Notes under the pieces: generated by a model
Seen by the model: only the letters and a program-made list of their open reading frames with translations
Told to the model about the DNA's origin: nothing
Database searches by the model: none
Shown: in pieces, positions 1 through 64,000 of the stretch
Position numbering within the stretch: position 1 is the first letter of the stretch
How the letters are laid out: each line of letters opens with the position of its first letter
Program-made: the position numbers and the translations under genes
Source of the DNA: an uncultured Dehalococcoidia bacterium
GTDB taxonomy: Bacteria; Chloroflexota; Dehalococcoidia; Lucifugimonadales; GCA-2712585
DNA length: 64,000 nucleotides
Direction: 5' to 3'
Assembly (NCBI GenBank): GCA_958295715.1
Contig: OY282371.1
Span: forward strand, 1,597,697 to 1,661,696

Positions 1-5
1 ACTAC

Positions 6-40
6 TTGCGCTGATTTAGGGAACAATGTATAATGTTCCC
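6..40 (+). promoter_or_regulatory. Promoter and palindromic operator of the higBA-type operon
   Basis: A -35-like TTGCGC (6-11) lies 17 bp before a perfect -10 TATAAT (29-34). The -10 sits inside an inverted repeat GGGAACA-N8-TGTTCCC (19-40). A palindrome over the -10 of a toxin-antitoxin operon is the usual place for autorepression by the antitoxin, here the HTH part of the protein starting at 361. The role is inferred; the sequence elements are seen directly. Confidence 0.7.
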
Positions 41-64
41 CGTCTGGAACCCTGAAGACCCGTT

Positions 65-358
65 ATGAGGATAATCGCCAAACGAACGCTCCGGGAGTTC
101 TGGGAGCGACATCCTGATTCAAAGGAGCAGCTTCAAGCCTGGTACAAGACAGTTAGCGACGAGAGATGGGACTCGCCGGCAAGAGTAAGGGACATATACC
201 CCCGCGCCAGTATAATCGGGAACAATCGCGTGGTCTTCAGGATTAGGGGAAACCGCTACAGGCTGGTGGCTGAGGTCTTTTATCCCGGACAGCTGGTCTA
301 CATCCGGTTCGTAGGGACTCACGAACAGTACAACAAGATAAACGCCAAGGAGGTGTAG
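65..358 (+). CDS. higB: HigB-family toxin (type II toxin-antitoxin)
   Basis: This 97-residue basic protein fits the HigB toxin family, RelE-like mRNA interferases that cleave mRNA on the ribosome. It starts with the typical RTLREFWERHP segment, and its C-terminal half carries the family pattern FRIRGNRYRLVAEV followed by VYIRFVGTHEQYNKI. The length is normal for the family. The ATG is 24 bp downstream of the palindromic promoter region, and the antitoxin gene begins 2 bp after the stop codon, so the two genes are cotranscribed in the toxin-first order typical of higBA. Nothing suggests damage. The family call is strong; the cleavage activity is inferred from the family. Confidence 0.85.
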   Translation: MRIIAKRTLREFWERHPDSKEQLQAWYKTVSDERWDSPARVRDIYPRASIIGNNRVVFRIRGNRYRLVAEVFYPGQLVYIRFVGTHEQYNKINAKEV

Positions 359-360
359 GC

Positions 361-1605
361 ATGTCGAATGTCCGAGCCATACGCAATGAGGAGGACTACC
401 AGGCGGCAATGGCGCGGCTCGGCGAGATTTTCCAGGCGGGCAATGGCGCCCCGGAGGCGACGGAGCGCGATATCCTGTTCGGTCTGGTTGAGGACTACGA
501 AAACAGGCGCCATCCCATAGAGTACCCCAGCGTCGCCGGCGCCATCGAGTTCTACATAGAGCAGGGCAGGTTCACCCGGCGCGACCTGATACCCATCATC
601 GGGGGCCGCGCCAAGGTCTCCGAACTCCTTTCCGGTAAGCGTGACATCACCATGTCCATGGCCCGCGCCCTTCACAAGCACCTGGGAATACCCGCCCATA
701 TCCTTCTGCGGGAACCCGGCGCCAGTTTCCCGGACGCGCCGCCGGACCTTGAATTCACCAGGTTTCCACTCAAATCCATGGCCAAGAGGGGCTGGATTCC
801 CGACGTCCAGGACCTTAAGGACAGCGCCGAAGAGTTGATAGTCGGCCTGATGGAACGGGCCGGCGGGCGAGAATTCGCGGCTGCCCCTCTGTATCGCAAG
901 AACGATAGCCGCAGGGTTAACGCCAAGACCGACGATTACGCCCTGCGGGCCTGGTGCTGGCAGGTATTGGCCCAAGCCAGAGACAGGCGGCCGCCCGCTA
1001 AGGGCCAGGCCGGCGGGCTCGACTCCCAACTCCTTAGGCAGGTCGCAAAATTTAGCGTGTTGGAAAATGGCCCGGCGCAGGCCGGGGAGTTCCTAGCCCA
1101 GCGCGGCGTCGGCCTTGAATACGTTAGCCACCTCCCCAAGACTCACCTCGACGGCGCCGCCTTGAGACTCCCCGACGGCCGGCCGGTGATTGGCTTAACC
1201 CTGCGCTACGACCGGATAGACAACTTCTGGTTCACCCTGCTGCACGAGTTGGCTCACGTCGTCCTCCACCTGGGCGACTCCAGCGACGAGGTGGGCTTCG
1301 TGGATGACCTCAGCCTGCGCGGCGTTGAGTCCAGCGGAAGCGACGCGAAGGAACAGGAGGCTGACCGGTTGGCTCAGGACTCCCTGATACCGCCCGAGAT
1401 ATGGGACGACGGCGCGATACTGGAGAACCCCGGTCCCATGCCAGTTCTGGAAATGGCTTGGGAAGCCCAGGTCCACCCGGCAATCATCGCCGGACGCGTC
1501 CGCCACGAGTCGGGAAACTACCGCCTCCTCTCCCAATTCGTCGGCACGGGAGCAGTCCGGCGCCAGGCCGAGGCCCACCGGCTGGGGTTCGGGAAGGGGG
1601 GATAG
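361..1605 (+). CDS. HigA-type antitoxin fused to an ImmA/IrrE-like metallopeptidase
   Basis: The protein has 414 residues, about four times the size of a plain HigA. Residues about 55-118 form a HigA-like helix-turn-helix region (VSELLSGKRDITMSMARALHKHLG at about 86-109 in the translation). The C-terminal half is an ImmA/IrrE-type zincin with HELAH at 295-299 and a downstream KEQEADRLA segment near 330-338 that supplies the likely third ligand. The HTH part should bind HigB and the operator at 19-40. The peptidase may cleave the protein itself or another repressor under stress; this is inferred from the ImmA/IrrE family. The gene starts 2 bp after higB and is followed 3 bp later by the next gene, so all belong to one transcript. 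Confidence 0.8.
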   Translation: MSNVRAIRNEEDYQAAMARLGEIFQAGNGAPEATERDILFGLVEDYENRRHPIEYPSVAGAIEFYIEQGRFTRRDLIPIIGGRAKVSELLSGKRDITMSMARALHKHLGIPAHILLREPGASFPDAPPDLEFTRFPLKSMAKRGWIPDVQDLKDSAEELIVGLMERAGGREFAAAPLYRKNDSRRVNAKTDDYALRAWCWQVLAQARDRRPPAKGQAGGLDSQLLRQVAKFSVLENGPAQAGEFLAQRGVGLEYVSHLPKTHLDGAALRLPDGRPVIGLTLRYDRIDNFWFTLLHELAHVVLHLGDSSDEVGFVDDLSLRGVESSGSDAKEQEADRLAQDSLIPPEIWDDGAILENPGPMPVLEMAWEAQVHPAIIAGRVRHESGNYRLLSQFVGTGAVRRQAEAHRLGFGKGG

Positions 1606-1608
1606 GCC

Positions 1609-2031
1609 ATGCCAATCAACACGGACTTCCTAATCCGTTGCATCAACACGTTGGAGTCGGCCTTTGAGGAACTGCAACAGCGCGAACCCGGGGATTCCTT
1701 CTACAACATCTTACGCGCGGCTTCCGTCAAAGAGTTCGAAATCGTGCTGGAACAGTCCGGCAGCCTGCTTAAGAAACGGCTGCGGCCCTACTTCGCCAGC
1801 AATCGACAGGCAGATCGGCTGACCTTCAAGGACATTTTCAGGCACGCCGCCAAGCATTCCCTCATACCGGTGGAGGCCTGCGAGCGTTGGTTAGCCTACA
1901 GGGACAACAGAAACGACACCGCCCACGACCACGGGGAGGGGTTCGCGGAGACGACCCTCAAGCTGCTGCCGAGCTTCATCACCGACGCCAAGGACATGAC
2001 AAGGGTCATAGCGGAGGGCGCGGATGACTGA
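1609..2031 (+). CDS. hepT: HepT-like HEPN toxin / nucleotidyltransferase substrate-binding protein (HI0074 type)
   Basis: The 140-residue, mostly helical protein resembles the HI0074/HepT group. It carries the HEPN signature R-x4-H in YRDNRNDTAHDHG (about residues 103-115), the active-site motif of HEPN ribonucleases. The gene overlaps the following nucleotidyltransferase by 8 bp, the standard pairing for HepT/MntA toxin-antitoxin modules, in which MntA modifies HepT to silence it. It begins 3 bp after the preceding antitoxin-peptidase gene, so two toxin-antitoxin pairs appear fused into one operon upstream of hsdS. The family call rests on the motif and the partner; RNase activity is inferred. 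Confidence 0.75.
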   Translation: MPINTDFLIRCINTLESAFEELQQREPGDSFYNILRAASVKEFEIVLEQSGSLLKKRLRPYFASNRQADRLTFKDIFRHAAKHSLIPVEACERWLAYRDNRNDTAHDHGEGFAETTLKLLPSFITDAKDMTRVIAEGADD

Positions 2032-2359
2032 CAGGCTGGCGCTGCCCCTCCGCTACCGGCAACAACTCGAGGCGCTGCTGCGCGAGCACGTGCCCGGCGT
2101 AGAGGTGTGGGCCTACGGCAGCCGGGTGAACGGCAGGAGCCACGAGGGCAGCGACCTGGACCTCGTGTTGCGCGGCCCGACGCTGGAACCCGTGGGCGAT
2201 GGGTTCTTTGACTTGCTGGAGTCTATCGAGAAGTCGAACATCCCCATTCTGGTCCAGGTGCACGACTGGGCAAGGCTGCCGGAGAGCTTCCACCCCGAAA
2301 TTGAGCGGGACTACGTGGTTGTGCAGAAACCGGCAGTGGCTGAGTCGGAGGCCGGGTGA
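2024..2359 (+). CDS. mntA: MntA-like nucleotidyltransferase antitoxin
   Basis: This small protein of 111 residues has the minimal nucleotidyltransferase motif: VWAYGSRVNGR followed by SDLDLVL, i.e. GS-x10-D-x-D (about residues 29-48). In MntA/HepT modules this enzyme transfers AMP to the HEPN toxin near its R-x4-H motif. Its ATG overlaps the 3' end of the hepT-like gene by 8 bp, and its stop codon overlaps the start of hsdS, which implies translational coupling with both. The third acidic residue of the catalytic triad is probably in the PILVQVHDW segment (about residues 76-84). The family assignment is confident; the role as an antitoxin follows from context. Confidence 0.8.
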   Translation: MTDRLALPLRYRQQLEALLREHVPGVEVWAYGSRVNGRSHEGSDLDLVLRGPTLEPVGDGFFDLLESIEKSNIPILVQVHDWARLPESFHPEIERDYVVVQKPAVAESEAG

Positions 2360-3651
2360 GAATGGCGCCGTCCCCAAAGGAATGGCCTACGACCACCGTA
2401 GGAGACTGCGTGACCATTAACGATGCCACCTACTCGCCAAAGGAAGCATGGCCGTTTATCAACTATCTCGACACAGGTAACATCACCGAAAACCGCATAT
2501 CGGAAATCCAGCGTCTCGTTGCCGGCGCAGATAAGATTCCGAGCCGGGCGCGTAGAAAGGTTGAGCAGGGCGACATCGTGTATTCCACGGTTCGCCCGAA
2601 CCAGAAACACTTCGGGTTGATGAAGAACATTCCTGAGAACTTTCTTGCCTCAACGGGGTTTGCAGTCATAAGAGCGAAGGATACCGTTGCCGACACAGGC
2701 TTCATCTACTGGTTCTTGGCACAGGACCATATCGTCGATTACCTTCATTCGATAGCGGAGAACAGCGTGACGGCGTACCCGGCTATCAAGCCGGGGGAGC
2801 TTGAGCAGCTGGAGTTGGCCCTGCCGCCGCTTCCTGAGCAGCGGGCCATCGCCCAGGTCCTGGGGAGCCTGGACGACAAGATTGAGTTGAACCGCCGCAT
2901 GAACGAGACGCTGGAGGGGATGGCGCGGGCGATTTTCAAGTCCTGGTTCGTGGACTTCGACCCCGTCCGCGCCAAGATGGAGGGCCGGGACCCCGGCCTC
3001 CCCCCGGACCTCGCCGCCCTCTTCCCCGCCCGCCTGACGGCCTCCGACCTCGGCGACATCCCGGCCGGCTGGGAAGTCAAGGCGCTGGGGGATTGCTTCC
3101 ATCTTACTATGGGACAGTCGCCGCCAGGCAGCACGTACAACGAAAATGGACAAGGCTTGCCGTTTTTTCAAGGCTGCACTGACTTCGGCTTTCGGTATCC
3201 CGAAAACAGGAAGTTCTGTACCGCTCCAAACCGGATTGCCCAGCCTGATGATACGCTGGTCAGCGTCAGGGCGCCTGTCGGGGACATCAACATGGCCTGG
3301 GAGAGGTGCTGCATAGGTCGTGGTCTTGCTGCGCTGCGACACAAGTCAGGTTCGAGTTCGTTCACTTATCACTCGGTATGGGCTATACAAGAGAAGTTGC
3401 GTGAGTATGAACAGACAGGGACAGTTTTTGGCGCGATTAACAAGAAGCAGTTCGAGGCGCTGCCCGTAATTGAGCCTGAGTCTCAAATAATTGATTTCTT
3501 CGGAACTCTTGCGATAGGATTGGATGAGCGAATTCAGTCGAACGTTGCGGAGTCCCGCACTCTAGCCGCCCTGCGAGACGCCCTGTTGCCGCGGCTGGTG
3601 TCCGGCGAGGTGAGGGTGGGGAACGCCCAAAGCGGAACGCTCCGGGGGTGA
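2356..3651 (+). CDS. hsdS: Type I restriction-modification specificity subunit HsdS
   Basis: At 431 residues this is a full-length HsdS with two target-recognition domains. A long conserved central region (about residues 156-215) contains PPLPEQRAIAQVLGSLDDKIE, ARAIFKSWFVDFDPV and a proline-rich linker. A second repeat at the C-terminus contains ESQIIDFF and LRDALLPRLVSGEV. HsdS chooses the DNA sequence that HsdM methylates and HsdR cleaves. The start is GTG at 2356, overlapping the mntA stop, with an ATG two codons later as alternative. No hsdM is visible in the window. Two genes of a different kind lie between hsdS and hsdR. Part of the 3' end is duplicated at about 19649-19786. Confidence 0.92.
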   Translation: MRMAPSPKEWPTTTVGDCVTINDATYSPKEAWPFINYLDTGNITENRISEIQRLVAGADKIPSRARRKVEQGDIVYSTVRPNQKHFGLMKNIPENFLASTGFAVIRAKDTVADTGFIYWFLAQDHIVDYLHSIAENSVTAYPAIKPGELEQLELALPPLPEQRAIAQVLGSLDDKIELNRRMNETLEGMARAIFKSWFVDFDPVRAKMEGRDPGLPPDLAALFPARLTASDLGDIPAGWEVKALGDCFHLTMGQSPPGSTYNENGQGLPFFQGCTDFGFRYPENRKFCTAPNRIAQPDDTLVSVRAPVGDINMAWERCCIGRGLAALRHKSGSSSFTYHSVWAIQEKLREYEQTGTVFGAINKKQFEALPVIEPESQIIDFFGTLAIGLDERIQSNVAESRTLAALRDALLPRLVSGEVRVGNAQSGTLRG

Positions 3652-3652
3652 G

Positions 3653-4228
3653 ATGAATCAAACTAGCGGTATTCCACATGATGAAGGGCTAAAGTTAGCT
3701 CGATTCTTCATGGTCTTGAGTAGCATGGCTCCGCTGTTCATTCTATGGAGTATTCGCGGCGCTAATCTAATTCCTGATGTGTACTTTATTACCGGCTGTG
3801 TAGTGATGGCTACATTGCCAACAGGATTTCTGTTATTTAGAGAGTGCCTTGCTAAAAGGCAGGACGACACCCGTTTACTTGTGATTGGCAGAACTGAGGA
3901 TCATCGCGGACATATTCTTGTCTATCTTTTCGCGATTCTTCTCCCTTTCTATCGGCAGAATGTGGATGCCTGGAGGGACTTCTTGGCTCTCATTGCTGCG
4001 TTACTGTTCATTTTATTTCTGTTTTGGCATCTGAACTACCACTACATGAACATAATCTTCGCTGTCCGTAAATATCGCGTATTAAACATACTGCCCCCTG
4101 ACGAAGATAATGAGTACTCTGGCGCGACTAACTTTACCTTGATTACTCGTCGTACCACGGTGAAACCAAGTGAACAGGTAGTGGCGTACCGCTTGAGTAA
4201 CACGGTCTATTTGGAGAAGAGCAAATGA
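3653..4228 (+). CDS. Four-helix membrane protein, KwaA-like (Kiwa defence system candidate)
   Basis: The 191-residue protein has four hydrophobic stretches (about 14-36, 43-63, 87-100 and 108-135) and a polar C-terminal tail of about 50 residues. I do not recognise it by a catalytic motif. Its size, four-helix layout and its neighbour, a DUF4868-like protein overlapping it by 4 bp, match the two-gene Kiwa antiphage system, in which KwaA is the membrane component. It starts 1 bp after the hsdS stop codon. The DNA is clearly AT-richer than hsdS and hsdR on both sides, which suggests a separate origin. KwaA sequences diverge quickly, so the call depends mainly on architecture and partner. Confidence 0.6.
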   Translation: MNQTSGIPHDEGLKLARFFMVLSSMAPLFILWSIRGANLIPDVYFITGCVVMATLPTGFLLFRECLAKRQDDTRLLVIGRTEDHRGHILVYLFAILLPFYRQNVDAWRDFLALIAALLFILFLFWHLNYHYMNIIFAVRKYRVLNILPPDEDNEYSGATNFTLITRRTTVKPSEQVVAYRLSNTVYLEKSK

Positions 4229-5139
4229 ATCTGAACTTCGACACTGAAAACGTTGAAGTAACAGAGTTTGGACTCGGTCGTCATTTTGATAAGAAAAGAG
4301 AGTTCGCTTTTGTGCCTACCGACCGGAAAGTACAAAGCACCCTTCAAGACATGGTGAAAGCCACTTATCAAAAGGTGACGAAGGACGGGATGAAACCTCC
4401 AACGACTTTCGATCCAGCCGACAAGCACGGGAGCATAGAGTATCTGACGTTACCGATTGACAATGACCTAGCTGTTAACGTTAAGACTCTTCACCAAGCA
4501 TCCAACTTGTCCCCTGCTGACAACCCCTTGGATTGGATAACGAAGTCATTCTGCTATTTCGCACAGTTTCATGATCAACAGCGGAGGCGATTGACCGCAA
4601 TTCGACGAGCGACACAGTTCAAGGGAGCTCTCAAGAAACAAAACCGCATACTGTCATTGGGTAATGACGCACTTCGCATTGTTGAAGATCCAATTTTTCA
4701 ACTTAACACCGATTTTGATGTTATTATAGACTCAAACTTAGTTCACATCATCCATCCGATTAGCTTTAGGCTGTTAGGGCAGATTGATGAAGCGATCGCG
4801 GAAGCAGTACCGCATAATATACAAACAATTAAGAACAAAATCGGATATGTTGACTGGTCCACAATAGAAGAGTACGCATCCACGCACTCACGGGCAGCAA
4901 ATCTATTGGCTTCGATTCGTACTGATGGTCACGCAAATAACTTGAATAAAGAGGCCTTACTAGATCTCTGCGCAAGAACCGGAGTCAAGTTGGGCAACTC
5001 GGGTAGCGACATTAGAGTTCCCGAGGATCAAGTCATAGGCTTTCTCGAGGTCCTAGATCGCCGGAGGTATGAACTGAATTTAGTAACCAACGGTTCAGAG
5101 CAATTCAGAGCTTCCAGTCGTCAGCGGCTTGGTGGATAG
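4225..5139 (+). CDS. DUF4868-type protein, KwaB-like (Kiwa defence system candidate)
   Basis: The protein has 304 residues, close to KwaB (about 315). The pattern [20 protein letters not shown] near residues 153-172 followed by HPISF matches the DUF4868 core as I remember it, a strand-rich element before a helical region. The C-terminus ends in FRASSRQRL, also like this family. KwaB is a DNA-associated partner of the membrane protein KwaA and acts against phage DNA replication or transcription. The ATG overlaps the preceding stop codon (ATGA), so the two are coupled. Base composition is AT-rich like its partner and unlike the hsd genes around it. hsdR starts 8 bp downstream. The family call is moderately secure. 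Confidence 0.65.
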
Positions 5140-5147
5140 GAGTCCCC

Positions 5148-8100
5148 ATGACCTCATTCACGGAAGCCGAGGTTGAGCAGGCGGCCCTCGACTGGCTCGC
5201 CGGCCTGGGCTGGCGAGTGGCCCACGGGCCCGACATCGCCCCCGACGCGCCGGGCGCGGAACGTTCCGACTACGGCCAGGTGGTCTTGGAGGCGCGGCTC
5301 CGGGACGCCCTCGCCGAACTGAACCCCGGCCTTCCCGCCGGTGCGTTGGACGACGCCTTCCGCAAGCTCACCCGCCCGGAGGGTTCCACCCTTGAAGTCC
5401 GCAACCGCGCCTTCCACCGGATGCTGGTGAACGGCGTAACCGTCGGGTACAGGGACAGTGAAGGGCGCGTTCACTGGGAGCAGGCGCGGGCCATCGACTT
5501 CGACAACCCTTCCAACAACGACTGGCTGGCCGTCAACCAGTTCTCCGTCACCGAAAACCGCGTCAACCGGCGTCCCGACGTCGTCTTGTTCGTCAACGGC
5601 CTGCCCCTGGCCGTCGTAGAGTTGAAGAACCCGGCGAACGCGGACGCCACCATCTGGACGGCCTGGCAGCAGCTTCAGACCTACAAGGCCGAACTGCCGT
5701 CGCTGTTCTCCATGAACGAACTGCTCATCGTCTCCGACGGGATGGAGGCGCGGGTCGGGACCCTCACCGCCGGGCGCGAGTGGTTCAAGCCGTGGCGCAC
5801 CGTCACCGGCGAGGCCCTGGCCGATTCATCCATGACCGAGCTCCAAGTCATGCTGGAAGGCGTCTGCGCGCCGGAGCGGTTCCTCGCCCTCCTCCACCAC
5901 TGCATCGTCTTCGAAGACGACGGCGGCTCCATAGCCAAGAAGATGGCGGGCTATCACCAGTTCCACGCCGTCAGGATAGCCTTGCGTGAGACCTTGCGCG
6001 CCGCGAAGCTGCAAGGGCCGGCGGTTCGCGAAACGGGCGGGCGGTACGAGTCCGGACGCAAGCCGGGCGGCGACCCCGGCGACCGGCGCATCGGCGTCGT
6101 GTGGCACACCCAGGGGTCGGGCAAGAGCTTGACCATGGCCTTCTACGCCGGGGCCGTCGCCTTGAATCCGGCCATGGGCAACCCGACCATCGTCGTCCTC
6201 ACCGACCGCAACGACTTGGACGAGCAGCTTTTCGGGACCTTCTCCCGGTGCCGTGAGTTGCTGCGCCAGGAGCCGGCCCAGGCGGAGAGCCGCGCGGACC
6301 TGCGCCGCAAGCTGTCGGTGGAGTCCGGCGGCGTGGTCTTCACCACCATCCAGAAGTTCTTCCCCGAGGAGAAGGGCGACACCCATCCCGCCCTGTCCAA
6401 CCGTCACAACATCGTGGTCATCGCCGACGAGGCCCACCGCAGCCAGTACGACTTCATCGACGGCTTCGCCCGCCACATGCGCGACGCCCTTCCCAACGCA
6501 TCCTTCATCGGCTTCACCGGCACGCCCATCGAGCTTCAGGACGCCAACACGCGGGCGGTGTTCGGCGCCTACATCAGCGTCTACGACATACAGCAATCGG
6601 TGAAGGACGAGGCCACGGTTCCAATATACTACGAGAGCCGCCTGGCCAAGCTGTCCCTAGACGAGGACGAGCGGCCGCTCATAGACCTGAATTTTGAGGA
6701 GGCCACCGAAGGCGAGGAGGTGGAACGCAAGGAGCGGCTCAAGACCAAGTGGGCGCAGTTGGAGGCCATCGTCGGCGCTGAGAGCCGGGTTAAGCAGATA
6801 GCCGAGGACATCGTTTCCCACTTTGAGAAGCGCCTGGAGGCCCTGGACGGGAAGGCCATGGTCGTCTGCATGAGCCGCCGCATCTGCGTTGCCCTCTACC
6901 GGGAGCTTGCGCGCCTGCGCCCGGACTGGCCCCACGACGATGACGACAGGGGGGCCATTAAGGTTGTGATGACCGGCTCGGCCTCCGACCCTCCCGATTG
7001 GCAGCCTCACGTGAGGAACAAGCCCCGGCGCGAGGCCCTGGCCCAGCGATTCCGCGACCCCGACGACCCCCTGCGGGTGGCCCTGGTGCGGGACATGTGG
7101 CTAACCGGCTTCGACGCGCCCAGCCTGCACACTATGTACGTGGATAAGCCCATGCGCGGCCACGGGCTGATGCAGGCGATAGCCCGCGTGAACCGCGTCT
7201 TCAAGGACAAGCCGGGCGGCCTGGTGGTGGACTACCTGGGATTGGCCCCGGACCTGAAGAAGGCCTTGGCCACCTATACCGCGAGCGGCGGCACGGGCAA
7301 GACGGCTTTCGACCAGGAGGAGGCGGTGGCCGCCATGCTGGAGAAGCACGAGGTCTGCTGCGACCTGTTCCACGGGTTCGACTGGTCCAAGTGGACTAAG
7401 GGCAACGCCCAGGAACGGTTGAGCCTTCTGCCGGCCGCTCAGGAGCGGGTCTTGGCCCAGGAGAAGGGCAAGGAACGGTGCTTGCAGGCGGTGCGGGAGT
7501 TGTCGCAAGCCTTCGCGCTGGCCGTGCCCCACCCTGAGACCTTTCGCATTCGGGACGACGTGGGCTTCTTCCAGGCGGTGCGGGCCCTGCTGATGAAACG
7601 CGCCCCGGGAGACGCGCGGCCGGAGGAGGATATCGACCACGCCGTCCGGCAGATAATCTCTCGCGCGGTGGCGTCGGAGGGTGTGCTGGACGTATTCGCC
7701 GCGGCGGGGCTGAACAGGCCGGACATCTCGATACTCTCCGACGAGTTCCTAGCCGAGGTGCAGGATATGCCCCAGCGCAACCTGGCCGTTGAGCTATTGG
7801 AGAAGCTGCTGAGGGGGGAATTATCCGTCCGCCATCGCAAGAACGTGGCCCTGGCCCGCTCCTTTCGCGACATGCTGGAACAGACCCTGCTCCGCTACCA
7901 GAACCGGGCCATTGAGGCGGCCCAGGTCATCGAGGAGTTGATACAGCTTGCCAAGGAAATGCGGGAGGCCGCCGCCCGGGGCGAGCAGTTGGGCCTATCC
8001 GATGATGAACTGGCCTTCTACGACGCCTTGGAGACCAACGACAGCGCAGTGCAGGTCCTCGGCGACGACACCCTCCGCGACATCGCCCGGGAACTGGTGG

Positions 8101-8282
8101 CTAAAGTCCGCGACAACGTCACCATCGACTGGACGCTGCGGGATAACGTGCGCGCCGATCTGCGGGCGAAGGTCAAGCGCATCCTGCGCAAACACGGCTA
8201 CCCGCCCGACAAGCAGGAGAAGGCGACGTTGACCGTCTTGAAGCAGGCCGAGGTCCTGTCCGAAGGCTGGGCCACCGCCTGA
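5148..8282 (+). CDS. hsdR: Type I restriction endonuclease subunit HsdR
   Basis: The 1044-residue protein has the HsdR layout. The N-terminal PD-(D/E)xK nuclease shows [18 protein letters not shown] (about residues 142-160). Walker A TQGSGKS is near 321-327, the DEAH box [10 protein letters not shown] near 425-434 and motif III FTGTPIE soon after. The motif VI region is near residues 675-686 ([12 protein letters not shown]), and a long helical C-terminus follows. HsdR translocates and cuts unmethylated DNA once complexed with HsdM and HsdS. The start at 5148 follows the Kiwa-like cassette by 8 bp. The first 44 bases recur in diverged form at 23456, after the Gabija pair. No truncation is seen. 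Confidence 0.95.
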
Positions 8283-8388
8283 GGGAAGCGGGGCCTCTTG
8301 GCTCCTAAGCCCGCGCCCAGGTCTCCACGGGCGGGAGGGGGAGGGGGGGAGGTCCGCAAGCACGGGTTCCAGGGAGCTAGAAGCCCAT

Positions 8389-11300
8389 CTACTCGGTCTC
8401 GAAGCCGCTGTCGTCGAAATTTAGGGTGCGGCTGTTCTCTGTGACTGTCCGCACGATGCCCTCCGGCGCGCCGTCAGGGATGTTGGCCTCTATCTCCAAG
8501 GTCAGCTTCACATCTACTTTTTGAAGGCGCGCTAGGTGAGCAATCACTTCCTCCGCTATCTGACTGGCGTCTCTCACGACACGCGTGGGGTCCAGCTTTA
8601 CAGACCCATGGTAACGCTTGGCCGCCGGCCGGGGGGTAGGCGTCGTAAGTTCCTTTACCGAAGTCTCACACGTCTTCCCCTGTTCTTCCCCTCCATTGAC
8701 GTAGACTATTCCGGTTCCATCAACGGCTGTGTCGGGACGAACAGCCTCCGCATCCATCTGCTTTCGGGCTATGGCCGGGCGCACCAGGAGGCCGGGGTCG
8801 CTATCCGAGAGGGCGGCCCGCGGCCCGATGTGAAGACCGCGATATCTCTTCGCGCTTTCGTCATAGCCGTCGGCGTAGGCGAATGAGTCCTGCTGCCACG
8901 TTATGAGCGAGAGGCCGTTGCGTATGGCTTCGAGCAAGACCGCAGGCTCCTTTAGCCTGGGCAAGTAGGAATAGCGGGCAAAGTCGTCCACGAGTTGCCT
9001 CACCGGAACGTGGTCTCCCCGCCACAGGGGTATGCGGTCTAACTCCATACGGAGGCGGGTCCCGGCGAAACTGGTTATCAGAAGCTCATCGTTGCGCATC
9101 CTCCTGCTGGCCCGCTCGGCAAGAGACCCATGTCCGGCCAGTCTAATGGCTCGCAATTCCACGTCGGCTTGAGGAGTATTCTGCACAGGGACCAGCAGCC
9201 ACTGGTAGGTCTCCCCGATACGGGCGATGACGGCTCCCTCGGCGGCAGTCACTTGGGACTCCGCCTGCCGCACCTGGTGCGGTGGAAGGTTGAGAGCCTC
9301 CTTGTCGGTGAGAATCGATTGCCACGCCAGGTAGCGCCTTACCCCCTCCTCTAGGTCCTGGAGACGCGCATGGTCCGCTGCCAGGAAGACCGGGGTGTTC
9401 CTGAACAGGCGCGGCGTGTTTCCCCGCCAATCCAGGATGGACTTGGCCGCGGTGGCGGCGCTGCTATCCGACCCGCCTGCCCTCTCGTGCGAGCAGGTCG
9501 GGCCGAGAACCACAAGACTGGCTTCCCGGTCGTCTTGCACGTCGTAGCCCGAGGAGGGAAGGACGTGGACCCTATTGAAATCGCCTCGATTGCTCAGGTC
9601 GGCTTTGAGCCGCCGTTCGATCTCTTGGTCTACCTTGTCGCGGTTTCGCCGGTACTCCTCAGCCCGGCCCTCGGCCAGGTTAGCCACCGTCGGCTGGGTC
9701 GAGTACCAGTAGCGAGGGCCATCCTGGTACAGGTAGGTGGCAGCGCTTCCCAGACGCCGCATAGCATCGCCGAACACTGCGACAGGCTCTCCCGGAAAGG
9801 CGCACCCCAGCTTGATCCGCCGGTCTTCAATTCCCTGGTTCGCCGCCGCCGGGATGGGCGCTGATCCCAGGTATATCGCGCGGGCCACCCTCTGACAGGC
9901 GCGGCGCTTGCCCAGGTTTGGCGTCTCGCCGTCAAGCCTTGAAGGAAGGGAATTCGCGCCGTCTATGTCACGCTCTATGACGGGGCGCCAGGCGTCGGGA
10001 AGGTATCGCGTGAACTCCGACTGTACGCGCGGGTCGTCCATTGGCAGGTTGGCCGGCAGTATCAGGGGATAGCGGTCGTCACTCTCCCAGAGGCTGTGGA
10101 TTACCGCCGCCATGAGCCTCAGCACGCCGCGTGTGCGCTGGAAGTTCTGCAACGTCGACCAGTCGGCATAGAGCCGCTCGAAGACCTCCGGGTGGATGGG
10201 ATACGCAGCCCTGATTCGCTTCTCGTAGTCCGCTTCGGCGCACTCAGGAGGGAACTCTTGGTGACTTGCGCGGTAGAGGTCACAGAAGGCGCGGGCCACG
10301 TTGTCACGGGTAGTAAAATTAGCCGGGTCTGTGATGGGCTGGAACAGGCGGCGGCGAACGATGTCGAAGCTCTCCTCGGCGCTGGCCGGGCGCCACGACG
10401 AATCGACTCGTCCGATGACGTTCCGCAGACGGCTAAGGGCTTCCCGGCCCCTCAACCCGCCTACCTCCACGTCGCCAGTCTCCCCTTGGGGCGAATCCGT
10501 AGAGTCGGAGGCTGGCAGGCTGATGACCAAGACGCAGTTGCTTGCCAGCTTCGCCGATTCCGACAGTGTTTGGGCGAAGGTGAACTGGGTCTCGAAGTTG
10601 CCGGCAGGAAGGTCGCCCATATCGTGGAGTTGCCTGGCATAGGCCACCCATTCATCAATCAGTATCAGCGACGGGCCATACTCATTCAGCAGTTCCCTCA
10701 GGGCGTCTCCGGGGTTGGTGGCGCGTTCGTCGTCCACGCGCACCCGCTCGTAGGCGCGCCGGGCTCCGGCCTCGCCACCCGCCGCCTGCCCAAGCTGCCA
10801 AGCAAGCTCTCCCCACAGGGTCCGCACTTGCGTGCCGTCCGCCTTAGTGACAGGATTGCCTGGTGAAATCCGGTTGCCGACTAGGACCACCCGGTTCACC
10901 CGAGGGAACGCCACTAGACCGGTTTCCTGCATAATCGAATCCATGCCGGACAGTTCCCCGACCGGCGCTCCGGAGAAGAGGTGATAGAGGGCCAGCATGG
11001 AGTGGGTCTTGCCGCCGCCGAAATTGGTCTGAAGCTGCACCACCGGGTCGCCGCCTATGCCCGCAAGCCGCCGGGCCGCGTCGTACAGCAGCTGCTTCAA
11101 GCTACCGGTCAAGTGGGTGCGGCGGAAGAACTCCGCGGGGTCGAGGTACTCGGGGGACCCTTTCCCGAGGCGCACCTGCCAAAGGTCTGCCGCAAACTCC
11201 GCCTGCTGGTACATGCCACTGGCCACGTCGCGGTGGGGGTTGACCACCTCGCGCCACGGGGTTAGTCCCGCCGCCCCTTGACTTTCGATAGCTCCGCCGG

Positions 11301-11760
11301 CGGGCCTGCGCCGCTGCGCCCGGGCCTGCTCGTCGTAGCGCACGCGCAGAAGCTCCATCTTCGCTGTCTCGACCTCGCCGGCCTCCGGCGCAGAAACCGC
11401 CGTCAGGAGCCGGTGGACCGAATCAAGAACCCGGTAAGTGTCGTCGCCGGAGAAGGCCTCCTGATGCGCCCAGCGATTCCGCGCCCCTCGCAGCTCGCTC
11501 ACCAGGCTCCGCTCAGCGTGTCCCAGGGTGTTGCGGTAGACTTCGTTCCAAGAGTCCCACATGACTTTAAGGAGAGCCGCCGCGTCCATGCCGGGAAAAC
11601 GCGCCTTCGGGTCCTGGACAGGCTCCCCCAAGATTTGTTGCAATGCCAGAGCGGAACGTCCTTTGTGGTGAGTGATGAACTCCCGCGAGACGAAGGACGC
11701 AAGCCCGCCCTTGAGCGAGTCCATCGCGGCGCCTATCCGGTCCCTGTTGGTCATTGCCAT
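8389..11760 (-). CDS. DUF499 ATPase with N-terminal Swt1-like HEPN domain
   Basis: Of the possible starts I chose ATG at 11760, because AGGGAGG lies 5 bp upstream and the family normally begins near this point. This gives 1123 residues. An Swt1-type HEPN domain covers about residues 1-125 and contains RNRWAH (about 93-98), an intact R-x4-H ribonuclease motif. A DUF499 ATPase follows with Walker A NFGGGKTH near 250 and Walker B SLILIDEW near 365. DUF499 proteins typically lie beside DUF1156 methylases, as here (about 100 bp downstream of one). The protein probably powers or gates the system. Whether the HEPN part cuts RNA is not known. It is convergent with hsdR. Confidence 0.82.
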   Translation of the reverse strand: MAMTNRDRIGAAMDSLKGGLASFVSREFITHHKGRSALALQQILGEPVQDPKARFPGMDAAALLKVMWDSWNEVYRNTLGHAERSLVSELRGARNRWAHQEAFSGDDTYRVLDSVHRLLTAVSAPEAGEVETAKMELLRVRYDEQARAQRRRPAGGAIESQGAAGLTPWREVVNPHRDVASGMYQQAEFAADLWQVRLGKGSPEYLDPAEFFRRTHLTGSLKQLLYDAARRLAGIGGDPVVQLQTNFGGGKTHSMLALYHLFSGAPVGELSGMDSIMQETGLVAFPRVNRVVLVGNRISPGNPVTKADGTQVRTLWGELAWQLGQAAGGEAGARRAYERVRVDDERATNPGDALRELLNEYGPSLILIDEWVAYARQLHDMGDLPAGNFETQFTFAQTLSESAKLASNCVLVISLPASDSTDSPQGETGDVEVGGLRGREALSRLRNVIGRVDSSWRPASAEESFDIVRRRLFQPITDPANFTTRDNVARAFCDLYRASHQEFPPECAEADYEKRIRAAYPIHPEVFERLYADWSTLQNFQRTRGVLRLMAAVIHSLWESDDRYPLILPANLPMDDPRVQSEFTRYLPDAWRPVIERDIDGANSLPSRLDGETPNLGKRRACQRVARAIYLGSAPIPAAANQGIEDRRIKLGCAFPGEPVAVFGDAMRRLGSAATYLYQDGPRYWYSTQPTVANLAEGRAEEYRRNRDKVDQEIERRLKADLSNRGDFNRVHVLPSSGYDVQDDREASLVVLGPTCSHERAGGSDSSAATAAKSILDWRGNTPRLFRNTPVFLAADHARLQDLEEGVRRYLAWQSILTDKEALNLPPHQVRQAESQVTAAEGAVIARIGETYQWLLVPVQNTPQADVELRAIRLAGHGSLAERASRRMRNDELLITSFAGTRLRMELDRIPLWRGDHVPVRQLVDDFARYSYLPRLKEPAVLLEAIRNGLSLITWQQDSFAYADGYDESAKRYRGLHIGPRAALSDSDPGLLVRPAIARKQMDAEAVRPDTAVDGTGIVYVNGGEEQGKTCETSVKELTTPTPRPAAKRYHGSVKLDPTRVVRDASQIAEEVIAHLARLQKVDVKLTLEIEANIPDGAPEGIVRTVTENSRTLNFDDSGFETE

Positions 11761-11862
11761 GAGTTCCTCCCTTTGTGTCCTATTCGTCAAGCGCGCCGGG
11801 AGACGGTTGGAACCGTCTGACGATGCTGTCCGCCATGGTTGAGACAATCGCTCCGGTGGTCA

Positions 11863-14745
11863 TCAAGCGTCTCCACTCTCAGCGATGAGCGGCGTCTGCC
11901 GGGAGCCGGCGACTTGCTGGGCCAGCCGCGCTATCTCCGGCCAACTCTGCACCAGCGCGTTGTAGCTTTGGGCCTCCTGGGAGCGGTTCTTCTGGTCGCA
12001 GATGCGGTAGAGGCGGTAGGCCAGTTCCCGGGCGGTCCCAGCGCCGGCGCCTAGCTTGGCCATCATCTTGGCGGCGACGGCCTCGCCTTGGTCGAGAACG
12101 CGCACCAGGTGATGGGCCGCCTCCCATGTTGTGAACCCCCGCTTCCTCTCCGGGTCCCAGTCTCCCGGCAACTCGCTGGGCCGGAGCAGTCGCACTCTGC
12201 CCGCGGATGCCTCAAGTATACCTGCTTCCACCATCCCCGACACGCTGGTGTTCTTGGCCTTGGAGAGGGTCTCGGCCACGCCGAACTCCCCCTGGGCGAA
12301 GCCCGACTGCTCGAACCAGGCCAGGGCCCAGCGAGTGCCGGCGTCGAAGTCTCCCTCTTGTTCGGCCAGCGTCTCGTCCAAGGTCTGGTTGATGAGGGCC
12401 AGGGCCTCGCGCACAGACACGGCCCCGCCGGCGGAGTCCAGCGCCTTGGCGTAGCGCGTATAGATAGCCATGCCGGGGCCGATGGCTGCTTGGGCTAGGT
12501 CCACCGGGGCGATGTTGCCGTCCTGCATCCGGCCCAGGGCCGGGGGCAGTTCAGCTTTAAGGGCCTCAAGGAACTCCCGGCGTGTGGCCAGCGGCGCATC
12601 GTCGGAACGCGGTCGGCATACCAGGACAACGGAGGAGGCTAGCGAATTAGCGCCAAGCGAATTTGACCTTCCGGAGCGTTCGGTTCTCATGGGCAAAGTG
12701 CCTATTATCTGGAAGCCAGCTTTCACCAGCGCGGAGAGCATCGTGTCCCAGCCAGTCGAGGTTACGCCCTGCGACGTCTCTTCGTGTTGCTTATAGGCGT
12801 AGAAGATAGACGATGGGATTTCCGTCGCGCACCGCTCCCGTATCAGTCTCAACGTGTTTCCCATTAGCCGCTCAAAGCGTTCGTTGGGGGTTTCGGCGCC
12901 ATTATTTTGAAATCTGGGCGCGGCTATCATCTCGTCATTTATTGGCGCTTGGATGCCAGCGAACAGGTCGGGATATATGTCTCGCAGCAGGGGGCGCAGC
13001 CACACGTAGAAGAAGTCGGAGAGCTCCGCGTAGCTGATGTTGTCGTAGTAGGGCGGGTCGGTGACTATTACCGGGGCGCGCTCTGCATGGATAGTGGTGG
13101 AAGCGTCCGCTTGGCGCGCTTGGCCGCCATTTATGTTGGTGGGCAGACGCTCTACGACTTTGGAAATCCACTCAATTTGCCCCATCCAATTTTGGGACGA
13201 GTCCGAAAATGGGTTGGCTTCTGCAAAGTCCCAAATCATCGGAATCGCCTGGCGGCCGAAAACTCCGGCGACTTTGTCGCCGGAGTTTTGCCAGCGTGTG
13301 TAGCTGCTACCGCTGTCTGCTGCTTTACCGATAGCAAGCGCAAGGTATGTGCAAAGGAGGTTAGCGTATCGTTGGTCTGCGCCGTCAGCGCGCGCTTTGG
13401 CGATAGCCTCTGCCACCAGATCCTTGAAGGTGGTAAGGGCAACGAGTTGACGTTGGGTGAATAGCTGATGCCAATGAGTAATGCCGTATCCACGACCGCT
13501 TACAAGGTAAGCGGTCGTGGGCATTTTTTGACCGGGAATAGAACTTGTGTTTGGAATAGCGGACAATGCCGTGTGGATATGCTCGTCAGTTGGCGACAGA
13601 AAGAGCCGCTTGCGGTTACCCTTGGCGACTATGGCTGTCATCTGCTCCCCCATGTTCCCGGCCTTGGACTGCTCACGAATGTAAGCGTGAGGCGCCGCCC
13701 TATCGCAGGCTAGGCAGACAACGCCCTTCCCGCCGCGAATCACAGTCCGCTCAAGCGGTATGTCTGCGTTCGTGTCCTGAATCACAAAAGAAATCCGTCG
13801 CGCTTCCTGCTCAACTACCGGGCGTATCCAGTGTTTGTTGCCTGGTTTCTTGGACGCTTGAAAGGTGGTCATTAGCGGCATATCCACGCCGCAGGCCGGG
13901 TTGGGACAGGGGACGGTGCGGGCCCACAGCCAAGCGATTACGGTAGCCTCACCGCCGCCGGGCAGCTTGGCCTTTGGGTAGAGGCGCCCGATGCGCTCGA
14001 ACGCCCTCTCGCGCATCCAGCGTCCGTAGTAACGAATGTCGTCAGCCAGGCCGGCGGCGCCGCGCCAGTCAATGCGTTCCGCCTTGCGGCCCTTGCCGGC
14101 GGTCATTCCCAAAGGGTCAGCGTCCGGGTTCACAGGAGGGCGGTTGGCGAACCGGGGCGGCAGCTCGATGAGGGCCTTGTTTATGAGAACCGCAACGGGG
14201 TTCAGGTCGGAGGCTATCGCCCGGAGTCCGAGCCGCTGCGCCTCCAAAGGAATGGACCCGCCGCCGGCGAAGGGGTCGTAGACGGGCGGCGCGTTGTCGT
14301 TCAGGTAGCGCAGCGTCCCGGCCGGGTTGTCCTTGCGGGGAGCGGTCTCGCCGCGCGAGCGGGCAACGGAACGGGCTATTTCATAGCGGGCCTCTTTTTG
14401 GATCTCCCTTGCCTCCGGCCTGCTCTCGTCCGTGCTCTCCCATTTGACCAGTTTGCGGATGATGTCGTGGAGGCGTTTGCGCTCGGCTGCCTGGTCCTCC
14501 GGCGAGGGGAACTCATCAGGGCAGGAGGAAGGGTCGTCCACCATGCTGGCGAAGATGACGGCGCGGCAGGCGGCCAACGGCCTACGCGCCCACCACAAGT
14601 GAAGGGTGGATGGGTGCCCGTGCCGGATAGACTTCTCCCGCTTAGACTCGGCGTTTATCTCGTCCAGCGGCAGGCCACCTCTATCAGCTTTTTGCGTATT
14701 ATTGCACTCATGGTCATCAACCGTCTTGTTCGGAAGGCAACTCAA
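11863..14745 (-). CDS. DUF1156 adenine-specific DNA methylase, probably with a frameshift at its N-terminus
   Basis: The methylase core is intact. It has the DUF1156 signature DEINAESKREKSIRHGH followed by STLHLWWARRPL near the N-terminus, motif I DPFAGGGSIPLEA near residue 158, and the catalytic motif DPPYYD near 561, so it should methylate adenine N6. The expected beginning of the family, MSAIIRKKLIEVA (ATG at 14711), is present but in another frame. One C appears to be missing near 14673, where GTGGCC would need to read GTGGCCC to continue into LPLDEIN. The open frame instead runs from 14745 with an unrelated leader. This could be a real mutation, a phase-variable site or a sequence error. 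The gene overlaps the protease gene and precedes the DUF499 gene. Confidence 0.8.
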   Translation of the reverse strand: MSCLPNKTVDDHECNNTQKADRGGLPLDEINAESKREKSIRHGHPSTLHLWWARRPLAACRAVIFASMVDDPSSCPDEFPSPEDQAAERKRLHDIIRKLVKWESTDESRPEAREIQKEARYEIARSVARSRGETAPRKDNPAGTLRYLNDNAPPVYDPFAGGGSIPLEAQRLGLRAIASDLNPVAVLINKALIELPPRFANRPPVNPDADPLGMTAGKGRKAERIDWRGAAGLADDIRYYGRWMRERAFERIGRLYPKAKLPGGGEATVIAWLWARTVPCPNPACGVDMPLMTTFQASKKPGNKHWIRPVVEQEARRISFVIQDTNADIPLERTVIRGGKGVVCLACDRAAPHAYIREQSKAGNMGEQMTAIVAKGNRKRLFLSPTDEHIHTALSAIPNTSSIPGQKMPTTAYLVSGRGYGITHWHQLFTQRQLVALTTFKDLVAEAIAKARADGADQRYANLLCTYLALAIGKAADSGSSYTRWQNSGDKVAGVFGRQAIPMIWDFAEANPFSDSSQNWMGQIEWISKVVERLPTNINGGQARQADASTTIHAERAPVIVTDPPYYDNISYAELSDFFYVWLRPLLRDIYPDLFAGIQAPINDEMIAAPRFQNNGAETPNERFERLMGNTLRLIRERCATEIPSSIFYAYKQHEETSQGVTSTGWDTMLSALVKAGFQIIGTLPMRTERSGRSNSLGANSLASSVVLVCRPRSDDAPLATRREFLEALKAELPPALGRMQDGNIAPVDLAQAAIGPGMAIYTRYAKALDSAGGAVSVREALALINQTLDETLAEQEGDFDAGTRWALAWFEQSGFAQGEFGVAETLSKAKNTSVSGMVEAGILEASAGRVRLLRPSELPGDWDPERKRGFTTWEAAHHLVRVLDQGEAVAAKMMAKLGAGAGTARELAYRLYRICDQKNRSQEAQSYNALVQSWPEIARLAQQVAGSRQTPLIAESGDA

Positions 14746-15436
14746 ACCCGATAGGGTTCGCGTCGATTAGATCGGTGGCGTGCTCAATCTGAAAGGCTAC
14801 GACAAAGCCGGAATTCTCCGGGAAATAGGCTATCGAATTATTGTCAGCGTTGAGTATGGGCTTTCCAGCGCTATCAACAACAGGTCTCAATGTCGCCGGG
14901 TAATTAGCTACAACGCCGGCGACAATGAATTTATTCGGCGATCGATCGTTTGGCATGAACACGACCGGGCCTCCACTGAACCCCTCGTTAACATGTCCGT
15001 CAATATAAATGAGCTTGGAATCTCGAGAGACCATTGCGCTGATAATTCCCGCCTTCACAAACGGCATGGGGAAGTTACGGTTTGCTTCCTCTCCGCCGCT
15101 ATACCAATCGAATGGAAATCCAAGAAAATATACTAGCTGCCCGTAGCCTATTCCATAAGTAGATGCTTCCAAAATATGCTGTGGCGCCAGTTGGGCTGAA
15201 CATGCTAGGACAGTCACATCTATATCTTCGGCGCCAACACCAACAACGTTGACGGCAATTTCTTTCCATTGCTTCTCATGGAAGATTGAGATTTTATCAC
15301 CAGACGTGATGCCATTTACTACGTGACGAGCTGTTATCAGGTACTGCTTGCCATCGCGGTCAATGGCAAAGCCCGTCCCTAAAATACCGTCATACCTAAT
15401 GCGGAAAGTGCGTTCCACTACATTATTAGTAATCAA
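14717..15436 (-). CDS. Trypsin-like serine protease inside the helicase/DUF1156/DUF499 operon
   Basis: The 239-residue protein has a complete chymotrypsin-fold triad: H38 in LITARHVV, D73 in DIDVTVL and S154 in GFSGGPVV. There is no signal peptide or membrane segment, so it should act in the cytoplasm, unlike DegP-type quality-control proteases, and it has no PDZ domain. It overlaps the helicase stop by 4 bp (ATGA) and ends 5 bp before the ancestral start of the DUF1156 gene, so it is translated as part of this operon. The DNA is AT-richer than the genes on either side, suggesting it was added to the operon. A role as a proteolytic effector or regulator of the system is inference. Confidence 0.85.
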   Translation of the reverse strand: MITNNVVERTFRIRYDGILGTGFAIDRDGKQYLITARHVVNGITSGDKISIFHEKQWKEIAVNVVGVGAEDIDVTVLACSAQLAPQHILEASTYGIGYGQLVYFLGFPFDWYSGGEEANRNFPMPFVKAGIISAMVSRDSKLIYIDGHVNEGFSGGPVVFMPNDRSPNKFIVAGVVANYPATLRPVVDSAGKPILNADNNSIAYFPENSGFVVAFQIEHATDLIDANPIGFELPSEQDG

Positions 15437-18400
15437 GACGGCGCCTCGGCGCGGGCCAGCAGTTCGGGCAGATCGTAGTTCACGCTGGTGACGCCAAAAT
15501 CCGGCTCCCGGTGAAAGGGCCTGCGGACATAGTGGACGCGATCGTTCTCACCGTCAAGGAACTCCACAATGGCCAGGATATAGTCATCCGGCTTGTTCAG
15601 GGAGGTGAGTATCTCGTTCTTGGTGACCGTCACGGTTGACGCGCCCTGGACCCTCCCCTTCACCTCGATGAAGCGCAGTTTGCCTGTGCCGGGCGCCCGG
15701 CTTTCGACGTCGTAGCCGAGCTTGTCCGACTCCCGGTCCACCGGCTCGAATCCGAGATCGCGCTCTACTCGCATTACAGCGGCCCTGGCGCGCGCAGCCG
15801 CCGCTTGGGTGTCGCGGACCATGGCGCTTGCGCCGGTGGCCCCGGCCATCTTCCGGAGCAGTCCGGCAGGCACAATCAGAACTCCGCCGAGGACGACAGG
15901 GGGCAGCGGCGAGAGCTGACGCTCCCGCTGGATCTCGTCCATTCGCTTCTGTAACCGCGCCTGGAGGTCGTCGGCCCGGCGGTGGGCTTCGGCAGAATTG
16001 AGGCGGGCGTTGGGCTTCCCCGCCTGCTCCTGCATCCGTAGGTCGGCGGCCCGGTGGTCCCAGTAGGCGATCTCCTTGGTCAGGCGTTCCTTGACCGCGG
16101 CCTCCGTCTTTGAAAGGAGTTCCAACTTGCGCGAACGCACCTCTTCAAGATGCGCAGGCGCCAGTTGCGATACGGCAAACCCGACGGCCTTGGCTTCCAA
16201 GTCGCTGTCAATCCAACTGCACTCAGGCCGGCTGACTATCTCCTGCACCGCCGGTTCCCCATCGTCCAGGGGCCGGTAGTCGAGGTAGGGCGCGTAGTCC
16301 TGGCCCATCGTCTCTAGCTCCGCGTCCACTCCCACGTAGAGTATCCTCTTGGAGATGGTCCGCTGCTCCCCGGAGCGGGTGCGGCTTCCATCCTGAATGC
16401 TGTGCTCCAGGTACATGAGGACCCTGGGACGGTCGCTATTGTCGTTGTCGTCCACCAGGGCTGCGCTCTGCCTGAGTATTCCCCGGTGACGCTCCAACGT
16501 CAGGTCTATGGTGGCGTCTAATAGCGGGTGGCCCGGACAAACGAAGGCCGCCGGCGGCCGGCCGGGAGGAGCCAGGAGAGACTTCTCGAAGGTGATGCGT
16601 TCGTAGCGTTGGAGGACCGGCTCGCCCAGGCCGATCAGCCGGTCGCGGTCGCGCACCTGCGCCGGGACGTGGCTCACCTGGTAGCGCCTGGGTTCCCTCT
16701 CCATCATCCTGCCGCCCAGACGCCCGAAGGCCTCAATGAAGAAGGACTCGATGTAGTGGGGTTGAAGCCTACTGACCTCAGCCCGCTCCATCTCCTCGCG
16801 AATCTTGAGCACTTGGCTGGTGTCCATGGAGTCGTGGGCCAGGGCTGACTCGGCCAGAAGGTCTTGGACCTGCCCACGGTCGAAAGCGTTGCTAACCGCC
16901 AGGGTCAGGCGGGTTTGGACCTCGGGGCGTTCTCCATACCTGATGGCCTCCAGAAGCAGGTCGCGCAACGGCTTGCCCTCGAACTGCACCTTGCCCAGCA
17001 CATCGAACACCTGCCCGCCCAACGCCTGCCGCGCTTCCTCCAGCTTCTTGAGCAGGGTGTGATAAACGTCGCCCTCTCTGGTCTCCTCAGCTATCAGGTT
17101 CCAGAGGTGACAGACCTCCGTTTGACCGATTCTATGAATGCGACCGAACCGTTGCTCAATGCGATTGGGATTCCAGGGCAGGTCGTAGTTCACCATGAGA
17201 TGAGCGCGCTGGAGGTTGATTCCCTCCGAAGCTGCGTCGTTCGCCAGGAGAATCTGCACCTGGGGATCGTGGAGGAATGACTCTTGGATGGCCCGCCGGT
17301 CCTCCCGCCCGACGCCCCCGTGGATCATGACCACGGCTTCCTGACGACCCAGGAGGGTTGTTATTCGCTGGTGGAGGTAGTTGAGGGTGTCCCGGTGCTC
17401 GGTAAAGATGACGAGTTTCTGGTGGGGTGAGGGCGCGAAGGGCTCTTTGGCCCCTTCCGATGCAGTGGTGAAGAGCCTGTTGAGCAGGTCGGCGAGCTCC
17501 TGCCACTTCTTATCCTCGCCTCTTGTCCGGACCGTCCTCGCGAGAGATTCCAGACGGCGCAGACTCCTAATCTCAGCCTCAAGCTCGCCAACGGTCCTCG
17601 CAGCCGTAGCGCGGTCCAGTATCTCCTCCTCGGCGGCTGCGACCTCCTCACCGGGCGCGTCTTCCAGATCCGCGATGTCTTCGTCGTTCAATTCGGGGAC
17701 GCTGGCAGAGAGCGAGGCGGCGACCTGTGAGCCACGTTGCAACAGCTGGAGCTCTCGGAGGCGGCTCTCCAGTCGCTCCTTGCGCCGGAGGAGGGACCGG
17801 TAGATGGCCTCGGGTGAAGACGCCAGCCGCCTTTGCAGGATGGTGAGCGCGAATCCTACGGTTCCCGCTCGCTTGTCGTTCTGAAGGGCCTCGGCCCGGT
17901 TGAACTCGTCCCGCACGTAGTCAGTCACCGCCCGGTACAGGCAGGCCTCGCCTTCGGACAGCTTGTAGGGAACCGCGTTGGCCCGCCGCTCAGGGAACAA
18001 CGGTGTGGCGTCGAACTTGTAAAGCCTCTCCTTCACCATACGACGCATCAGATCGGAGACGTCGGCCGTGTGCGCGCCATCACGGAAGCGGCCTTCAAAC
18101 CGGTCGCCATCCAATAGGGCCATAAACAGCTGGAAGTCCTCCTCCTTGCCGTTGTGCGGAGTCGCGGTGAGAAGCAGGAAATGGCGAGTGCGGGTCGATA
18201 GCATCTGCCCCAGTCTGTATCGCTTGGTGTATCTTATCTCGCCGCCGAAGAAGGAGGCCGACATCTTGTGGGCCTCGTCGCAAATCACCAAGTCCCACCC
18301 GCCATCGCGTGCCCGGAGCAGCGCCTGGACATCCTCGTCACGGGCCAGCTTGTCGAGACGCGCTATGGCAAGAGGTGTCTCGGTGAACCAGTTGCCTGTG

Positions 18401-18975
18401 CGCGCGGCCTCCAGCTTATCGTTGGTCATGATTTCAAAGGGCAACTGAAAACGACGGTAGAGTTCGTCTTGCCACTGCTCGGCCAAGCTGCCGGGACACA
18501 CTACTAGGCAGCGCTCCAGGTCACCGCGGGCCACGAGCTCCCTTATAAGCAATCCGGCCATAATCGTCTTGCCTGCGCCCGGGTCATCGGCAAGGAGAAA
18601 GCGAAGGGGTTGGCGGGTCAGCATCGAGTCGTACACCGCCGTAATCTGATGAGGCAGAGGGTCCACTATGGACGTGTGAACAGCGAGCACAGGGTCTAAG
18701 AGGTGGGCTAGACGGATTCGCTGGGCCTCGGAGACAAGGCGGAAGAGGTGACCATCCCCATCAAAGGCCCACGGAAGCCCCCGCTCAAGGGCTTCGAGGC
18801 TGGGTTCGTCGTCCCGGTAGAGGAGGCGAGCGGAGATGGCCCCGGTGGATGGAATCTTGTAAGTAAGTTCGATCGCAGAGTCGCCGAACCATTTGACGTT
18901 GACCACCTCCACCGGCCCATCCGGCGCCACTCCCCTAACAAGTGCGCCTGGGGTCAGGTTTTCGAGTTCTGCCAT
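15433..18975 (-). CDS. SNF2-type helicase with C-terminal DUF3883 domain
   Basis: The protein (1180 residues from the ATG at 18975) is a superfamily 2 SNF2-like translocase. Walker A DDPGAGKT is near residue 128, the DEAH box ICDEAHKMSA near 234, and the C-terminal RecA lobe has NRIEQRFGRIHRIGQ. After a coiled-coil-rich segment, a DUF3883 domain near 1080-1170 shows YDVESR and RFIEVKGR, a PD-(D/E)xK-like D and ExK arrangement, so it may have nuclease activity. The upstream ATG at 19008 would precede the predicted transcription start, so I rejected it. This gene opens the four-gene operon and probably moves along or cuts unmethylated foreign DNA; that role is inferred. Confidence 0.85.
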   Translation of the reverse strand: MAELENLTPGALVRGVAPDGPVEVVNVKWFGDSAIELTYKIPSTGAISARLLYRDDEPSLEALERGLPWAFDGDGHLFRLVSEAQRIRLAHLLDPVLAVHTSIVDPLPHQITAVYDSMLTRQPLRFLLADDPGAGKTIMAGLLIRELVARGDLERCLVVCPGSLAEQWQDELYRRFQLPFEIMTNDKLEAARTGNWFTETPLAIARLDKLARDEDVQALLRARDGGWDLVICDEAHKMSASFFGGEIRYTKRYRLGQMLSTRTRHFLLLTATPHNGKEEDFQLFMALLDGDRFEGRFRDGAHTADVSDLMRRMVKERLYKFDATPLFPERRANAVPYKLSEGEACLYRAVTDYVRDEFNRAEALQNDKRAGTVGFALTILQRRLASSPEAIYRSLLRRKERLESRLRELQLLQRGSQVAASLSASVPELNDEDIADLEDAPGEEVAAAEEEILDRATAARTVGELEAEIRSLRRLESLARTVRTRGEDKKWQELADLLNRLFTTASEGAKEPFAPSPHQKLVIFTEHRDTLNYLHQRITTLLGRQEAVVMIHGGVGREDRRAIQESFLHDPQVQILLANDAASEGINLQRAHLMVNYDLPWNPNRIEQRFGRIHRIGQTEVCHLWNLIAEETREGDVYHTLLKKLEEARQALGGQVFDVLGKVQFEGKPLRDLLLEAIRYGERPEVQTRLTLAVSNAFDRGQVQDLLAESALAHDSMDTSQVLKIREEMERAEVSRLQPHYIESFFIEAFGRLGGRMMEREPRRYQVSHVPAQVRDRDRLIGLGEPVLQRYERITFEKSLLAPPGRPPAAFVCPGHPLLDATIDLTLERHRGILRQSAALVDDNDNSDRPRVLMYLEHSIQDGSRTRSGEQRTISKRILYVGVDAELETMGQDYAPYLDYRPLDDGEPAVQEIVSRPECSWIDSDLEAKAVGFAVSQLAPAHLEEVRSRKLELLSKTEAAVKERLTKEIAYWDHRAADLRMQEQAGKPNARLNSAEAHRRADDLQARLQKRMDEIQRERQLSPLPPVVLGGVLIVPAGLLRKMAGATGASAMVRDTQAAAARARAAVMRVERDLGFEPVDRESDKLGYDVESRAPGTGKLRFIEVKGRVQGASTVTVTKNEILTSLNKPDDYILAIVEFLDGENDRVHYVRRPFHREPDFGVTSVNYDLPELLARAEAPS

Positions 18976-19003
18976 GCTTGCCGTCCTGTCGAAACTGCCG
19001 CCT

Positions 19004-19052
19004 ATCATACTTCCGCTTGCTGTTGACAGTCAACTCAACAACGGGTTATGCT
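19004..19052. promoter_or_regulatory. Divergent promoters sharing one palindromic operator
   Basis: Toward the XRE gene on the plus strand, TTGACA (19023-19028) is followed after 18 bp by TATGCT (19047-19052). Toward the helicase on the minus strand, TTGACT (19033-19028) is followed after 18 bp by TATGAT (19009-19004). The two -35 boxes meet head to head inside a perfect palindrome GTTGAC-A-GTCAAC (19022-19034), within a wider TGTTGA-N8-TCAACA. A dimer of the adjacent XRE repressor bound here would shut both promoters. The bases are seen directly; the regulator assignment is inference. Confidence 0.7.
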
Positions 19053-19069
19053 CTAGGCGAGGTGATCGC

Positions 19070-19432
19070 ATGGAATTCCCGGAGCGTCTACGTTCATTAC
19101 GCAAGGAGGCTCAGTTGAGCCAGCGAGATCTAGCAGAACGGGTCGGCGTTGACTTTACGTACCTCAGCAAGATAGAGAACGGACGTGTCGAGCCTCCCAG
19201 TGAGACGGTGCTCAAGAATGTCTCAAGGGAGCTGGCGCAGGCGCTAGGCAGGGATGAGACGGAACTGTCCGACGAGCTCATAACTCTGGCCGGAAAGGTT
19301 CCATCGGACATCGCGGAGACGTTATCCCGGAACCCGCACGCAGTAAAGTTCTTAAGGTCCATCGGAGACGAGGCGTGGTCGCCAGCCGATTGGCGGAAGA
19401 TCATTCGCAACCGGCCGTCGAAGCAGAAATGA
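19070..19432 (+). CDS. XRE-family transcriptional regulator
   Basis: The 120-residue protein begins with a helix-turn-helix of the Cro/C1 type (about residues 3-58: LRSLRKEAQLSQRDLAERVG and YLSKIENGRVEPP), followed by a short helical tail. I chose ATG 19070 because GAGGTG lies just upstream and the family normally starts a few residues before the HTH. It is divergent from the helicase/methylase operon across a palindromic operator and is the likely repressor of that operon. Its stop overlaps the start of a broken ImmA/IrrE-type gene, the usual partner that cleaves such repressors. Loss of that partner may have changed how the system is induced. Confidence 0.88.
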   Translation: MEFPERLRSLRKEAQLSQRDLAERVGVDFTYLSKIENGRVEPPSETVLKNVSRELAQALGRDETELSDELITLAGKVPSDIAETLSRNPHAVKFLRSIGDEAWSPADWRKIIRNRPSKQK

Positions 19433-19788
19433 CTACGAAGTTCCTATCAGACGCCCAACTTGAGGACATGGCGGGCCGTTTGTTGGTTCGCTACGGATCT
19501 CTGTACGGAGCCGTTGTCAGTCCTCCGACGCCTGTGGAGCGCATCGTGGAGAATGTCCTTGACCTTAACATCCTGTGGGACGCCATTCCCGAACCACCCG
19601 GTCAATCCATACTCGCTGAACTTGATTCTAGTTCGGAAACAGCGCCGGAGTCTCAAATAATTGATTTCTTCGGGATCCTTGCGCTAGGATTGTATGAGCG
19701 AATTCAGTCAAACGTTGGGGAATCCCGCGCCCTGGACGCGCTACGTGACGCCCGCTGCCGAAGCTGGTGTCCGTCGCGGTACGGGTAA
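19429..19788 (+). pseudogene. Truncated ImmA/IrrE-type gene joined to an hsdS 3'-end fragment
   Basis: The reading frame (119 codons from ATG 19429, overlapping the XRE stop) has two unrelated parts. The first about 65 residues (AQLEDMAGRLL and PVERIVENVLDLNILWDAIP) match the N-terminus of ImmA/IrrE-like peptidases but stop before any HExxH. From about 19649 the sequence becomes a copy of the end of hsdS: PESQIIDFF-GILALGLYERIQ aligns with the hsdS residues encoded from about 3475, with most bases identical over roughly 100 bp. One base is missing in the LRDA-LPRLVSG segment, so the hsdS frame is also broken. The fusion is a deletion or recombination scar and is probably not functional. Confidence 0.8.
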
Positions 19789-19803
19789 GAGAGAGATTAT
19801 GTC

Positions 19804-21543
19804 GTGTTTCTAAACCAAATCGACATAGTGAACTTCAGGGGAATACGTAAATTGAGTCTCAAGCTTAACGACACGACCGTCCTTATAGGTGAAAACAATA
19901 CAGGTAAAACAACGATATTAGACGCACTTCAAATCTGTTTGAGCCGTAACCTTAACCGGAAAGGCGGCATTTTTTCGGAGTATGACTACCACCTGCCGGA
20001 GAAGGACAGCCAGCCCGTGGAGAGTGAGGCCATCGAGGTGACTCTGTGGTTTATTGAACAATTTGTTGACCAGTGGCCGGAGGAAATATTTCAACGCCTT
20101 GATAATGTTGTCCAAGTTGGTGATGATGAAAGGCTGAGGGTAGTGCTTCGCGTTCGTAGCTACTATGACGATACGTTGGAGGATTTTGTTACGAATTGGG
20201 ACTTCCTAGATCTTGATAGTAACGAAATGGTAAATGCAAAGGCTCCTCGTAATATAATCTCGTTGCAACAATTAGCTCCCGTTTTCTATCTGTCCGCTCT
20301 TCGGGATTCTGCTCAGGAATTTCGCCCCCACTCTCCGTTCTGGAGGCCATTTGTTCGCTCTCTGAAGATAGACCCTACGGTGAGAAAAGAGCTTGAAGAC
20401 GAACTTGCGGATTTGAATCAGAGGGTGCTCGACTCAAATGACTCGTTTAGCGCTATCAAGGAACGCCTTAGTAATACGGGAAATATGGTTGCTCTAGCTA
20501 CCGATGAGCCGGTCGGTATTGAGGCAATTCCTAGCAGGATATTCGACATCCTATCTCGTACCCAAGTCATGCTCACGTCAGTGACTGGCGCGCGTCTTCC
20601 CATTGGGCGGCACGGTGAAGGGACCCAAAGTCTAGCAGTAATATGTTTATTCGATGCGTTTCTTCAAAGCAAACTTGAGGACTCCTATACGAAACATACT
20701 GCGCCGATTTTAGCGCTTGAAGAACCTGAGGCCCATCTCCATCCTTCTGCCACCGGAGCAGTCGCTAAACTCCTTCAAGATCTGAAGGGGCAAAAGGTGA
20801 TTGCCACACACTCAAGTGAACTAGTTGCACACGTTCCTTTAACATCACTACGTAGACTCCGGCGGAAAGACGGCGGAATTACTGTCCATCACCTTAAAGA
20901 TGGCATACTCACAGACCACGAAATCCGAAAGATAAGCTATCACATCGGCTCTACAAGAGGGAATCTCCTCTTTGCGCGATGTTGGCTTCTGGTAGAAGGG
21001 GAGACAGACCGTTTGATTTTTGAAGGATGTTCTAGGGTTCTTGGACGTGATTTAGTTTACGATGGTGTTAGCTATGTCGAATATAGACAACTGGGCATTG
21101 GTGTTGACGCGTTGATCAAGTTTGCCGACTGCATGGGTATAGAATGGCTTCTTGTAGCAGACAATGATAGTGCTGATGCCAGGTATAATGCTGGCACCAA
21201 GTATATTGAAAGTGCTCAAAAGCAAATTGGCAACAGACCAAAAAGCCGTCACATACATCAGTTGATGCATGGAGACATGGAAGTGTTCCTTTGTATGGAA
21301 GGCTACGGGCACCTGTATGAGGTGACCGTGTCCCAAGAAAACAAGGCCACTATAACTGCCGAAAGGAACACCCTAGATTACTGGAGACAGGTAACTAAAA
21401 AACAGACTAAGGGTTCAAAGCCTCGGAATGCAGTAGCGGTTATCGAGAAAATGGAAAAGCGGGGGCTTGAAGGCGTTCCATCTCAGATTCGTGAAATCAT
21501 TAACCACGCCCTGACTCTTGCAGGAGAGGCACGTGATGGTTGA
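19804..21543 (+). CDS. gajA: OLD-family ATP-dependent endonuclease, Gabija GajA type
   Basis: The protein has 579 residues, essentially the size of GajA. An ABC-type ATPase domain has Walker A GENNTGKT (29-36) and Walker B ILALEEPEAHLHP near 302-314. A TOPRIM nuclease domain begins with LLVEGETDRLIFEG near 395 and has the acidic pair ADNDSAD near 451. GajA nicks DNA when nucleotide pools fall during phage infection and works in a complex with the UvrD-like GajB, encoded immediately downstream with an 8-bp overlap. The start is GTG 19804; a nearby ATG at 19799 is out of frame. The DNA is AT-richer than the R-M genes around it. Confidence 0.85.
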   Translation: MFLNQIDIVNFRGIRKLSLKLNDTTVLIGENNTGKTTILDALQICLSRNLNRKGGIFSEYDYHLPEKDSQPVESEAIEVTLWFIEQFVDQWPEEIFQRLDNVVQVGDDERLRVVLRVRSYYDDTLEDFVTNWDFLDLDSNEMVNAKAPRNIISLQQLAPVFYLSALRDSAQEFRPHSPFWRPFVRSLKIDPTVRKELEDELADLNQRVLDSNDSFSAIKERLSNTGNMVALATDEPVGIEAIPSRIFDILSRTQVMLTSVTGARLPIGRHGEGTQSLAVICLFDAFLQSKLEDSYTKHTAPILALEEPEAHLHPSATGAVAKLLQDLKGQKVIATHSSELVAHVPLTSLRRLRRKDGGITVHHLKDGILTDHEIRKISYHIGSTRGNLLFARCWLLVEGETDRLIFEGCSRVLGRDLVYDGVSYVEYRQLGIGVDALIKFADCMGIEWLLVADNDSADARYNAGTKYIESAQKQIGNRPKSRHIHQLMHGDMEVFLCMEGYGHLYEVTVSQENKATITAERNTLDYWRQVTKKQTKGSKPRNAVAVIEKMEKRGLEGVPSQIREIINHALTLAGEARDG

Positions 21544-23452
21544 TTTGTCGTCACTCAATGCGAATCAGCTTCAATCAGTCAATTGGACCGATGGACCACT
21601 TCTTGTGTTGGCAGGACCGGGATCGGGAAAAACCCGCGTCCTCACCTACCGCATTGCTCGCATTATCGAGGAAACGGCGGGAAAACACTTTAGAATCCTT
21701 GGTCTGACCTTTACCAATAAGGCTGCTGCGGAAATGCGGAACCGTATAGAATCGCTTGTTCCAAACGCTGGAGAGCGGATACTGCTGACAACGTTTCACT
21801 CATTCAGCGTTAACCTTCTGCGTCAACATGGGCACCACATTGGGCTTCGCCCAGATTTTACGATTCTGTCTCAGACAATTGATAGAGAGTCGGTCCTTGA
21901 CGATGCTATTGTCAAAGCGCGCCGTGAGGATCCTGAAATTACCTACAGAAGCGCGCAGTTGTTACCTTTGGTCACGAGGTTGTTGGACAATTGCGTGCGG
22001 GCTGATGATGCTAGCGAAGTGCTTCACGGCAACAACATTAGCGACGCCCAAACCTTGGGTACGGTTTATAGAAACTACCGGCGGTTAATGATTGAGAATA
22101 ATCAACTAGATTTTGGAGGTCTCATAGCCGAAGCCTTGGGATTACTTGAACAGAAACCTGCTGTCAGAAAGTTGATTAATCGAATTTATTCACATATCTG
22201 CGTCGATGAATTCCAAGACACAAACCTTGCACAGTATCGAATTTTGTGCAATATCGTAGACCAATTTACACGCAACCTGTTCGTCGTCGCTGATGATGAC
22301 CAGATTATCTACCAGTGGAATGGCGCTGACCCCGAACGACTCTACGCACTTCAGCGCGATTTCAATATGTCCGTTCTGCAGCTTCCTGAGAATTACCGTT
22401 GCCCCCCCAAAGTGGTTGAGGTCGCGAACAAACTGATCAAGCACAACGTATCTCACAATTCTGGAAAGGCTGCTCTAGTTGCTAATAAAGAGAGCGTGGA
22501 CAGCGATGTCATTCGGGTTGAAAGCTTTGATTCTTTCGATGAAGAAGCCAATTGGGTAGCATCGGATATTGCGTCGCAGCGGATGCATTCCCGACGGAAT
22601 TGTGTAGTGCTCGCCCGTACACGTAAACTTCTGGGAGTGGTCCTTCAAGCATTGGAAACTAATGGTGTCCCGGCTTACCTGGCAATGCGGAAGGACGAGT
22701 TTGTCAGTAACCCGATGATATGGTTGCACTCGATGTTACGATTGGCAAACGCTCGACAAGACCGTGAACAACTTCGTAGAATCTGCAAGTCTTTTTTTGA
22801 ACTCGCAGGCATTAACTTGTTAGTGGCCGACATAATATCTGATGCGGCAGCGGAGGAAGGGGACTACCTTCGTGCATGGCAACGAACCGCGACACGACGA
22901 GAACAGTTGGATCCCCACACTAGACAGTTCCTAGTTGAATCCGTCCCGAAACTTGCTGACAAACTGGATTTTTGGACTTTCATCACTGACAGCTTTGCGT
23001 GGTTTGAGAGATTACCAGAGATTGGTCCTGAATCCGGCGCTAATCAATCGGAATATGCAGACGAAAAGGCCACATGGCAAGACTTAGCTAATGAAGTCAT
23101 CGGCGAATTTGGACGAGAACAGGTGACATTGAACGTTTTCTTGCAGGGACTTGACCTCCGCTCCAAAACTTCTATTCCGTCGAAAGACGCAGTTCCATGC
23201 TTCACTATCCACGCCTCAAAAGGAATGGAATTCGATCACGTCTATCTCGTCGGCCTGGTGGAAGATCAATTGCCAAGTTGGTCGGCGGTCAAGAAGGGGG
23301 ACTCCAGCCATGAGATTCAGGAGGAAAGACGAAACTGTTTCGTGGCAATCACCCGTGCGCAAGAAAACTTGACTTTAACTTACTCGCGGAAGGTTTTTGG
23401 TTGGTCCAAAGCACCTTCTCGATTCTTGAAAGAGATGCAATTGGTCACCTAG
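21536..23452 (+). CDS. gajB: UvrD/Rep-like helicase, Gabija GajB type
   Basis: The 638-residue superfamily 1 helicase has Walker A GPGSGKT (28-34), Walker B VDEFQDTN near 222, motif III DDDQIIYQWNG near 253, and C-terminal motifs TIHASKGMEFDHVYLVG and FVAITRAQENL. The ATG at 21536 has AGGAGAGG upstream and overlaps gajA by 8 bp. In Gabija, GajB binds GajA and hydrolyses ATP on damaged or terminated DNA. It is longer than the Bacillus GajB (494 residues), which may reflect an extra helical insertion. Four bases after its stop lies a fragment of an hsdR 5' end, so the pair is bracketed by restriction-gene pieces. Confidence 0.83.
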   Translation: MVDLSSLNANQLQSVNWTDGPLLVLAGPGSGKTRVLTYRIARIIEETAGKHFRILGLTFTNKAAAEMRNRIESLVPNAGERILLTTFHSFSVNLLRQHGHHIGLRPDFTILSQTIDRESVLDDAIVKARREDPEITYRSAQLLPLVTRLLDNCVRADDASEVLHGNNISDAQTLGTVYRNYRRLMIENNQLDFGGLIAEALGLLEQKPAVRKLINRIYSHICVDEFQDTNLAQYRILCNIVDQFTRNLFVVADDDQIIYQWNGADPERLYALQRDFNMSVLQLPENYRCPPKVVEVANKLIKHNVSHNSGKAALVANKESVDSDVIRVESFDSFDEEANWVASDIASQRMHSRRNCVVLARTRKLLGVVLQALETNGVPAYLAMRKDEFVSNPMIWLHSMLRLANARQDREQLRRICKSFFELAGINLLVADIISDAAAEEGDYLRAWQRTATRREQLDPHTRQFLVESVPKLADKLDFWTFITDSFAWFERLPEIGPESGANQSEYADEKATWQDLANEVIGEFGREQVTLNVFLQGLDLRSKTSIPSKDAVPCFTIHASKGMEFDHVYLVGLVEDQLPSWSAVKKGDSSHEIQEERRNCFVAITRAQENLTLTYSRKVFGWSKAPSRFLKEMQLVT

Positions 23453-23455
23453 CTA

Positions 23456-23505
23456 ATGACCTCCTTCACCGAGGCCGGGGTTGAGCAGACGGCCCTAACC
23501 TAGCG
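23456..23505 (+). pseudogene. Fragment of an hsdR 5' end
   Basis: From the ATG at 23456 the sequence encodes MTSFTEAGVEQTALT and then a stop. The intact hsdR at 5148 begins [16 protein letters not shown]. Over the first 44 bases only about six differ. Similarity ends soon after. Together with the hsdS 3' fragment at 19649, this indicates that the Gabija pair once lay between hsdS and hsdR of a type I locus that has otherwise been lost. Confidence 0.8.
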
Positions 23506-23608
23506 TCGTTTGAGACGGCTGATTAGGGCAGAGAGGGCGCTATTTTCAAGTCCGGCCGGGTTCCTGGTCTGGAATTTCACCGCCCGCCGCTAGGTTGATG
23601 ATGGCCTC

Positions 23609-23684
23609 GGGCCCGCCCCGCCCTCAAGCCCGGCGGAGGGGCTGCCACCGGCGGTAGGTGGCGACTCGCCACAGCCATTCGGCG
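23609..23684. repeat. 76-bp direct repeat, copy A (3' end of a DUF418 gene)
   Basis: This stretch matches 29011-29086 at 72 of 76 positions by eye. It includes codons for the last 20 residues of the DUF418 protein (ending YRRWQPLRRA) on the minus strand, but nothing of the rest of that gene. It marks the left edge of the 23.7-29.0 kb module and looks like one side of a duplicated insertion site. Confidence 0.8.
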
Positions 23685-23779
23685 CAGCTTGGATATCCGT
23701 CCTTCGAGCGCATCCCACAAGCCCACCAAGTGATATAGTGGGAACGGGGCGCCAACCAGCATTGGATGCCGAGGAAGAT

Positions 23780-24151
23780 ATGCCGGAACGCAGTGGGACC
23801 CACGATGAGGTCAGGGACACAATCGCGCAGGAGTATTTCAACCTGCCCCCGCTCAACTGCCGGTTCTGTAAGCGCGAGACGCCGCTCCCCACGGAAGGGG
23901 TCGCCCACGTCGTAACCAAGCACAGCCATCTACGGCTCGAGGCCGACGTCGCGGCCTTGGACCAGCGAGGGCAGGCCGTAGCGGTCATAGAGATTGTGAA
24001 CACGAACCCTCCCAACGAGCAGACCCTCACCGCGCAGTCGGAGTTGGCGGCAGCATTCTACGTTAGGCTGGACGCCCTAGACGACGGCTTCACCGGATAC
24101 TGCTCGCCATTATGCTGGAAGCATCGGAACGAGCAAAACGTCTTACAATGA
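23780..24151 (+). CDS. Cysteine-rich protein of unknown function with a possible nuclease-like core
   Basis: The gene encodes 123 residues from ATG 23780, with GAGGA 5 bp upstream. I do not recognise a named family. It has two cysteine pairs, CRFC near residue 27 and CSPLC near 108, that could bind zinc. Between them is an acidic pattern, RLEADVAALD followed by AVAVIEIVNTN, which recalls the D and E(x)V strand pair of some restriction-like folds, but without an obvious lysine. It overlaps the next gene by 4 bp and lies just inside the left direct repeat of the module. A shorter start is not supported. Function is unknown; a role in defence is suggested only by location. Confidence 0.6.
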   Translation: MPERSGTHDEVRDTIAQEYFNLPPLNCRFCKRETPLPTEGVAHVVTKHSHLRLEADVAALDQRGQAVAVIEIVNTNPPNEQTLTAQSELAAAFYVRLDALDDGFTGYCSPLCWKHRNEQNVLQ

Positions 24152-24840
24152 TCCCTCCGGCTTGCGCAATCTGTGACCGGCCCTATCACACACTGGAGTT
24201 CCCTTACGCCCTCGTGGATTGGAACCACCCCTGGGAGACCGTCTGCATTGAGTGCGCGGCCAAAACGCCGGGCGGGCAGTGGCGCTCTCCCGGCGAACTC
24301 GCCCTCGGCGACCCCGAAGACAGGATCCCCGGCCCTGACGCGGACGCGCTTGACCTGTTTCTGTCGTTCTCTGACGCGGACTTTTGGGCGATGGTCTGGA
24401 CCAACCGGACCGCCAATCCCGGAGAGGCGCGGTCGCCGGAGACGCAGACGGCGCATCGCTTGGACGAGGTGGATGCCGCGTTCAACTCGGGAGATTGGAA
24501 CAATGGAGAGAGGCTGCTTCAACCCATCGGCGCGCCTGCATGGGACAGGCCGCCGGGTCCCGCATTGTTCGCTTGGAACCACGACAACTGTGTTCGAACG
24601 GCCCTCGCATGGCGTCGCTTGAGAGAGTATCGACTCAGTCGCCTTCCGATTTTGATTCAGGCCGGCATCCAGTCACGCCCGCCACTTGCCGACGTGGTGA
24701 CGGACGTTGCCAAGGCAGTGGTGATTCACAGAGGTTTTCCCGATGGAAGATTCACTGACTGTGGAATCGACAGAAAGAAGAGCGACGAGCCGGTAGAGGC
24801 AACGATGACGGGCAGCCCTACCTGCGACTCGTGCCGCTGA
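24148..24840 (+). CDS. Protein of unknown function with zinc-binding cysteine pairs
   Basis: The protein has 230 residues from ATG 24148, which overlaps the stop of the upstream gene (ATGA), so the two are translated together. CAIC near residue 6 and CIEC near 37 form a likely treble-clef or zinc-ribbon site. The rest shows no motif I can name; it contains FAWNHDNCVRTALAWRRL near 143-160 and ends with another CDSC. Immediately downstream is a broken type I specificity gene. The pair of cysteine-rich proteins may form a small two-gene module, but I have no basis for assigning a function. Confidence 0.55.
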   Translation: MIPPACAICDRPYHTLEFPYALVDWNHPWETVCIECAAKTPGGQWRSPGELALGDPEDRIPGPDADALDLFLSFSDADFWAMVWTNRTANPGEARSPETQTAHRLDEVDAAFNSGDWNNGERLLQPIGAPAWDRPPGPALFAWNHDNCVRTALAWRRLREYRLSRLPILIQAGIQSRPPLADVVTDVAKAVVIHRGFPDGRFTDCGIDRKKSDEPVEATMTGSPTCDSCR

Positions 24841-24855
24841 AGCAAGAGGCTGCCC

Positions 24856-25112
24856 GTGGCGAGGGTGACGCCATGCTTTGAAAACGGCAAAGCTGAGATT
24901 GCCCAGATGACGGGGGTAGGAGGACTCTGGAGGGCGCCACGAGATGTCTTCAACCATTTTGAAATCCCCCTGCCGCCGCTGGAGGTACAGCGGAAATTGT
25001 GGGGTATCAGAGGGCGATAGACTACCACCACCAGCAAGTGAAGGTTCTTGAGGACAAGATCCGCTCTTTTGTGAGCCGGGTGTGGGGGGAGGAATCCCGT
25101 TTTGGATATTGA
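24856..25112 (+). pseudogene. Remnant of a type I specificity (HsdS-like) gene
   Basis: Read in two frames, this stretch gives VARVTPCFENGKAEIAQM and then FNHFEIPLPPLEVQRK, both typical of HsdS/N6-methylase specificity domains. After a frame change near 24998 it gives EIVGYQRAIDYHHQQVKVLE and ends RVWGEESRFGY with a stop. Much of the target-recognition part is missing. It is unlike the HsdS at 2356, so it derives from a different type I system that once occupied this place. Confidence 0.7.
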
Positions 25113-25168
25113 TAACGTCCAGAACCAGTCATATGCTAGTAGTTTAGGCATCGGTGACGGAAGTTCCA

Positions 25169-28100
25169 ATGATCTCTTTCGACGCATCCGACATTTTCAA
25201 CTGGGCGGACAGGCCCGACGCCCATCACCAGCTCCCGGAACTAATCCGGCGGCTGGTGATGGCGACTGTCCCTATGCCATCGCTCCTCGACATGCCAAGC
25301 GGCAGTTCGGTAGGGCTGCCGGGTTGGGACGGCTTGCTCGTCGTTGAGAAGGGGAACCGATGGGTCCCCAATGGCGCTTCAGCTTGGGAGTTCAGTTGCG
25401 AAAAGAACCCTAAGCGAAAGACGAGCGCCGATTACAAGAAGCGGACCGCAGACCCTCAGGGTGTGGATAAATCCAAGACGACCTTCGTATTTGTTACTTC
25501 CCGTAGATGGACTTGTAAGAGGGAATGGACCAGGGAACGCCGTGAGGATGGCCAGTGGGCTGACGTGCGCGTCTTGGACGCCGACGACCTCGTGGCTTGG
25601 CTCGAACAGGCCCAGGCGGTCGCGCTCTGGTTCGCTCGTCTCATAGGCAAGCTACCGGCAACCGGGTTTGTCCCATTGGATGAGTGGTGGGATCACTGGT
25701 CAGCTGCAGCAACCCCTCGAATTTCCCCTGAGTTGGTGACTGCGGGACGCCAGGACCAGGTGAAGAACATCGCTCGATGGTTCCAAGGTGGACCGGACGA
25801 CTACTACGTGCAAGGAGACACCCGGGAGGAGGCGATTGCCTTCCTCGCGGCAAGCGCCCGCCTCTCAACCTCCCAATGGGGCAAGACGCTTTTGGCAAAG
25901 GCCATCGTGGCGCTAACCCCCGACGCTTGGAGGAGCCTTGAGGGGCATTCCTCCCCTCTAGTTTTGGTGCGTGACTTCTCAGGCGGCAACGTGTCTGCAA
26001 AGATTGCCGTTAGCAGAGGTCATCACGTTATGACGCCTCTCGATGAGTCCGATGACCCGCGCGGCAACGTATGCAGACTCCCCCGCCTTGGTCGTGATGA
26101 GACGCAAAAGGCATTGGCAGAGATCGGCCTTAGCGAAGCGCGGTCGCGTGCCCTCGCCCGGAGAACTGCCAGGCGTCTGCCCATCATGCGCCGCCAACTG
26201 ATTGACGAGGCAGGCGGCCCGACCCCCGAATGGGCCTCGCCATCGACTCCGCGTTCCATTGTCGCCCTCGTCCTCATTGGCCAGTGGCAAGGCGACTGCG
26301 AAGGCGACCAAGCCCTTGTCGCCGAATTGGTGGGGCAACCGTATGAGACCCTAGAGAGCGACGTAACGGATCAGACGTTAGCAGCGGATTCCCCTCTTAC
26401 GAAAGTCGGGGAGAATTGGCGCTTCGTTTCTCACGAAGAGGCGTGGCATCTCTTGGCGCCAAAGTTGACCTCATCTGATTTGAAGCGGTTCGAACGGGTC
26501 GTTGTCAGGGTATTGGGGGCAGTCTCGCCGAAGTTCGAGTTGCCCATCAATGAGCGGCACACGGCTAACGTAGTTGGCAAGGTCCTTCCCCATAGCGAAA
26601 TCCTGCGCCACGGAATCGCCCGGAGTTTGGCGTTGATGGGCGTCCACCCCGACCGCGCAAAGAACGTTGAGAACGCTTCATACACGCCGCCAAGGGTGGT
26701 GTCAACTGTGTTGGGGGGCGGCAAAGGATGGCAGATTTGGGCTACCCTCGGTTCCGACCTAGAAATCCTTGCTGAGGCGTCGCCGGAAGCCTTCCTGGAA
26801 TCTGTCGAGCGAGACCTCGACGTTAGCCCAAGCCCATTCCAAGATCTCCTTGCCCAGGAAGGTGATGGCCTCTTTGGAGGAGTTCCACACGCCGATCTGC
26901 TATGGGCGTTGGAGCGGTTGGCGTGGGCGCAGGACTACTTTGCGCGAGTAGCCAAGATACTCGCCCGTCTTGCCGAGATTGACCCGGGCGGTCAGATATC
27001 TAACAGGCCGGCGGAGAGCCTATGCAGCCTCTTCCTCTCGTGGATTAGGTTTTCCGAAGCATCTGATGAGGATCGTTTGCAGACACTGAAGATGCTTCTG
27101 AATTCCGTTCCGAGGGCAGGCTGGCGACTCCTCGTCGGAGCGTACCCATCTTCACATGGGAGCGTTCTTGATAGACGACCTCCATCCTGGCGGCCATGGG
27201 CCCAGGACGGCGCCCCTCTGCCTACCGATAGCGAGTGGCGCTCCTTCGTCGGCGAGCTTGAACAGCTCCTGCTCGGCAACGTGGGGGCCAGCGCCGAGCG
27301 GTGGGCAGACCTGGTAGGCATCCTCTCCAATATATCTCCTGACGCGAGGAAACGGGCAATTGAACTGCTATCGCGGCAGACCAATGACTTGAGGAAGCAT
27401 CCTGCGCTGCGCAACCTCTTGACCAAGCTCCGAGAAAAGTTGCACCTCCAGCGCACCTACCCGGACGCAAAGTGGGCTATTGAGCATAAGGACGTGGAAA
27501 CCCTCGCCTCCGTTTACCAAAAGCTAACGCCATCAGACCCTGTTCAGGCTCATGCATGGCTATTCGATGTCTGGCCCCATCTGCCGGAGGGGGAACTTTA
27601 TGAGTACACTGAAGCGGCTAAAACGATTGCCGAAAAGCGTCAAAGGGCAGTACAGGCCGCTTACGAGGACGGCGGGGTTCCGGCGGTAATTGCCATCGCA
27701 GAGGTTGCCGAGATGCCCGGTGACGTAGGGGCAGCCTTTGTCCTTGGCGTGGACCCCAGATTAGCCCTTGACCTGGCCTTGGAGCATCTGGAATCGGCTG
27801 TTCCAAATCTGAGGAATATGGCTCACGGCGCTTTCATGGCCCTCTACAACCAGTCCGGTTGGACGGTCCTCGAAGAAGCGATTCGCAAAGCCAAGACCGG
27901 CGGCTGTGCGCCGCAGGCCCTGGCAGACATCTACCTAGTAGCCCCGGCGCTGCGGGAAACGTGGCAGCGTCTCGATAGAGAGGACCAGGAGACGCAGACC
28001 GCCTACTGGAAGACGATTAGGTGGCACAACGCTGCGGGTTGGGATGCAGAGGACATGGCATTTGCCGTCCGGCAACTCCTCTCAGTTCGACAGTCCGCTG

Positions 28101-28939
28101 TGGCTATCAAGTGGCTGGCGTTTGAGCCGATGTCTGATGAAGTCGTGATACAGATTCTTGAGGCGGCGCCGGCGGATGTTGACGCTTCAGCAGACTTAGG
28201 GTCAAGTATCGATGCTTTCAAAGTTGAACATCTCTTCAAGAAACTCGACAAGTCTGCCAACGTTCCTGACCGCGTAATCGCCCAACTTGAAATCCCGTAT
28301 GTTGGGATGCCGGAATACGATCGACCCCAACTCGCCCTTCACCGCGAAGTGACCAGAGAACCTTCGCTTTTCGCTGACCTGATCTCCTGGGCCTTCAAAC
28401 GCTCCGATGGGCGGGAGGAAGAGGTCATTGACGAGCAAACGCGGCAGAATCGCGCCAGGATTGCCTTCAGAGCCCTTTGGGGGCTCCACTTGCTTCCAGG
28501 TCTAATGGAAAATGGCTCAGTGGACGGAGAAGTCCTATCAGCATGGGTCGATGAGGTTCGCCGGTTGTGCAGGGAGCGTGACCGCGCGGACATTGGAGAC
28601 CAGCAGATTGGACAATTGTTGGCCAACGCGCCGGCGGGCGTAGATGGGGTATGGCCTTGCGAGCCTGTACGCGACCTGCTCGATGCCCTTGCGTCACGCC
28701 ATGTTGGGATTGGCTTTATCATCGGCAAGGGCAATCTTCGCGGGATGACTACGCGAGGGCTCCTTGAAGGTGGCGAACAGGAGCGGTCTCTGGCGGATAG
28801 GTATCGTAAAGACGCGGCCAAGATAGCGGCGAGGCGCCCCTTCACCGCCAATCTTCTGCGCGAACTCGCAGGCGACCTCGAAAGGTGGGCCGGACGAGAA
28901 GATAATCAGGCCGATTGGCTAGACCGCTTCGGGTCATAA
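25169..28939 (+). CDS. Large protein of unknown function; nuclease-like N-terminus, possible degenerate NTPase core, helical C-terminus
   Basis: From ATG 25169 (GGAAG 5 bp upstream; a GTG lies five codons earlier) the protein has 1256-1257 residues. I do not know a name for it. Residues about 50-150 contain GWDG, then WEFSCEKNPKRK and TTFVFVTSRRW, a pattern that could be a restriction-like nuclease fold. From about 185 (AGRQDQVKNIARWF and YYVQGDTREEAIAFLAAS) it looks like the start of a STAND-type NTPase, but the P-loop GxxxxGKT is absent. The remaining 800 residues are helical, as in repeat-containing sensors. It stands alone at the right end of the module and does not appear damaged. A defence role is inference. 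Confidence 0.7.
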   Translation: MISFDASDIFNWADRPDAHHQLPELIRRLVMATVPMPSLLDMPSGSSVGLPGWDGLLVVEKGNRWVPNGASAWEFSCEKNPKRKTSADYKKRTADPQGVDKSKTTFVFVTSRRWTCKREWTRERREDGQWADVRVLDADDLVAWLEQAQAVALWFARLIGKLPATGFVPLDEWWDHWSAAATPRISPELVTAGRQDQVKNIARWFQGGPDDYYVQGDTREEAIAFLAASARLSTSQWGKTLLAKAIVALTPDAWRSLEGHSSPLVLVRDFSGGNVSAKIAVSRGHHVMTPLDESDDPRGNVCRLPRLGRDETQKALAEIGLSEARSRALARRTARRLPIMRRQLIDEAGGPTPEWASPSTPRSIVALVLIGQWQGDCEGDQALVAELVGQPYETLESDVTDQTLAADSPLTKVGENWRFVSHEEAWHLLAPKLTSSDLKRFERVVVRVLGAVSPKFELPINERHTANVVGKVLPHSEILRHGIARSLALMGVHPDRAKNVENASYTPPRVVSTVLGGGKGWQIWATLGSDLEILAEASPEAFLESVERDLDVSPSPFQDLLAQEGDGLFGGVPHADLLWALERLAWAQDYFARVAKILARLAEIDPGGQISNRPAESLCSLFLSWIRFSEASDEDRLQTLKMLLNSVPRAGWRLLVGAYPSSHGSVLDRRPPSWRPWAQDGAPLPTDSEWRSFVGELEQLLLGNVGASAERWADLVGILSNISPDARKRAIELLSRQTNDLRKHPALRNLLTKLREKLHLQRTYPDAKWAIEHKDVETLASVYQKLTPSDPVQAHAWLFDVWPHLPEGELYEYTEAAKTIAEKRQRAVQAAYEDGGVPAVIAIAEVAEMPGDVGAAFVLGVDPRLALDLALEHLESAVPNLRNMAHGAFMALYNQSGWTVLEEAIRKAKTGGCAPQALADIYLVAPALRETWQRLDREDQETQTAYWKTIRWHNAAGWDAEDMAFAVRQLLSVRQSAVAIKWLAFEPMSDEVVIQILEAAPADVDASADLGSSIDAFKVEHLFKKLDKSANVPDRVIAQLEIPYVGMPEYDRPQLALHREVTREPSLFADLISWAFKRSDGREEEVIDEQTRQNRARIAFRALWGLHLLPGLMENGSVDGEVLSAWVDEVRRLCRERDRADIGDQQIGQLLANAPAGVDGVWPCEPVRDLLDALASRHVGIGFIIGKGNLRGMTTRGLLEGGEQERSLADRYRKDAAKIAARRPFTANLLRELAGDLERWAGREDNQADWLDRFGS

Positions 28940-29010
28940 ACCCCTGTTGAAGGCCCCGAATCCCCTCTAAAACTTTGAAAGATGCGGAGAAGGGCGCCCC
29001 AACCCTGTCT

Positions 29011-29086
29011 GGGCCCGCCCCGCCGTCAGGCGCGGCGGAGGGGCTGCCACCGGCGATAGGTGGCGACTCGCCACAGCCATTCGGCG
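29011..29086. repeat. 76-bp direct repeat, copy B (3' end of the intact DUF418 gene)
   Basis: This copy covers the stop codon, the last 20 codons and 15 bp downstream of the DUF418 gene. It matches 23609-23684 at 72 of 76 positions in the same orientation. It is the likely original target site, with the chromosome core to its right. Confidence 0.8.
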
Positions 29087-30219
29087 GGACCAAAGCGAAA
29101 TCGGGCGAGCCACGCCCCCGACCACCACAGTTGCGCGGCCCAGACTGACAGGACGAAGAGCAGCAGTCCAGACCGGTTGACCGCAGCGTCGTCCAGCAGG
29201 ACTGAGAATGCCAGAAATCCCAGGACAGTCTGGGTCAGATAGTTGGTCAACGCCATCCGGCCGGCGGACCTGAGCCTGCGTTTCAGCCAGCTATCGGCGC
29301 GCTGATTCCATAAAACTATCAAGCTCATGTATCCCAGAGACGCGGGGATGGCTCCCAGGTTGTTTGGGATGTTGCCGATGAAGGCCACGTTGTTTGAAAA
29401 GTTGTTCACGTCCACCAACACGACGCCCAGAGCCGCCAGGGGCAGGCCGATTCCGACGCCAGTAATCGCAACCCTGCGATAGACGCTAGGCGACATCTTC
29501 CCGCTCATAAAGCCGAGCCGGTACAGGCCGGCGCCCATGATAATCATCCCCAGCCCTCGCATGAAGTAACCCGACAACGTCCCCAGGCTGAGCAGTGCAT
29601 CCAGGTCGCCCACGTCCCCGCCGGGTTCAGTCCATATTCCCGCCAGCGTCGCGTCGTTCCAGTTGGCTATGGACTGGAGCAGGAGGTCGTTGGCGATGGG
29701 CGCCAGGAAAATGACGCCGCCAACGATGATGAGGGTCTTCGACGAGAGCTTCCTCATGGCCACGAGGAAAAGGGAGGAGACGGCATATATCATCAACACG
29801 TCCCCCTCCCACAGCAGGAAGTGGAAGATGCCGATGAGGAGCAGCAGCCAGTTGCGCCAGAGGTTCAATAGGACCGCCCGGCCGCCGCGGGCCGCGGCCC
29901 TGTCGATGAACAGCATCACCCCGGCGCCGAACAGGAGGGAGAACAGCCCCATGAATTTCTGGTCGATGAAGATTTCGCCAAAGACGCCGACGGTCCAATC
30001 CAGCCAGGTCTCCGACCCGCCCGCGCTGATGTTCAGGTAGGGGACAAGCCCGAACTTGAAGCCGACGACGTTCATCAACAGGATTCCCAGCACGGCCACG
30101 CCGCGGATGAGGTCGAGACTGGTTATCCTCGTGGATTCCGCCACCGGGCCGGAACCGGATTCCCCGTTGCCGGTAGGTTGTCCCGGTCCTGTGCTGTGGA
30201 TGGGGATGTCTCTCTTCAC
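29026..30219 (-). CDS. DUF418 (YeiB-type) integral membrane protein
   Basis: The 397-residue protein begins with a polar leader of about 32 residues and then SLDLIRGVAVLGILLMN, the acyltransferase-like start of this family. About ten membrane segments follow. The C-terminal DUF418 part contains MALTNYLTQTVLGF and WWSGAWLARFRFGPAEWLWR. Family members are thought to be transporters or acyltransferase relatives, but none is well characterised. The gene is complete and stands alone beside tRNA-Met. Its last 60 bases are duplicated 5.4 kb to the left, which suggests that the 3' end served as an insertion site. Confidence 0.88.
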   Translation of the reverse strand: MKRDIPIHSTGPGQPTGNGESGSGPVAESTRITSLDLIRGVAVLGILLMNVVGFKFGLVPYLNISAGGSETWLDWTVGVFGEIFIDQKFMGLFSLLFGAGVMLFIDRAAARGGRAVLLNLWRNWLLLLIGIFHFLLWEGDVLMIYAVSSLFLVAMRKLSSKTLIIVGGVIFLAPIANDLLLQSIANWNDATLAGIWTEPGGDVGDLDALLSLGTLSGYFMRGLGMIIMGAGLYRLGFMSGKMSPSVYRRVAITGVGIGLPLAALGVVLVDVNNFSNNVAFIGNIPNNLGAIPASLGYMSLIVLWNQRADSWLKRRLRSAGRMALTNYLTQTVLGFLAFSVLLDDAAVNRSGLLLFVLSVWAAQLWWSGAWLARFRFGPAEWLWRVATYRRWQPLRRA

Positions 30220-30268
30220 CCGGCGGCGGCCTAAACCGCAGCGCGCAGGCTCATGGTTTTGTGAAACT

Positions 30269-30343
30269 TGGTGGGCCCGGCAGGGTTCGAACCTACGACC
30301 AACCGGTTATGAGCCGGCCGCTCTACCACTGAGCTACGGGCCC
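30269..30343 (-). tRNA. tRNA-Met (CAU)
   Basis: On the minus strand the sequence folds as a standard tRNA: acceptor stem GGGCCCG/CGGGCCC, an anticodon stem CCGGC with loop TCATAAC giving anticodon CAT, and the T-arm GGTTCGAACCC. CCA is encoded. The acceptor stem and anticodon arm resemble elongator tRNA-Met rather than initiator tRNA; tRNA-Ile2 with a modified C34 cannot be fully excluded. Confidence 0.92.
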
Positions 30344-30380
30344 CCCTTCATCAATAGCCTAGCCTGCCTTGCCTAAGGTG

Positions 30381-31607
30381 TCAACGAACCGGGCTGCCCG
30401 CCCCCCTCGCCGCCGACGCCGGCCCTGAGTCATCCGACGCTTCATGCCGGCTCAGCCCGCCGTTCACCGGGGCAATCCGCAGTATATGGTCGTCACCTTC
30501 TTTAGGGGAGCCGCGCCCGTCCAGGTTGCTGGTGGCGAAGTAGAGATAGCCGTCGGAACCCTGGACCACGTCCCGAATGCGCCCGTGACGCCGCGCGAAC
30601 AGGGCGCCCTGCTCCTCAACGAACCGGTAGTCCGGCGCGCGGAGCTTCACCCACACCAGCCGTTGGCCCCGCAGGGCGCCGAACACCAACCGCCCCCTCC
30701 ACTCCGGCGGCAGGGCCTCGGCGTCGTAGAAGGCCGCGCCGGAGGGCGCCCACGTATCCACGCCGCTATGGGCCACCGCGTCGCGGAACCGCGCGTCTCC
30801 GGCATCGCCACTAACCGTCGGCCACCCGTAATTGCCGCCCGCCACAATCCGGTTCACCTCGTCGCGGCCAACGGGGCCGTGCTCGGTGGCGTACAGTTCG
30901 CCGGTGTCCGGATGCCAGGCCAGGCCCTGGGGGTTTCGATGTCCGTAGGAGTAGACAGGCGAGTTGGGAAAGGGGTTGTCTTCGGGAAAGGACCCGTCCT
31001 TGTTGATGCGGAGGATTTTTCCCGCCAGCGAATTCAGGTCCTGGGCCAGCCCGCCGGAGTTGGCGTCGCCGTTAGTCACGTACAACTTGCCATCGGGTCC
31101 GAACTTGAGGCGGCCGCCGTTGTGGTAGCGAGCGCCGGGGATGCCATCCAGTATGACAGACGGGTTTGTCGCCTTCTCTCCGTCGTCCTGCCACCGGACC
31201 ACCCTGTTCATCAGGGCGCCGCCGTTGTCACTGTAGGTATGATACACGTACAGATAGCCGTTGGACTCGAACTCCGGGTCTAGGGCCAGGCCCAGGAGTC
31301 CGGCCTCTCCTACAGTGGCCACCTCAATCTGCGCGTAGGGCGGCGACTGGGCCTCTCCGTCCTTCACCACCCGGATAGTCCCGCCGCGTTCCGTCACGAA
31401 CAGCCGCCCGTCCGGGGCGAAGGCCAAGGCCCACGGGGCCTTCAACTCCCTTGCCACGACCTCAGACACCACCTCAATGCCCGCGGCCGTTGGCGGAACC
31501 GGCGTGGCCGTGGCCGCAACCGTGCTGGGAGTGGGCGCGTCCACTCCGGCGCAGCCCGCAAGGGTCGTCAAGAGGGCCAGACCCGTTAAGACCGCTATCG
31601 CGCGCAT
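30381..31607 (-). CDS. PQQ-dependent sugar dehydrogenase, lipoprotein
   Basis: This is a 408-residue soluble aldose/sorbosone dehydrogenase-type protein. A lipoprotein signal ends in the lipobox LAGC (Cys19), so it should be anchored outside the membrane. The six-bladed propeller carries the family motifs LKAPWALAFAPDGRLFVTERGG, LGLALDPEF, YHNGGRLKFGPDGKLYVTNGD, RNPQGLAWHPDTGELYATEHGP and NYGWP. It oxidises sugars with PQQ and calcium. It lies 3 bp after the end of mutS2 on the same strand and may be cotranscribed. A long low-complexity linker (about 20-45) follows the lipidated cysteine. Confidence 0.9.
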   Translation of the reverse strand: MRAIAVLTGLALLTTLAGCAGVDAPTPSTVAATATPVPPTAAGIEVVSEVVARELKAPWALAFAPDGRLFVTERGGTIRVVKDGEAQSPPYAQIEVATVGEAGLLGLALDPEFESNGYLYVYHTYSDNGGALMNRVVRWQDDGEKATNPSVILDGIPGARYHNGGRLKFGPDGKLYVTNGDANSGGLAQDLNSLAGKILRINKDGSFPEDNPFPNSPVYSYGHRNPQGLAWHPDTGELYATEHGPVGRDEVNRIVAGGNYGWPTVSGDAGDARFRDAVAHSGVDTWAPSGAAFYDAEALPPEWRGRLVFGALRGQRLVWVKLRAPDYRFVEEQGALFARRHGRIRDVVQGSDGYLYFATSNLDGRGSPKEGDDHILRIAPVNGGLSRHEASDDSGPASAARGAGSPVR

Positions 31608-31610
31608 GGG

Positions 31611-34031
31611 CTACCGCAGCTCCACCAGGGTCACGCCGTCGGTGGCGTTGGTCGCTTCGGGCCGCGCCGTTTTGACCAGGGGATGGCCTCTTAGCCGCTC
31701 CCTCACCATGGCCCGCAGGGCGCCGGTGCCGCTTCCGTGGATGACGGTCACTGATGAGAGGGCCTTTAGGGCCGCGCGGTCGAGGAACTCTTCAAGTCGC
31801 ATCTCCGCCTCCTCCACCCGGAGACCCCTCATGTCCAGTTCCCTGGCCGCGGGGCCGGTGGAGGCCCTCGATAGCGACACCCCTTGGGGCGTTTGCTGGA
31901 AGGGCGACTGGGCCTTCTTCTCAAGCTGGTACGCGGGCATTTTGGCCCTGACGGAGCCTAGCAGAAGCTCCACGGTGTCACCCCCGTTGGGTGGAGACAG
32001 CACTTCGACCGGGTTGGGAATCCCCTTAACGTATACGAAGTCGCCCCTTTGCAGGCCGCCAACCCACTCTCTGGCCGCCACCGGCGGCGGCTGCCACAGG
32101 GCAGACCTGAGTTCGTTGCGGACCCGCGTCACCTCGGCCCGTTGGTCCTTTATTTGCGACGTCTGCGGCGCGGCGGCGGGCTTATCCAGGAGCCGCTCGG
32201 CGCGCCGGAGCCTCTTCGACAACTCCTCGGCGCGCAGGGCCACCTCGCGGCGGGCCTCATCCATTATGAGGGCCTTCTGCGTCTCCAACTCCTCCAGCCG
32301 CGCCTCCAACTCCCTGCCCCGCTTATCGGCCCGCGCCGCCGCCTTCTGAGCGGCCCTTCGCTGGGTCTCCGCCAAATGCCGCTCCTCCTCCAACTGTCCC
32401 AGCAACTCGTCGGTGCGCCGGTGCTCGACGGACAGGAGGGAACGGGCGCGCTCCAGCGTTTGCGGGTCCATCCCCATTCTGTTGGCGATGGTCAGGGCGT
32501 AGCTCCTGCCGGGCAGGCCGACGGTGAGCCGGTAGGTGGGAGCCAGGGTTCCGGGGTCAAGCTCCACGCTGGCGTTGGTCATGCCGGGCTGTTCCTGAAC
32601 GTAGGCGGCCACGTCTCGGAAGTGGGTCGTGGCCACGCACAAGACCCCGCGCTCGGCGAAGTGGCTTAGGAGGGCCTTGGCCAGGGCCGCCCCCTCCTCC
32701 GGGTCCGTGCTGGCCCCCAGTTCGTCGAAGAGGACCAGGGACGCCGGCGTGGCCCCTTCCATTATCGCGCGGAGGTTTTGCAGATGGGAACTGAAGGAGG
32801 AGAGGGACTGCTCAATGCTCTGCTGGTCTCCAATCTCGGCGTACACCGAATCGAAGACCGTCATAACGCACTGCTTGGCCGGAACGTGAAGCCCCGCCTG
32901 GGCCATGGCCAGCAGCAGGCCGGCGGTTTTCAGCGCGACGGTCTTTCCCCCGGCGTTGGGGCCGGTTATGACCAGGACGCCGCTTTCGCCGCCCACCGTT
33001 ATGTCAATGGGCGTGACGCCGCCCTTGAGGAGGGGATGGCGGGCCTCGGTTAACTTCACGTAGGCGGCGTCGGCCTCTATGAGGGTGGGCGCGGCGCCCT
33101 TCAGGGCCAGGGAGAGCCGGCCCTTGGCCAGTTCCAGGTCGAGCTTCGACAACGCCGCCAGGGAGTCCAGTATCTCCCTGCCCTTGAACCCCACCGCCTC
33201 GGAGAGCTCTCGCAGTATGCGCTCCTCCTCCCGCTCTGCGGCGAGGGACGCCTCCCGCCACTCGTTGCCCAGGGGCGCGGCCTGGAGGGGTTCGACGAAA
33301 ACCGTGGCCCCGCTCTGGGAGGCGTCGTGGACAATACCCGGAACGCGGCGGCTCATCTCGGCCTTCACGGGCAGCGTGAGGCGGCCGTTGCGCTCCATAA
33401 CCACGGCGTCCTGCAACACGCCGTCACCGCGCAGCCGCCTAAGGGTCCGCTCCATGGCCGCGGTCAGCTTGGCGTGGGCCTCCCGGCCCTGTCTCCGCAG
33501 GGACCGCAGGGCGGGGAAGGCATCCTCCACCACGTCCCCCTTGGGGTCTATGGACGCCGCCAACCTCTCCTCCAGAGATCTGGTGGAGGGGATGGACCGG
33601 GCCAGGTCGGAGAGATGGGGCAGGTCTTTGCGGCCGGCCAGAGCGGCCCGCACCTTGCGACACGCCCGCAGGGTGTCGTGTATCTCTCGCAGGCCCTCGC
33701 CCTTCAGGACGCCTTTCAGGATGGCGCGCTGGGCCAGGGGCCGCACGTCCAACACGCCCGTCAGGTCTAGGGAGCCGTGGCCCTCGATGAACCGCCGCGC
33801 CTCATCGCAGCCCTGCTGGCGGCGGCGTATCTCGCCGGCGTCGGAGGATGGCGTGAGGGCCAGGGCGCCCTCCTTGGCCATCGACAGGACGGTCAGCCCC
33901 GCCAACCGCTCCCGGACGGCGGGAAACTCGAGGAGCACGAGGGCCTCGTCGCTGGCGGCCTGGCTGCTTCCAACGGGAGACTCGGCGGCGTTCACGTCCA
34001 CAGGCTCATGGGTTGCTCGTGGCATATCCAC
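31611..34031 (-). CDS. mutS2: MutS2, DNA recombination/ribosome-rescue ATPase
   Basis: The 806-residue protein has the MutS2 layout: a clamp/lever core, an ATPase with Walker A ITGPNAGGKT (about 350-360) and Walker B SLVLFDELGASTDPEEGAAL, a long coiled coil (about 520-620) and a C-terminal Smr domain (LDMRGLRVEEAEMRLEEFLD and VIHGSGTGALR). It lacks the mismatch-recognition domain of MutS. Family members suppress recombination or split collided ribosomes. A second ATG at 34025 is an equally good start. It is divergent from the adaptor gene; the spacer holds a G-rich repeat. Confidence 0.95.
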   Translation of the reverse strand: MDMPRATHEPVDVNAAESPVGSSQAASDEALVLLEFPAVRERLAGLTVLSMAKEGALALTPSSDAGEIRRRQQGCDEARRFIEGHGSLDLTGVLDVRPLAQRAILKGVLKGEGLREIHDTLRACRKVRAALAGRKDLPHLSDLARSIPSTRSLEERLAASIDPKGDVVEDAFPALRSLRRQGREAHAKLTAAMERTLRRLRGDGVLQDAVVMERNGRLTLPVKAEMSRRVPGIVHDASQSGATVFVEPLQAAPLGNEWREASLAAEREEERILRELSEAVGFKGREILDSLAALSKLDLELAKGRLSLALKGAAPTLIEADAAYVKLTEARHPLLKGGVTPIDITVGGESGVLVITGPNAGGKTVALKTAGLLLAMAQAGLHVPAKQCVMTVFDSVYAEIGDQQSIEQSLSSFSSHLQNLRAIMEGATPASLVLFDELGASTDPEEGAALAKALLSHFAERGVLCVATTHFRDVAAYVQEQPGMTNASVELDPGTLAPTYRLTVGLPGRSYALTIANRMGMDPQTLERARSLLSVEHRRTDELLGQLEEERHLAETQRRAAQKAAARADKRGRELEARLEELETQKALIMDEARREVALRAEELSKRLRRAERLLDKPAAAPQTSQIKDQRAEVTRVRNELRSALWQPPPVAAREWVGGLQRGDFVYVKGIPNPVEVLSPPNGGDTVELLLGSVRAKMPAYQLEKKAQSPFQQTPQGVSLSRASTGPAARELDMRGLRVEEAEMRLEEFLDRAALKALSSVTVIHGSGTGALRAMVRERLRGHPLVKTARPEATNATDGVTLVELR

Positions 34032-34102
34032 CCGATATTAGCAGTGAAGGATAGCTCCATCAATGCGGTTCCAAGCGCCTCCGGGCCGTTTCCGACATCC
34101 AA

Positions 34103-34135
34103 GGAGGACGGGGGGAGGACGGGGGGAGGACGGGG
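34103..34135 (+). repeat. Three exact 11-bp G-rich tandem copies
   Basis: The unit GGAGGACGGGG occurs three times without interruption in the divergent spacer between mutS2 and the export operon. It gives several runs of four or more G, enough for a G-quadruplex on the plus strand. It lies about 70 bp upstream of mutS2 and could influence its promoter. No promoter consensus is obvious next to it. The remaining spacer (34032-34305) shows nothing else. Confidence 0.75.
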
Positions 34136-34305
34136 CCCGCGCCTTGGGGGAAGCGATTTAGGCCAAAACCAGCCTGCAATCCCGTAAGCGTGGCCACCCT
34201 CTAGCGGCTAGACTTGTTGACGGCTCCGGAGTGACGGAGTTGGCGCTAACACGCAGAAGACGGAACCCGTTGAAGGGTAGAGGGCAGCAAGGGGGCAAAG
34301 CAGTA

Positions 34306-36438
34306 ATGGACACGTTCAAGGGCCTGAGCATGTGGCCACGGGTCGCGCTGGTGGTTATTTTTCTAGCGGCCCTGGGAGGAGTCGCTTACGGAATCTATTT
34401 CTGGGTCAGCGACCCCGATCAGGACGCCTCGGCGGAGAATCAACAGCTGGTTCCCGTGGCGATGGGAAACGTAGTTAACCAGGTATCCATCAACGGCAGC
34501 CTGGTATTTCCCAGAAGGGAGTCCCTCAGGTTCGGCGTCAGTGGAGTGGTGGAGCAGTTGTCGGTGACAGAGGGGCAGGCGGTGGCCACGAACCAGGTCA
34601 TCGCGACCCTTGGCATCGAGAGCGTGGCTTCCCTCCGGTTGGCCGTGGACGACGCGCGGGTGAAGCTGCAAGAGGCCGAAAAGTCCCTGGCTGACGCGAA
34701 GAACCCCTACACCGATTTGCAACTGGCCCAAGCCCTTGAGACGGTGGCCAAGTCTGAAGTCGCCCTCAGAGACGCCTGGAAGGAGTTGAACGACCTGCTC
34801 GTAGAGCCAACCCTAGAGGAGGATATCGCCAAGGCCAGGACGGCTCAGATTAGGGCTGAACAGGACCTGGCCAATGCCGAAAAGGTCCTGAGGAACCTGC
34901 TTAGCGGGGCTGAGAAGGACGCCGTGGCCAAGGCGACGGCTAAGATCGACTCCATGGAGACCGCCTTGGTCAACGCCCAACGCGACCTCGCCCTTGAGGA
35001 GAAGCAGTGGGCGGACAAGCTGCAAGACGGCCAGACCAAAGTTGACGCGGCCCTTGCGGACTACCGCTCCATCGTAGGGAAGTGGCTCGGCGCCGACGTC
35101 AGCCAGGAAGAGGCGGCCTTGACCCCCACGGAGCTATTGGCTTCTTGGGACGCCGACTTGGATTCCCTGTTCGCCATTCAGGTCAATTCCCGCGGATACG
35201 CCATAGGGCTTGAAGACGTCGTCGAGAGCGCGGACACCCCCTGGAGCGAACTGGTGGTTGCCGCGTGGGTGAACTTCTTCCCCCATTTCTACATCCCCAC
35301 CTGCGCCGACGACTACAGGTCCCTCAACGACAGGCAGACCTGCATAAGCAAGGAGTTCGGCGACAACTGGAAGAAGTACGACGACGCCAAGTCGGACCTG
35401 GAAACCCTGCAAACCCAGGCGTTCACGGCCTTGTCCAAAGCGGGGGAGGCCACGACCCAGGCGTCCCAGGCCATTGCTGACGCCACAAAGGAACTGAACA
35501 AGCTGCTTGAGGCCGCCGACCCCTTGGATCTGGAGGCCGCCCAACGGACGATTACCCTGGCCCAGATAGTCCTGAAGAAGGCCGAGGACGACCTGGAGAA
35601 GATTTCCCGACCGCCGAAGCCCAACGCGTTGGACGTGGGGGCCGCGGTGCAGAAGGTGGGCGTCGCTCAGGAGACCCTTAACCAGTCCGAGAAGGACCTG
35701 CAAGACATCATCGACGGGGTTGACCTGGCGAAGGTGGCCCTGCGCGAGAGTCAGGTGGCCTCGGCGCGGATAGCCCTAGACGCCGCCACGAAGCAGCTGC
35801 ACTCCTCCGTCATCACCGCCCCCTGGAACGGGATCGCCTTCAAGGTCAATGCCGAGGTGGGACAGGAGGTTGGCCTAGACACCGCCATAGTCGAAATCGT
35901 GGACCCGCAGCTTGTGGAGGTTGACGGCAGCGTGGACGAAATCGACGTGCTGTCCATAGGGGTAGGCTCTCCCGCCGCCGTGACCATGGACGCGCGCATG
36001 GGCGAATTCCTCCGGGGCACGGTGTCCAGCATCGGCTCCGGGGCCACCAACCAGCGCGGCATTGTGACCTACCCCGTCAACGTGCGCATCGACGCGCCGC
36101 CGGGGTTGGACCTGCGCGAAGGCATGACCGCCGTTGCCCGCGTGGTGATAGAGCAGGCGAGCGGCCTCCTGGCCCCCGTTCAGGCCCTGCGGGGCAGCTT
36201 CACCGAACCCACCGTTATGGTGTGGGTGGAGGAAGATGGAGAGGAGGTTGAGCGGCCCGTCTCCCTGGGCATCAGCGACGGCTTCTGGACCATCGTGACC
36301 AGTGGGCTGTCCGCAGGCGAGCAGGTCGTCCTCCAGACCCCCCAACAAGGTTTCTTCCAGTTCGGCCCCGGTGGAGAAGGGGCGATGATGGGACCGCCGC
36401 CCGGCGGCGGGGTCGTCTACGTTGAGGACCCGTCTTAG
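34306..36438 (+). CDS. HlyD/MacA-like export adaptor with very long coiled coil
   Basis: I start at ATG 34306 (GGGGG 10 bp upstream); a GTG at 34231 would add 25 basic residues. A membrane anchor (about residues 10-30) is followed by a biotinyl-lipoyl half (VVEQLSVTEGQAVATNQVIATL), then about 450 residues of coiled coil, then the second half (SSVITAPWNGIAFKVNAEVGQEVGLDTAIVEIVD) and beta-barrel domains. At 710 residues it is nearly twice the length of MacA. An insert near residues 255-345 contains two cysteines (TCADDYRSLNDRQTC). With the next two genes it forms a MacAB-type exporter; the substrate is unknown. Confidence 0.88.
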   Translation: MDTFKGLSMWPRVALVVIFLAALGGVAYGIYFWVSDPDQDASAENQQLVPVAMGNVVNQVSINGSLVFPRRESLRFGVSGVVEQLSVTEGQAVATNQVIATLGIESVASLRLAVDDARVKLQEAEKSLADAKNPYTDLQLAQALETVAKSEVALRDAWKELNDLLVEPTLEEDIAKARTAQIRAEQDLANAEKVLRNLLSGAEKDAVAKATAKIDSMETALVNAQRDLALEEKQWADKLQDGQTKVDAALADYRSIVGKWLGADVSQEEAALTPTELLASWDADLDSLFAIQVNSRGYAIGLEDVVESADTPWSELVVAAWVNFFPHFYIPTCADDYRSLNDRQTCISKEFGDNWKKYDDAKSDLETLQTQAFTALSKAGEATTQASQAIADATKELNKLLEAADPLDLEAAQRTITLAQIVLKKAEDDLEKISRPPKPNALDVGAAVQKVGVAQETLNQSEKDLQDIIDGVDLAKVALRESQVASARIALDAATKQLHSSVITAPWNGIAFKVNAEVGQEVGLDTAIVEIVDPQLVEVDGSVDEIDVLSIGVGSPAAVTMDARMGEFLRGTVSSIGSGATNQRGIVTYPVNVRIDAPPGLDLREGMTAVARVVIEQASGLLAPVQALRGSFTEPTVMVWVEEDGEEVERPVSLGISDGFWTIVTSGLSAGEQVVLQTPQQGFFQFGPGGEGAMMGPPPGGGVVYVEDPS

Positions 36439-36485
36439 GCCGGCGCGGTGGTGATGCCTCACAGAGCTAAAGGGCGCATGTCCCC

Positions 36486-37190
36486 ATGATTATCCTTGAG
36501 AACGTTAAGAAGGTGTACAACGTGGGGAGCGTTGAGGTCGCCGCCCTCAACGGCGTGAGCCTCTGCATAGCCAAAGGCGAAATGGTCGCGGTGATGGGTG
36601 TGTCCGGCTCCGGAAAGTCCACCCTGATGAACATCATCGGGTGCCTCGACCTGCCCACCTCCGGCGTCTACCGGCTGGAGGATAGGAACGTCGCCTACCT
36701 GACGGACAACCATCTGGCGGAGATACGCGGCAGAGAGATAGGCTTCATCTTCCAGACCTACAACCTCCTCCCCCGCCTCACCGCCCGCCGCAACGTTGAG
36801 CTCCCCCTCATGTACAGCCGTGAGCCCAACCGGAGGGAGCGCGCCCGGTATGCCCTGGAGCGGGTCGGGCTGTCGGAGCGCGCCAACCACCTTCCAACCG
36901 AACTCTCCGGCGGGGAGCAGCAGAGGGTGGGAATCGCCCGGGCCCTCGCCCAGGAGCCGACCATCATCCTGGCAGACGAGCCGACGGGGAACCTGGACAG
37001 CGGTTCCAGCAACGAGATTATATCCATCCTCACCCGCCTGAACCGCGAGGAGGGCATAACCGTTGTGGTCGTGACCCACTCCACCGAGATAGCGGTTCGC
37101 ACCCAACGGATCATCTATATGCTCGATGGCCGCGTGGTGGCCGACAAGCCCCCGGGGGCATCCTTCCGCAAGAGGGTGTGGGAGCAATGA
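36486..37190 (+). CDS. MacB/LolD-type ABC transporter ATP-binding protein
   Basis: The 234-residue ATPase has Walker A GVSGSGKST (about 36-44), Q-loop FIFQTYNLLPRLTARRNVELPL, signature LSGGEQQRVGIARAL and Walker B ILADEPTGNLDS, all intact and typical of the MacB/LolD/FtsE group. It couples ATP hydrolysis to the permease encoded next, whose start overlaps its stop by 4 bp (ATGA). It starts 47 bp after the adaptor gene, so the three form one operon. Confidence 0.93.
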   Translation: MIILENVKKVYNVGSVEVAALNGVSLCIAKGEMVAVMGVSGSGKSTLMNIIGCLDLPTSGVYRLEDRNVAYLTDNHLAEIRGREIGFIFQTYNLLPRLTARRNVELPLMYSREPNRRERARYALERVGLSERANHLPTELSGGEQQRVGIARALAQEPTIILADEPTGNLDSGSSNEIISILTRLNREEGITVVVVTHSTEIAVRTQRIIYMLDGRVVADKPPGASFRKRVWEQ

Positions 37191-38434
37191 GCCCGGCAGA
37201 CACCCTATGGTCGGCCCTGACCGCGTTATGGGTCAACAAGCTGCGCTCCAGCCTAACCATTCTGGGCATCGTCATAGGAGTGGCGGCGGTCATCTCCCTC
37301 ATGTCCATAGGAAGGGGGGCCCAGGCGGCCATCACCGAGGACATCCAGTCCCTCGGCGCCAACCAGCTCATCGTGCAGCCGGGGGCCGCCACTGAAGGCC
37401 CGCGGTTCCTCGGCCAGGGCACCGGTTCCACCCTCACCCTGGACGACGCCTACGCCATGATGGACCCGGTCTGGGTTCCCTCGGCGGCGGCGGTGGCCCC
37501 GGAACTGTCCACGGGAGGGCAGATAGTGGCGGGAAGGGCCAACACCTTCTCTCAAGTGCTCGGCGTAACGCCGGAGTACGAGCTCGCCCAGGAAGTCACC
37601 CTCTCCTACGGCGACTTCATAACGGCCGGCCACATCGCCAACCGCTCGGAGGTGGTGGTTCTGGGGTCAAGGGTTTCGGAAAGCCTCTTCGGGCTTCGAG
37701 ACCCGGTTGGACAGACGGTCAAGATTAACGAACGGCAGTTTACGGTAATCGGCGTTATGGCGCGGAACGAAACGGGAGTGTGGGCCGGCGTATTTGGCGA
37801 GACGGCCTTGGTGCCCATCACGACGGCCTACTACCGCCTCGCCGTGGAGAGGACGACCCAGGGAAGCGTATCCGTCGACCGCATCAACGTGCAGGTGAAG
37901 AGCCCGGACCTGGTGGACGACGCGGAACGGGAGATAACCAACCTGCTGCGACTGCGCCACCGGCTGACGGGCGGGAACGACTTCTACATCAACAATTTCC
38001 AGGACATCATTGACTCCTTCGAGGACGCCACGAACACCTTTGTGATATTCCTCGGCTCCATCGCCGGCATATCCCTGCTGGTGGGCGGCATAGGCATTAT
38101 GAACATCATGCTCGTCTCCGTCGCCGAGAGGACGCGGGAGATAGGGATACGCAAGGCCCTGGGAGCCAAGCGCAAGGACATCCTCGTGCAGTTCATGGGC
38201 GAGGCCACCCTCCTGAGCCTGGTCGGCGGCGGGATAGGCGTCCTCGTGGGGGTGGGGATCTCCCGCTTGGCGGACGGGTGGAGCCTGGCTGGCGAGACCC
38301 TAAACACCACCTTCAACCTAGACATCGTGCTCCTCGCCCTGGCCGTGTCTGCGGTGGTCGGCATCTTCTTCGGCATCTACCCGGCCATGCGCGCCGCCCG
38401 GCTGCGCCCCATTGACGCCCTCAGGTACGAGTAA
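37187..38434 (+). CDS. MacB/FtsX-type ABC transporter permease
   Basis: The 415-residue protein has the MacB layout. TM1 is near residues 20-42 (SSLTILGIVIGVAAVISLMS) and is followed by a large extracytoplasmic MacB_PCD domain to about 270. Three C-terminal membrane segments follow (FLGSIAGISLLVGGIGIMNIML and two more) and the protein ends YPAMRAARLRPIDALRYE, the family's classic tail. The start is ATG 37187, overlapping the ATPase stop; an in-frame GTG lies three codons upstream. It pushes substrate outside the membrane through the adaptor. No substrate is indicated. Confidence 0.93.
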   Translation: MSPADTLWSALTALWVNKLRSSLTILGIVIGVAAVISLMSIGRGAQAAITEDIQSLGANQLIVQPGAATEGPRFLGQGTGSTLTLDDAYAMMDPVWVPSAAAVAPELSTGGQIVAGRANTFSQVLGVTPEYELAQEVTLSYGDFITAGHIANRSEVVVLGSRVSESLFGLRDPVGQTVKINERQFTVIGVMARNETGVWAGVFGETALVPITTAYYRLAVERTTQGSVSVDRINVQVKSPDLVDDAEREITNLLRLRHRLTGGNDFYINNFQDIIDSFEDATNTFVIFLGSIAGISLLVGGIGIMNIMLVSVAERTREIGIRKALGAKRKDILVQFMGEATLLSLVGGGIGVLVGVGISRLADGWSLAGETLNTTFNLDIVLLALAVSAVVGIFFGIYPAMRAARLRPIDALRYE

Positions 38435-38538
38435 CCAAGCCCTTCCTACCGTACCCGTACGGACGCTCCTTCCCGCTCAAAATTGCCCTCGTTCCCTTCT
38501 ACTGCTATCCTTAGTTCAGCCCCTCAACCGAGGCTGAA

Positions 38539-40410
38539 ATGCACGTTGTAGGCACAGCCGGCCACGTGGACCACGGCAAGTCCACCCTCATAGAGGCCCT
38601 CACCGGCATCAACCCCGACCGTTTGCCCCAAGAGAAGGAACGGGGGATGACCATCGACTTGGGGTTTGCCTGGCTCACCCTGCCCACGGGACAGGAGATA
38701 AGCATTGTCGACGTTCCCGGCCACGAACGCTTTGTCCGCAACATGCTGGCCGGGGTCGGCGCCATAGACTTGGCCCTGCTGGTGGTGGCCGCCGACGAGG
38801 GGGTTATGCCCCAGACCAGGGAGCACCTGGCCATTCTTGACCTGCTCAAAATCAAACGGGGGCTGGTGGCCATAACCAAGGCCGACCTGGTGGACGAGGA
38901 GTTCCTGGAACTGGCGACGGTGGAGACGGAGGAGGCCCTCCGAGGAACCGCGTTGGAAGGCGCGCCGCTGAAGGCCGTGTCCGCGCGCACGGGCCAAGGG
39001 CTGCAAGACCTGCTGGAGGAGATGGGGCGGATACTCTCATCCGCGTCGCCGCGCCAGGACCTGGGCCGCCCCCGCCTGCCGGTGGACCGGTCCTTCACGG
39101 TGGCCGGCTTCGGGGCCGTGGTCACGGGAACGCTGATAGACGGCTCCCTCTCCGTGGGACAGGAGGTGGAGCTGGTCCCGTCGGGCCGGCGATGCCGCAT
39201 CCGGGGCCTCCAGACCCACCGCCGCAAGGTCGAGACGGCGGACCCGGGCCGGCGCCTGGCGGTGAACCTGTCCGGCGTCTCCTACGATGAGATCCGGCGC
39301 GGCGAGACGGTCACGGCCCCCCGGTGGCTCAAACCCACCACCATGATTGACGCCAAGGTGAGGCTGATAAGCGACGCCCCCAGGCCCATGAAGCACAACG
39401 CCCGCGTAACGTTTCACGCATTGGCCAGCGAGACAGCGGCCCGCGCCCGGCTCCTGAGCGCCCGGGAACTGCTGCCCGGCGAGGAGGCCTGGGCGCAGAT
39501 TCACCTGGCCGAACCCGTCCCCCTAGTGAAGGGCGACTTCTTTGTCATTCGCTCCACGGAGACCACCCTTGGCGGCGGCGCGGTGGTGGACCCCTTCCCC
39601 CGGCGCCATCGCCCCTTCGCGGCCGCCGCCCTCGAAAGCCTGGCGGCCATGGAGAAGGGGAGCCTGGAGGACCTGGTCCTGGGCGCGGTGAACCGGTGGG
39701 GGCCTTGCGACCTTACGGCCTTGTCCCGGCGCAGCAACCTAACCCTCTCCGACGTTCAGACCATCGTGTCCAAGCTGGCGGCCACAGGCGACGCCCTGCT
39801 GCTCGGAGGCTCCAAGGCGCGGGCCAACTCCGTGGTCTACTCCGCCCACGGGTGGGAGGGCCTGAAGAACCGGGTTGAGGCCATCCTGAACGAGAGCCAC
39901 CAGCAATTCCCCCTTCGCAGGGGGATGCCCAAGGAGGAGCTTAGGAGCCGCCTCGGTCTCACCGCCGGGGTGTTCCCCCAGATCTTGGCGCGACTGGCAG
40001 AGGAGGGGGCCATGGTGGAGGAAGGCTCCTTGGCGCGGTCCCAACGGCACAAGACGACCCTCAGTCCCGAACAGGAGCGGCAGGCCCAGGAGTACCTGAC
40101 GGCCCTGGAATCGGAACCCTTCTCTCCACCCACGGACGCGCGGATAACCAAGGAGCTTTTGGCGGCCCTTGTGGATGACAACAGGGTGGTGAAGGTGGCC
40201 GAGTCGGTGGTGTTCTCCGCATCGGCCTACCGGCAAATGGTGGAGGCCATAACCGGACACATCAGGCAGAACGGCAGCGTCACGGTGGCCGAAGCGCGCA
40301 CCCTGTTGAACTCCAGCCGCAAGTACGTGCTCCCCCTTTTGGAGTGGCTGGACCAGCAGCGCATAACCCGGCGCGTAGGCGACCAACGGACGTTGAGGCA
40401 GTCCCAATGA
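38539..40410 (+). CDS. selB: Selenocysteine-specific elongation factor SelB
   Basis: The 623-residue GTPase starts MHVVGTAGHVDHGKSTLIEAL and contains KERGMTIDLGFAW (switch I), DVPGHERFVRNM (switch II) and ITKADL. EF-Tu-like domains II and III come next, then winged-helix repeats at the C-terminus (about 430-620) that bind the SECIS hairpin in mRNA. SelB brings Sec-tRNA to in-frame UGA codons. This is functionally linked to the selenoprotein gene at 54820-55104. The stop overlaps nurA by 4 bp. selA, selC and selD are not in the window. The 104 bp upstream hold no clear promoter. Confidence 0.95.
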   Translation: MHVVGTAGHVDHGKSTLIEALTGINPDRLPQEKERGMTIDLGFAWLTLPTGQEISIVDVPGHERFVRNMLAGVGAIDLALLVVAADEGVMPQTREHLAILDLLKIKRGLVAITKADLVDEEFLELATVETEEALRGTALEGAPLKAVSARTGQGLQDLLEEMGRILSSASPRQDLGRPRLPVDRSFTVAGFGAVVTGTLIDGSLSVGQEVELVPSGRRCRIRGLQTHRRKVETADPGRRLAVNLSGVSYDEIRRGETVTAPRWLKPTTMIDAKVRLISDAPRPMKHNARVTFHALASETAARARLLSARELLPGEEAWAQIHLAEPVPLVKGDFFVIRSTETTLGGGAVVDPFPRRHRPFAAAALESLAAMEKGSLEDLVLGAVNRWGPCDLTALSRRSNLTLSDVQTIVSKLAATGDALLLGGSKARANSVVYSAHGWEGLKNRVEAILNESHQQFPLRRGMPKEELRSRLGLTAGVFPQILARLAEEGAMVEEGSLARSQRHKTTLSPEQERQAQEYLTALESEPFSPPTDARITKELLAALVDDNRVVKVAESVVFSASAYRQMVEAITGHIRQNGSVTVAEARTLLNSSRKYVLPLLEWLDQQRITRRVGDQRTLRQSQ

Positions 40411-41621
40411 GCCTCAACCTCGGCAAGACGGCTCAACAAATTGAGGGCTTTGCCCACAGTCTGAAAGGCGCGCAGAACGACCGCTCCCGGCGGCTGTCCG
40501 AGGCCGTGGACGCCATGCGGCGGGCGGCCCCGGAGGAGGTGCGGGCCAAGCAGAGCGGCCCCGCCGCCCAGCGTCGCTTCCTCTACGCCGTGGCGGGGGA
40601 GGGCCTCGGCGCGAGCCACCCGCCCAAGAGCGCGCCGGGGAACTTCTGCGTCCTGTCGGTGGACGGCTCCCACATCGACGTTGACCGCCACATGCCGGCG
40701 GCCTGCGCCCTCGTCAACATCGGGGGATGCGTCCTGCGGTACGGCGACGACCCCGACGCCTACCTGTACAACGAGCCGAGCCTCTACTCCGACGACCGCC
40801 TGTATCTGACGGAGCAGACGCCGGAGGGCGCCACGGAGATACCCATTGAGGGCGCCATCCTGGGACTCATGCGCACGGTGGAAGAGGTGAAGGCCCTGGC
40901 GCCGTTAATCCGAGACAAGGCCCCGGCGGACGCGCCCACCCTGGCCCTGCTGGACGGCTCCCTCATCCTGTGGGCGCTGGCGGGCCAGGGCTACCCGGAG
41001 CTGGTGCGGACGGAGATTATCCAAAGGGGCCTGACGCCGGCCCTTGACGCCCTCCGCGAAATGTCCCGCCGTCGCGTCCTTGCCCTGGCCGCCTACGTGA
41101 GCCTGCCCCGCAGCCGCGAGGCGGCCAACGCCCTGCGCCTTCACCTCTGCGAATTCGACTCCGCCGAGTGCAAACGGGTATGCCGCCCCCGCCGCTCCCC
41201 CCACTCTCCGTGCAGCATGGTGAACCACCTGCTTGATAGGGAACTGTTCGAAGAGCTTCTGGCGCCGGGGCAGCGTTCCTGCCTATTCTCCACCAACTCG
41301 TCCATCGTGGATGAGTACGGCCGGGGCCACCGCATATGCTTCTACTACCTGCACACCGGGGAGGAGGTGGCGCGGGTGGAGATGCCGGAGTGGGTGGCCC
41401 TCGACAAGGCCCTCCTCTCCCTGACCCACACCCTCATTCTGGACCAGACCCGCCGCGGCATGGGATACCCGGTGGCCATATCCGAAGCCCACGAACAGGC
41501 CGTCATCGGCGGCGGCGACCGCCGGACCTTCCGCGAACTGGTGGACCGCTCCCTGGTCCGCCGGGGTATGTCCATATCCGGCTCGGAGAAAAGCCGCTCC
41601 AAACGGATGGCGTGGGTCTAG
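40407..41621 (+). CDS. nurA: NurA-domain nuclease
   Basis: From ATG 40407, overlapping the selB stop (ATGA), the protein has 404 residues. NurA motifs are visible: SVDGSHID near residue 84, LLDGSLI near 180 and ISEAHE near 357, giving the acidic residues of the RNase H-like active site. NurA is a 5'-3' exonuclease that works with the HerA translocase in resecting double-strand breaks in archaea; a HerA gene lies two genes downstream in the same overlapping operon, which strongly supports the call. A cluster of cysteines near 250-275 (CEFDSAECKRVC) is unusual and may bind metal. Confidence 0.88.
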   Translation: MSLNLGKTAQQIEGFAHSLKGAQNDRSRRLSEAVDAMRRAAPEEVRAKQSGPAAQRRFLYAVAGEGLGASHPPKSAPGNFCVLSVDGSHIDVDRHMPAACALVNIGGCVLRYGDDPDAYLYNEPSLYSDDRLYLTEQTPEGATEIPIEGAILGLMRTVEEVKALAPLIRDKAPADAPTLALLDGSLILWALAGQGYPELVRTEIIQRGLTPALDALREMSRRRVLALAAYVSLPRSREAANALRLHLCEFDSAECKRVCRPRRSPHSPCSMVNHLLDRELFEELLAPGQRSCLFSTNSSIVDEYGRGHRICFYYLHTGEEVARVEMPEWVALDKALLSLTHTLILDQTRRGMGYPVAISEAHEQAVIGGGDRRTFRELVDRSLVRRGMSISGSEKSRSKRMAWV

Positions 41622-42205
41622 TGGGGCCGGCCCAAGGGCGCATTGGCGAGGTGGTGGAGGCCTCCTCCCGCCGGTGCGCGGTGCAGTGCTACCGGCTGTA
41701 CGAATCGCCGCCTCTCGGCGCGTTGGCCCGCGTCGGCGACCCGCCCGTGTACGCCCTCATAACGGAGGTGTCCACCGAGGCCTTGGACCCGGGCAGGCCG
41801 GTCATCGCCAGGGGTGAGGACGCGGCCACCGTGGAGGAGGTGTACCGCAGCAACCCTCAGCTGGACAAGCTGCTGTGCACCCGCTTGAGATGCCTAATCG
41901 TGGGCCACTTACGGGACGGGGCGCCGGTGGCCGGACTCCCGCCGCTGCCGCCCAAAATCCACTCCTTCGCCCACCCCTGCCCGGCGGATGAGGCGGAGGC
42001 CCTGGTATCGTCCCCCGACTTCGCGCGCCTTCTCCTCAACAGCGACCTGCCGTCCCCCGACGAGGTCATCGTGGCCTGCCTGCGCCTGGCCGGCCGCCAA
42101 GCCGCCGACGGGCAGGGCCTGCTTCACCGCGCCGGGAACGCCCTAGCTCGGGAACTATCCGACCAGGTTCCCCGGCTCAACGCTATCCTAAGGAGGCTGA
42201 CGTGA
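41621..42205 (+). CDS. HAS-barrel-like protein between nurA and herA
   Basis: The GTG at 41621 shares one base with the nurA stop, giving 194 residues that end with a 4-bp overlap into herA. Longer open frames start inside nurA and lack support. The N-terminus (RIGEVVEASSRRCAVQCYRL and PVYALITEVSTEALDPGRP) resembles the HAS-barrel that starts HerA proteins; the rest is helical (LPPKIHSFAHPC then DEAEALVSS). I do not know a name for it. Its place suggests a third subunit or loading factor for the NurA/HerA machine. Confidence 0.75.
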   Translation: MGPAQGRIGEVVEASSRRCAVQCYRLYESPPLGALARVGDPPVYALITEVSTEALDPGRPVIARGEDAATVEEVYRSNPQLDKLLCTRLRCLIVGHLRDGAPVAGLPPLPPKIHSFAHPCPADEAEALVSSPDFARLLLNSDLPSPDEVIVACLRLAGRQAADGQGLLHRAGNALARELSDQVPRLNAILRRLT

Positions 42206-43851
42206 GCGTTGACGGCCCCTTGGGCGAACCCCTGGGGATGGTGGTTGAAGGCTCCCTGAGCCGCGGCGTGGAGGTGCGGCTGAACCCCGGGGTGTCGGTG
42301 GAGGAGATACAGGAAGGCGTCTACGTCACCATCAAGGGGGAGAGGCGCCTGTTCTTTGGCATGGTGACCGACGTTAGCCTGGGGTCGTCGGACCCGCGGC
42401 TCGCCCAGTCCCCGCCCGACGTGAGCGACCCCTTCATCGCGCGGATAGTGTCGGGGGCCGTGACCTACGGCGCCCTTTCGGTCATGCCCATGCTCACCAT
42501 GCCGCCCGTTCTCGGCGACGAGGAGAAGCCGCAGCCGGCCAAGACCGTTCCCGCTCACTTCTCCATCACCCACAGGGCCTCCCAGCGAGACATGGAGGTG
42601 GTCTTCGGCAAGGAGGACAGCAGCCGCTTCTACATCGGCAATCCCCTGGACATGGAGGCGCAGGTCTGCCTGAACGTCGAGGAGCTGGTTAAGCGCTCCA
42701 CCGGCGTCTTTGGCAAGAGCGGAACGGGGAAGACCTTTTTGACCCGGCTCCTGCTTGTGGGCATCCTCCAGCGAGACGTAGCCTCCAGCCTCATCTTCGA
42801 CATGCACAACGAGTACGGCTGGGCCGGCCAGGACACGGACAGGAACCGGCAGGTGCAGGGGCTGAAGCAGTTGTTCCAGTCAAAGGTGTCGGTGTTCAGC
42901 CTAGACCCGGAAAGCTCCATCCGCCGTGGCTCAAAGATGGACTTCGAGGTGCAGGTGGGCTACGACGAGGTGGAGCCCGCCGACGTGGAGCTTCTGCGGC
43001 AGACCCTAAACCTATCGGAGGTGGCGGCGGCGGCGGCCTACGACCTTGAGCGCAAGTTCGGTCGTAAGAAGTGGCTGCAAGCGTTCCTTGGGCTGGCCGG
43101 ACGCCAGGAGGTCTACGAACTAGCCAACGAGATTGGCGTCAACACCGCCGCCCTCGCGACCCTGCACAACCGGCTGTCCCAACTTAAACGGTACGCCTTT
43201 ATGAAGCCCAGGGCCCTGGACGACTCGGTGAAGCGGATACTGGAGCGACTGGACCAGGGCGTCCACGTGGTCTTGGAGTTCGGCCGCTACGGGAGCAACC
43301 TGAGCGCCTATATCCTGGTGGCCAACCTGCTCACCCGCCGCATACATCAACGTTATGTTCAGCGAACTGAGGCCGCCGAGGGCGGGTCCGGCGCGGCGCC
43401 CCGTCCCCTGGTCATCTGCATTGAGGAAGCCCACCGGTTCCTCAACCCCAACATCGCCTCCCAGACCATCTTCGGCGACATCGCGCGGGAGCTGCGGAAG
43501 TACAACGTGACCCTGATGGTGATAGACCAACGGCCCAGCGCCATCGACTCGGAGGTGATGAGCCAGATAGGCACCAAGGTTACCTGCTCCTTGGACGATG
43601 AGCGGGACGTCGACGCCACTCTGTCCGGCGCGCAGGGACGCCGGGAGTTGCGGTCCGTGCTTCAGAAGCTGGACCCCAAGCAGCAGGCCCTGGTCTTCGG
43701 CCACGCCGTGCCGCTGCCCGTGGTGGTGCGAATCCGGGAGTACGGCGCCGGGGGGTCCTTCCAGGACCTCACCCGCCCCAAGTGGCAGGAGGGCGGCTAC
43801 GGCCCCCCCACGGATGAGGAGCTTGACGAGCAGCTAAAGGCCCTGGACTAG
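42202..43851 (+). CDS. herA: HerA-type DNA translocase
   Basis: The 549-residue ATPase has an N-terminal HAS-barrel (about 1-90), Walker A GKSGTGKTF near 171, Walker B LVICIEEAHRFLNP near 403-416 and an arginine-finger region IGTKVTCSLDDERDVDATLSG. HerA hexamers pump DNA into NurA for end resection. Genes overlap throughout selB-nurA-HAS-herA, so translation is coupled. The last 75 bases are repeated downstream at about 44123-44200 in degraded form as part of a tandem duplication. Confidence 0.93.
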   Translation: MSVDGPLGEPLGMVVEGSLSRGVEVRLNPGVSVEEIQEGVYVTIKGERRLFFGMVTDVSLGSSDPRLAQSPPDVSDPFIARIVSGAVTYGALSVMPMLTMPPVLGDEEKPQPAKTVPAHFSITHRASQRDMEVVFGKEDSSRFYIGNPLDMEAQVCLNVEELVKRSTGVFGKSGTGKTFLTRLLLVGILQRDVASSLIFDMHNEYGWAGQDTDRNRQVQGLKQLFQSKVSVFSLDPESSIRRGSKMDFEVQVGYDEVEPADVELLRQTLNLSEVAAAAAYDLERKFGRKKWLQAFLGLAGRQEVYELANEIGVNTAALATLHNRLSQLKRYAFMKPRALDDSVKRILERLDQGVHVVLEFGRYGSNLSAYILVANLLTRRIHQRYVQRTEAAEGGSGAAPRPLVICIEEAHRFLNPNIASQTIFGDIARELRKYNVTLMVIDQRPSAIDSEVMSQIGTKVTCSLDDERDVDATLSGAQGRRELRSVLQKLDPKQQALVFGHAVPLPVVVRIREYGAGGSFQDLTRPKWQEGGYGPPTDEELDEQLKALD

Positions 43852-43890
43852 TGGACGCGCGAAACGCAATAAGCCTGAGGAGGTCTGACA

Positions 43891-44100
43891 ATGAGTTACT
43901 ACGTCTATGAGGATGACGAAACTAATTACGTAAGGATCCACCGTGGGGAATGCCGCGACTGCAAATGGGGCGAAGGAAAAAAAGGTTATCGGCTGGACGA
44001 CAACCGGTGGCACGGTGCGTTCCCAGACAAGGCGTCGGCTCTGGCCAAGGCCAGAAAGACGAAGCGCCCCATCTATGAGTGCAAGATCTGCGTTCCCTAA
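43891..44100 (+). CDS. Small protein with two CxxC pairs
   Basis: The gene encodes 69 residues with a strong ribosome-binding site (GAGGAGGT, 6 bp upstream). The sequence MSYYVYEDDETNYVRIH is followed by ECRDCKWG and ends YECKICVP, so it has two CxxC pairs that probably bind one zinc ion. Between them lies YRLDDNRWHG. I do not recognise a named family. It follows herA by 39 bp. A diverged tandem copy lies at 44247-44456. The conserved cysteines in both copies argue that both are, or recently were, under selection. Confidence 0.8.
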   Translation: MSYYVYEDDETNYVRIHRGECRDCKWGEGKKGYRLDDNRWHGAFPDKASALAKARKTKRPIYECKICVP

Positions 44101-44246
44101 CCCCCCTCACCCGTAACCCAGCCGCCCCAAGTGGCAGGAGGGCGGCTACCCCCCAACCCATAGAGTAGCGCTTGACGAGCAGTTAAAGGCCCTGTACTAA
44201 TAGACGCGTAGACGCGCGAAACGCAAAAGCATGAAGAGGTGTAGAA

Positions 44247-44456
44247 CTGAGTTACTACGTCTATGAGGACGACCCCACCAATTCCTCAAAGGTCCACCTT
44301 GGGGAGTGCCGGTACTGCAACGACGGCAAGGGAGTGCAAGATTCTCGGCTGGACGACAACCGGTGGCTCGGCCCACTCGGATACAGGATGTCGGCTCTAG
44401 CCCTAGCTAGAGCAACGAGGCGCCCCGTCTCGGAATGCAAAGTCTGCGTCCCCTAA
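44247..44456 (+). CDS. Diverged tandem paralogue of the 69-residue CxxC protein, apparently with a CTG start
   Basis: The frame from 44247 encodes the same length (69 residues plus stop) as the gene at 43891 and is open throughout. It keeps SYYVYEDD, LGECRYC, RLDDNRW and SECKVCVP, with both CxxC pairs intact. The base that gave ATG in the first copy is changed, so the aligned start is CTG. AGAGGT lies about 6-8 bp upstream. Either translation starts at CTG at low level, or expression is lost and the frame has not yet decayed. No in-frame ATG or GTG exists before residue 29. Confidence 0.6.
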   Translation: MSYYVYEDDPTNSSKVHLGECRYCNDGKGVQDSRLDDNRWLGPLGYRMSALALARATRRPVSECKVCVP

Positions 44457-44462
44457 CCCCCC

Positions 44463-44837
44463 TCACCCGTAACCCAGCCGCTCCAACTCCGCCTCATCCA
44501 TGCCCAGGTAGTGGCCCACCTCGTGGAGCAGGGTCTTGCGCACCTCCAGGCTGACCTCCTCCCTAGAACGGCAAATGGCCTCAATGGGTCGCTGGAACAG
44601 GGTTATCTTGTCCGGCAGCATAGGCAGGCCGTCGCCCCGCTCCAGCCGCGAAACGCCGGTGTACAGCCCCAGCAGTTCGTCGGGGCGGGTGGCCCCGCTT
44701 TCGGCCAGCAACTCGGCGCTTGGCCACTCCTCCACCACCACGTCCAGGTTCTCCAGGTAGGCGAGTATCCCGGCGGGAAGCTCCTCAAAGCGCTCGGCCG
44801 CCAGGTCGCGGAACTCCTTGCGGCTCAACCGGATCAA
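44463..44837 (-). CDS. Minimal zincin metallopeptidase
   Basis: The 124-residue protein carries HEVGHYLGMDE (H105, E106, H109, with D114 as possible third ligand), the HExxHxxG(x)xD/E motif of small zincins related to the Zincin_1/DUF1025 group. The segment LPDKITLFQRPIEAIC (74-89) is also typical of that family. Substrates are unknown. It starts with a 4-bp overlap to the end of endonuclease IV, so the two form one operon. Its last codons coincide with the end of the tandem duplication to the left, but the gene is complete. Confidence 0.85.
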   Translation of the reverse strand: MIRLSRKEFRDLAAERFEELPAGILAYLENLDVVVEEWPSAELLAESGATRPDELLGLYTGVSRLERGDGLPMLPDKITLFQRPIEAICRSREEVSLEVRKTLLHEVGHYLGMDEAELERLGYG

Positions 44838-45691
44838 GCCCCTATCCCCAGCCTTTCCCGTATGTCCTTGAGGATATCCAGGTTGGCCCTGTCCGGCCCC
44901 TTGCCCTCCATGCCCGGCACCTCCAAAAAGAAGGGCGCGTCACGGAAGGCGGGATGGGCCATGATGGTCTCAAACCCCTCAATGCCGATGTGCCCCTGTC
45001 CGATATTCTCGTGCCGGTCTATGCCGGAGCCCAGAGGCTGTTTCGAGTCGTTGGCGTGAACGGCGACCAGGCGGTCCAACCCAATCTCGCGGTCAAACTC
45101 CTCCATGGCCGCCTCCAAGCCGTCCTTAGTGCGCACGTCATAGCCGGCGGCAAAGCTGTGCTCCGTGTCCAGGCACACCTTCAGCCGTGGGCTGCCCACC
45201 GTATGAATAATCCTGCCCAACTCCTCAAACCGCGCGCCAATATGCTGTCCCATCCCGGCGGTGTTCTCCAGGGTCAGCCAGGGGCCTTCCGGTGAGCTTT
45301 CAAGGACCTCGATAATGCTGTCCACCGTCTGCTTGAGGATGGCGTCATATCCCGCGCCCTTGTGACTACCGGGGTGGAAAATAATGCCGTCGGCCTCCAC
45401 GGCGGCTGCCAAGTTCATGTAGTTGGTCAGGGACTTGACGCCCTTCTGCACGTTGGCCGGGTTGGGGTTGCCCAGGTTGATAAGATAGATGCAGTGGAAG
45501 AAAACCGGGCCTATCCCCGCCTCCTTGCGCTTCTCCTTGAAGGCCTGGATGTTTTCCTCTGCCACGGGCTTGAAGAACCAACTCTGGGGTGAGGAACCGA
45601 ATATCTGAATGGCCTCACATCCTATGTCCGTTCCCCGGTCCACGGACTTCTGAATGCCTCCTGCGGTGGATACGTGGGCGCCGAGCTTCAT
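44834..45691 (-). CDS. nfo: Endonuclease IV (apurinic/apyrimidinic endonuclease)
   Basis: From ATG 45691 (AAAGGAG 7 bp upstream) the protein has 285 residues, the usual size. It starts MKLGAHVSTAGGIQKSVDRG and contains the family motifs FHPGSHKG, LENTAGMG, CLDTEHSFAAG, HANDSKQPLGSGIDRHENIGQGHIG and FFLEVPG, which include the trinuclear zinc ligands. It cuts 5' of abasic sites in base excision repair. A longer frame to 46645 has no family support in its added part, which is antisense to the oxidoreductase gene. It is cotranscribed with the zincin. Confidence 0.95.
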   Translation of the reverse strand: MKLGAHVSTAGGIQKSVDRGTDIGCEAIQIFGSSPQSWFFKPVAEENIQAFKEKRKEAGIGPVFFHCIYLINLGNPNPANVQKGVKSLTNYMNLAAAVEADGIIFHPGSHKGAGYDAILKQTVDSIIEVLESSPEGPWLTLENTAGMGQHIGARFEELGRIIHTVGSPRLKVCLDTEHSFAAGYDVRTKDGLEAAMEEFDREIGLDRLVAVHANDSKQPLGSGIDRHENIGQGHIGIEGFETIMAHPAFRDAPFFLEVPGMEGKGPDRANLDILKDIRERLGIGA

Positions 45692-45760
45692 GGCCTGCTC
45701 CTTTGGGTTGGATGACGTGAAGCTATTATCAACCAACATCTCCCATAGACGCAAATCGTC

Positions 45761-46798
45761 GTGAAGGCCCTGATGCTGGAAAGGGCCGGGCCGGAGCCGC
45801 GCTTGGCGGCGCTGGACTTGCCGGCGCCTCCGGTGGGGGAACGCGACGCGCTGGTGCAGGTGGCCGCCTGTGGCCTCTGCCGTCACGACCTGCTGGTCAT
45901 GGAGGGGACGCTGAGGCGCGGGGTTAAGCTGCCGTTGGCGCCGGGGCACGAAATCGCCGGCGTGGTGGCGGACGCGGGAGCCAAGGTCGCCAACCTCCGG
46001 TCCGGCGACCGCGTGGTATGCCTGCCCATCGACGGCTGCGGCCAGTGCGAATGGTGTCTCCAAGGGGAGGAGCGGTTCTGCCCGGAGGCGCGGCGGCTTG
46101 GCCACGGCTCCAACGGGGGAATGGCCCAGTTCGTCAGCGTGCGGGAGACCGGCCTGGTCAAAGTCCCTGCCCATCTGCCCTGGGAGCAGGCCTGCCTCCT
46201 GGCGTGTCCCATCGGCGTGGGGTTGCAGGCCGTGGAAAAGGCCCAAATACAGCCCGGCGAGCGGGTGGTGGTCACGGGAGCGGGGGGAGGCCTCGGCGCG
46301 CACGTCGTGCAGATGGCCCGGAACCGCGGCGCCGTCGCGCTGGCCGTCACCTCCTCCGAGGAGAAGGCCGACGCTCTGAAGCGTCTGGGCGCGGCGGAGG
46401 TCATAGTCACCGGTGAGTTGGACTTTTCCGAGGTGGTCCTGGCCCTCACCGGAGACCGGGGCGCCGACGCGGTCATAGACACGGTGGGGTCGCCCCTGTT
46501 CCCCAGCGTTATCCGCTCCCTGGCGCCCTCCGGGAGGGTCGTCATCCTGGGCGAGGTGGCGGGAAAGCCGGCGCGCCTCAACCTGGCCGAGCTTATATTC
46601 CGGAAGGCAACGCTGGTAAGCTCCCTGGGCACGTCGCGGCGCCACGTGGAGGAGGCGGTTGAACTCGTCGCGGAGGGCCGAATTCGGCCTGTGGTCTCCC
46701 GCGCGGTTCCCTGGCGCGAGGCCATGGACGCCTACAGGATTCTCAAGGCCGGGAAGGGCGTCGGGCGGGTGGTCCTAGACTTCACCCAGGTTCCCTAG
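45761..46798 (+). CDS. Zinc-dependent alcohol dehydrogenase-type oxidoreductase (MDR family)
   Basis: The 345-residue protein is a medium-chain dehydrogenase. The catalytic zinc site is CGLCRHD and GHEIAGVV, and the structural zinc site CGQCEWCLQGEERFC has all four cysteines. The Rossmann motif is GAGGGLGAHVVQMAR (about 170-184). The start is GTG 45761. Substrate cannot be told from sequence; NAD(P)-dependent oxidation of an alcohol or related compound is likely. It is divergent from nfo (69 bp spacer) and followed 104 bp later by a hydrolase gene on the same strand. Confidence 0.9.
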   Translation: MKALMLERAGPEPRLAALDLPAPPVGERDALVQVAACGLCRHDLLVMEGTLRRGVKLPLAPGHEIAGVVADAGAKVANLRSGDRVVCLPIDGCGQCEWCLQGEERFCPEARRLGHGSNGGMAQFVSVRETGLVKVPAHLPWEQACLLACPIGVGLQAVEKAQIQPGERVVVTGAGGGLGAHVVQMARNRGAVALAVTSSEEKADALKRLGAAEVIVTGELDFSEVVLALTGDRGADAVIDTVGSPLFPSVIRSLAPSGRVVILGEVAGKPARLNLAELIFRKATLVSSLGTSRRHVEEAVELVAEGRIRPVVSRAVPWREAMDAYRILKAGKGVGRVVLDFTQVP

Positions 46799-46902
46799 CA
46801 GCCCCACAGCTTCCCCCATAGCCCCGGTTGACGCCAGGCGTTACAATAGACCCAGCCGCCGGGGACTGCCCCGAGGCGATTAACCGGGTGAGGAAGACAG
46901 AA

Positions 46903-47763
46903 ATGACCACCGCCACCGCCTACAAGGAAAGATTTATAATCGTGAACAACGTCCAGCTGCGCTGCCTGGACTGGGGAACGGAGGGCAAGCCGGCCATGAT
47001 TTGTATGCACGGGCACACCGGCCAGGCCCACATTTGGGACGAGTTCGCCCTGGCCATGTCGCCCCACTACCACGTGCTGGCGGTGGACCAGCGGGGCCAC
47101 GGAGGCAGCGGCTGGGCCGTCGACGGCTACGCCCGGGACCGGTTCGTGGAGGACCTGGCCGCCCTCATCGACAGGTTGGAACTCAAGCGGGTGACCCTGG
47201 TGGGCCTGTCTATGGGCGGGTGGAACGCCCTGCTCTACGCCGCCGAGCGCGCGGGCATGGCGGACGTGACGGTCGACAGGATTATCATCGTGGACATTGC
47301 GCCGGAGCGCAGCGACGCCGCCCTGCAAGAGCAGACGAACCGTCCCCCCACCCCGTTGCAGTTCTACACCCTGGAGGAGGCCTTCGCGTGGGCGCGGGCG
47401 GGCAACCCCTGGGCCGACGAGGCCCGGCTCCGCAAGGACATGGCCAACAGAATCGAGCAGCGTCCAACGGGAAAGTGGGCTTGGAAGGCCGACCCGGTCC
47501 TTTTCAACAGCGTCCTGCCCGACAACCAGGACCCCAAGCACATCGCCCGGTACTGGCGGAGCCTGGATACCATCACCTGCCCAATCCTGGAGGTGCGGGG
47601 CAAAGAGAGCGTCCTGGTGTCCGACGACATCATCGAGCGGATGAAGAAGGCCAACGACAAGTTCAGCTCCGTGGACGTGGAGGACGCCGGCCACGTGGTG
47701 ACGGTGGACAAGCCCCAGGAGTTCATAGCCGCCACCAAGGGGTTCCTGGGGGTTGAGGGCTAA
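46903..47763 (+). CDS. Alpha/beta-fold hydrolase
   Basis: From ATG 46903 (GAGGA 9 bp upstream) the protein has 286 residues. The oxyanion region is MHGHTGQAHIWD, the nucleophile elbow GLSMGG has Ser near residue 102, and the catalytic His lies in DAGHVVTVDKP near the C-terminus. The acid is likely Asp or Glu in the LEVRGKESVLVSDD segment. It looks like an epoxide hydrolase/esterase-type member with unknown substrate. A repeat-rich region without genes follows. Confidence 0.88.
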   Translation: MTTATAYKERFIIVNNVQLRCLDWGTEGKPAMICMHGHTGQAHIWDEFALAMSPHYHVLAVDQRGHGGSGWAVDGYARDRFVEDLAALIDRLELKRVTLVGLSMGGWNALLYAAERAGMADVTVDRIIIVDIAPERSDAALQEQTNRPPTPLQFYTLEEAFAWARAGNPWADEARLRKDMANRIEQRPTGKWAWKADPVLFNSVLPDNQDPKHIARYWRSLDTITCPILEVRGKESVLVSDDIIERMKKANDKFSSVDVEDAGHVVTVDKPQEFIAATKGFLGVEG

Positions 47764-47867
47764 GGGAGGCGGCGCCCTCCCGTCATCCCCGCTCCCCCCT
47801 CTCGTCAAGGGGCCTCCGCCTAACCGCCATTCCTGGCCCCTTATCCGTCACTCCCGCCCCCCTTTCC

Positions 47868-48252
47868 GTCATTCCCGCGCAGGCGGGAATCCATCCCCGC
47901 CCCCGCGCGTCATCCGGCGGGGCGATACCTGTGGCCGCCCTCCGGACCTGGCCCACGCACACCCGCCTCCCTTTCCGTCATTACCGCGCCTCCTATCGTC
48001 ATTCCCGCGCAGGCGGGAATCCATCCCCGCCCCCGCGCGTCATCCGTAGGAGCGTCCCTTGTGGGCACCCTACGGACCCGGCCCACGCCCACCCACCTCC
48101 CTTCCCGTCATTCCCGCCCCCCTCCGTCATTCCCGCGCAGGCGGGAATCCATCCCCGCCCCCGCGCGTCACCCGTAGGAGCGCTCCTTGCAGGCGGCCTC
48201 TGGCCCTAGCCTGCCGCTTCCTTTCCGTCATTCCCGCGCAGGCGGGAATCCA
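47868..48252. repeat. Four-copy tandem array of about 128-bp units, each starting with a dRS3-like hairpin
   Basis: Hairpins ATTCCCGC-GCAG-GCGGGAAT begin at 47871, 48001, 48129 and 48230. The first three are followed by the same tail (CCATCCCCGCCCCCGCGCGTCA) and by a longer shared sequence before the next hairpin, giving periods of 130, 128 and 101 bp. The core matches the ATTCCC-N8-GGGAAT form of Neisseria dRS3 repeats. No gene lies in 47764-48390. Confidence 0.85.
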
Positions 48253-48394
48253 GGAAGCCTTCATCCCAAAACCAGCGTCTCAAACCCCGCGTCACCCGAA
48301 GGCGCCACCCTAACGCGGGTCTGGCCGTAACAAGACTAGCTCTTACTGGCGCTTGCGCCATCGTGCGATTGCCTTGGGGTAAAAGAGGGGAAAG

Positions 48395-48950
48395 ATGGAT
48401 TCCCGCCTGCGCGGGAATGACGGATGGGGTGAGGCGGTGAGCCGCCCGCCCGCCGCCACTCTCCCCTGACGAGAGGGGCGGTGTGGTTGCGCGGGGATGG
48501 CGGGAACGCCACTCTGTTTCGTGAAACGTTGGCCTTGGTATGTAGGGTTCCTGGATTCCCGCCTTCGCGGGAATGACGGAAAGGAAGGGGGTGGGAGTCA
48601 GCAGCCCAAAACACAGAACCAGCGCTCTTCAAAACAAAGTGGGCGCACGCGCCCTTCCCGCCTGCGCGGGGATGGCGGGAACGCCACTCTGTCTCGTGAA
48701 ACGTTGGCCTTGGGATGTAGGGTTCCTGGATTCCCGCCTGCGCGGGAATGACGGATGGAGAGGCGCGGAAATCCACTCCCCGCCTACCAATTCAGCGCCG
48801 GTGAGCCGCCCGCCCCCCGCCACTCTCCCTTGACGAGAGGGGCGGTGTGGTTGCGCGGAGATGGCGGGAACGCCACTCTGTTTCGTGAAACGTTGGCCTT
48901 GGGATGTAGGGTTCCTGGATTCCCGCCTGCGCGGGAATGACGGAAAAGGG
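48395..48950. repeat. Higher-order composite repeat array with dRS3-like hairpins
   Basis: Inverted-orientation hairpins ATTCCCGC-CTGC-GCGGGAAT lie at 48399, 48555 (CTTC loop), 48730 and 48919. Three copies of a roughly 90-bp segment (about 48491, 48664 and 48854) contain GGGAACGCCACTCTG and TTTCGTGAAACG, each leading into a hairpin. A second hairpin GGGCGCACGCGCCC occurs at about 48642, and a longer 363-bp duplication is marked by GAGAGGGGCGGTGTGGTTGCG. Region 48951-49109 has only weak repeat debris. I see no gene here. Confidence 0.8.
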
Positions 48951-49109
48951 AGGCGGGAATGACGGATGGAGGGAGGGGCGGGAATGACGGGAAGGGAGTC
49001 GGATAAGCGCGGGCCGGTGTCGTCGGAGTGGGCCGGGTGCAGGGTGGAGTCCGGCTAAGGTCACATCACGGCTAAGCGGCGCTGGCACGCGTGCCCTTCC
49101 CCCAAAGGG

Positions 49110-50135
49110 CTAGTCGCCCTTGGCCCCCGTCACGTCCTTTCGCTGGAAGAGCCAGAAGGCCCCGGCGCCGATTATTAGGGCGTAGGCCAGTATCACAAAG
49201 AAGGCGTGGAGGGCGCCGGGGGGATCGACGTTTAGCGGCGACAGCGAAACTATTGCTGTCCCCTCCTCCTGCATCCAGGCAGAGACGTTTGTGCCCAAAA
49301 CGAATTGAGCCACCGAGTCAAACCAGTCCCAGAAGGCTGCGAGGATGCCCACCATTATCGACTCTACCACGAAGTATCCGAAGGCCAAGGCCGTTCCAAC
49401 CCCGGTGGAGGTGGTCAAGACCGTGAAGAAGAGGGCCAAGGCCAGGTACGGGACCAGGGCGTAGACGGACTTGCCGAGGGTCTTGGCCACGCCGGCCCAA
49501 TCCCCCTGGTCGGCGATGCCGCCGGTGGGGGCGAAGGAGCCAAAGATGAGGCTGCTAACGAGAACTCCCACAGACACGACAAGAAGCCCCGCCGCGCCCA
49601 TGATAAGCAGCGTGAACGCCTTGGAACCGAGAAACTGCCAGCGACCGGAGCCTTTGGTGAGGACTGTCCGCAGGGTGCCCCATGAGTACTCGGAACCCAG
49701 GGCTGAGGCGACCAGGAACATGAACAGCATAATCGACAAGGCGTGGGTTACGCCGAGGCCTTGGGCAATGCTGGCGGGCAGGACGAAAAAGTCCCGCTCG
49801 CCGCCCAGCCCGCACCTGGTGCGCGCATCCTCTAACTCAAAGTTGACATACGGCCGCTGCTCCTCCGGCATGGCCTCTACCTCAGGAGGGACGCCCCCGT
49901 CTCGGAGGTCGTCGCACATGACGCGCATCCCAACCAGTTCATCATCTATCGACACCTCCATGTAGTAGCCGGCCTCTGCGATCGCCGCGTCGTAGTTCTC
50001 GCGGTTGATGAAGAAGGAGCTTATGACCACCAGTTGGGTGAAGAGCAAGAGGATGCCCAGGAGAACCCACGGCGCCCAACGCCGCCGCAGCTTGAACCAT
50101 TCCCATCTGGCCAGAACCAGCAGGTGAGCTATCAC
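49110..50135 (-). CDS. ABC-2 type transporter permease
   Basis: The 341-residue protein has an N-terminal membrane segment (WAPWVLLGILLLFTQLVVIS), an extracytoplasmic loop of about 90 residues and five further hydrophobic segments, the layout of ABC-2 family permeases such as those for lantibiotic immunity, Na+ or drug export. Its start overlaps the end of the ATPase gene by 4 bp. Together they form a two-gene exporter. The substrate is unknown. The N-terminal LARWEWFKLRRRW is typical of this group. Confidence 0.88.
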   Translation of the reverse strand: MIAHLLVLARWEWFKLRRRWAPWVLLGILLLFTQLVVISSFFINRENYDAAIAEAGYYMEVSIDDELVGMRVMCDDLRDGGVPPEVEAMPEEQRPYVNFELEDARTRCGLGGERDFFVLPASIAQGLGVTHALSIMLFMFLVASALGSEYSWGTLRTVLTKGSGRWQFLGSKAFTLLIMGAAGLLVVSVGVLVSSLIFGSFAPTGGIADQGDWAGVAKTLGKSVYALVPYLALALFFTVLTTSTGVGTALAFGYFVVESIMVGILAAFWDWFDSVAQFVLGTNVSAWMQEEGTAIVSLSPLNVDPPGALHAFFVILAYALIIGAGAFWLFQRKDVTGAKGD

Positions 50136-51046
50136 GGGGCGGCGACCTCTTCCTCCCCCGTCACCTCGAGGAAGTACTGCTCGAGGGAGGTCTGTATGGG
50201 GATCATGGCGGCCACGTAAACCTGGGACCGGCTGAGGGCGGCGGTCAACTCCGCCGAGCGGTGGACGGGGGCCGTGACCACCATCCCATCATCGTCGGCG
50301 TCCACCTGCTCCACCCACTCCAGGGCCGACAGGATGCCGGCGGCCTTGGCGTCGTCGGTGGTGCGGACGCGGACCCGGTCCTTGGACCGCACCAGGTCGG
50401 TCACCTTGCCCTGGGCTATCAGGTCGCCCTTGGACAGGATGGCCACGCTGTCGCAGACCTGCTCCACCTCGTTGAGGAGGTGGCTGGAGATTAGCACGGT
50501 GCGGCCCCCTGCGCTGAGGCCCTTGATGAGGTTCCGCATCTCCGCCATGCCCGCCGGGTCCATCCCGTTGGTGGGTTCATCCAGAAACATAAGCTCCGGC
50601 TCCCCCATCAGGGCGTAGGCCACCCCCAGCCGCTGCTTCATGCCCAGGGAATAGGTCTTATAGGCGTCGCCGCGCCGGGGGGCGAGGCCAACCTGCTCGA
50701 GGAGGTCGTCCAACTCGCGGGGGGTTCCCTTCCCGGAGATACCCTGGAAGTAGGCTAGGTTCGCGTGTCCCGACATGTAGGGGTAGAAGGTGGGCGACTC
50801 TATGATGGCCCCGACGCGGCGCAGGGCCTCCAGGTAGTCGGAGCCGGGGTCGAAGAGGCTGAACTCCCCGGATGTGGGCTTCACCAGTCCCAAAAGCATG
50901 TTCATAAGGGTGGTCTTGCCGGAGCCGTTGGGACCCAGCAGCCCGTAGATGTGGCCGCGGGGCACCTCCAGCGACAGGCCGTTAACGGCCCGAACGGCGC
51001 CGAAGCGCTTGGTCAGCTTGTCCGTGCGAATCACCAGGCTGTTCAT
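50132..51046 (-). CDS. ABC transporter ATP-binding protein (ABC-2 exporter)
   Basis: From ATG 51046 (AAAGG about 7 bp upstream) the protein has 304 residues. It has Walker A GLLGPNGSGKTT (about 37-48), Q-loop, signature YSLGMKQRLGVAYAL and Walker B LMFLDEPTNGMDP, then a C-terminal regulatory part of about 80 residues. It is the partner of the permease that overlaps it by 4 bp. A longer frame to 51211 runs into hairpin-repeat DNA and is not supported. Confidence 0.92.
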   Translation of the reverse strand: MNSLVIRTDKLTKRFGAVRAVNGLSLEVPRGHIYGLLGPNGSGKTTLMNMLLGLVKPTSGEFSLFDPGSDYLEALRRVGAIIESPTFYPYMSGHANLAYFQGISGKGTPRELDDLLEQVGLAPRRGDAYKTYSLGMKQRLGVAYALMGEPELMFLDEPTNGMDPAGMAEMRNLIKGLSAGGRTVLISSHLLNEVEQVCDSVAILSKGDLIAQGKVTDLVRSKDRVRVRTTDDAKAAGILSALEWVEQVDADDDGMVVTAPVHRSAELTAALSRSQVYVAAMIPIQTSLEQYFLEVTGEEEVAAP

Positions 51047-51149
51047 AGATGGCCTTTTCGTAGGAACCGGTTCCGAGGTCAAGCAACTATGGCATAACGG
51101 CCCCGATAAAGCCAGCCCCGCGCAGGTCAACACGCCATTCCCACGCCCT

Positions 51150-51645
51150 CTCGTCATTCCCGCGCAGGCGGGAATCCAGGAAGCGCCCAATGCAGAACCA
51201 ACGCTCCTCAAAACTAAGTGGGCACGCGTGCCCTTCCCGCGAAGGCGGGAATCCAGGAAGGCCCCAACCCGGAACCAGCGCCTCGAATCCCGGCGTCACC
51301 CCTTGCCCCATTCCCGCCCCCTTCCGTCATTCCCGCCCTCCTTTCCGTCATTCCCGCGAAGGCGGGAATCCAGGAAGGCCCCAACCCGGAACCAGCGCCT
51401 CGAATCCCGGCGTCACCCCTTGTGGGCGCTCCCCCCTTCCCCCTTGACGAGCGGGGTGGCCTTCAATGGTCTGGCCGTAACGGGGATGGCCGCCGCCGGC
51501 GATTCGCGCCCTTCCCCTAGCGTAGTAGAGGGGAGAAGATGGATTCCCGCCTTCTCGGGAATGACGGACATCTAACGCGCAGAGCCAACGCTCTTCAAAA
51601 CTAAGTGGGCGCACGCGCCCTTCCCGCCTGCGCGGGAATGACGAA
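51150..51645. repeat. dRS3-like hairpin cluster with duplicated composite unit
   Basis: Hairpins occur at 51156, 51233 (partial), 51350, 51543 and 51621, with GCAG, GAAG, CTTC and CTGC-type loops. A segment with CCAGGAAGGCCCCAACCCGGA and CTCGAATCCCGGCGTCACCC is present twice (about 51250-51303 and 51370-51422). The GGGCACGCGTGCCC and GGGCGCACGCGCCC hairpins at about 51221 and 51608 differ by compensatory changes. No gene is seen in 51047-51774. Confidence 0.82.
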
Positions 51646-51774
51646 TAGTAAGGGGTCGGGAATGATGTATGGGAGGGAAGCGGGAATCCATCCTATGGGT
51701 AAATGCCCGGTTGACGGGTGGAGGCTCGTGGGCGCAAAATTGGGGCTGGATTATGGGAAGCTGGACGGTTGCGC

Positions 51775-52467
51775 ATGAGTACCGAAGATAAGGGATACCG
51801 GGTTCTGCCCTTGGGCGAGCTCCAGTGGTGGTCGCTGGAGGTCATCAGCGGCACGATAATCGGCGTGGGCATTGGCGTCTACGCCGGCGTGTCCAACCTG
51901 GGCCTCACCCTCACCCTCCTGGCGGGGGGCGCGGCCTTTCTGGGCGTCTTCGCCGTTGGAATCCTGCTCCGGCGGGTGAGTCACGAGGGCGCCATCTACG
52001 TCAACGCGCCGCCCCAGCGGGTCTTCGACGCCCTGCTGCGAAACGCCGGCCGCTCCACCCTGCTGAGGGCCATGTGGGGCGTCACCCTTCGAGTCGAGAG
52101 GCCCGCCGAGGCCCTCAGGACCGGCGCGTCCATCGACGCCACCTACAGCGTGGGCGGCGACGCCCTGAGCATAAGCGGGGCCAGAAAGGGGGAGTTGACC
52201 CTCAGCGTGGTTGAGGTAAAACCGCCCCACAGGTTGGCGCAGCAGGCGTCCAACAAATTCCGGGGCCGGGCCACCCGGGGCAGCGGCGAGACCATCTTGG
52301 AGCCTCATAACGGCGGCACCCGGGTTACTGAGCGCACGCGGTTGGTGATGCCCCTAAACGCGTCCCACTTCATTGGGGCCGTCTACGCCCGCCTGGTCCT
52401 CGCCCGCTCCACCAGGAGCTTTCTGCTGCTCTTGAAGAAGGACGCCGAGGGAACCGGCCCTCGCTAG
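51775..52467 (+). CDS. Membrane-anchored SRPBCC-like protein
   Basis: The 230-residue protein from ATG 51775 has two hydrophobic segments (about 21-45 and 49-70) and then a domain that looks like the SRPBCC/START ligand-binding fold: IYVNAPPQRVFDALL at its start, GGTRVTERTRLVMPL near the end. Such domains bind hydrophobic ligands, but no ligand is suggested here. It is convergent with the NUDIX gene, overlapping by 4 bp. I have low certainty about the fold and none about function. Confidence 0.65.
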   Translation: MSTEDKGYRVLPLGELQWWSLEVISGTIIGVGIGVYAGVSNLGLTLTLLAGGAAFLGVFAVGILLRRVSHEGAIYVNAPPQRVFDALLRNAGRSTLLRAMWGVTLRVERPAEALRTGASIDATYSVGGDALSISGARKGELTLSVVEVKPPHRLAQQASNKFRGRATRGSGETILEPHNGGTRVTERTRLVMPLNASHFIGAVYARLVLARSTRSFLLLLKKDAEGTGPR

Positions 52468-52943
52468 GAACCGCAGGCCGCCGCCCGGCTCAGGGCGGCC
52501 AAGGCCAGCCGCCGGACATCCTCCGGCAGACGCGCCGCCACGCCATCCCCCCTCACGACCGCCTCCCGCCGGGCCAGCGACTCGCCGGACACCCAGACCC
52601 AGCCATCCTTCAGCCCTTCGATGGGGCCAACCGGTCGGCAGAAGTAGATGAGGTCAACGTGCTGGTGGGGGCCGGCCTCCGGGTCGTCGATATCCTCCAG
52701 CATCACCGCCTCGGGAGCCGGCAGCTGGGCCGGGCGCTCAACGCCCAGGTTGGGGCCTCGGGGCATCACCTCAACGGTCAAACCCGTCTCCTCCAAGGCC
52801 TCCCGGAGAACGGCCGTCACCGGGTCTTCGTCAGGCTCCACGTGCCCTCCCGGAGGCAGGAAGGCGTTGAGCTTCCGGTGCCAGTGAAGCAACACCCGGC
52901 CCCGGTGGGCCACGTAGCCGCTGGCGGTGAAGTGACGCCGCAT
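52464..52943 (-). CDS. NUDIX hydrolase
   Basis: The 159-residue protein from ATG 52943 carries a full NUDIX box: GHVEPDEDPVTAVLREALEETGL (about 33-55), with the REALEE metal site intact. It hydrolyses a nucleoside diphosphate linked to another group; the substrate cannot be told. HRKLNAFLPPGGH precedes the box. Upstream start codons extend into DNA between this gene and the aminotransferase without support. It follows the aminotransferase gene by about 46 bp on the same strand. Confidence 0.88.
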   Translation of the reverse strand: MRRHFTASGYVAHRGRVLLHWHRKLNAFLPPGGHVEPDEDPVTAVLREALEETGLTVEVMPRGPNLGVERPAQLPAPEAVMLEDIDDPEAGPHQHVDLIYFCRPVGPIEGLKDGWVWVSGESLARREAVVRGDGVAARLPEDVRRLALAALSRAAACGS

Positions 52944-52989
52944 CCGCGACGAGACTCGGCGCCGTCCGCCGGCCCTGGCTGAGAGGGCG

Positions 52990-54327
52990 TTACACCACCC
53001 CCTCGGCCCGCAACTCCCGCAGCGACGACTCAAAGGCCTCAATGGTCCTGTCGATCTGCTCCTCCGTATGGACTGACGACACCATGAAGACCTGGCCGCC
53101 CATGACGTGAACCCCGTGGGTGAGCATGGCCTTGGTGAGCAGCCCGGTGCGCTTGGCGGTCATGGCGGCCCGGCGGTCTTCGTAGCTGATGACCGGGGCC
53201 TCGTAGTCACCCGTCGGCTCCAGGCCCATAATGGGGTTCACCAGGGAGGCTATGCCGTAGGCGAACCCGGTGACCTCGGCCCGCTGGAAGGCGTCGTTCA
53301 GTCCCGCCCTCAGCCGCGCGGCCATGGCGTCGGCCCGCTCGTTGATGGGCTGCTCGGCTATCATCTTCAGGCCCACGATCCCCGCCATCGCCGTGGGCGG
53401 GTTGGCGTTGAAGGTTCCCCCCTGACCGATGCGGCGGCGGTTGTCCCACTCCGGGTTCCCCCTGAAAGACATCATCTCCATGATTTCGGCCCGTCCGCCG
53501 ACGGCGGCCCCCGGCATCCCCCCGGCGACTATCTTCCCAAAGGTGGAAAGGTCCGGCTGGATGTCGTAGCGTGTCTGAGCGCCCCCCTTGGATATGCGGA
53601 ATCCGGTGATGGTCTCGTCGAAGATGAGCACGACGCCGTACTTGGCCGTGAGGTCTCTCAGCTGCCGCAGGAAGGGGTCGGGCTGGATGGGGAAGCAGCT
53701 GTAGTGGGCGCCGGTGGGTTCCAAGATAACCACTCCCACCTCGGGGTCGTTCTTCAGGATCTCCTCCACCTCGGCGATGTCGGGCCGCGCCACGATGACC
53801 ATGTCCATGATGGCCGGCGGCACCGAGGCGGCGGGGGCGTTGCCCTGGGAGGGGAGGGCGTACTCGTGCCAGCCGTGAAAGTGCTCCTCGAACTTCAGTA
53901 TCTTGGGCTTGCCGTTGAAGGCGCGGGCCAACCGGATGGCCAGGTAGGTCGACTCGGTGCCGGAGTTGGTGAGCCGCACCTGCTCCAGAGAGGGGACCAG
54001 CCGCATAATGGCGTCGGCCCATTCCATTTCAAAGGGGGTGTTGCCGCCCAAGTGGGTGCCCCTAGCCACCTGCGCGGTGACGGCCTCGACTATTTCGGGA
54101 TGGGCGTGGCCCTGGAGCAGGGCGCCGTTTCCCATAACGAAGTCGATGGTCTCATTACCGTCCAAGTCGTACTTAACCGCGCCGGCGGCCCGGTTGAAGT
54201 AGACGGGGAAGGGCTCGGCAAACCTGTTCTGGTGGGTTATGCCGCTGGGGAAGTAGCCAACGGCCTTCTCGAAGAGTTCGGCCGAGGCCGGGAACTTTTC
54301 CACGTATCGCTGGTTTATGGAGGACAA
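52990..54327 (-). CDS. Class III aminotransferase, glutamate-1-semialdehyde mutase-like
   Basis: The 445-residue PLP enzyme is similar to HemL. It has GNGALLQGHAHPEIVEAV, NSGTESTYLAIRLARAF, FDETITGFR with the PLP-ring-binding Asp, and the PLP lysine in STFGKIVAGG near residue 264. The sequence differs from true HemL enough (for example FHGWHEYALPSQGN) that a secondary aminomutase or aminotransferase role is as likely as tetrapyrrole synthesis. Upstream of it is a hairpin-rich gap. Confidence 0.85.
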   Translation of the reverse strand: MSSINQRYVEKFPASAELFEKAVGYFPSGITHQNRFAEPFPVYFNRAAGAVKYDLDGNETIDFVMGNGALLQGHAHPEIVEAVTAQVARGTHLGGNTPFEMEWADAIMRLVPSLEQVRLTNSGTESTYLAIRLARAFNGKPKILKFEEHFHGWHEYALPSQGNAPAASVPPAIMDMVIVARPDIAEVEEILKNDPEVGVVILEPTGAHYSCFPIQPDPFLRQLRDLTAKYGVVLIFDETITGFRISKGGAQTRYDIQPDLSTFGKIVAGGMPGAAVGGRAEIMEMMSFRGNPEWDNRRRIGQGGTFNANPPTAMAGIVGLKMIAEQPINERADAMAARLRAGLNDAFQRAEVTGFAYGIASLVNPIMGLEPTGDYEAPVISYEDRRAAMTAKRTGLLTKAMLTHGVHVMGGQVFMVSSVHTEEQIDRTIEAFESSLRELRAEGVV

Positions 54328-54374
54328 GGCTCACCTCGCGTAGGATGTTGCCCCCTAGCTTATACCCCTTCGCC

Positions 54375-54660
54375 CCTTTGGGGAAGGGCACGAGCGCCCA
54401 TTTTTGTTTTGGGGAGCGGTGGTTCTGCGCGCTAGATGTCCGTCATTCCCGCCTTTCCCTCTTTTCCGTCATTCCCGCGCCCCCCATCCGTCATTCCCGT
54501 GAAAACGGGAATCCATCTTTCCCTCCTTCCACCGGATGGACAGACCATCCAACCGTCACGGCCTCAACTCTTAATCGGATGCGTCAGCGCGCGCCGATAC
54601 GCGGTTACCCCGGCGCAACAAGGGGGGAGGGGATGGATTCCCGTCTGCGCGGGAATGACG
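54375..54660. repeat. dRS3-like hairpins and composite repeat fragment
   Basis: Hairpins lie at 54493 (ATTCCCGT-GAAA-ACGGGAAT) and 54637 (ATTCCCGT-CTGC-GCGGGAAT). A degraded copy of the composite segment (GGGCACGAGCGCCC, then TTTTGTTTTGGGGAGCG) occurs at about 54386-54425. The stems differ by paired changes (GC/GC against GT/AC), which supports an RNA or DNA hairpin role. No gene is seen in 54328-54758. Confidence 0.78.
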
Positions 54661-54758
54661 GAATGGGGGCGGGAATGGGGCAAGGGGGCGGGGGTTTGGC
54701 CATAAGCGGCGGTCCTACGGATGACGCGCGGCTTAGGCGAGGCCCGGGGCGAAAAGCG

Positions 54759-54787
54759 CAGGCCCACCTCGTCGCAAGGTGGGCCTG
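54759..54787 (-). terminator. Likely intrinsic terminator of the selenoprotein gene
   Basis: An 11-bp perfect inverted repeat CAGGCCCACCT / AGGTGGGCCTG with a 7-nt loop lies 33 bp after the stop of the selenoprotein gene. Reading on the minus strand it is followed by CGCTTTTCG, a short T run, so it can act as a terminator, though the T tract is weak. Confidence 0.65.
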
Positions 54788-54819
54788 CTTCTGGGTCGCT
54801 TCGGTTGTGGGTTGGGGCG

Positions 54820-55104
54820 TTAGACGGCCTTGGCCTCTTCCGCCTCTATCTCGTCGAGCTTCTCCTGGATGACGTTCTTCATCTGGCGCACCCGGGTCAG
54901 GTCGGGGTACTTCCCGTCCTCCTCCGAGCGGTCGAAGATCTTGTCGCCGTTAAGGTAGACTTCCAGGCGGCCGTTGGCCCCCGGAGTGAGTGATACGCCG
55001 GCGTTGTTGCCGAAGTACCTAAAGAACTCGTTCGCCAGCCACGTGGCGGTGGCGTGGTACTGTCAAGGAACGCAGTAAACAATGTCGATATTCAGTTTCC
55101 ACAT
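54820..55104 (-). CDS. SelW-like (Rdx family) selenoprotein with in-frame TGA
   Basis: Reading TGA at 55065-55063 as selenocysteine gives one 94-residue protein beginning MWKLNIDIVYCVPU. This is the CxxU redox motif of SelW/Rdx proteins at its normal position (C11, U14). The rest matches the family: ATWLANEFFRYFG, VSLTPGANGRLEVYLNGDKIFDR and KYPDLTRVRQMKNVIQEKLDEI. GGGAG lies 8 bp before the ATG. The gene ends with TAA and a terminator hairpin. A hairpin sits just after the TGA. SelB is encoded 14 kb away, so decoding capacity is present. Rdx proteins are small thiol oxidoreductases. The reading depends on the UGA being decoded; otherwise a 13-residue peptide results. Confidence 0.88.
55035..55057 (-). 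promoter_or_regulatory. Candidate bacterial SECIS hairpin
   Basis: Five bases after the TGA codon, the mRNA can fold CCA-(bulge C)-GCCAC, loop CGCCAC, GUGGC-UGG, an 8-bp stem with one bulge. Its loop lies about 15-20 nt after the UGA, and a G is present among the first two loop positions, as in other bacterial SECIS elements. The coding sequence through it is also the Rdx protein sequence. I judged folding by eye only. Confidence 0.6.
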
Positions 55105-55161
55105 AGCGAGTCTCCCTATAGGCGCAGTATTCCGGCCCCGTTGGTTGAGCCGGTAACTTAC

Positions 55162-55261
55162 AGTTTAGCTTCAATGCGGTGAGTGTCAAGGGGTTGGCCC
55201 ACAGGTTGGCCCACAGGTTGGAAGGAATGCCTTGACACCCGCCGCCCGTTGGGGGTAGCAT
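55162..55261. promoter_or_regulatory. Divergent promoters for the selenoprotein and protoglobin genes
   Basis: Plus strand: TTGACA (55232-55237), 18 bp, TAGCAT (55256-55261), toward protoglobin. Minus strand: TTGACA (55189-55184), 16 bp, TAAACT (55167-55162), toward the selenoprotein. The two -35 regions form an inverted repeat GTGTCAAGG / CCTTGACAC. Between them GGTTGGCCCACA is repeated in tandem (about 55191-55219), a possible activator or repressor site shared by both genes. Confidence 0.65.
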
Positions 55262-55294
55262 CACGGGCAGTTTGGGAGGAACCGGCGCTCTAGA

Positions 55295-55834
55295 ATGACC
55301 TCATCTCAAGCGCGAATGATAGACTGGCCGAACAGGGTCAGAGAGGTTATGCGGTACGTGGGACTGACGGAGGACGACCGCGGCCGGATAAAGTCCACCG
55401 GCCCCATCGTGAGGAGATACGCGGACCGCTTGACCACCGAGGTTTACGACCTCATCTTCGAGTTCCCGGAGGCTGGCAAGTTCTTTTCGCTGGACGACGG
55501 CAGCCCCGACCCCAAGCGCGTTCAGGACAACAAGGACTCGATGGTCCAGTGGCTGCAATACCTGTCCCAAGCCCCCACCAACGACGCCTTCGCCCGGTAT
55601 CTGGCGGCCGTGAGCGCCATGCACCGGGACATTCCCATCCACCGGCCTGGGCTTCCCCCCGTGCCCTACCAGTTCGTAATAGGCACCATATCCTTCTACC
55701 AGACGCGGTTGCTGGAGATTTTCCGGGAGGAGTTGGGAGACGACGCCCAGGCGGCGCGGGCCAGCGCGTCGTGGAACAAGATTCTGATGGTGTCGCTAGA
55801 CGCGCTGCTAGGGGCCTACATGGTGACATCCTAG
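55295..55834 (+). CDS. Protoglobin-like haem protein
   Basis: The 179-residue protein resembles single-domain protoglobins (globin-coupled sensor type). It has TGPIVRRYADRLTTEVYDLIFEFPEAGKFF at the start and SAMHRDIPIHRPGLPPVPYQF near 107-126, which holds the probable proximal histidine (H110 or H116). Such proteins bind O2, CO or NO and act in gas sensing or detoxification; no output domain is attached. It shares a divergent promoter region with the SelW-like redox selenoprotein, which suggests common regulation. Confidence 0.85.
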   Translation: MTSSQARMIDWPNRVREVMRYVGLTEDDRGRIKSTGPIVRRYADRLTTEVYDLIFEFPEAGKFFSLDDGSPDPKRVQDNKDSMVQWLQYLSQAPTNDAFARYLAAVSAMHRDIPIHRPGLPPVPYQFVIGTISFYQTRLLEIFREELGDDAQAARASASWNKILMVSLDALLGAYMVTS

Positions 55835-55871
55835 CGGGTCGCCGAACTCCCGGCAACCGTTTGCGATGGGC

Positions 55872-55946
55872 TGGAGCGGGCGATGGGATTCGAACCCACG
55901 ACCTTTTGCTTGGGAAGCAAACACTCTACCGCTGAGTTACGCCCGC
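55872..55946 (-). tRNA. tRNA-Gly (CCC)
   Basis: On the minus strand the acceptor stem is GCGGGCG/CGCCCGC, the anticodon stem TTTGC/GCAAA with loop TTCCCAA gives anticodon CCC, and the T-arm is GGTTCGAATCC. CCA is encoded. D-arm CTCAGCGGTAGAG is standard. Confidence 0.93.
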
Positions 55947-56027
55947 CCTTTGGTTCGCCCCGTGGTTGGAGCCGTGGGTAGGATGTTAATGGGGCGTTGA
56001 TGCCTTGTCAACGGAGAGAGCATCCCC

Positions 56028-56490
56028 TATCCGTCATTCCCGCCTCTCCTATCCGTCATTCCCGTGAAAACGGGAATCCAGGAAGACCCCAACCCAAAAC
56101 GGCCACTGTGTCGCTATCATGCACTCGCCTACCCCCGCTCCAACCTGGAGTTCTGTCAAAGGAGAACCATGGCCCCGGAAGAAAACCGGCGAAGATGGAT
56201 TCCCGCCCTCTTATCCGTCATTCCCGCGCAGGCGGGAATCCATCCCCTCTTGACGTTGCGCCGGGCCAACCGCGTCACGGCGCGCGCCGACGCATTCGAT
56301 TAAGCGTTGAGGCCCGTGATGGTTGGATGGGCTGTTCATCTGACGAGAGGAGGGAAGATGGATTCCCGCCTGCGCGGGAATGACGGATAGGAGGTAGGCG
56401 CAGGCGGGAAGGGCGCGTGCGCCCACTTATGTTTTGAAGAGCGTTGGTTCTAGTTGTGGTGTTCCTGGATTCCCGTTTTCGCGGGAATGA
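56028..56490. repeat. dRS3-like hairpins and composite repeat
   Basis: Hairpins lie at 56058 (GTGAAAAC core), 56220 (GCGCAGGC), 56362 (inverted, GCCTGCGC) and 56469 (inverted, GTTTTCGC). GGGCGCGTGCGCCC at about 56409 followed by CACTTATGTTTTGAAGAGCG is the composite element seen elsewhere in reverse order. The gap 55947-56543 holds no gene I can support. Confidence 0.8.
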
Positions 56491-56543
56491 CGGATAGGAG
56501 AGGCGCAGGCGGGAATCCAGGGATGGCCGGGAGGGGTGGCGGG

Positions 56544-56572
56544 TTGACACCTTGGCCCGCGTATCCTTTAAT
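56544..56572 (+). promoter_or_regulatory. Promoter of the small gene and amidase
   Basis: TTGACA (56544-56549), a 17-bp spacer and TTTAAT (56567-56572) make a near-consensus housekeeping promoter 38 bp before the small gene at 56610. It is the best promoter match in the right half of the window. Confidence 0.75.
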
Positions 56573-56609
56573 CTAGCCAACCGCCCAGACCATTCGCAGG
56601 AGCGACCGT

Positions 56610-56810
56610 ATGCCTGACTTGACGCTGCCCGAATCCAGGGATGAGTTGGTCGCCGAGTTGACCGCCAGGGCGTCCAAGCTGTGGGGCCGGGAGCGGGCCG
56701 ACGCCCTGAGGGATATGATAGAGGAGCACGCGGACCACCTGTTGGCCCTGTCTCAAAGTTTGCCCCCCTCAGAAGAGGCCCCGGTAATGACTTGGCAAAG
56801 CCATCCGTAG
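56610..56810 (+). CDS. Small protein, possible AtzG/GatC-like amidase partner
   Basis: The 66-residue protein has AGGAG 7-8 bp before its ATG and a strong promoter further upstream, so it is likely expressed. The helical body (ELVAELTARASKLWG, DALRDMIEEHADHLLALS) and the tail ending in Pro-rich residues have the size and feel of AtzG/GatC-type small subunits that assist amidases. An amidase gene follows 320 bp later, separated by hairpin repeats. The link is inference from size, helices and neighbour; no diagnostic motif is present. Confidence 0.55.
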   Translation: MPDLTLPESRDELVAELTARASKLWGRERADALRDMIEEHADHLLALSQSLPPSEEAPVMTWQSHP

Positions 56811-56834
56811 GGAGCGCGCCGGCCCTCTCCCCTT

Positions 56835-56995
56835 CGTCATTCCCGCGCAGGCGGGAATCCAGGGGGCGAGGGGGGCCGGTTGCAGGGAATGAGGGTAGGG
56901 CAGCGCGCCACGCATGTTATGTCAATGGGCTGTCGCAGACCCACCGGAGATCCCGCGCGGGGACGGGATGGATTCCCGCCTACGCGGGAATGACG
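56835..56995. repeat. Pair of dRS3-like hairpins in opposite orientation
   Basis: Hairpins at 56839 (GCGCAGGC core) and 56972 (GCCTACGC core) flank about 110 bp, between the small gene and the amidase. The GTCATTCCCGC end of the first and the GCGGGAATGAC end of the second face outward, as in a miniature mobile element with terminal inverted repeats. Confidence 0.75.
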
Positions 56996-57130
56996 GAAAG
57001 AGGGGCGGGAAGAACGAGGGGAGCGGGCGGGAGTGACAAATGGGTGGCGGGAATCCAGGGGCGGGGGTGAGGGGAGGGGCTGGCGGGCGGCCACGAGGGG
57101 CTTCCTTCAGACATCCAACGGAGAGATGAG

Positions 57131-58495
57131 ATGGTTGAACCGTACAAACTGACCATTGCCGAGGCGTCGTCGCAGATAGCGGCGGGCGAACTGACCCGCC
57201 TGTCCCTGATGGAGAGTTTCATTGAGCGGATTGACCGCCTGGACCCGGAACTCAAGGCCTGGGTGACGGTGGACAGGGAAGGCGCCCTTGAGCAGGCGGC
57301 CCGGTTGGACCGCGAGGCGGGGTCAAAGGCCCCCACGGGGCCGCTCCACGGTGTGCCCATAGGCGTCAAGGACATCTACTACACGGCGGGGATGAAGACC
57401 ACCGCCTGCTCCAAGATTCACGCCGACTTTACGCCGGACTACGACGCGGCCGCCGTGGAGCGCCTGAAGGCGGCGGGGGCCATCGTATTGGGAAAGACGG
57501 TCACCACGGAGTTCGCCTCCGGGGACCCGCCGCCCACGCTCAACCCGTGGAACCCGGCCCACACCCCCGGCGGCTCCAGCAGCGGCTCGGCGGTGGCCGT
57601 GGCCGCGCGCCAGTGCCCCGGGGCCATGGGGTCGCAAACGGGCGGTTCCATCCTGCGGCCCTCGTCCTTCAACGGCATCGTCGGCCTCAAGCCCACCTTC
57701 GGCAGGATTAGCTGCTACGGGGTCATGCCCTTAGCCTGGTCGCTGGACACCCTGGGACCCATGGTGAACTGCGTTGAGGACGCCGCCATCATGCTCCAAG
57801 CCCTCGCGGGCTACGACGCCCGGGACCCGGGGAGCGCGGATGAGCCGGCGCCGGACTACCGGCGCGCCTTCATTGAAGGAACCGGCGCTCGGCCCCGCAT
57901 CGGGCTTATCAGCGACTTCTTCTTGGAGCAGTGCGACGCGGAGTCCCGCCAAGGCGTCCTCGCGGTGGCGGAGACGCTGGCCGAGGCGGGGGCGATGGTG
58001 GAGGACGCGCCCCTTCCTCCCAGCTTCTCCACGGCCCATCACGTCCAATGGGTGGTTAGCAACGTGGAGACGGCGGCCTACCACGAGGAGAACTTTCGCG
58101 CCAGGGCCGGCGACTACAGCAGCAAGCTACGGAAGGGCATTGAGATAGGGATTCTGACGCCCGCCGTGCGATACGTTCAGGCCCAGCGGCTGCGCCGCCG
58201 CTACCGGCGGGAGATGGCGGCCTTGGCCGCGAGGTGGGACGTTCTGCTCACGCCGACCACGCCCACCGCGGCCCCCAGGGATCTGAGCACGACGGGCAAC
58301 CCGGTGTTCCAAAGCCCGTGGACGTCCTGCGGCCTTCCCACCATCACGCTGCCCTGCGGCCTAAGCCCGTCTACGGGGCTTCCCCTCGGCGTGCAACTTG
58401 CCGCGTCGCCCTTCAACGAGGCCGGGCTGCTGGCCGCCGCGGGGTGGTGCGAGGGGGTCTTGAACGCGCGGGTCGCGCCGCCTCAGGTGAGCTAA
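57131..58495 (+). CDS. Amidase (amidase signature family)
   Basis: The 454-residue protein has the full Ser-cisSer-Lys triad: K80 in GVPIGVKD, the cis-Ser in PGGSSSGS (146-153) and the nucleophile in GSQTGGSI (S173). GGAGAG lies just before the ATG. It hydrolyses an amide; the family includes AtzF, GatA and many catabolic enzymes, and the sequence does not point to GatA in particular (no gatB nearby). Its 3' end overlaps the convergent hydrolase gene by 4 bp. The small protein upstream may be its partner. Confidence 0.9.
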   Translation: MVEPYKLTIAEASSQIAAGELTRLSLMESFIERIDRLDPELKAWVTVDREGALEQAARLDREAGSKAPTGPLHGVPIGVKDIYYTAGMKTTACSKIHADFTPDYDAAAVERLKAAGAIVLGKTVTTEFASGDPPPTLNPWNPAHTPGGSSSGSAVAVAARQCPGAMGSQTGGSILRPSSFNGIVGLKPTFGRISCYGVMPLAWSLDTLGPMVNCVEDAAIMLQALAGYDARDPGSADEPAPDYRRAFIEGTGARPRIGLISDFFLEQCDAESRQGVLAVAETLAEAGAMVEDAPLPPSFSTAHHVQWVVSNVETAAYHEENFRARAGDYSSKLRKGIEIGILTPAVRYVQAQRLRRRYRREMAALAARWDVLLTPTTPTAAPRDLSTTGNPVFQSPWTSCGLPTITLPCGLSPSTGLPLGVQLAASPFNEAGLLAAAGWCEGVLNARVAPPQVS

Positions 58496-59352
58496 GACTG
58501 CCCCAGGAAGTCTAACGCCAGCCTGTTGAAGGGCTGGTTGGCCTCAATGTGGGGCCAGTGGCCGCATCGCTTAAAGACCTCCAGCCGCCCGTTGGGAAGC
58601 AACTCCGCGGCCCTTTGCCCGTGGGCCACGGGGAATATCGCGTCGTGGAGTCCCCAGAACACCAGGGTGGGCGCCTGGAGTTCGCGGAGTCGGTCGGTAA
58701 GGATTACGGACGGCTTCATGCCGGCTATGGAGACGCCGCGGCGGAGCATTCGCAGCATGGCCTCCTTGTTGCCGGGCCAATTCCGCTCCCGGTATAGAAG
58801 CTCCAGCAGCCTTTCGGTGGCGAAGGACCGGCTATGGAAGACGCGCCGCAGCAGCCACCTGACGCTCTTCCGGTTCTGCCTGGCCAGGGCCTCGCCAAGG
58901 CCGGGCAGGGACATGACGCGAAGGAACCAGGCCACCTCACGGCCAAGCCCGGCGCTGTCCTCCAGGGCCAGCCTGTCCACGCGCCGAGGGTGTTCCAAAG
59001 CGAAGGCCATGGCCAGAAGGCCGCCCATGGAGTTGCCTATCAGGGAGACCCGCTCCAAGCCGAGAACGTCCAGGAAGGCTTGAAGGAAGTTCACCCCCTC
59101 CTCCAAGGTGTAGCTCCAGTCGGGCTTGTCGGATGCCCCGTGGCCGGGGAGGTCCATGGCGTAGACGGAACGCTCCTTGGCCAGGGGGGTCACGTTTCCG
59201 TACCAGACGGCGGCGGCCTCGCCGAGGCCGTGTAGGAGGAGCAGCGGCGGGCCGGTCCCGGCGCGGTAGCAGCGCACCCGGACCCCCGCGGCGGTAATCC
59301 ACTCCTCGGCCCCGGGCATCCGGAGCTTGTCCGCGCCCTGTCGCTTAATCAT
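58492..59352 (-). CDS. Alpha/beta-fold hydrolase
   Basis: The 286-residue protein has LLLLHGLGEAAAVWYGNV (oxyanion region), nucleophile elbow GNSMGG, acid in WGLHDAIFP and His in RCGHWPHIEANQP, so a complete triad. It resembles meta-cleavage-product hydrolases or lipase-like members; the substrate is unknown. A shorter start at the ATG encoding MPGAEEW (59319) is also plausible. It is convergent with the amidase and divergent from the release-factor gene. Confidence 0.88.
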   Translation of the reverse strand: MIKRQGADKLRMPGAEEWITAAGVRVRCYRAGTGPPLLLLHGLGEAAAVWYGNVTPLAKERSVYAMDLPGHGASDKPDWSYTLEEGVNFLQAFLDVLGLERVSLIGNSMGGLLAMAFALEHPRRVDRLALEDSAGLGREVAWFLRVMSLPGLGEALARQNRKSVRWLLRRVFHSRSFATERLLELLYRERNWPGNKEAMLRMLRRGVSIAGMKPSVILTDRLRELQAPTLVFWGLHDAIFPVAHGQRAAELLPNGRLEVFKRCGHWPHIEANQPFNRLALDFLGQS

Positions 59353-59449
59353 GGCCCTTCAAGTTTACTACCGCGCCGCGCCGCCGTGACAGGCGCCGGG
59401 CGGCGGGTTTGACTCTATTGGGCGGCCGGCCTAAGCTGAACCCGTCGCC

Positions 59450-60220
59450 ATGGCCACCGGAATAAGGAGCGTTGGGTTCAGCAGGGAGAGGCTGACGTCT
59501 CTGTTGGATGACGTGGATGCGGCCTCGTCCCCTGAGGCCCTGACCGTCGGACTGGCGCCGGGGGCCTCTCCCGACGATATCGCCTCTGAACTCGGATGCC
59601 GCCAGGAGTGGCCGGAGGAGACGCTGGCCGCGATGTCCAAGACGGGATGCTTCCTGTTCTTGAGCCGCGACCTCCGGCTCCTGGTGGTTCCCCCCTTTCC
59701 GGTAACAGGAGCGCATCGCTCGGCGGGGTTCGACACGGGACCTCTCAGAGCCGCCCTGCGTAGGGAGGTCACCTTTGGGGTCGTGCTGCTGCGCCTCGGC
59801 GGGTACGCGGTGGGCGTGTTCAAGGGGGACAGGCTGGTGGCGTCCAAGAGCGGAACCCGCTACGTGAAGGGCCGGCACAAGGCGGGGGGAACGTCCCAGA
59901 GCCGGTTCGCGCGGATTCGCCAGAAGCAGATACACGAGCTGTTCGTCAAGGTCTGCTCCGTCGCCCAAGAGAGGCTTGGCCCCTACGAGGGGGAGTTGGA
60001 GCGGGTGTTCCTGGGAGGCGAGGGGCACACGCTGACGGCCTTTCTGAAGGAGTGCGCCTTTCTGCGAGGGATGAAGGGCCGCATAGCCGGGCGGCTCCTG
60101 GCCGTGAGGGAGCCGAGGCGCCGCGAGTTGGAGAGGATGCCGCGTCAGATTTGGATGAGCCGCGTCCTGGCCCTCAAGGCCCCGGAGGGGTTCCTACCCG
60201 GCGTCGAGGGGGCCGCCTAG
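59450..60220 (+). CDS. Vms1/ANKZF1-type (VLRF1-like) peptidyl-tRNA hydrolase
   Basis: The 256-residue protein has an eRF1-like fold signature. The segment RYVKGRHKAGGTSQSRFARIRQ places a GGxSQ(x)RF motif with catalytic-type Gln150, as in Vms1 and the bacterial VLRF1 proteins that free nascent chains from split ribosomes in ribosome-associated quality control. The surrounding FGVVLLRLGGYAVGVFKG strand and following helices also fit. An upstream TTGACT at 59409 could be a -35. Its 3' end overlaps the convergent channel gene by 4 bp. Confidence 0.75.
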   Translation: MATGIRSVGFSRERLTSLLDDVDAASSPEALTVGLAPGASPDDIASELGCRQEWPEETLAAMSKTGCFLFLSRDLRLLVVPPFPVTGAHRSAGFDTGPLRAALRREVTFGVVLLRLGGYAVGVFKGDRLVASKSGTRYVKGRHKAGGTSQSRFARIRQKQIHELFVKVCSVAQERLGPYEGELERVFLGGEGHTLTAFLKECAFLRGMKGRIAGRLLAVREPRRRELERMPRQIWMSRVLALKAPEGFLPGVEGAA

Positions 60221-60894
60221 CCGCCGGCCACGTTCCTGCCGGTGGAGGATTCCGGGCCGCGGAGCCAGCGGTAGACCAGGGCCGCCGCCGCCGCTCCCGC
60301 GACAGGCCCCACGACGTATACCCACTGGCTGGTCCACGTCCACCCCACCAGGGCCGGCCCCAGAGACCGCGCCGGGTTCATCGAGGCCCCTGAGATGGGG
60401 CCGGCGAAGATGACTTCCAGCCCCACCGTGGCGCCTATGGCGAGGGCGGCGAGGCTGCCTTGCGCCCTGACGTCGGTGGTCACCGACATGATGACGAGCA
60501 TGAGGATGAAGGCCAGTACCGCCTCGAAGCCCAGGGACTGGAGGGCGTCGCCGGAGGGGAGGGTGGCCCCCATAGCCGCCACGTCGCCCAGAAGGGCAAG
60601 GAGGCACCCGCCGGCCGCCACGGCCCCCGCCATCTGCGCGGCGACGTAGAGGGGAACGACCCTCCAAGGAAAATGCCGTCCCACCGCGAACCCCACGGTG
60701 ACCGCCGGGTTGATGTGGGCGCCGGACACGTGGCCCAGGGCGAAGATCATGACGCACACCATCAACCCCGTAGCCAAGCCCATGCCGACGCCGGTGACCT
60801 GGCCGCCGGAAAGGTGGTCGGTCATCACGGCGCCGGCGCCGGCGAACACGAGGCCAAAGGTTCCGATAAACTCGGCGGCGCAGCGTTTAATCAT
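60217..60894 (-). CDS. MIP-family channel (aquaporin/NIP-like)
   Basis: The 225-residue protein has six hydrophobic segments and both half-helices with NPA boxes: HINPAVTVG (N62-A64) and SMNPARSLG (N173-A175, R176). The spacing FAGPISGASMNPARS resembles the NIP and bacterial AqpN-like groups more than AqpZ, which may mean metalloid or small-solute rather than only water transport. That subdivision is tentative. The gene starts after a gap that contains hairpin repeats. Confidence 0.88.
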   Translation of the reverse strand: MIKRCAAEFIGTFGLVFAGAGAVMTDHLSGGQVTGVGMGLATGLMVCVMIFALGHVSGAHINPAVTVGFAVGRHFPWRVVPLYVAAQMAGAVAAGGCLLALLGDVAAMGATLPSGDALQSLGFEAVLAFILMLVIMSVTTDVRAQGSLAALAIGATVGLEVIFAGPISGASMNPARSLGPALVGWTWTSQWVYVVGPVAGAAAAALVYRWLRGPESSTGRNVAGG

Positions 60895-61040
60895 AGTGAG
60901 CGGGGAAGGCTTTGAGGCCTTTGGACGTATACTATAGCGGATAGCGGCCAGGATAGTTTAACGGCGGGTTAACAACCGACCGCCCCACGGCCCCCTTCCG
61001 GCGGGCAGGGGGGGATGGGTTCCCGCCGCCTCTCTATCGT

Positions 61041-61690
61041 CATTCCCGTTCCTCCCCTCCGTCATTCCCGTGAAAACGGGAATCCAGGAAGGCTACATCG
61101 CTTTCACAGGCCCGACCGTAATGGCCTGCCTTTGCCGGATGGCGGCCTCCCCTCTCCTATCCGTCATTCCCGCGCAGGCGGGAAGGGCGCGTGCGCCCAC
61201 TTCTGTTTTGAAGAGGGCTGATTCTGCGTCGGCGGCTCTTGGCGGCGCCCGCCTCAGCGCAAACAGGCCCCTTGGCCTTTCCGCCCTCTCCCATCCGTCA
61301 TTCCCGTGAAAACGGGAATCCAGGAAGGCTACATCGCTTTCACACGCCCGACCGTAATGGCCTGCCTTTGCCGGATGGCGCCTCCCCTCCTATCCGTCAT
61401 TCCCGTTCCTCCACTCCGTCATTCCCGCGCAGGCGGGAATCCATCTTATCCGGTTCTCTTTTAACGCCATCGTCCTCTTTTGACAGAACGTCGAGTTGGG
61501 GCGGCAGGTTGGGCCAGGGGTATGAGAGCGACACAATGGCCGTTTTGCTCTGTGGCCTTCCTGGATTCCCGTTTTCACGGGAATGACGAATGGGGGCGGG
61601 CGTGACGACGGGAGAAGGCGCCTGGGTTTGCGGCAGCAGGTTGGGAATGGGAGGGGGGATGGATTCCCGCCTTCGCGGGAATGACGGAAA
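61041..61690. repeat. dRS3-like hairpin cluster with duplicated composite unit
   Basis: Hairpins at 61064, 61300 (both GTGAAAAC core), 61166 (half site), 61421, 61565 and 61663. The unit from about 61056 to 61140 (hairpin, then GGAAGGCTACATCGCTTTCACA and a pseudo-coding stretch with CCTGCCTTTGCCGGATGG) is repeated at about 61292-61380. GGGCGCGTGCGCCC at 61186 belongs to the composite element. The gap 60895-61802 holds no supported gene. Confidence 0.82.
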
Positions 61691-61802
61691 GGGCGCGGGA
61701 ATGACGAATAGGGGGGCGCGTGGTAAGGAGTGATGGGGGGCGGGCGGGAACGCCGGGCGGGGATGCGTTATGCCAACGGTGTGGTAGAATGCGGCCAAGG
61801 CC

Positions 61803-64000
61803 ATGATTCCCCTCAAGCTCAGCTTAAAAAACTTCCTCTGCTACCGAGGCGAGGCCCCGACCCTCGACCTGTCCGGCATCCACGTGGCCTGCGTCAGCGG
61901 CTCCAACGGCCACGGCAAGTCCGCCCTGCTTGACTCCATCACCTGGGCCCTCTGGGGTGAGGCCCGGGGCAAGAGCCAGGACGACCTCCTCCACTTTGGG
62001 GAGGATGAGATGTGGGTGGAGTTGGAGTTTAGGGCCAGGAACAGGGACTATAAGGTGGTGAGACGCCACCGCCGAGGGGGGCTGCGAGCCCGCCGCGGGG
62101 CCAGTGGGCTGGAGCTTCAGATACGCGGCGGCGACGGATTTCTCCCCATCACCGGCAACACAATGACGGAGACCAAGGCCATGATTGAGGATATCCTCGG
62201 CATGGACTACAACACCTTCATCAACAGCGCCTTCCTCATTCAGGGGCGCGCCGACGAGTTCACCAACAAGACCCCATCGGAACGCAAAGAGGTTCTGGGG
62301 AAGATCATCGGCCTTGGACGCTACGCCGCCCTCCAGGAGCGCAGCCGACGCAAGGCTCAGGAGCGGGAGCGGAGCGGGAACGACGTTGAAGCCGCCTTCC
62401 AATACCTGCGCGAGGAGATAGCCCGAGAGCCGGGGCTAAGGCAGGAGTTGCAGGAAGCGGACAAGTCCCTTGACGCCGTTATCGAAAGCCTAAGCGTCAA
62501 GAGTCGCGAGGCCGAGGATCTGCGGGAGCAGGTCCAGTCCCTGGAGCTAAAGACCCATGAGAGCCGGGACATCCAAGCCAGGCTGCCGGGCGTGCGATCG
62601 GATATAGACAGATACCGGAGGGAGGCCCTGGCGAAGGCGTCCCTGGTTGACGAGTGCCTCAGCCTCGTTGACCGGCGTTTGGCCATTGAGGAGGGGTCTC
62701 GCAGGTACGAGGAGGCCCGCCGGGAGAATGAGGGCCTGAACCGCGCCCGCGCTCAGTACGACGAGTTGAAGGGAAAGGAAACTTCCCTCCTGCGCGTCAT
62801 CGACCGGGCCAAGGCCCAGGTTGACGAGCGGACGCGTACCCTTAAACGCCGGTTGGAATCGGACCTAGCGCCCAAGTCCCAAAGGGCGCCAGGGCTGGAA
62901 GGTCAGCTGGCGGAGGAACGCCGGGCCGCGGCCTCCCTGTCCCAGGAGGAGGAGTCCCTGAGCCGGGAGAGGGCGCAATTGGAGGGGCTGGCCGCCCGCG
63001 AGGGTGAACTGGCAGCCGTCCTAGCTCCTCTCAAGGTGGAGGGCGAGGAGTTGAAGAAGAAGCTGGAACTGCTGGGGGTGTCCCGCCAAGAGGCCCGGTG
63101 CCCCCTGTGCGGCTCCTCACTGGGAGAGGAGGGATGCGAAAGGCTGTCGGAGAGCTACGACCTTCAGATTAAGGAGAAGCGCCAACAGTACGTCAGCAAC
63201 CAGGCGGCCTTGAAGGACGCCAAGGCCCAACGGGAAAGCCTGGCCGCCAAGGTGTCGGGAGGGGAGAAGGCCCTGCGTCGAAGGCAACAGGCGACCCAGG
63301 GCCGGACGGCCAGGTTGGAGCGGGACCTGGAAGAGTCCCACAAAGCCGCGGAGGAGGCGCAAAGGGTCAAGGCCGACCTCGCCAAGCTGGAGGGGCAGGC
63401 GGCCGGCTCCCAGTTCGCCGCCGAGGAGCAGTCCGCCCTTAAAGAGGTCGTGGCGCGGATGGAAAGGCTGGGATACTCGCCGGAGCGTCACCGGGAACTC
63501 GGCGCCGAGCTTCACGCGCTCCAGGCCTACCAGGTAAAGCGCCAACAGCTAGAGGCCGCCATACAAAGACTTCCTCAAGAGAAATCAGCCCTGGCGGAGG
63601 CCAAGAAGATGGAGGGCCGCCGGGGGGAGGAGTTGGCCGCCATGGAGGAACGGCTGGCCCTGCTGAAGTCCGAGATAGGCGGCCTGCCAGCCCTGAAAAG
63701 CCGGTTGGAGGCGGCCCAGAGGGAGCAGGGCCGCTTGGAGGCCGACCGCCAGAGGCTGTTGGTGCGCCGCGGCGGGCTGCAAGAGGGCCTCCAGCGCATT
63801 GAGGGCCACCGGCGGGAGATGACCCGGAGGACCAGGGAGCTAAAGGCCCTGAGGGAGGAGCAGGCCATCTTCGAGGAGCTCCGGGAGGCCTTCGGACGCC
63901 AAGGGGTCCAGGCCCTTCTTATAGAGATACTGCTGCCCCAGATTGAGGAGAGGGCCAACAACCTCCTAGGCCGGATGACCGACGACCGGATGACGGTGAA
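61803..64000 (+). CDS. sbcC: SbcC/Rad50-like ATPase, 5' part (runs off the window)
   Basis: From ATG 61803 the frame is open to the window edge (at least 732 residues). It starts MIPLKLSLKNFLCYRG and has Walker A SGSNGHGKSALLDS (about 32-45) and the Q-loop region FINSAFLIQGRADEFTNKTPSERKEVLGKI. Two long coiled-coil arms follow, separated by a zinc hook CPLCGSSL near residue 432-439. The second arm ends in IEILLPQIEERANNLLGRMTDDRM, near the start of the C-terminal ATPase half. It processes DNA ends and hairpins with SbcD/Mre11; sbcD is not in the window and may lie to the right or elsewhere. Confidence 0.93.
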   Translation, partial: MIPLKLSLKNFLCYRGEAPTLDLSGIHVACVSGSNGHGKSALLDSITWALWGEARGKSQDDLLHFGEDEMWVELEFRARNRDYKVVRRHRRGGLRARRGASGLELQIRGGDGFLPITGNTMTETKAMIEDILGMDYNTFINSAFLIQGRADEFTNKTPSERKEVLGKIIGLGRYAALQERSRRKAQERERSGNDVEAAFQYLREEIAREPGLRQELQEADKSLDAVIESLSVKSREAEDLREQVQSLELKTHESRDIQARLPGVRSDIDRYRREALAKASLVDECLSLVDRRLAIEEGSRRYEEARRENEGLNRARAQYDELKGKETSLLRVIDRAKAQVDERTRTLKRRLESDLAPKSQRAPGLEGQLAEERRAAASLSQEEESLSRERAQLEGLAAREGELAAVLAPLKVEGEELKKKLELLGVSRQEARCPLCGSSLGEEGCERLSESYDLQIKEKRQQYVSNQAALKDAKAQRESLAAKVSGGEKALRRRQQATQGRTARLERDLEESHKAAEEAQRVKADLAKLEGQAAGSQFAAEEQSALKEVVARMERLGYSPERHRELGAELHALQAYQVKRQQLEAAIQRLPQEKSALAEAKKMEGRRGEELAAMEERLALLKSEIGGLPALKSRLEAAQREQGRLEADRQRLLVRRGGLQEGLQRIEGHRREMTRRTRELKALREEQAIFEELREAFGRQGVQALLIEILLPQIEERANNLLGRMTDDRMTV

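Follow-up and report, generated by a model that had tools for sequence, protein, structure and literature searches.

The selW-like gene described here lies on the minus strand of the window, i.e., the whole 64,000-nucleotide stretch of DNA that was analyzed, and is divergent to a protoglobin gene. The features of this locus, together with the selB gene, are as follows.

38539–40410, plus strand: selB, Sec-specific elongation factor with winged-helix domains (profile matches)
54758–54788, minus strand: GC-rich 14-bp hairpin 3′ of selW, resembling a terminator but with few T in its tail
54820–55104, minus strand: selenoprotein gene of the Rdx family, selW-like, ATG start, 94 codons and a TAA stop, predicted Sec at codon 14
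55033–55048, minus strand: stem-loop 14 nt downstream of the TGA (stem of 5 bp, loop CGUGGC), candidate bacterial SECIS
55063–55065, minus strand: in-frame TGA of the CVPU motif, predicted selenocysteine codon (translation, conservation, and alignment with Cys homologues)
55112–55117, minus strand: AGGGAG, ribosome binding site seen in the sequence, 7 nt 5′ of the ATG
55162–55189, minus strand: selW promoter TTGACA-16-TAAACT, sigma-70-like, conserved in two relatives
55232–55261, plus strand: protoglobin promoter TTGACA-18-TAGCAT, sigma-70-like, with a counterpart in two relatives
55295–55834, plus strand: single-domain protoglobin gene, divergent to selW (Pfam E 1.8e-21)

Translation of 54820–55104 with TGA read as U yields 94 residues (MWKLNIDIVYCVPUQYHATATWLANEFF...AKAV, followed by the stop) and contains one TGA, at codon 14. 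The table 11 ORF list of the window holds no gene spanning these positions, in agreement with the preliminary description, which had proposed that the in-frame TGA hides the gene from standard calling; its minus-strand location was absent from that account. Three other ORFs in the window likewise combine an in-frame TGA with a Cys at a distance of three residues. Among these four, the selW-like ORF is the only one that, by eye, resembles a real protein, the other three having a low-complexity or antisense look. The ribosome binding site that had been reported is present, as are both divergent promoters. Sigma-70-like promoters are found twice in the region versus 0.2 times in shuffled sequences. 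The GC-rich hairpin 3′ of the gene, previously called a terminator, is indeed very stable (z −5.75), but it misses the terminator pattern because its tail has only four T.

The read-through protein matches the Pfam Rdx (SelT/SelW/SelH) family with an E value of 1.4e-15 (57.7 bits versus a cut-off of 22.6) and the TIGR02174 model (CXXU_selWTH) with 43.2 bits versus a curated cut-off of 34.2. Together with the translation, these matches bear out the earlier claim of a clean 94-residue Rdx protein with a rightly placed CxxU: C11-V-P-U14 sits after the strand of residues 4–11, which corresponds to the CxxC/CxxU site located after the first strand in this family. Both motif columns (C11 and U14) are invariant across 25 aligned sequences when U is written as C, and U14 aligns with the Cys of Cys-type Rdx proteins, as had been anticipated from a comparison with Rdx families. 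The AlphaFold2 model, built with 25 sequences, has a mean pLDDT of 89.5 and places C11 and position 14 in the segment that joins strand 1 to helix 1. A Foldseek search with this model returned SelW-related bacterial structures and mouse SelW (PDB 2npb) as the top matches, and the selW product is thus predicted to adopt the thioredoxin-like SelW fold. The bacterial SelW-related Rdx structures (PDB 2fa8, 2p0g, 2obk, 2oka, 2ojl, and 3dex) resemble it in both fold and CxxC/U position; however, 2ojl and 2p0g, the chains whose alignment was inspected, have a Cys where the selW product would have Sec. Mouse SelW, which has Sec in its CxxU motif, shows the same fold with a TM score of 0.77, yet shares only 19% sequence identity.

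Conservation across the TGA was compared among public genomes and within the order. TGA occupies the same codon in each of the nine closest loci (9/9), which come from public genomes with Dehalococcoidia, Chloroflexi, or SAR202 in their titles. An Rdx gene is present in 156 of the 197 genomes of the order. SelB scores above the cut-off in 176 of the 197, and its presence therefore does not discriminate between the Rdx types. Among the Rdx matches listed, genes contain either no internal stop or exactly one, which is always TGA; Cys is found in a minority of them. Relatives from across the order share the TGA at this codon, and within the family it is present in all 10 Rdx genes of the seven genomes. 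Downstream of the TGA, differences from three relatives in the read-through frame are mostly synonymous, with pN/pS values of 0.24, 0.21, and 0.17. These observations bear on one alternative, namely that a TGC or TGT Cys codon reads as TGA through a sequencing error or a recent nonsense mutation, leaving an ordinary Cys Rdx gene or a pseudogene. Although Cys homologues do occur in the same order, the TGA is conserved at codon 14 in many separately assembled genomes and the sequence downstream of it is under purifying selection; base error and pseudogene were ruled out for these reasons, and this alternative retains virtually no probability. The misread base that the preliminary description had named as its own refutation is therefore not what the independent genomes show.

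Two other arrangements of Rdx genes were observed. In one family of the order, a Cys-type and a Sec-type Rdx gene form tandem pairs spaced by a few hundred bases (L047–L051; genomes G159, G191, G189, G185, and G157). At locus L036 (G020:C10:159865-160432), the first of two tandem Rdx genes has CVPU and the second reads RYSLSDGYL, lacking both Cys and Sec at the site; in this genome, SelB falls below the cut-off. The selW locus gave no match in a comparison with plasmids.

The host genome (2.4 Mb, with an estimated completeness of 97%) contains the entire machinery for Sec. SelB, which had been reported in the same window, is matched there at 350 bits, and selA, selC, and selD, absence of which would have spoken against a selenoprotein, are all found in the genome: selA is matched at 541 bits, selD at 368 bits, and selC, a tRNA-Sec with anticodon TCA, was found by both ARAGORN and Rfam. 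The tRNA-Sec gene (L001, G000:C1:481677-482110) immediately follows a thioredoxin gene that has no internal stop. The selD gene (L011, G000:C1:70120-71043, minus strand) has an in-frame TGA of its own in the N-terminal active-site region (NCAGUASK) and, judging from this motif, is itself a candidate selenoprotein gene.

The selenoproteome was sampled by family, with four redox families checked in the same genome. Six further genes, peroxiredoxin-, thioredoxin-, and DsbA-like, have a single TGA exactly at the position of a redox-active cysteine, including five of the eight AhpC/TSA-family genes.

L084, L085, L086, L087, and L088, G000:C1 near 1816693, 2261534, 1483691, 201628, and 93716: TPGU and TGGU (peroxiredoxins), and WUGC, WUPAC, and YCUINC (thioredoxin-like)
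L089, G000:C1:995342-995818: DsbA-like, TUPFV, TGA at the active-site position

With SelW and SelD included, the candidate selenoproteins of the genome number at least eight, further support for the view that Sec decoding is active. A second alternative holds that the TGA is read as Cys, Trp, or Gly through a genome-wide code change or plain readthrough. It draws on the fact that the evidence consists of the frame and its conservation, so that the inserted residue itself is a prediction. Against it, selA, selB, selC, and selD are all in the genome, TGA occurs at redox-active positions of several unrelated genes, and TGA is the terminal stop of 12 of the 33 window genes. Since TGA is an ordinary stop elsewhere, the selW TGA represents local recoding rather than a changed code, which was ruled out by this stop usage; as a whole, the alternative is highly improbable.

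Regarding the hairpin that had been described after the codon, a stem is present directly downstream of the UGA, and its apical loop CGUGGC contains G, so its existence stands. Exceptional stability does not: compared with dinucleotide shuffles, the hairpin is unexceptional (z −1.29). Against synonymous shuffles, the candidate SECIS region of the window gene reaches a z of −2.53. Of the 36 Sec genes, 35 allow a stem in the same or a slightly displaced register, with some pairing-preserving changes; a comparable stem is also possible in 12 of the 20 Cys homologues. The mean folding z against synonymous shuffles is −0.95 after the TGA in the 36 Sec genes, compared with −0.10 to −0.42 for control stretches further downstream and −0.55 for Cys homologues; the folding bias after the TGA is moderately above that of the controls and Cys homologues. 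The downstream hairpin of selW is compatible with a bacterial SECIS and likely serves as one, a candidate with modest statistical support. In eukaryotes, including the contrasting case of mouse SelW, the SECIS is located in the 3′ UTR (PMC1088965).

Collectively, the gene almost certainly encodes a SelW-like member of the Rdx family, a thioredoxin-fold oxidoreductase with selenocysteine in CxxU, whose UGA at codon 14 is decoded by the Sec machinery. Its family, its fold, the presence of the machinery, and a conserved, protein-coding character that extends across the TGA were computed directly. From these we infer that Sec is actually inserted, that the hairpin acts as a SECIS, and that a redox reaction takes place on a substrate, as follows. 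SelD would supply selenophosphate and SelA would make Sec-tRNA(Sec), with which SelB would decode the UGA at codon 14, presumably helped by the short hairpin just downstream. The U14 selenol and C11 would then most likely act in thiol/selenol-disulfide exchange, with low-molecular thiols or protein partners as substrates.

In the alignment of the neighboring protoglobin with the globin-coupled histidine kinase 5ohe, His110 of the former corresponds to His99 of the latter, the position of the proximal haem ligand. The divergent selW–protoglobin pair occurs in three of the seven family genomes, i.e., the host, G050, and G067, and the protoglobins of the latter two share 74% and 60% identity, respectively, with that of the host. 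The TTGACA boxes and the GCTAAACT of the selW promoter are identical in all three. The preliminary description had read the divergent promoters as a hint at a joint redox or gas response. The arrangement itself is confirmed, and its conservation in three of seven genomes fits shared expression but falls short of proof, so joint regulation is possible. A stronger version, compatible with the SelW-like selenoprotein reading and adding to it, is that selW forms one unit with protoglobin and shares an O2/NO response through a common intergenic regulator. The conserved pair with both promoters in G050 and G067 speaks for it. However, the two −35 boxes lie at varying distances from each other (42, 33, and 17 nt) and therefore no shared operator is evident, none being seen in the intergenic regions of the three genomes compared; moreover, four of the seven family genomes have a Sec Rdx without protoglobin, although three of these four are incomplete. 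Such a unit is rather unlikely. More doubtful still is the idea that some members of this Dehalococcoidia/SAR202 family use the pair as a functional module, in which an O2/NO-binding haem protein and a selenol reductase for the resulting oxidized or nitrosylated thiols would be under shared control. The open-access literature searched contained no relevant paper joining selenoproteins with protoglobin, nor any joining selenoproteins with SAR202.

Marine surveys (Sargasso Sea and GOS; PMC1088965, PMC2398784) have found SelW-like Sec proteins to be more abundant than any other bacterial selenoproteins, and the selW product is thus another member of a known family; the mechanism itself is also already known. 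The survey proteins are likewise CxxU members of the SelW family from marine bacteria, with a stem-loop after the UGA. They are, however, metagenome fragments, whereas the present gene lies in a near-complete genome with the machinery and a protoglobin neighbor. For the type found most abundant in marine surveys, it provides a host genome equipped with the complete Sec machinery; standard-code gene lists of this lineage miss several redox enzymes.

Elsewhere in the window, selB is followed by a NurA-domain gene and then by an ATPase-like gene (42202–43851, HerA-like by eye), within 40344–43851. Repeated intergenic elements are present in many copies and in both directions (47750–48780, 51190–51620, 54440–54680, 56000–56600, and 61240–61800) and give spurious ORFs reading RHSRAGGNPS or VIPAQAGIQE. 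Positions 1–29000 hold what by eye is a long defence-like cluster, with restriction-modification-like subunits, an SNF2-like helicase, and an OLD-like ATPase beside a UvrD-like helicase.
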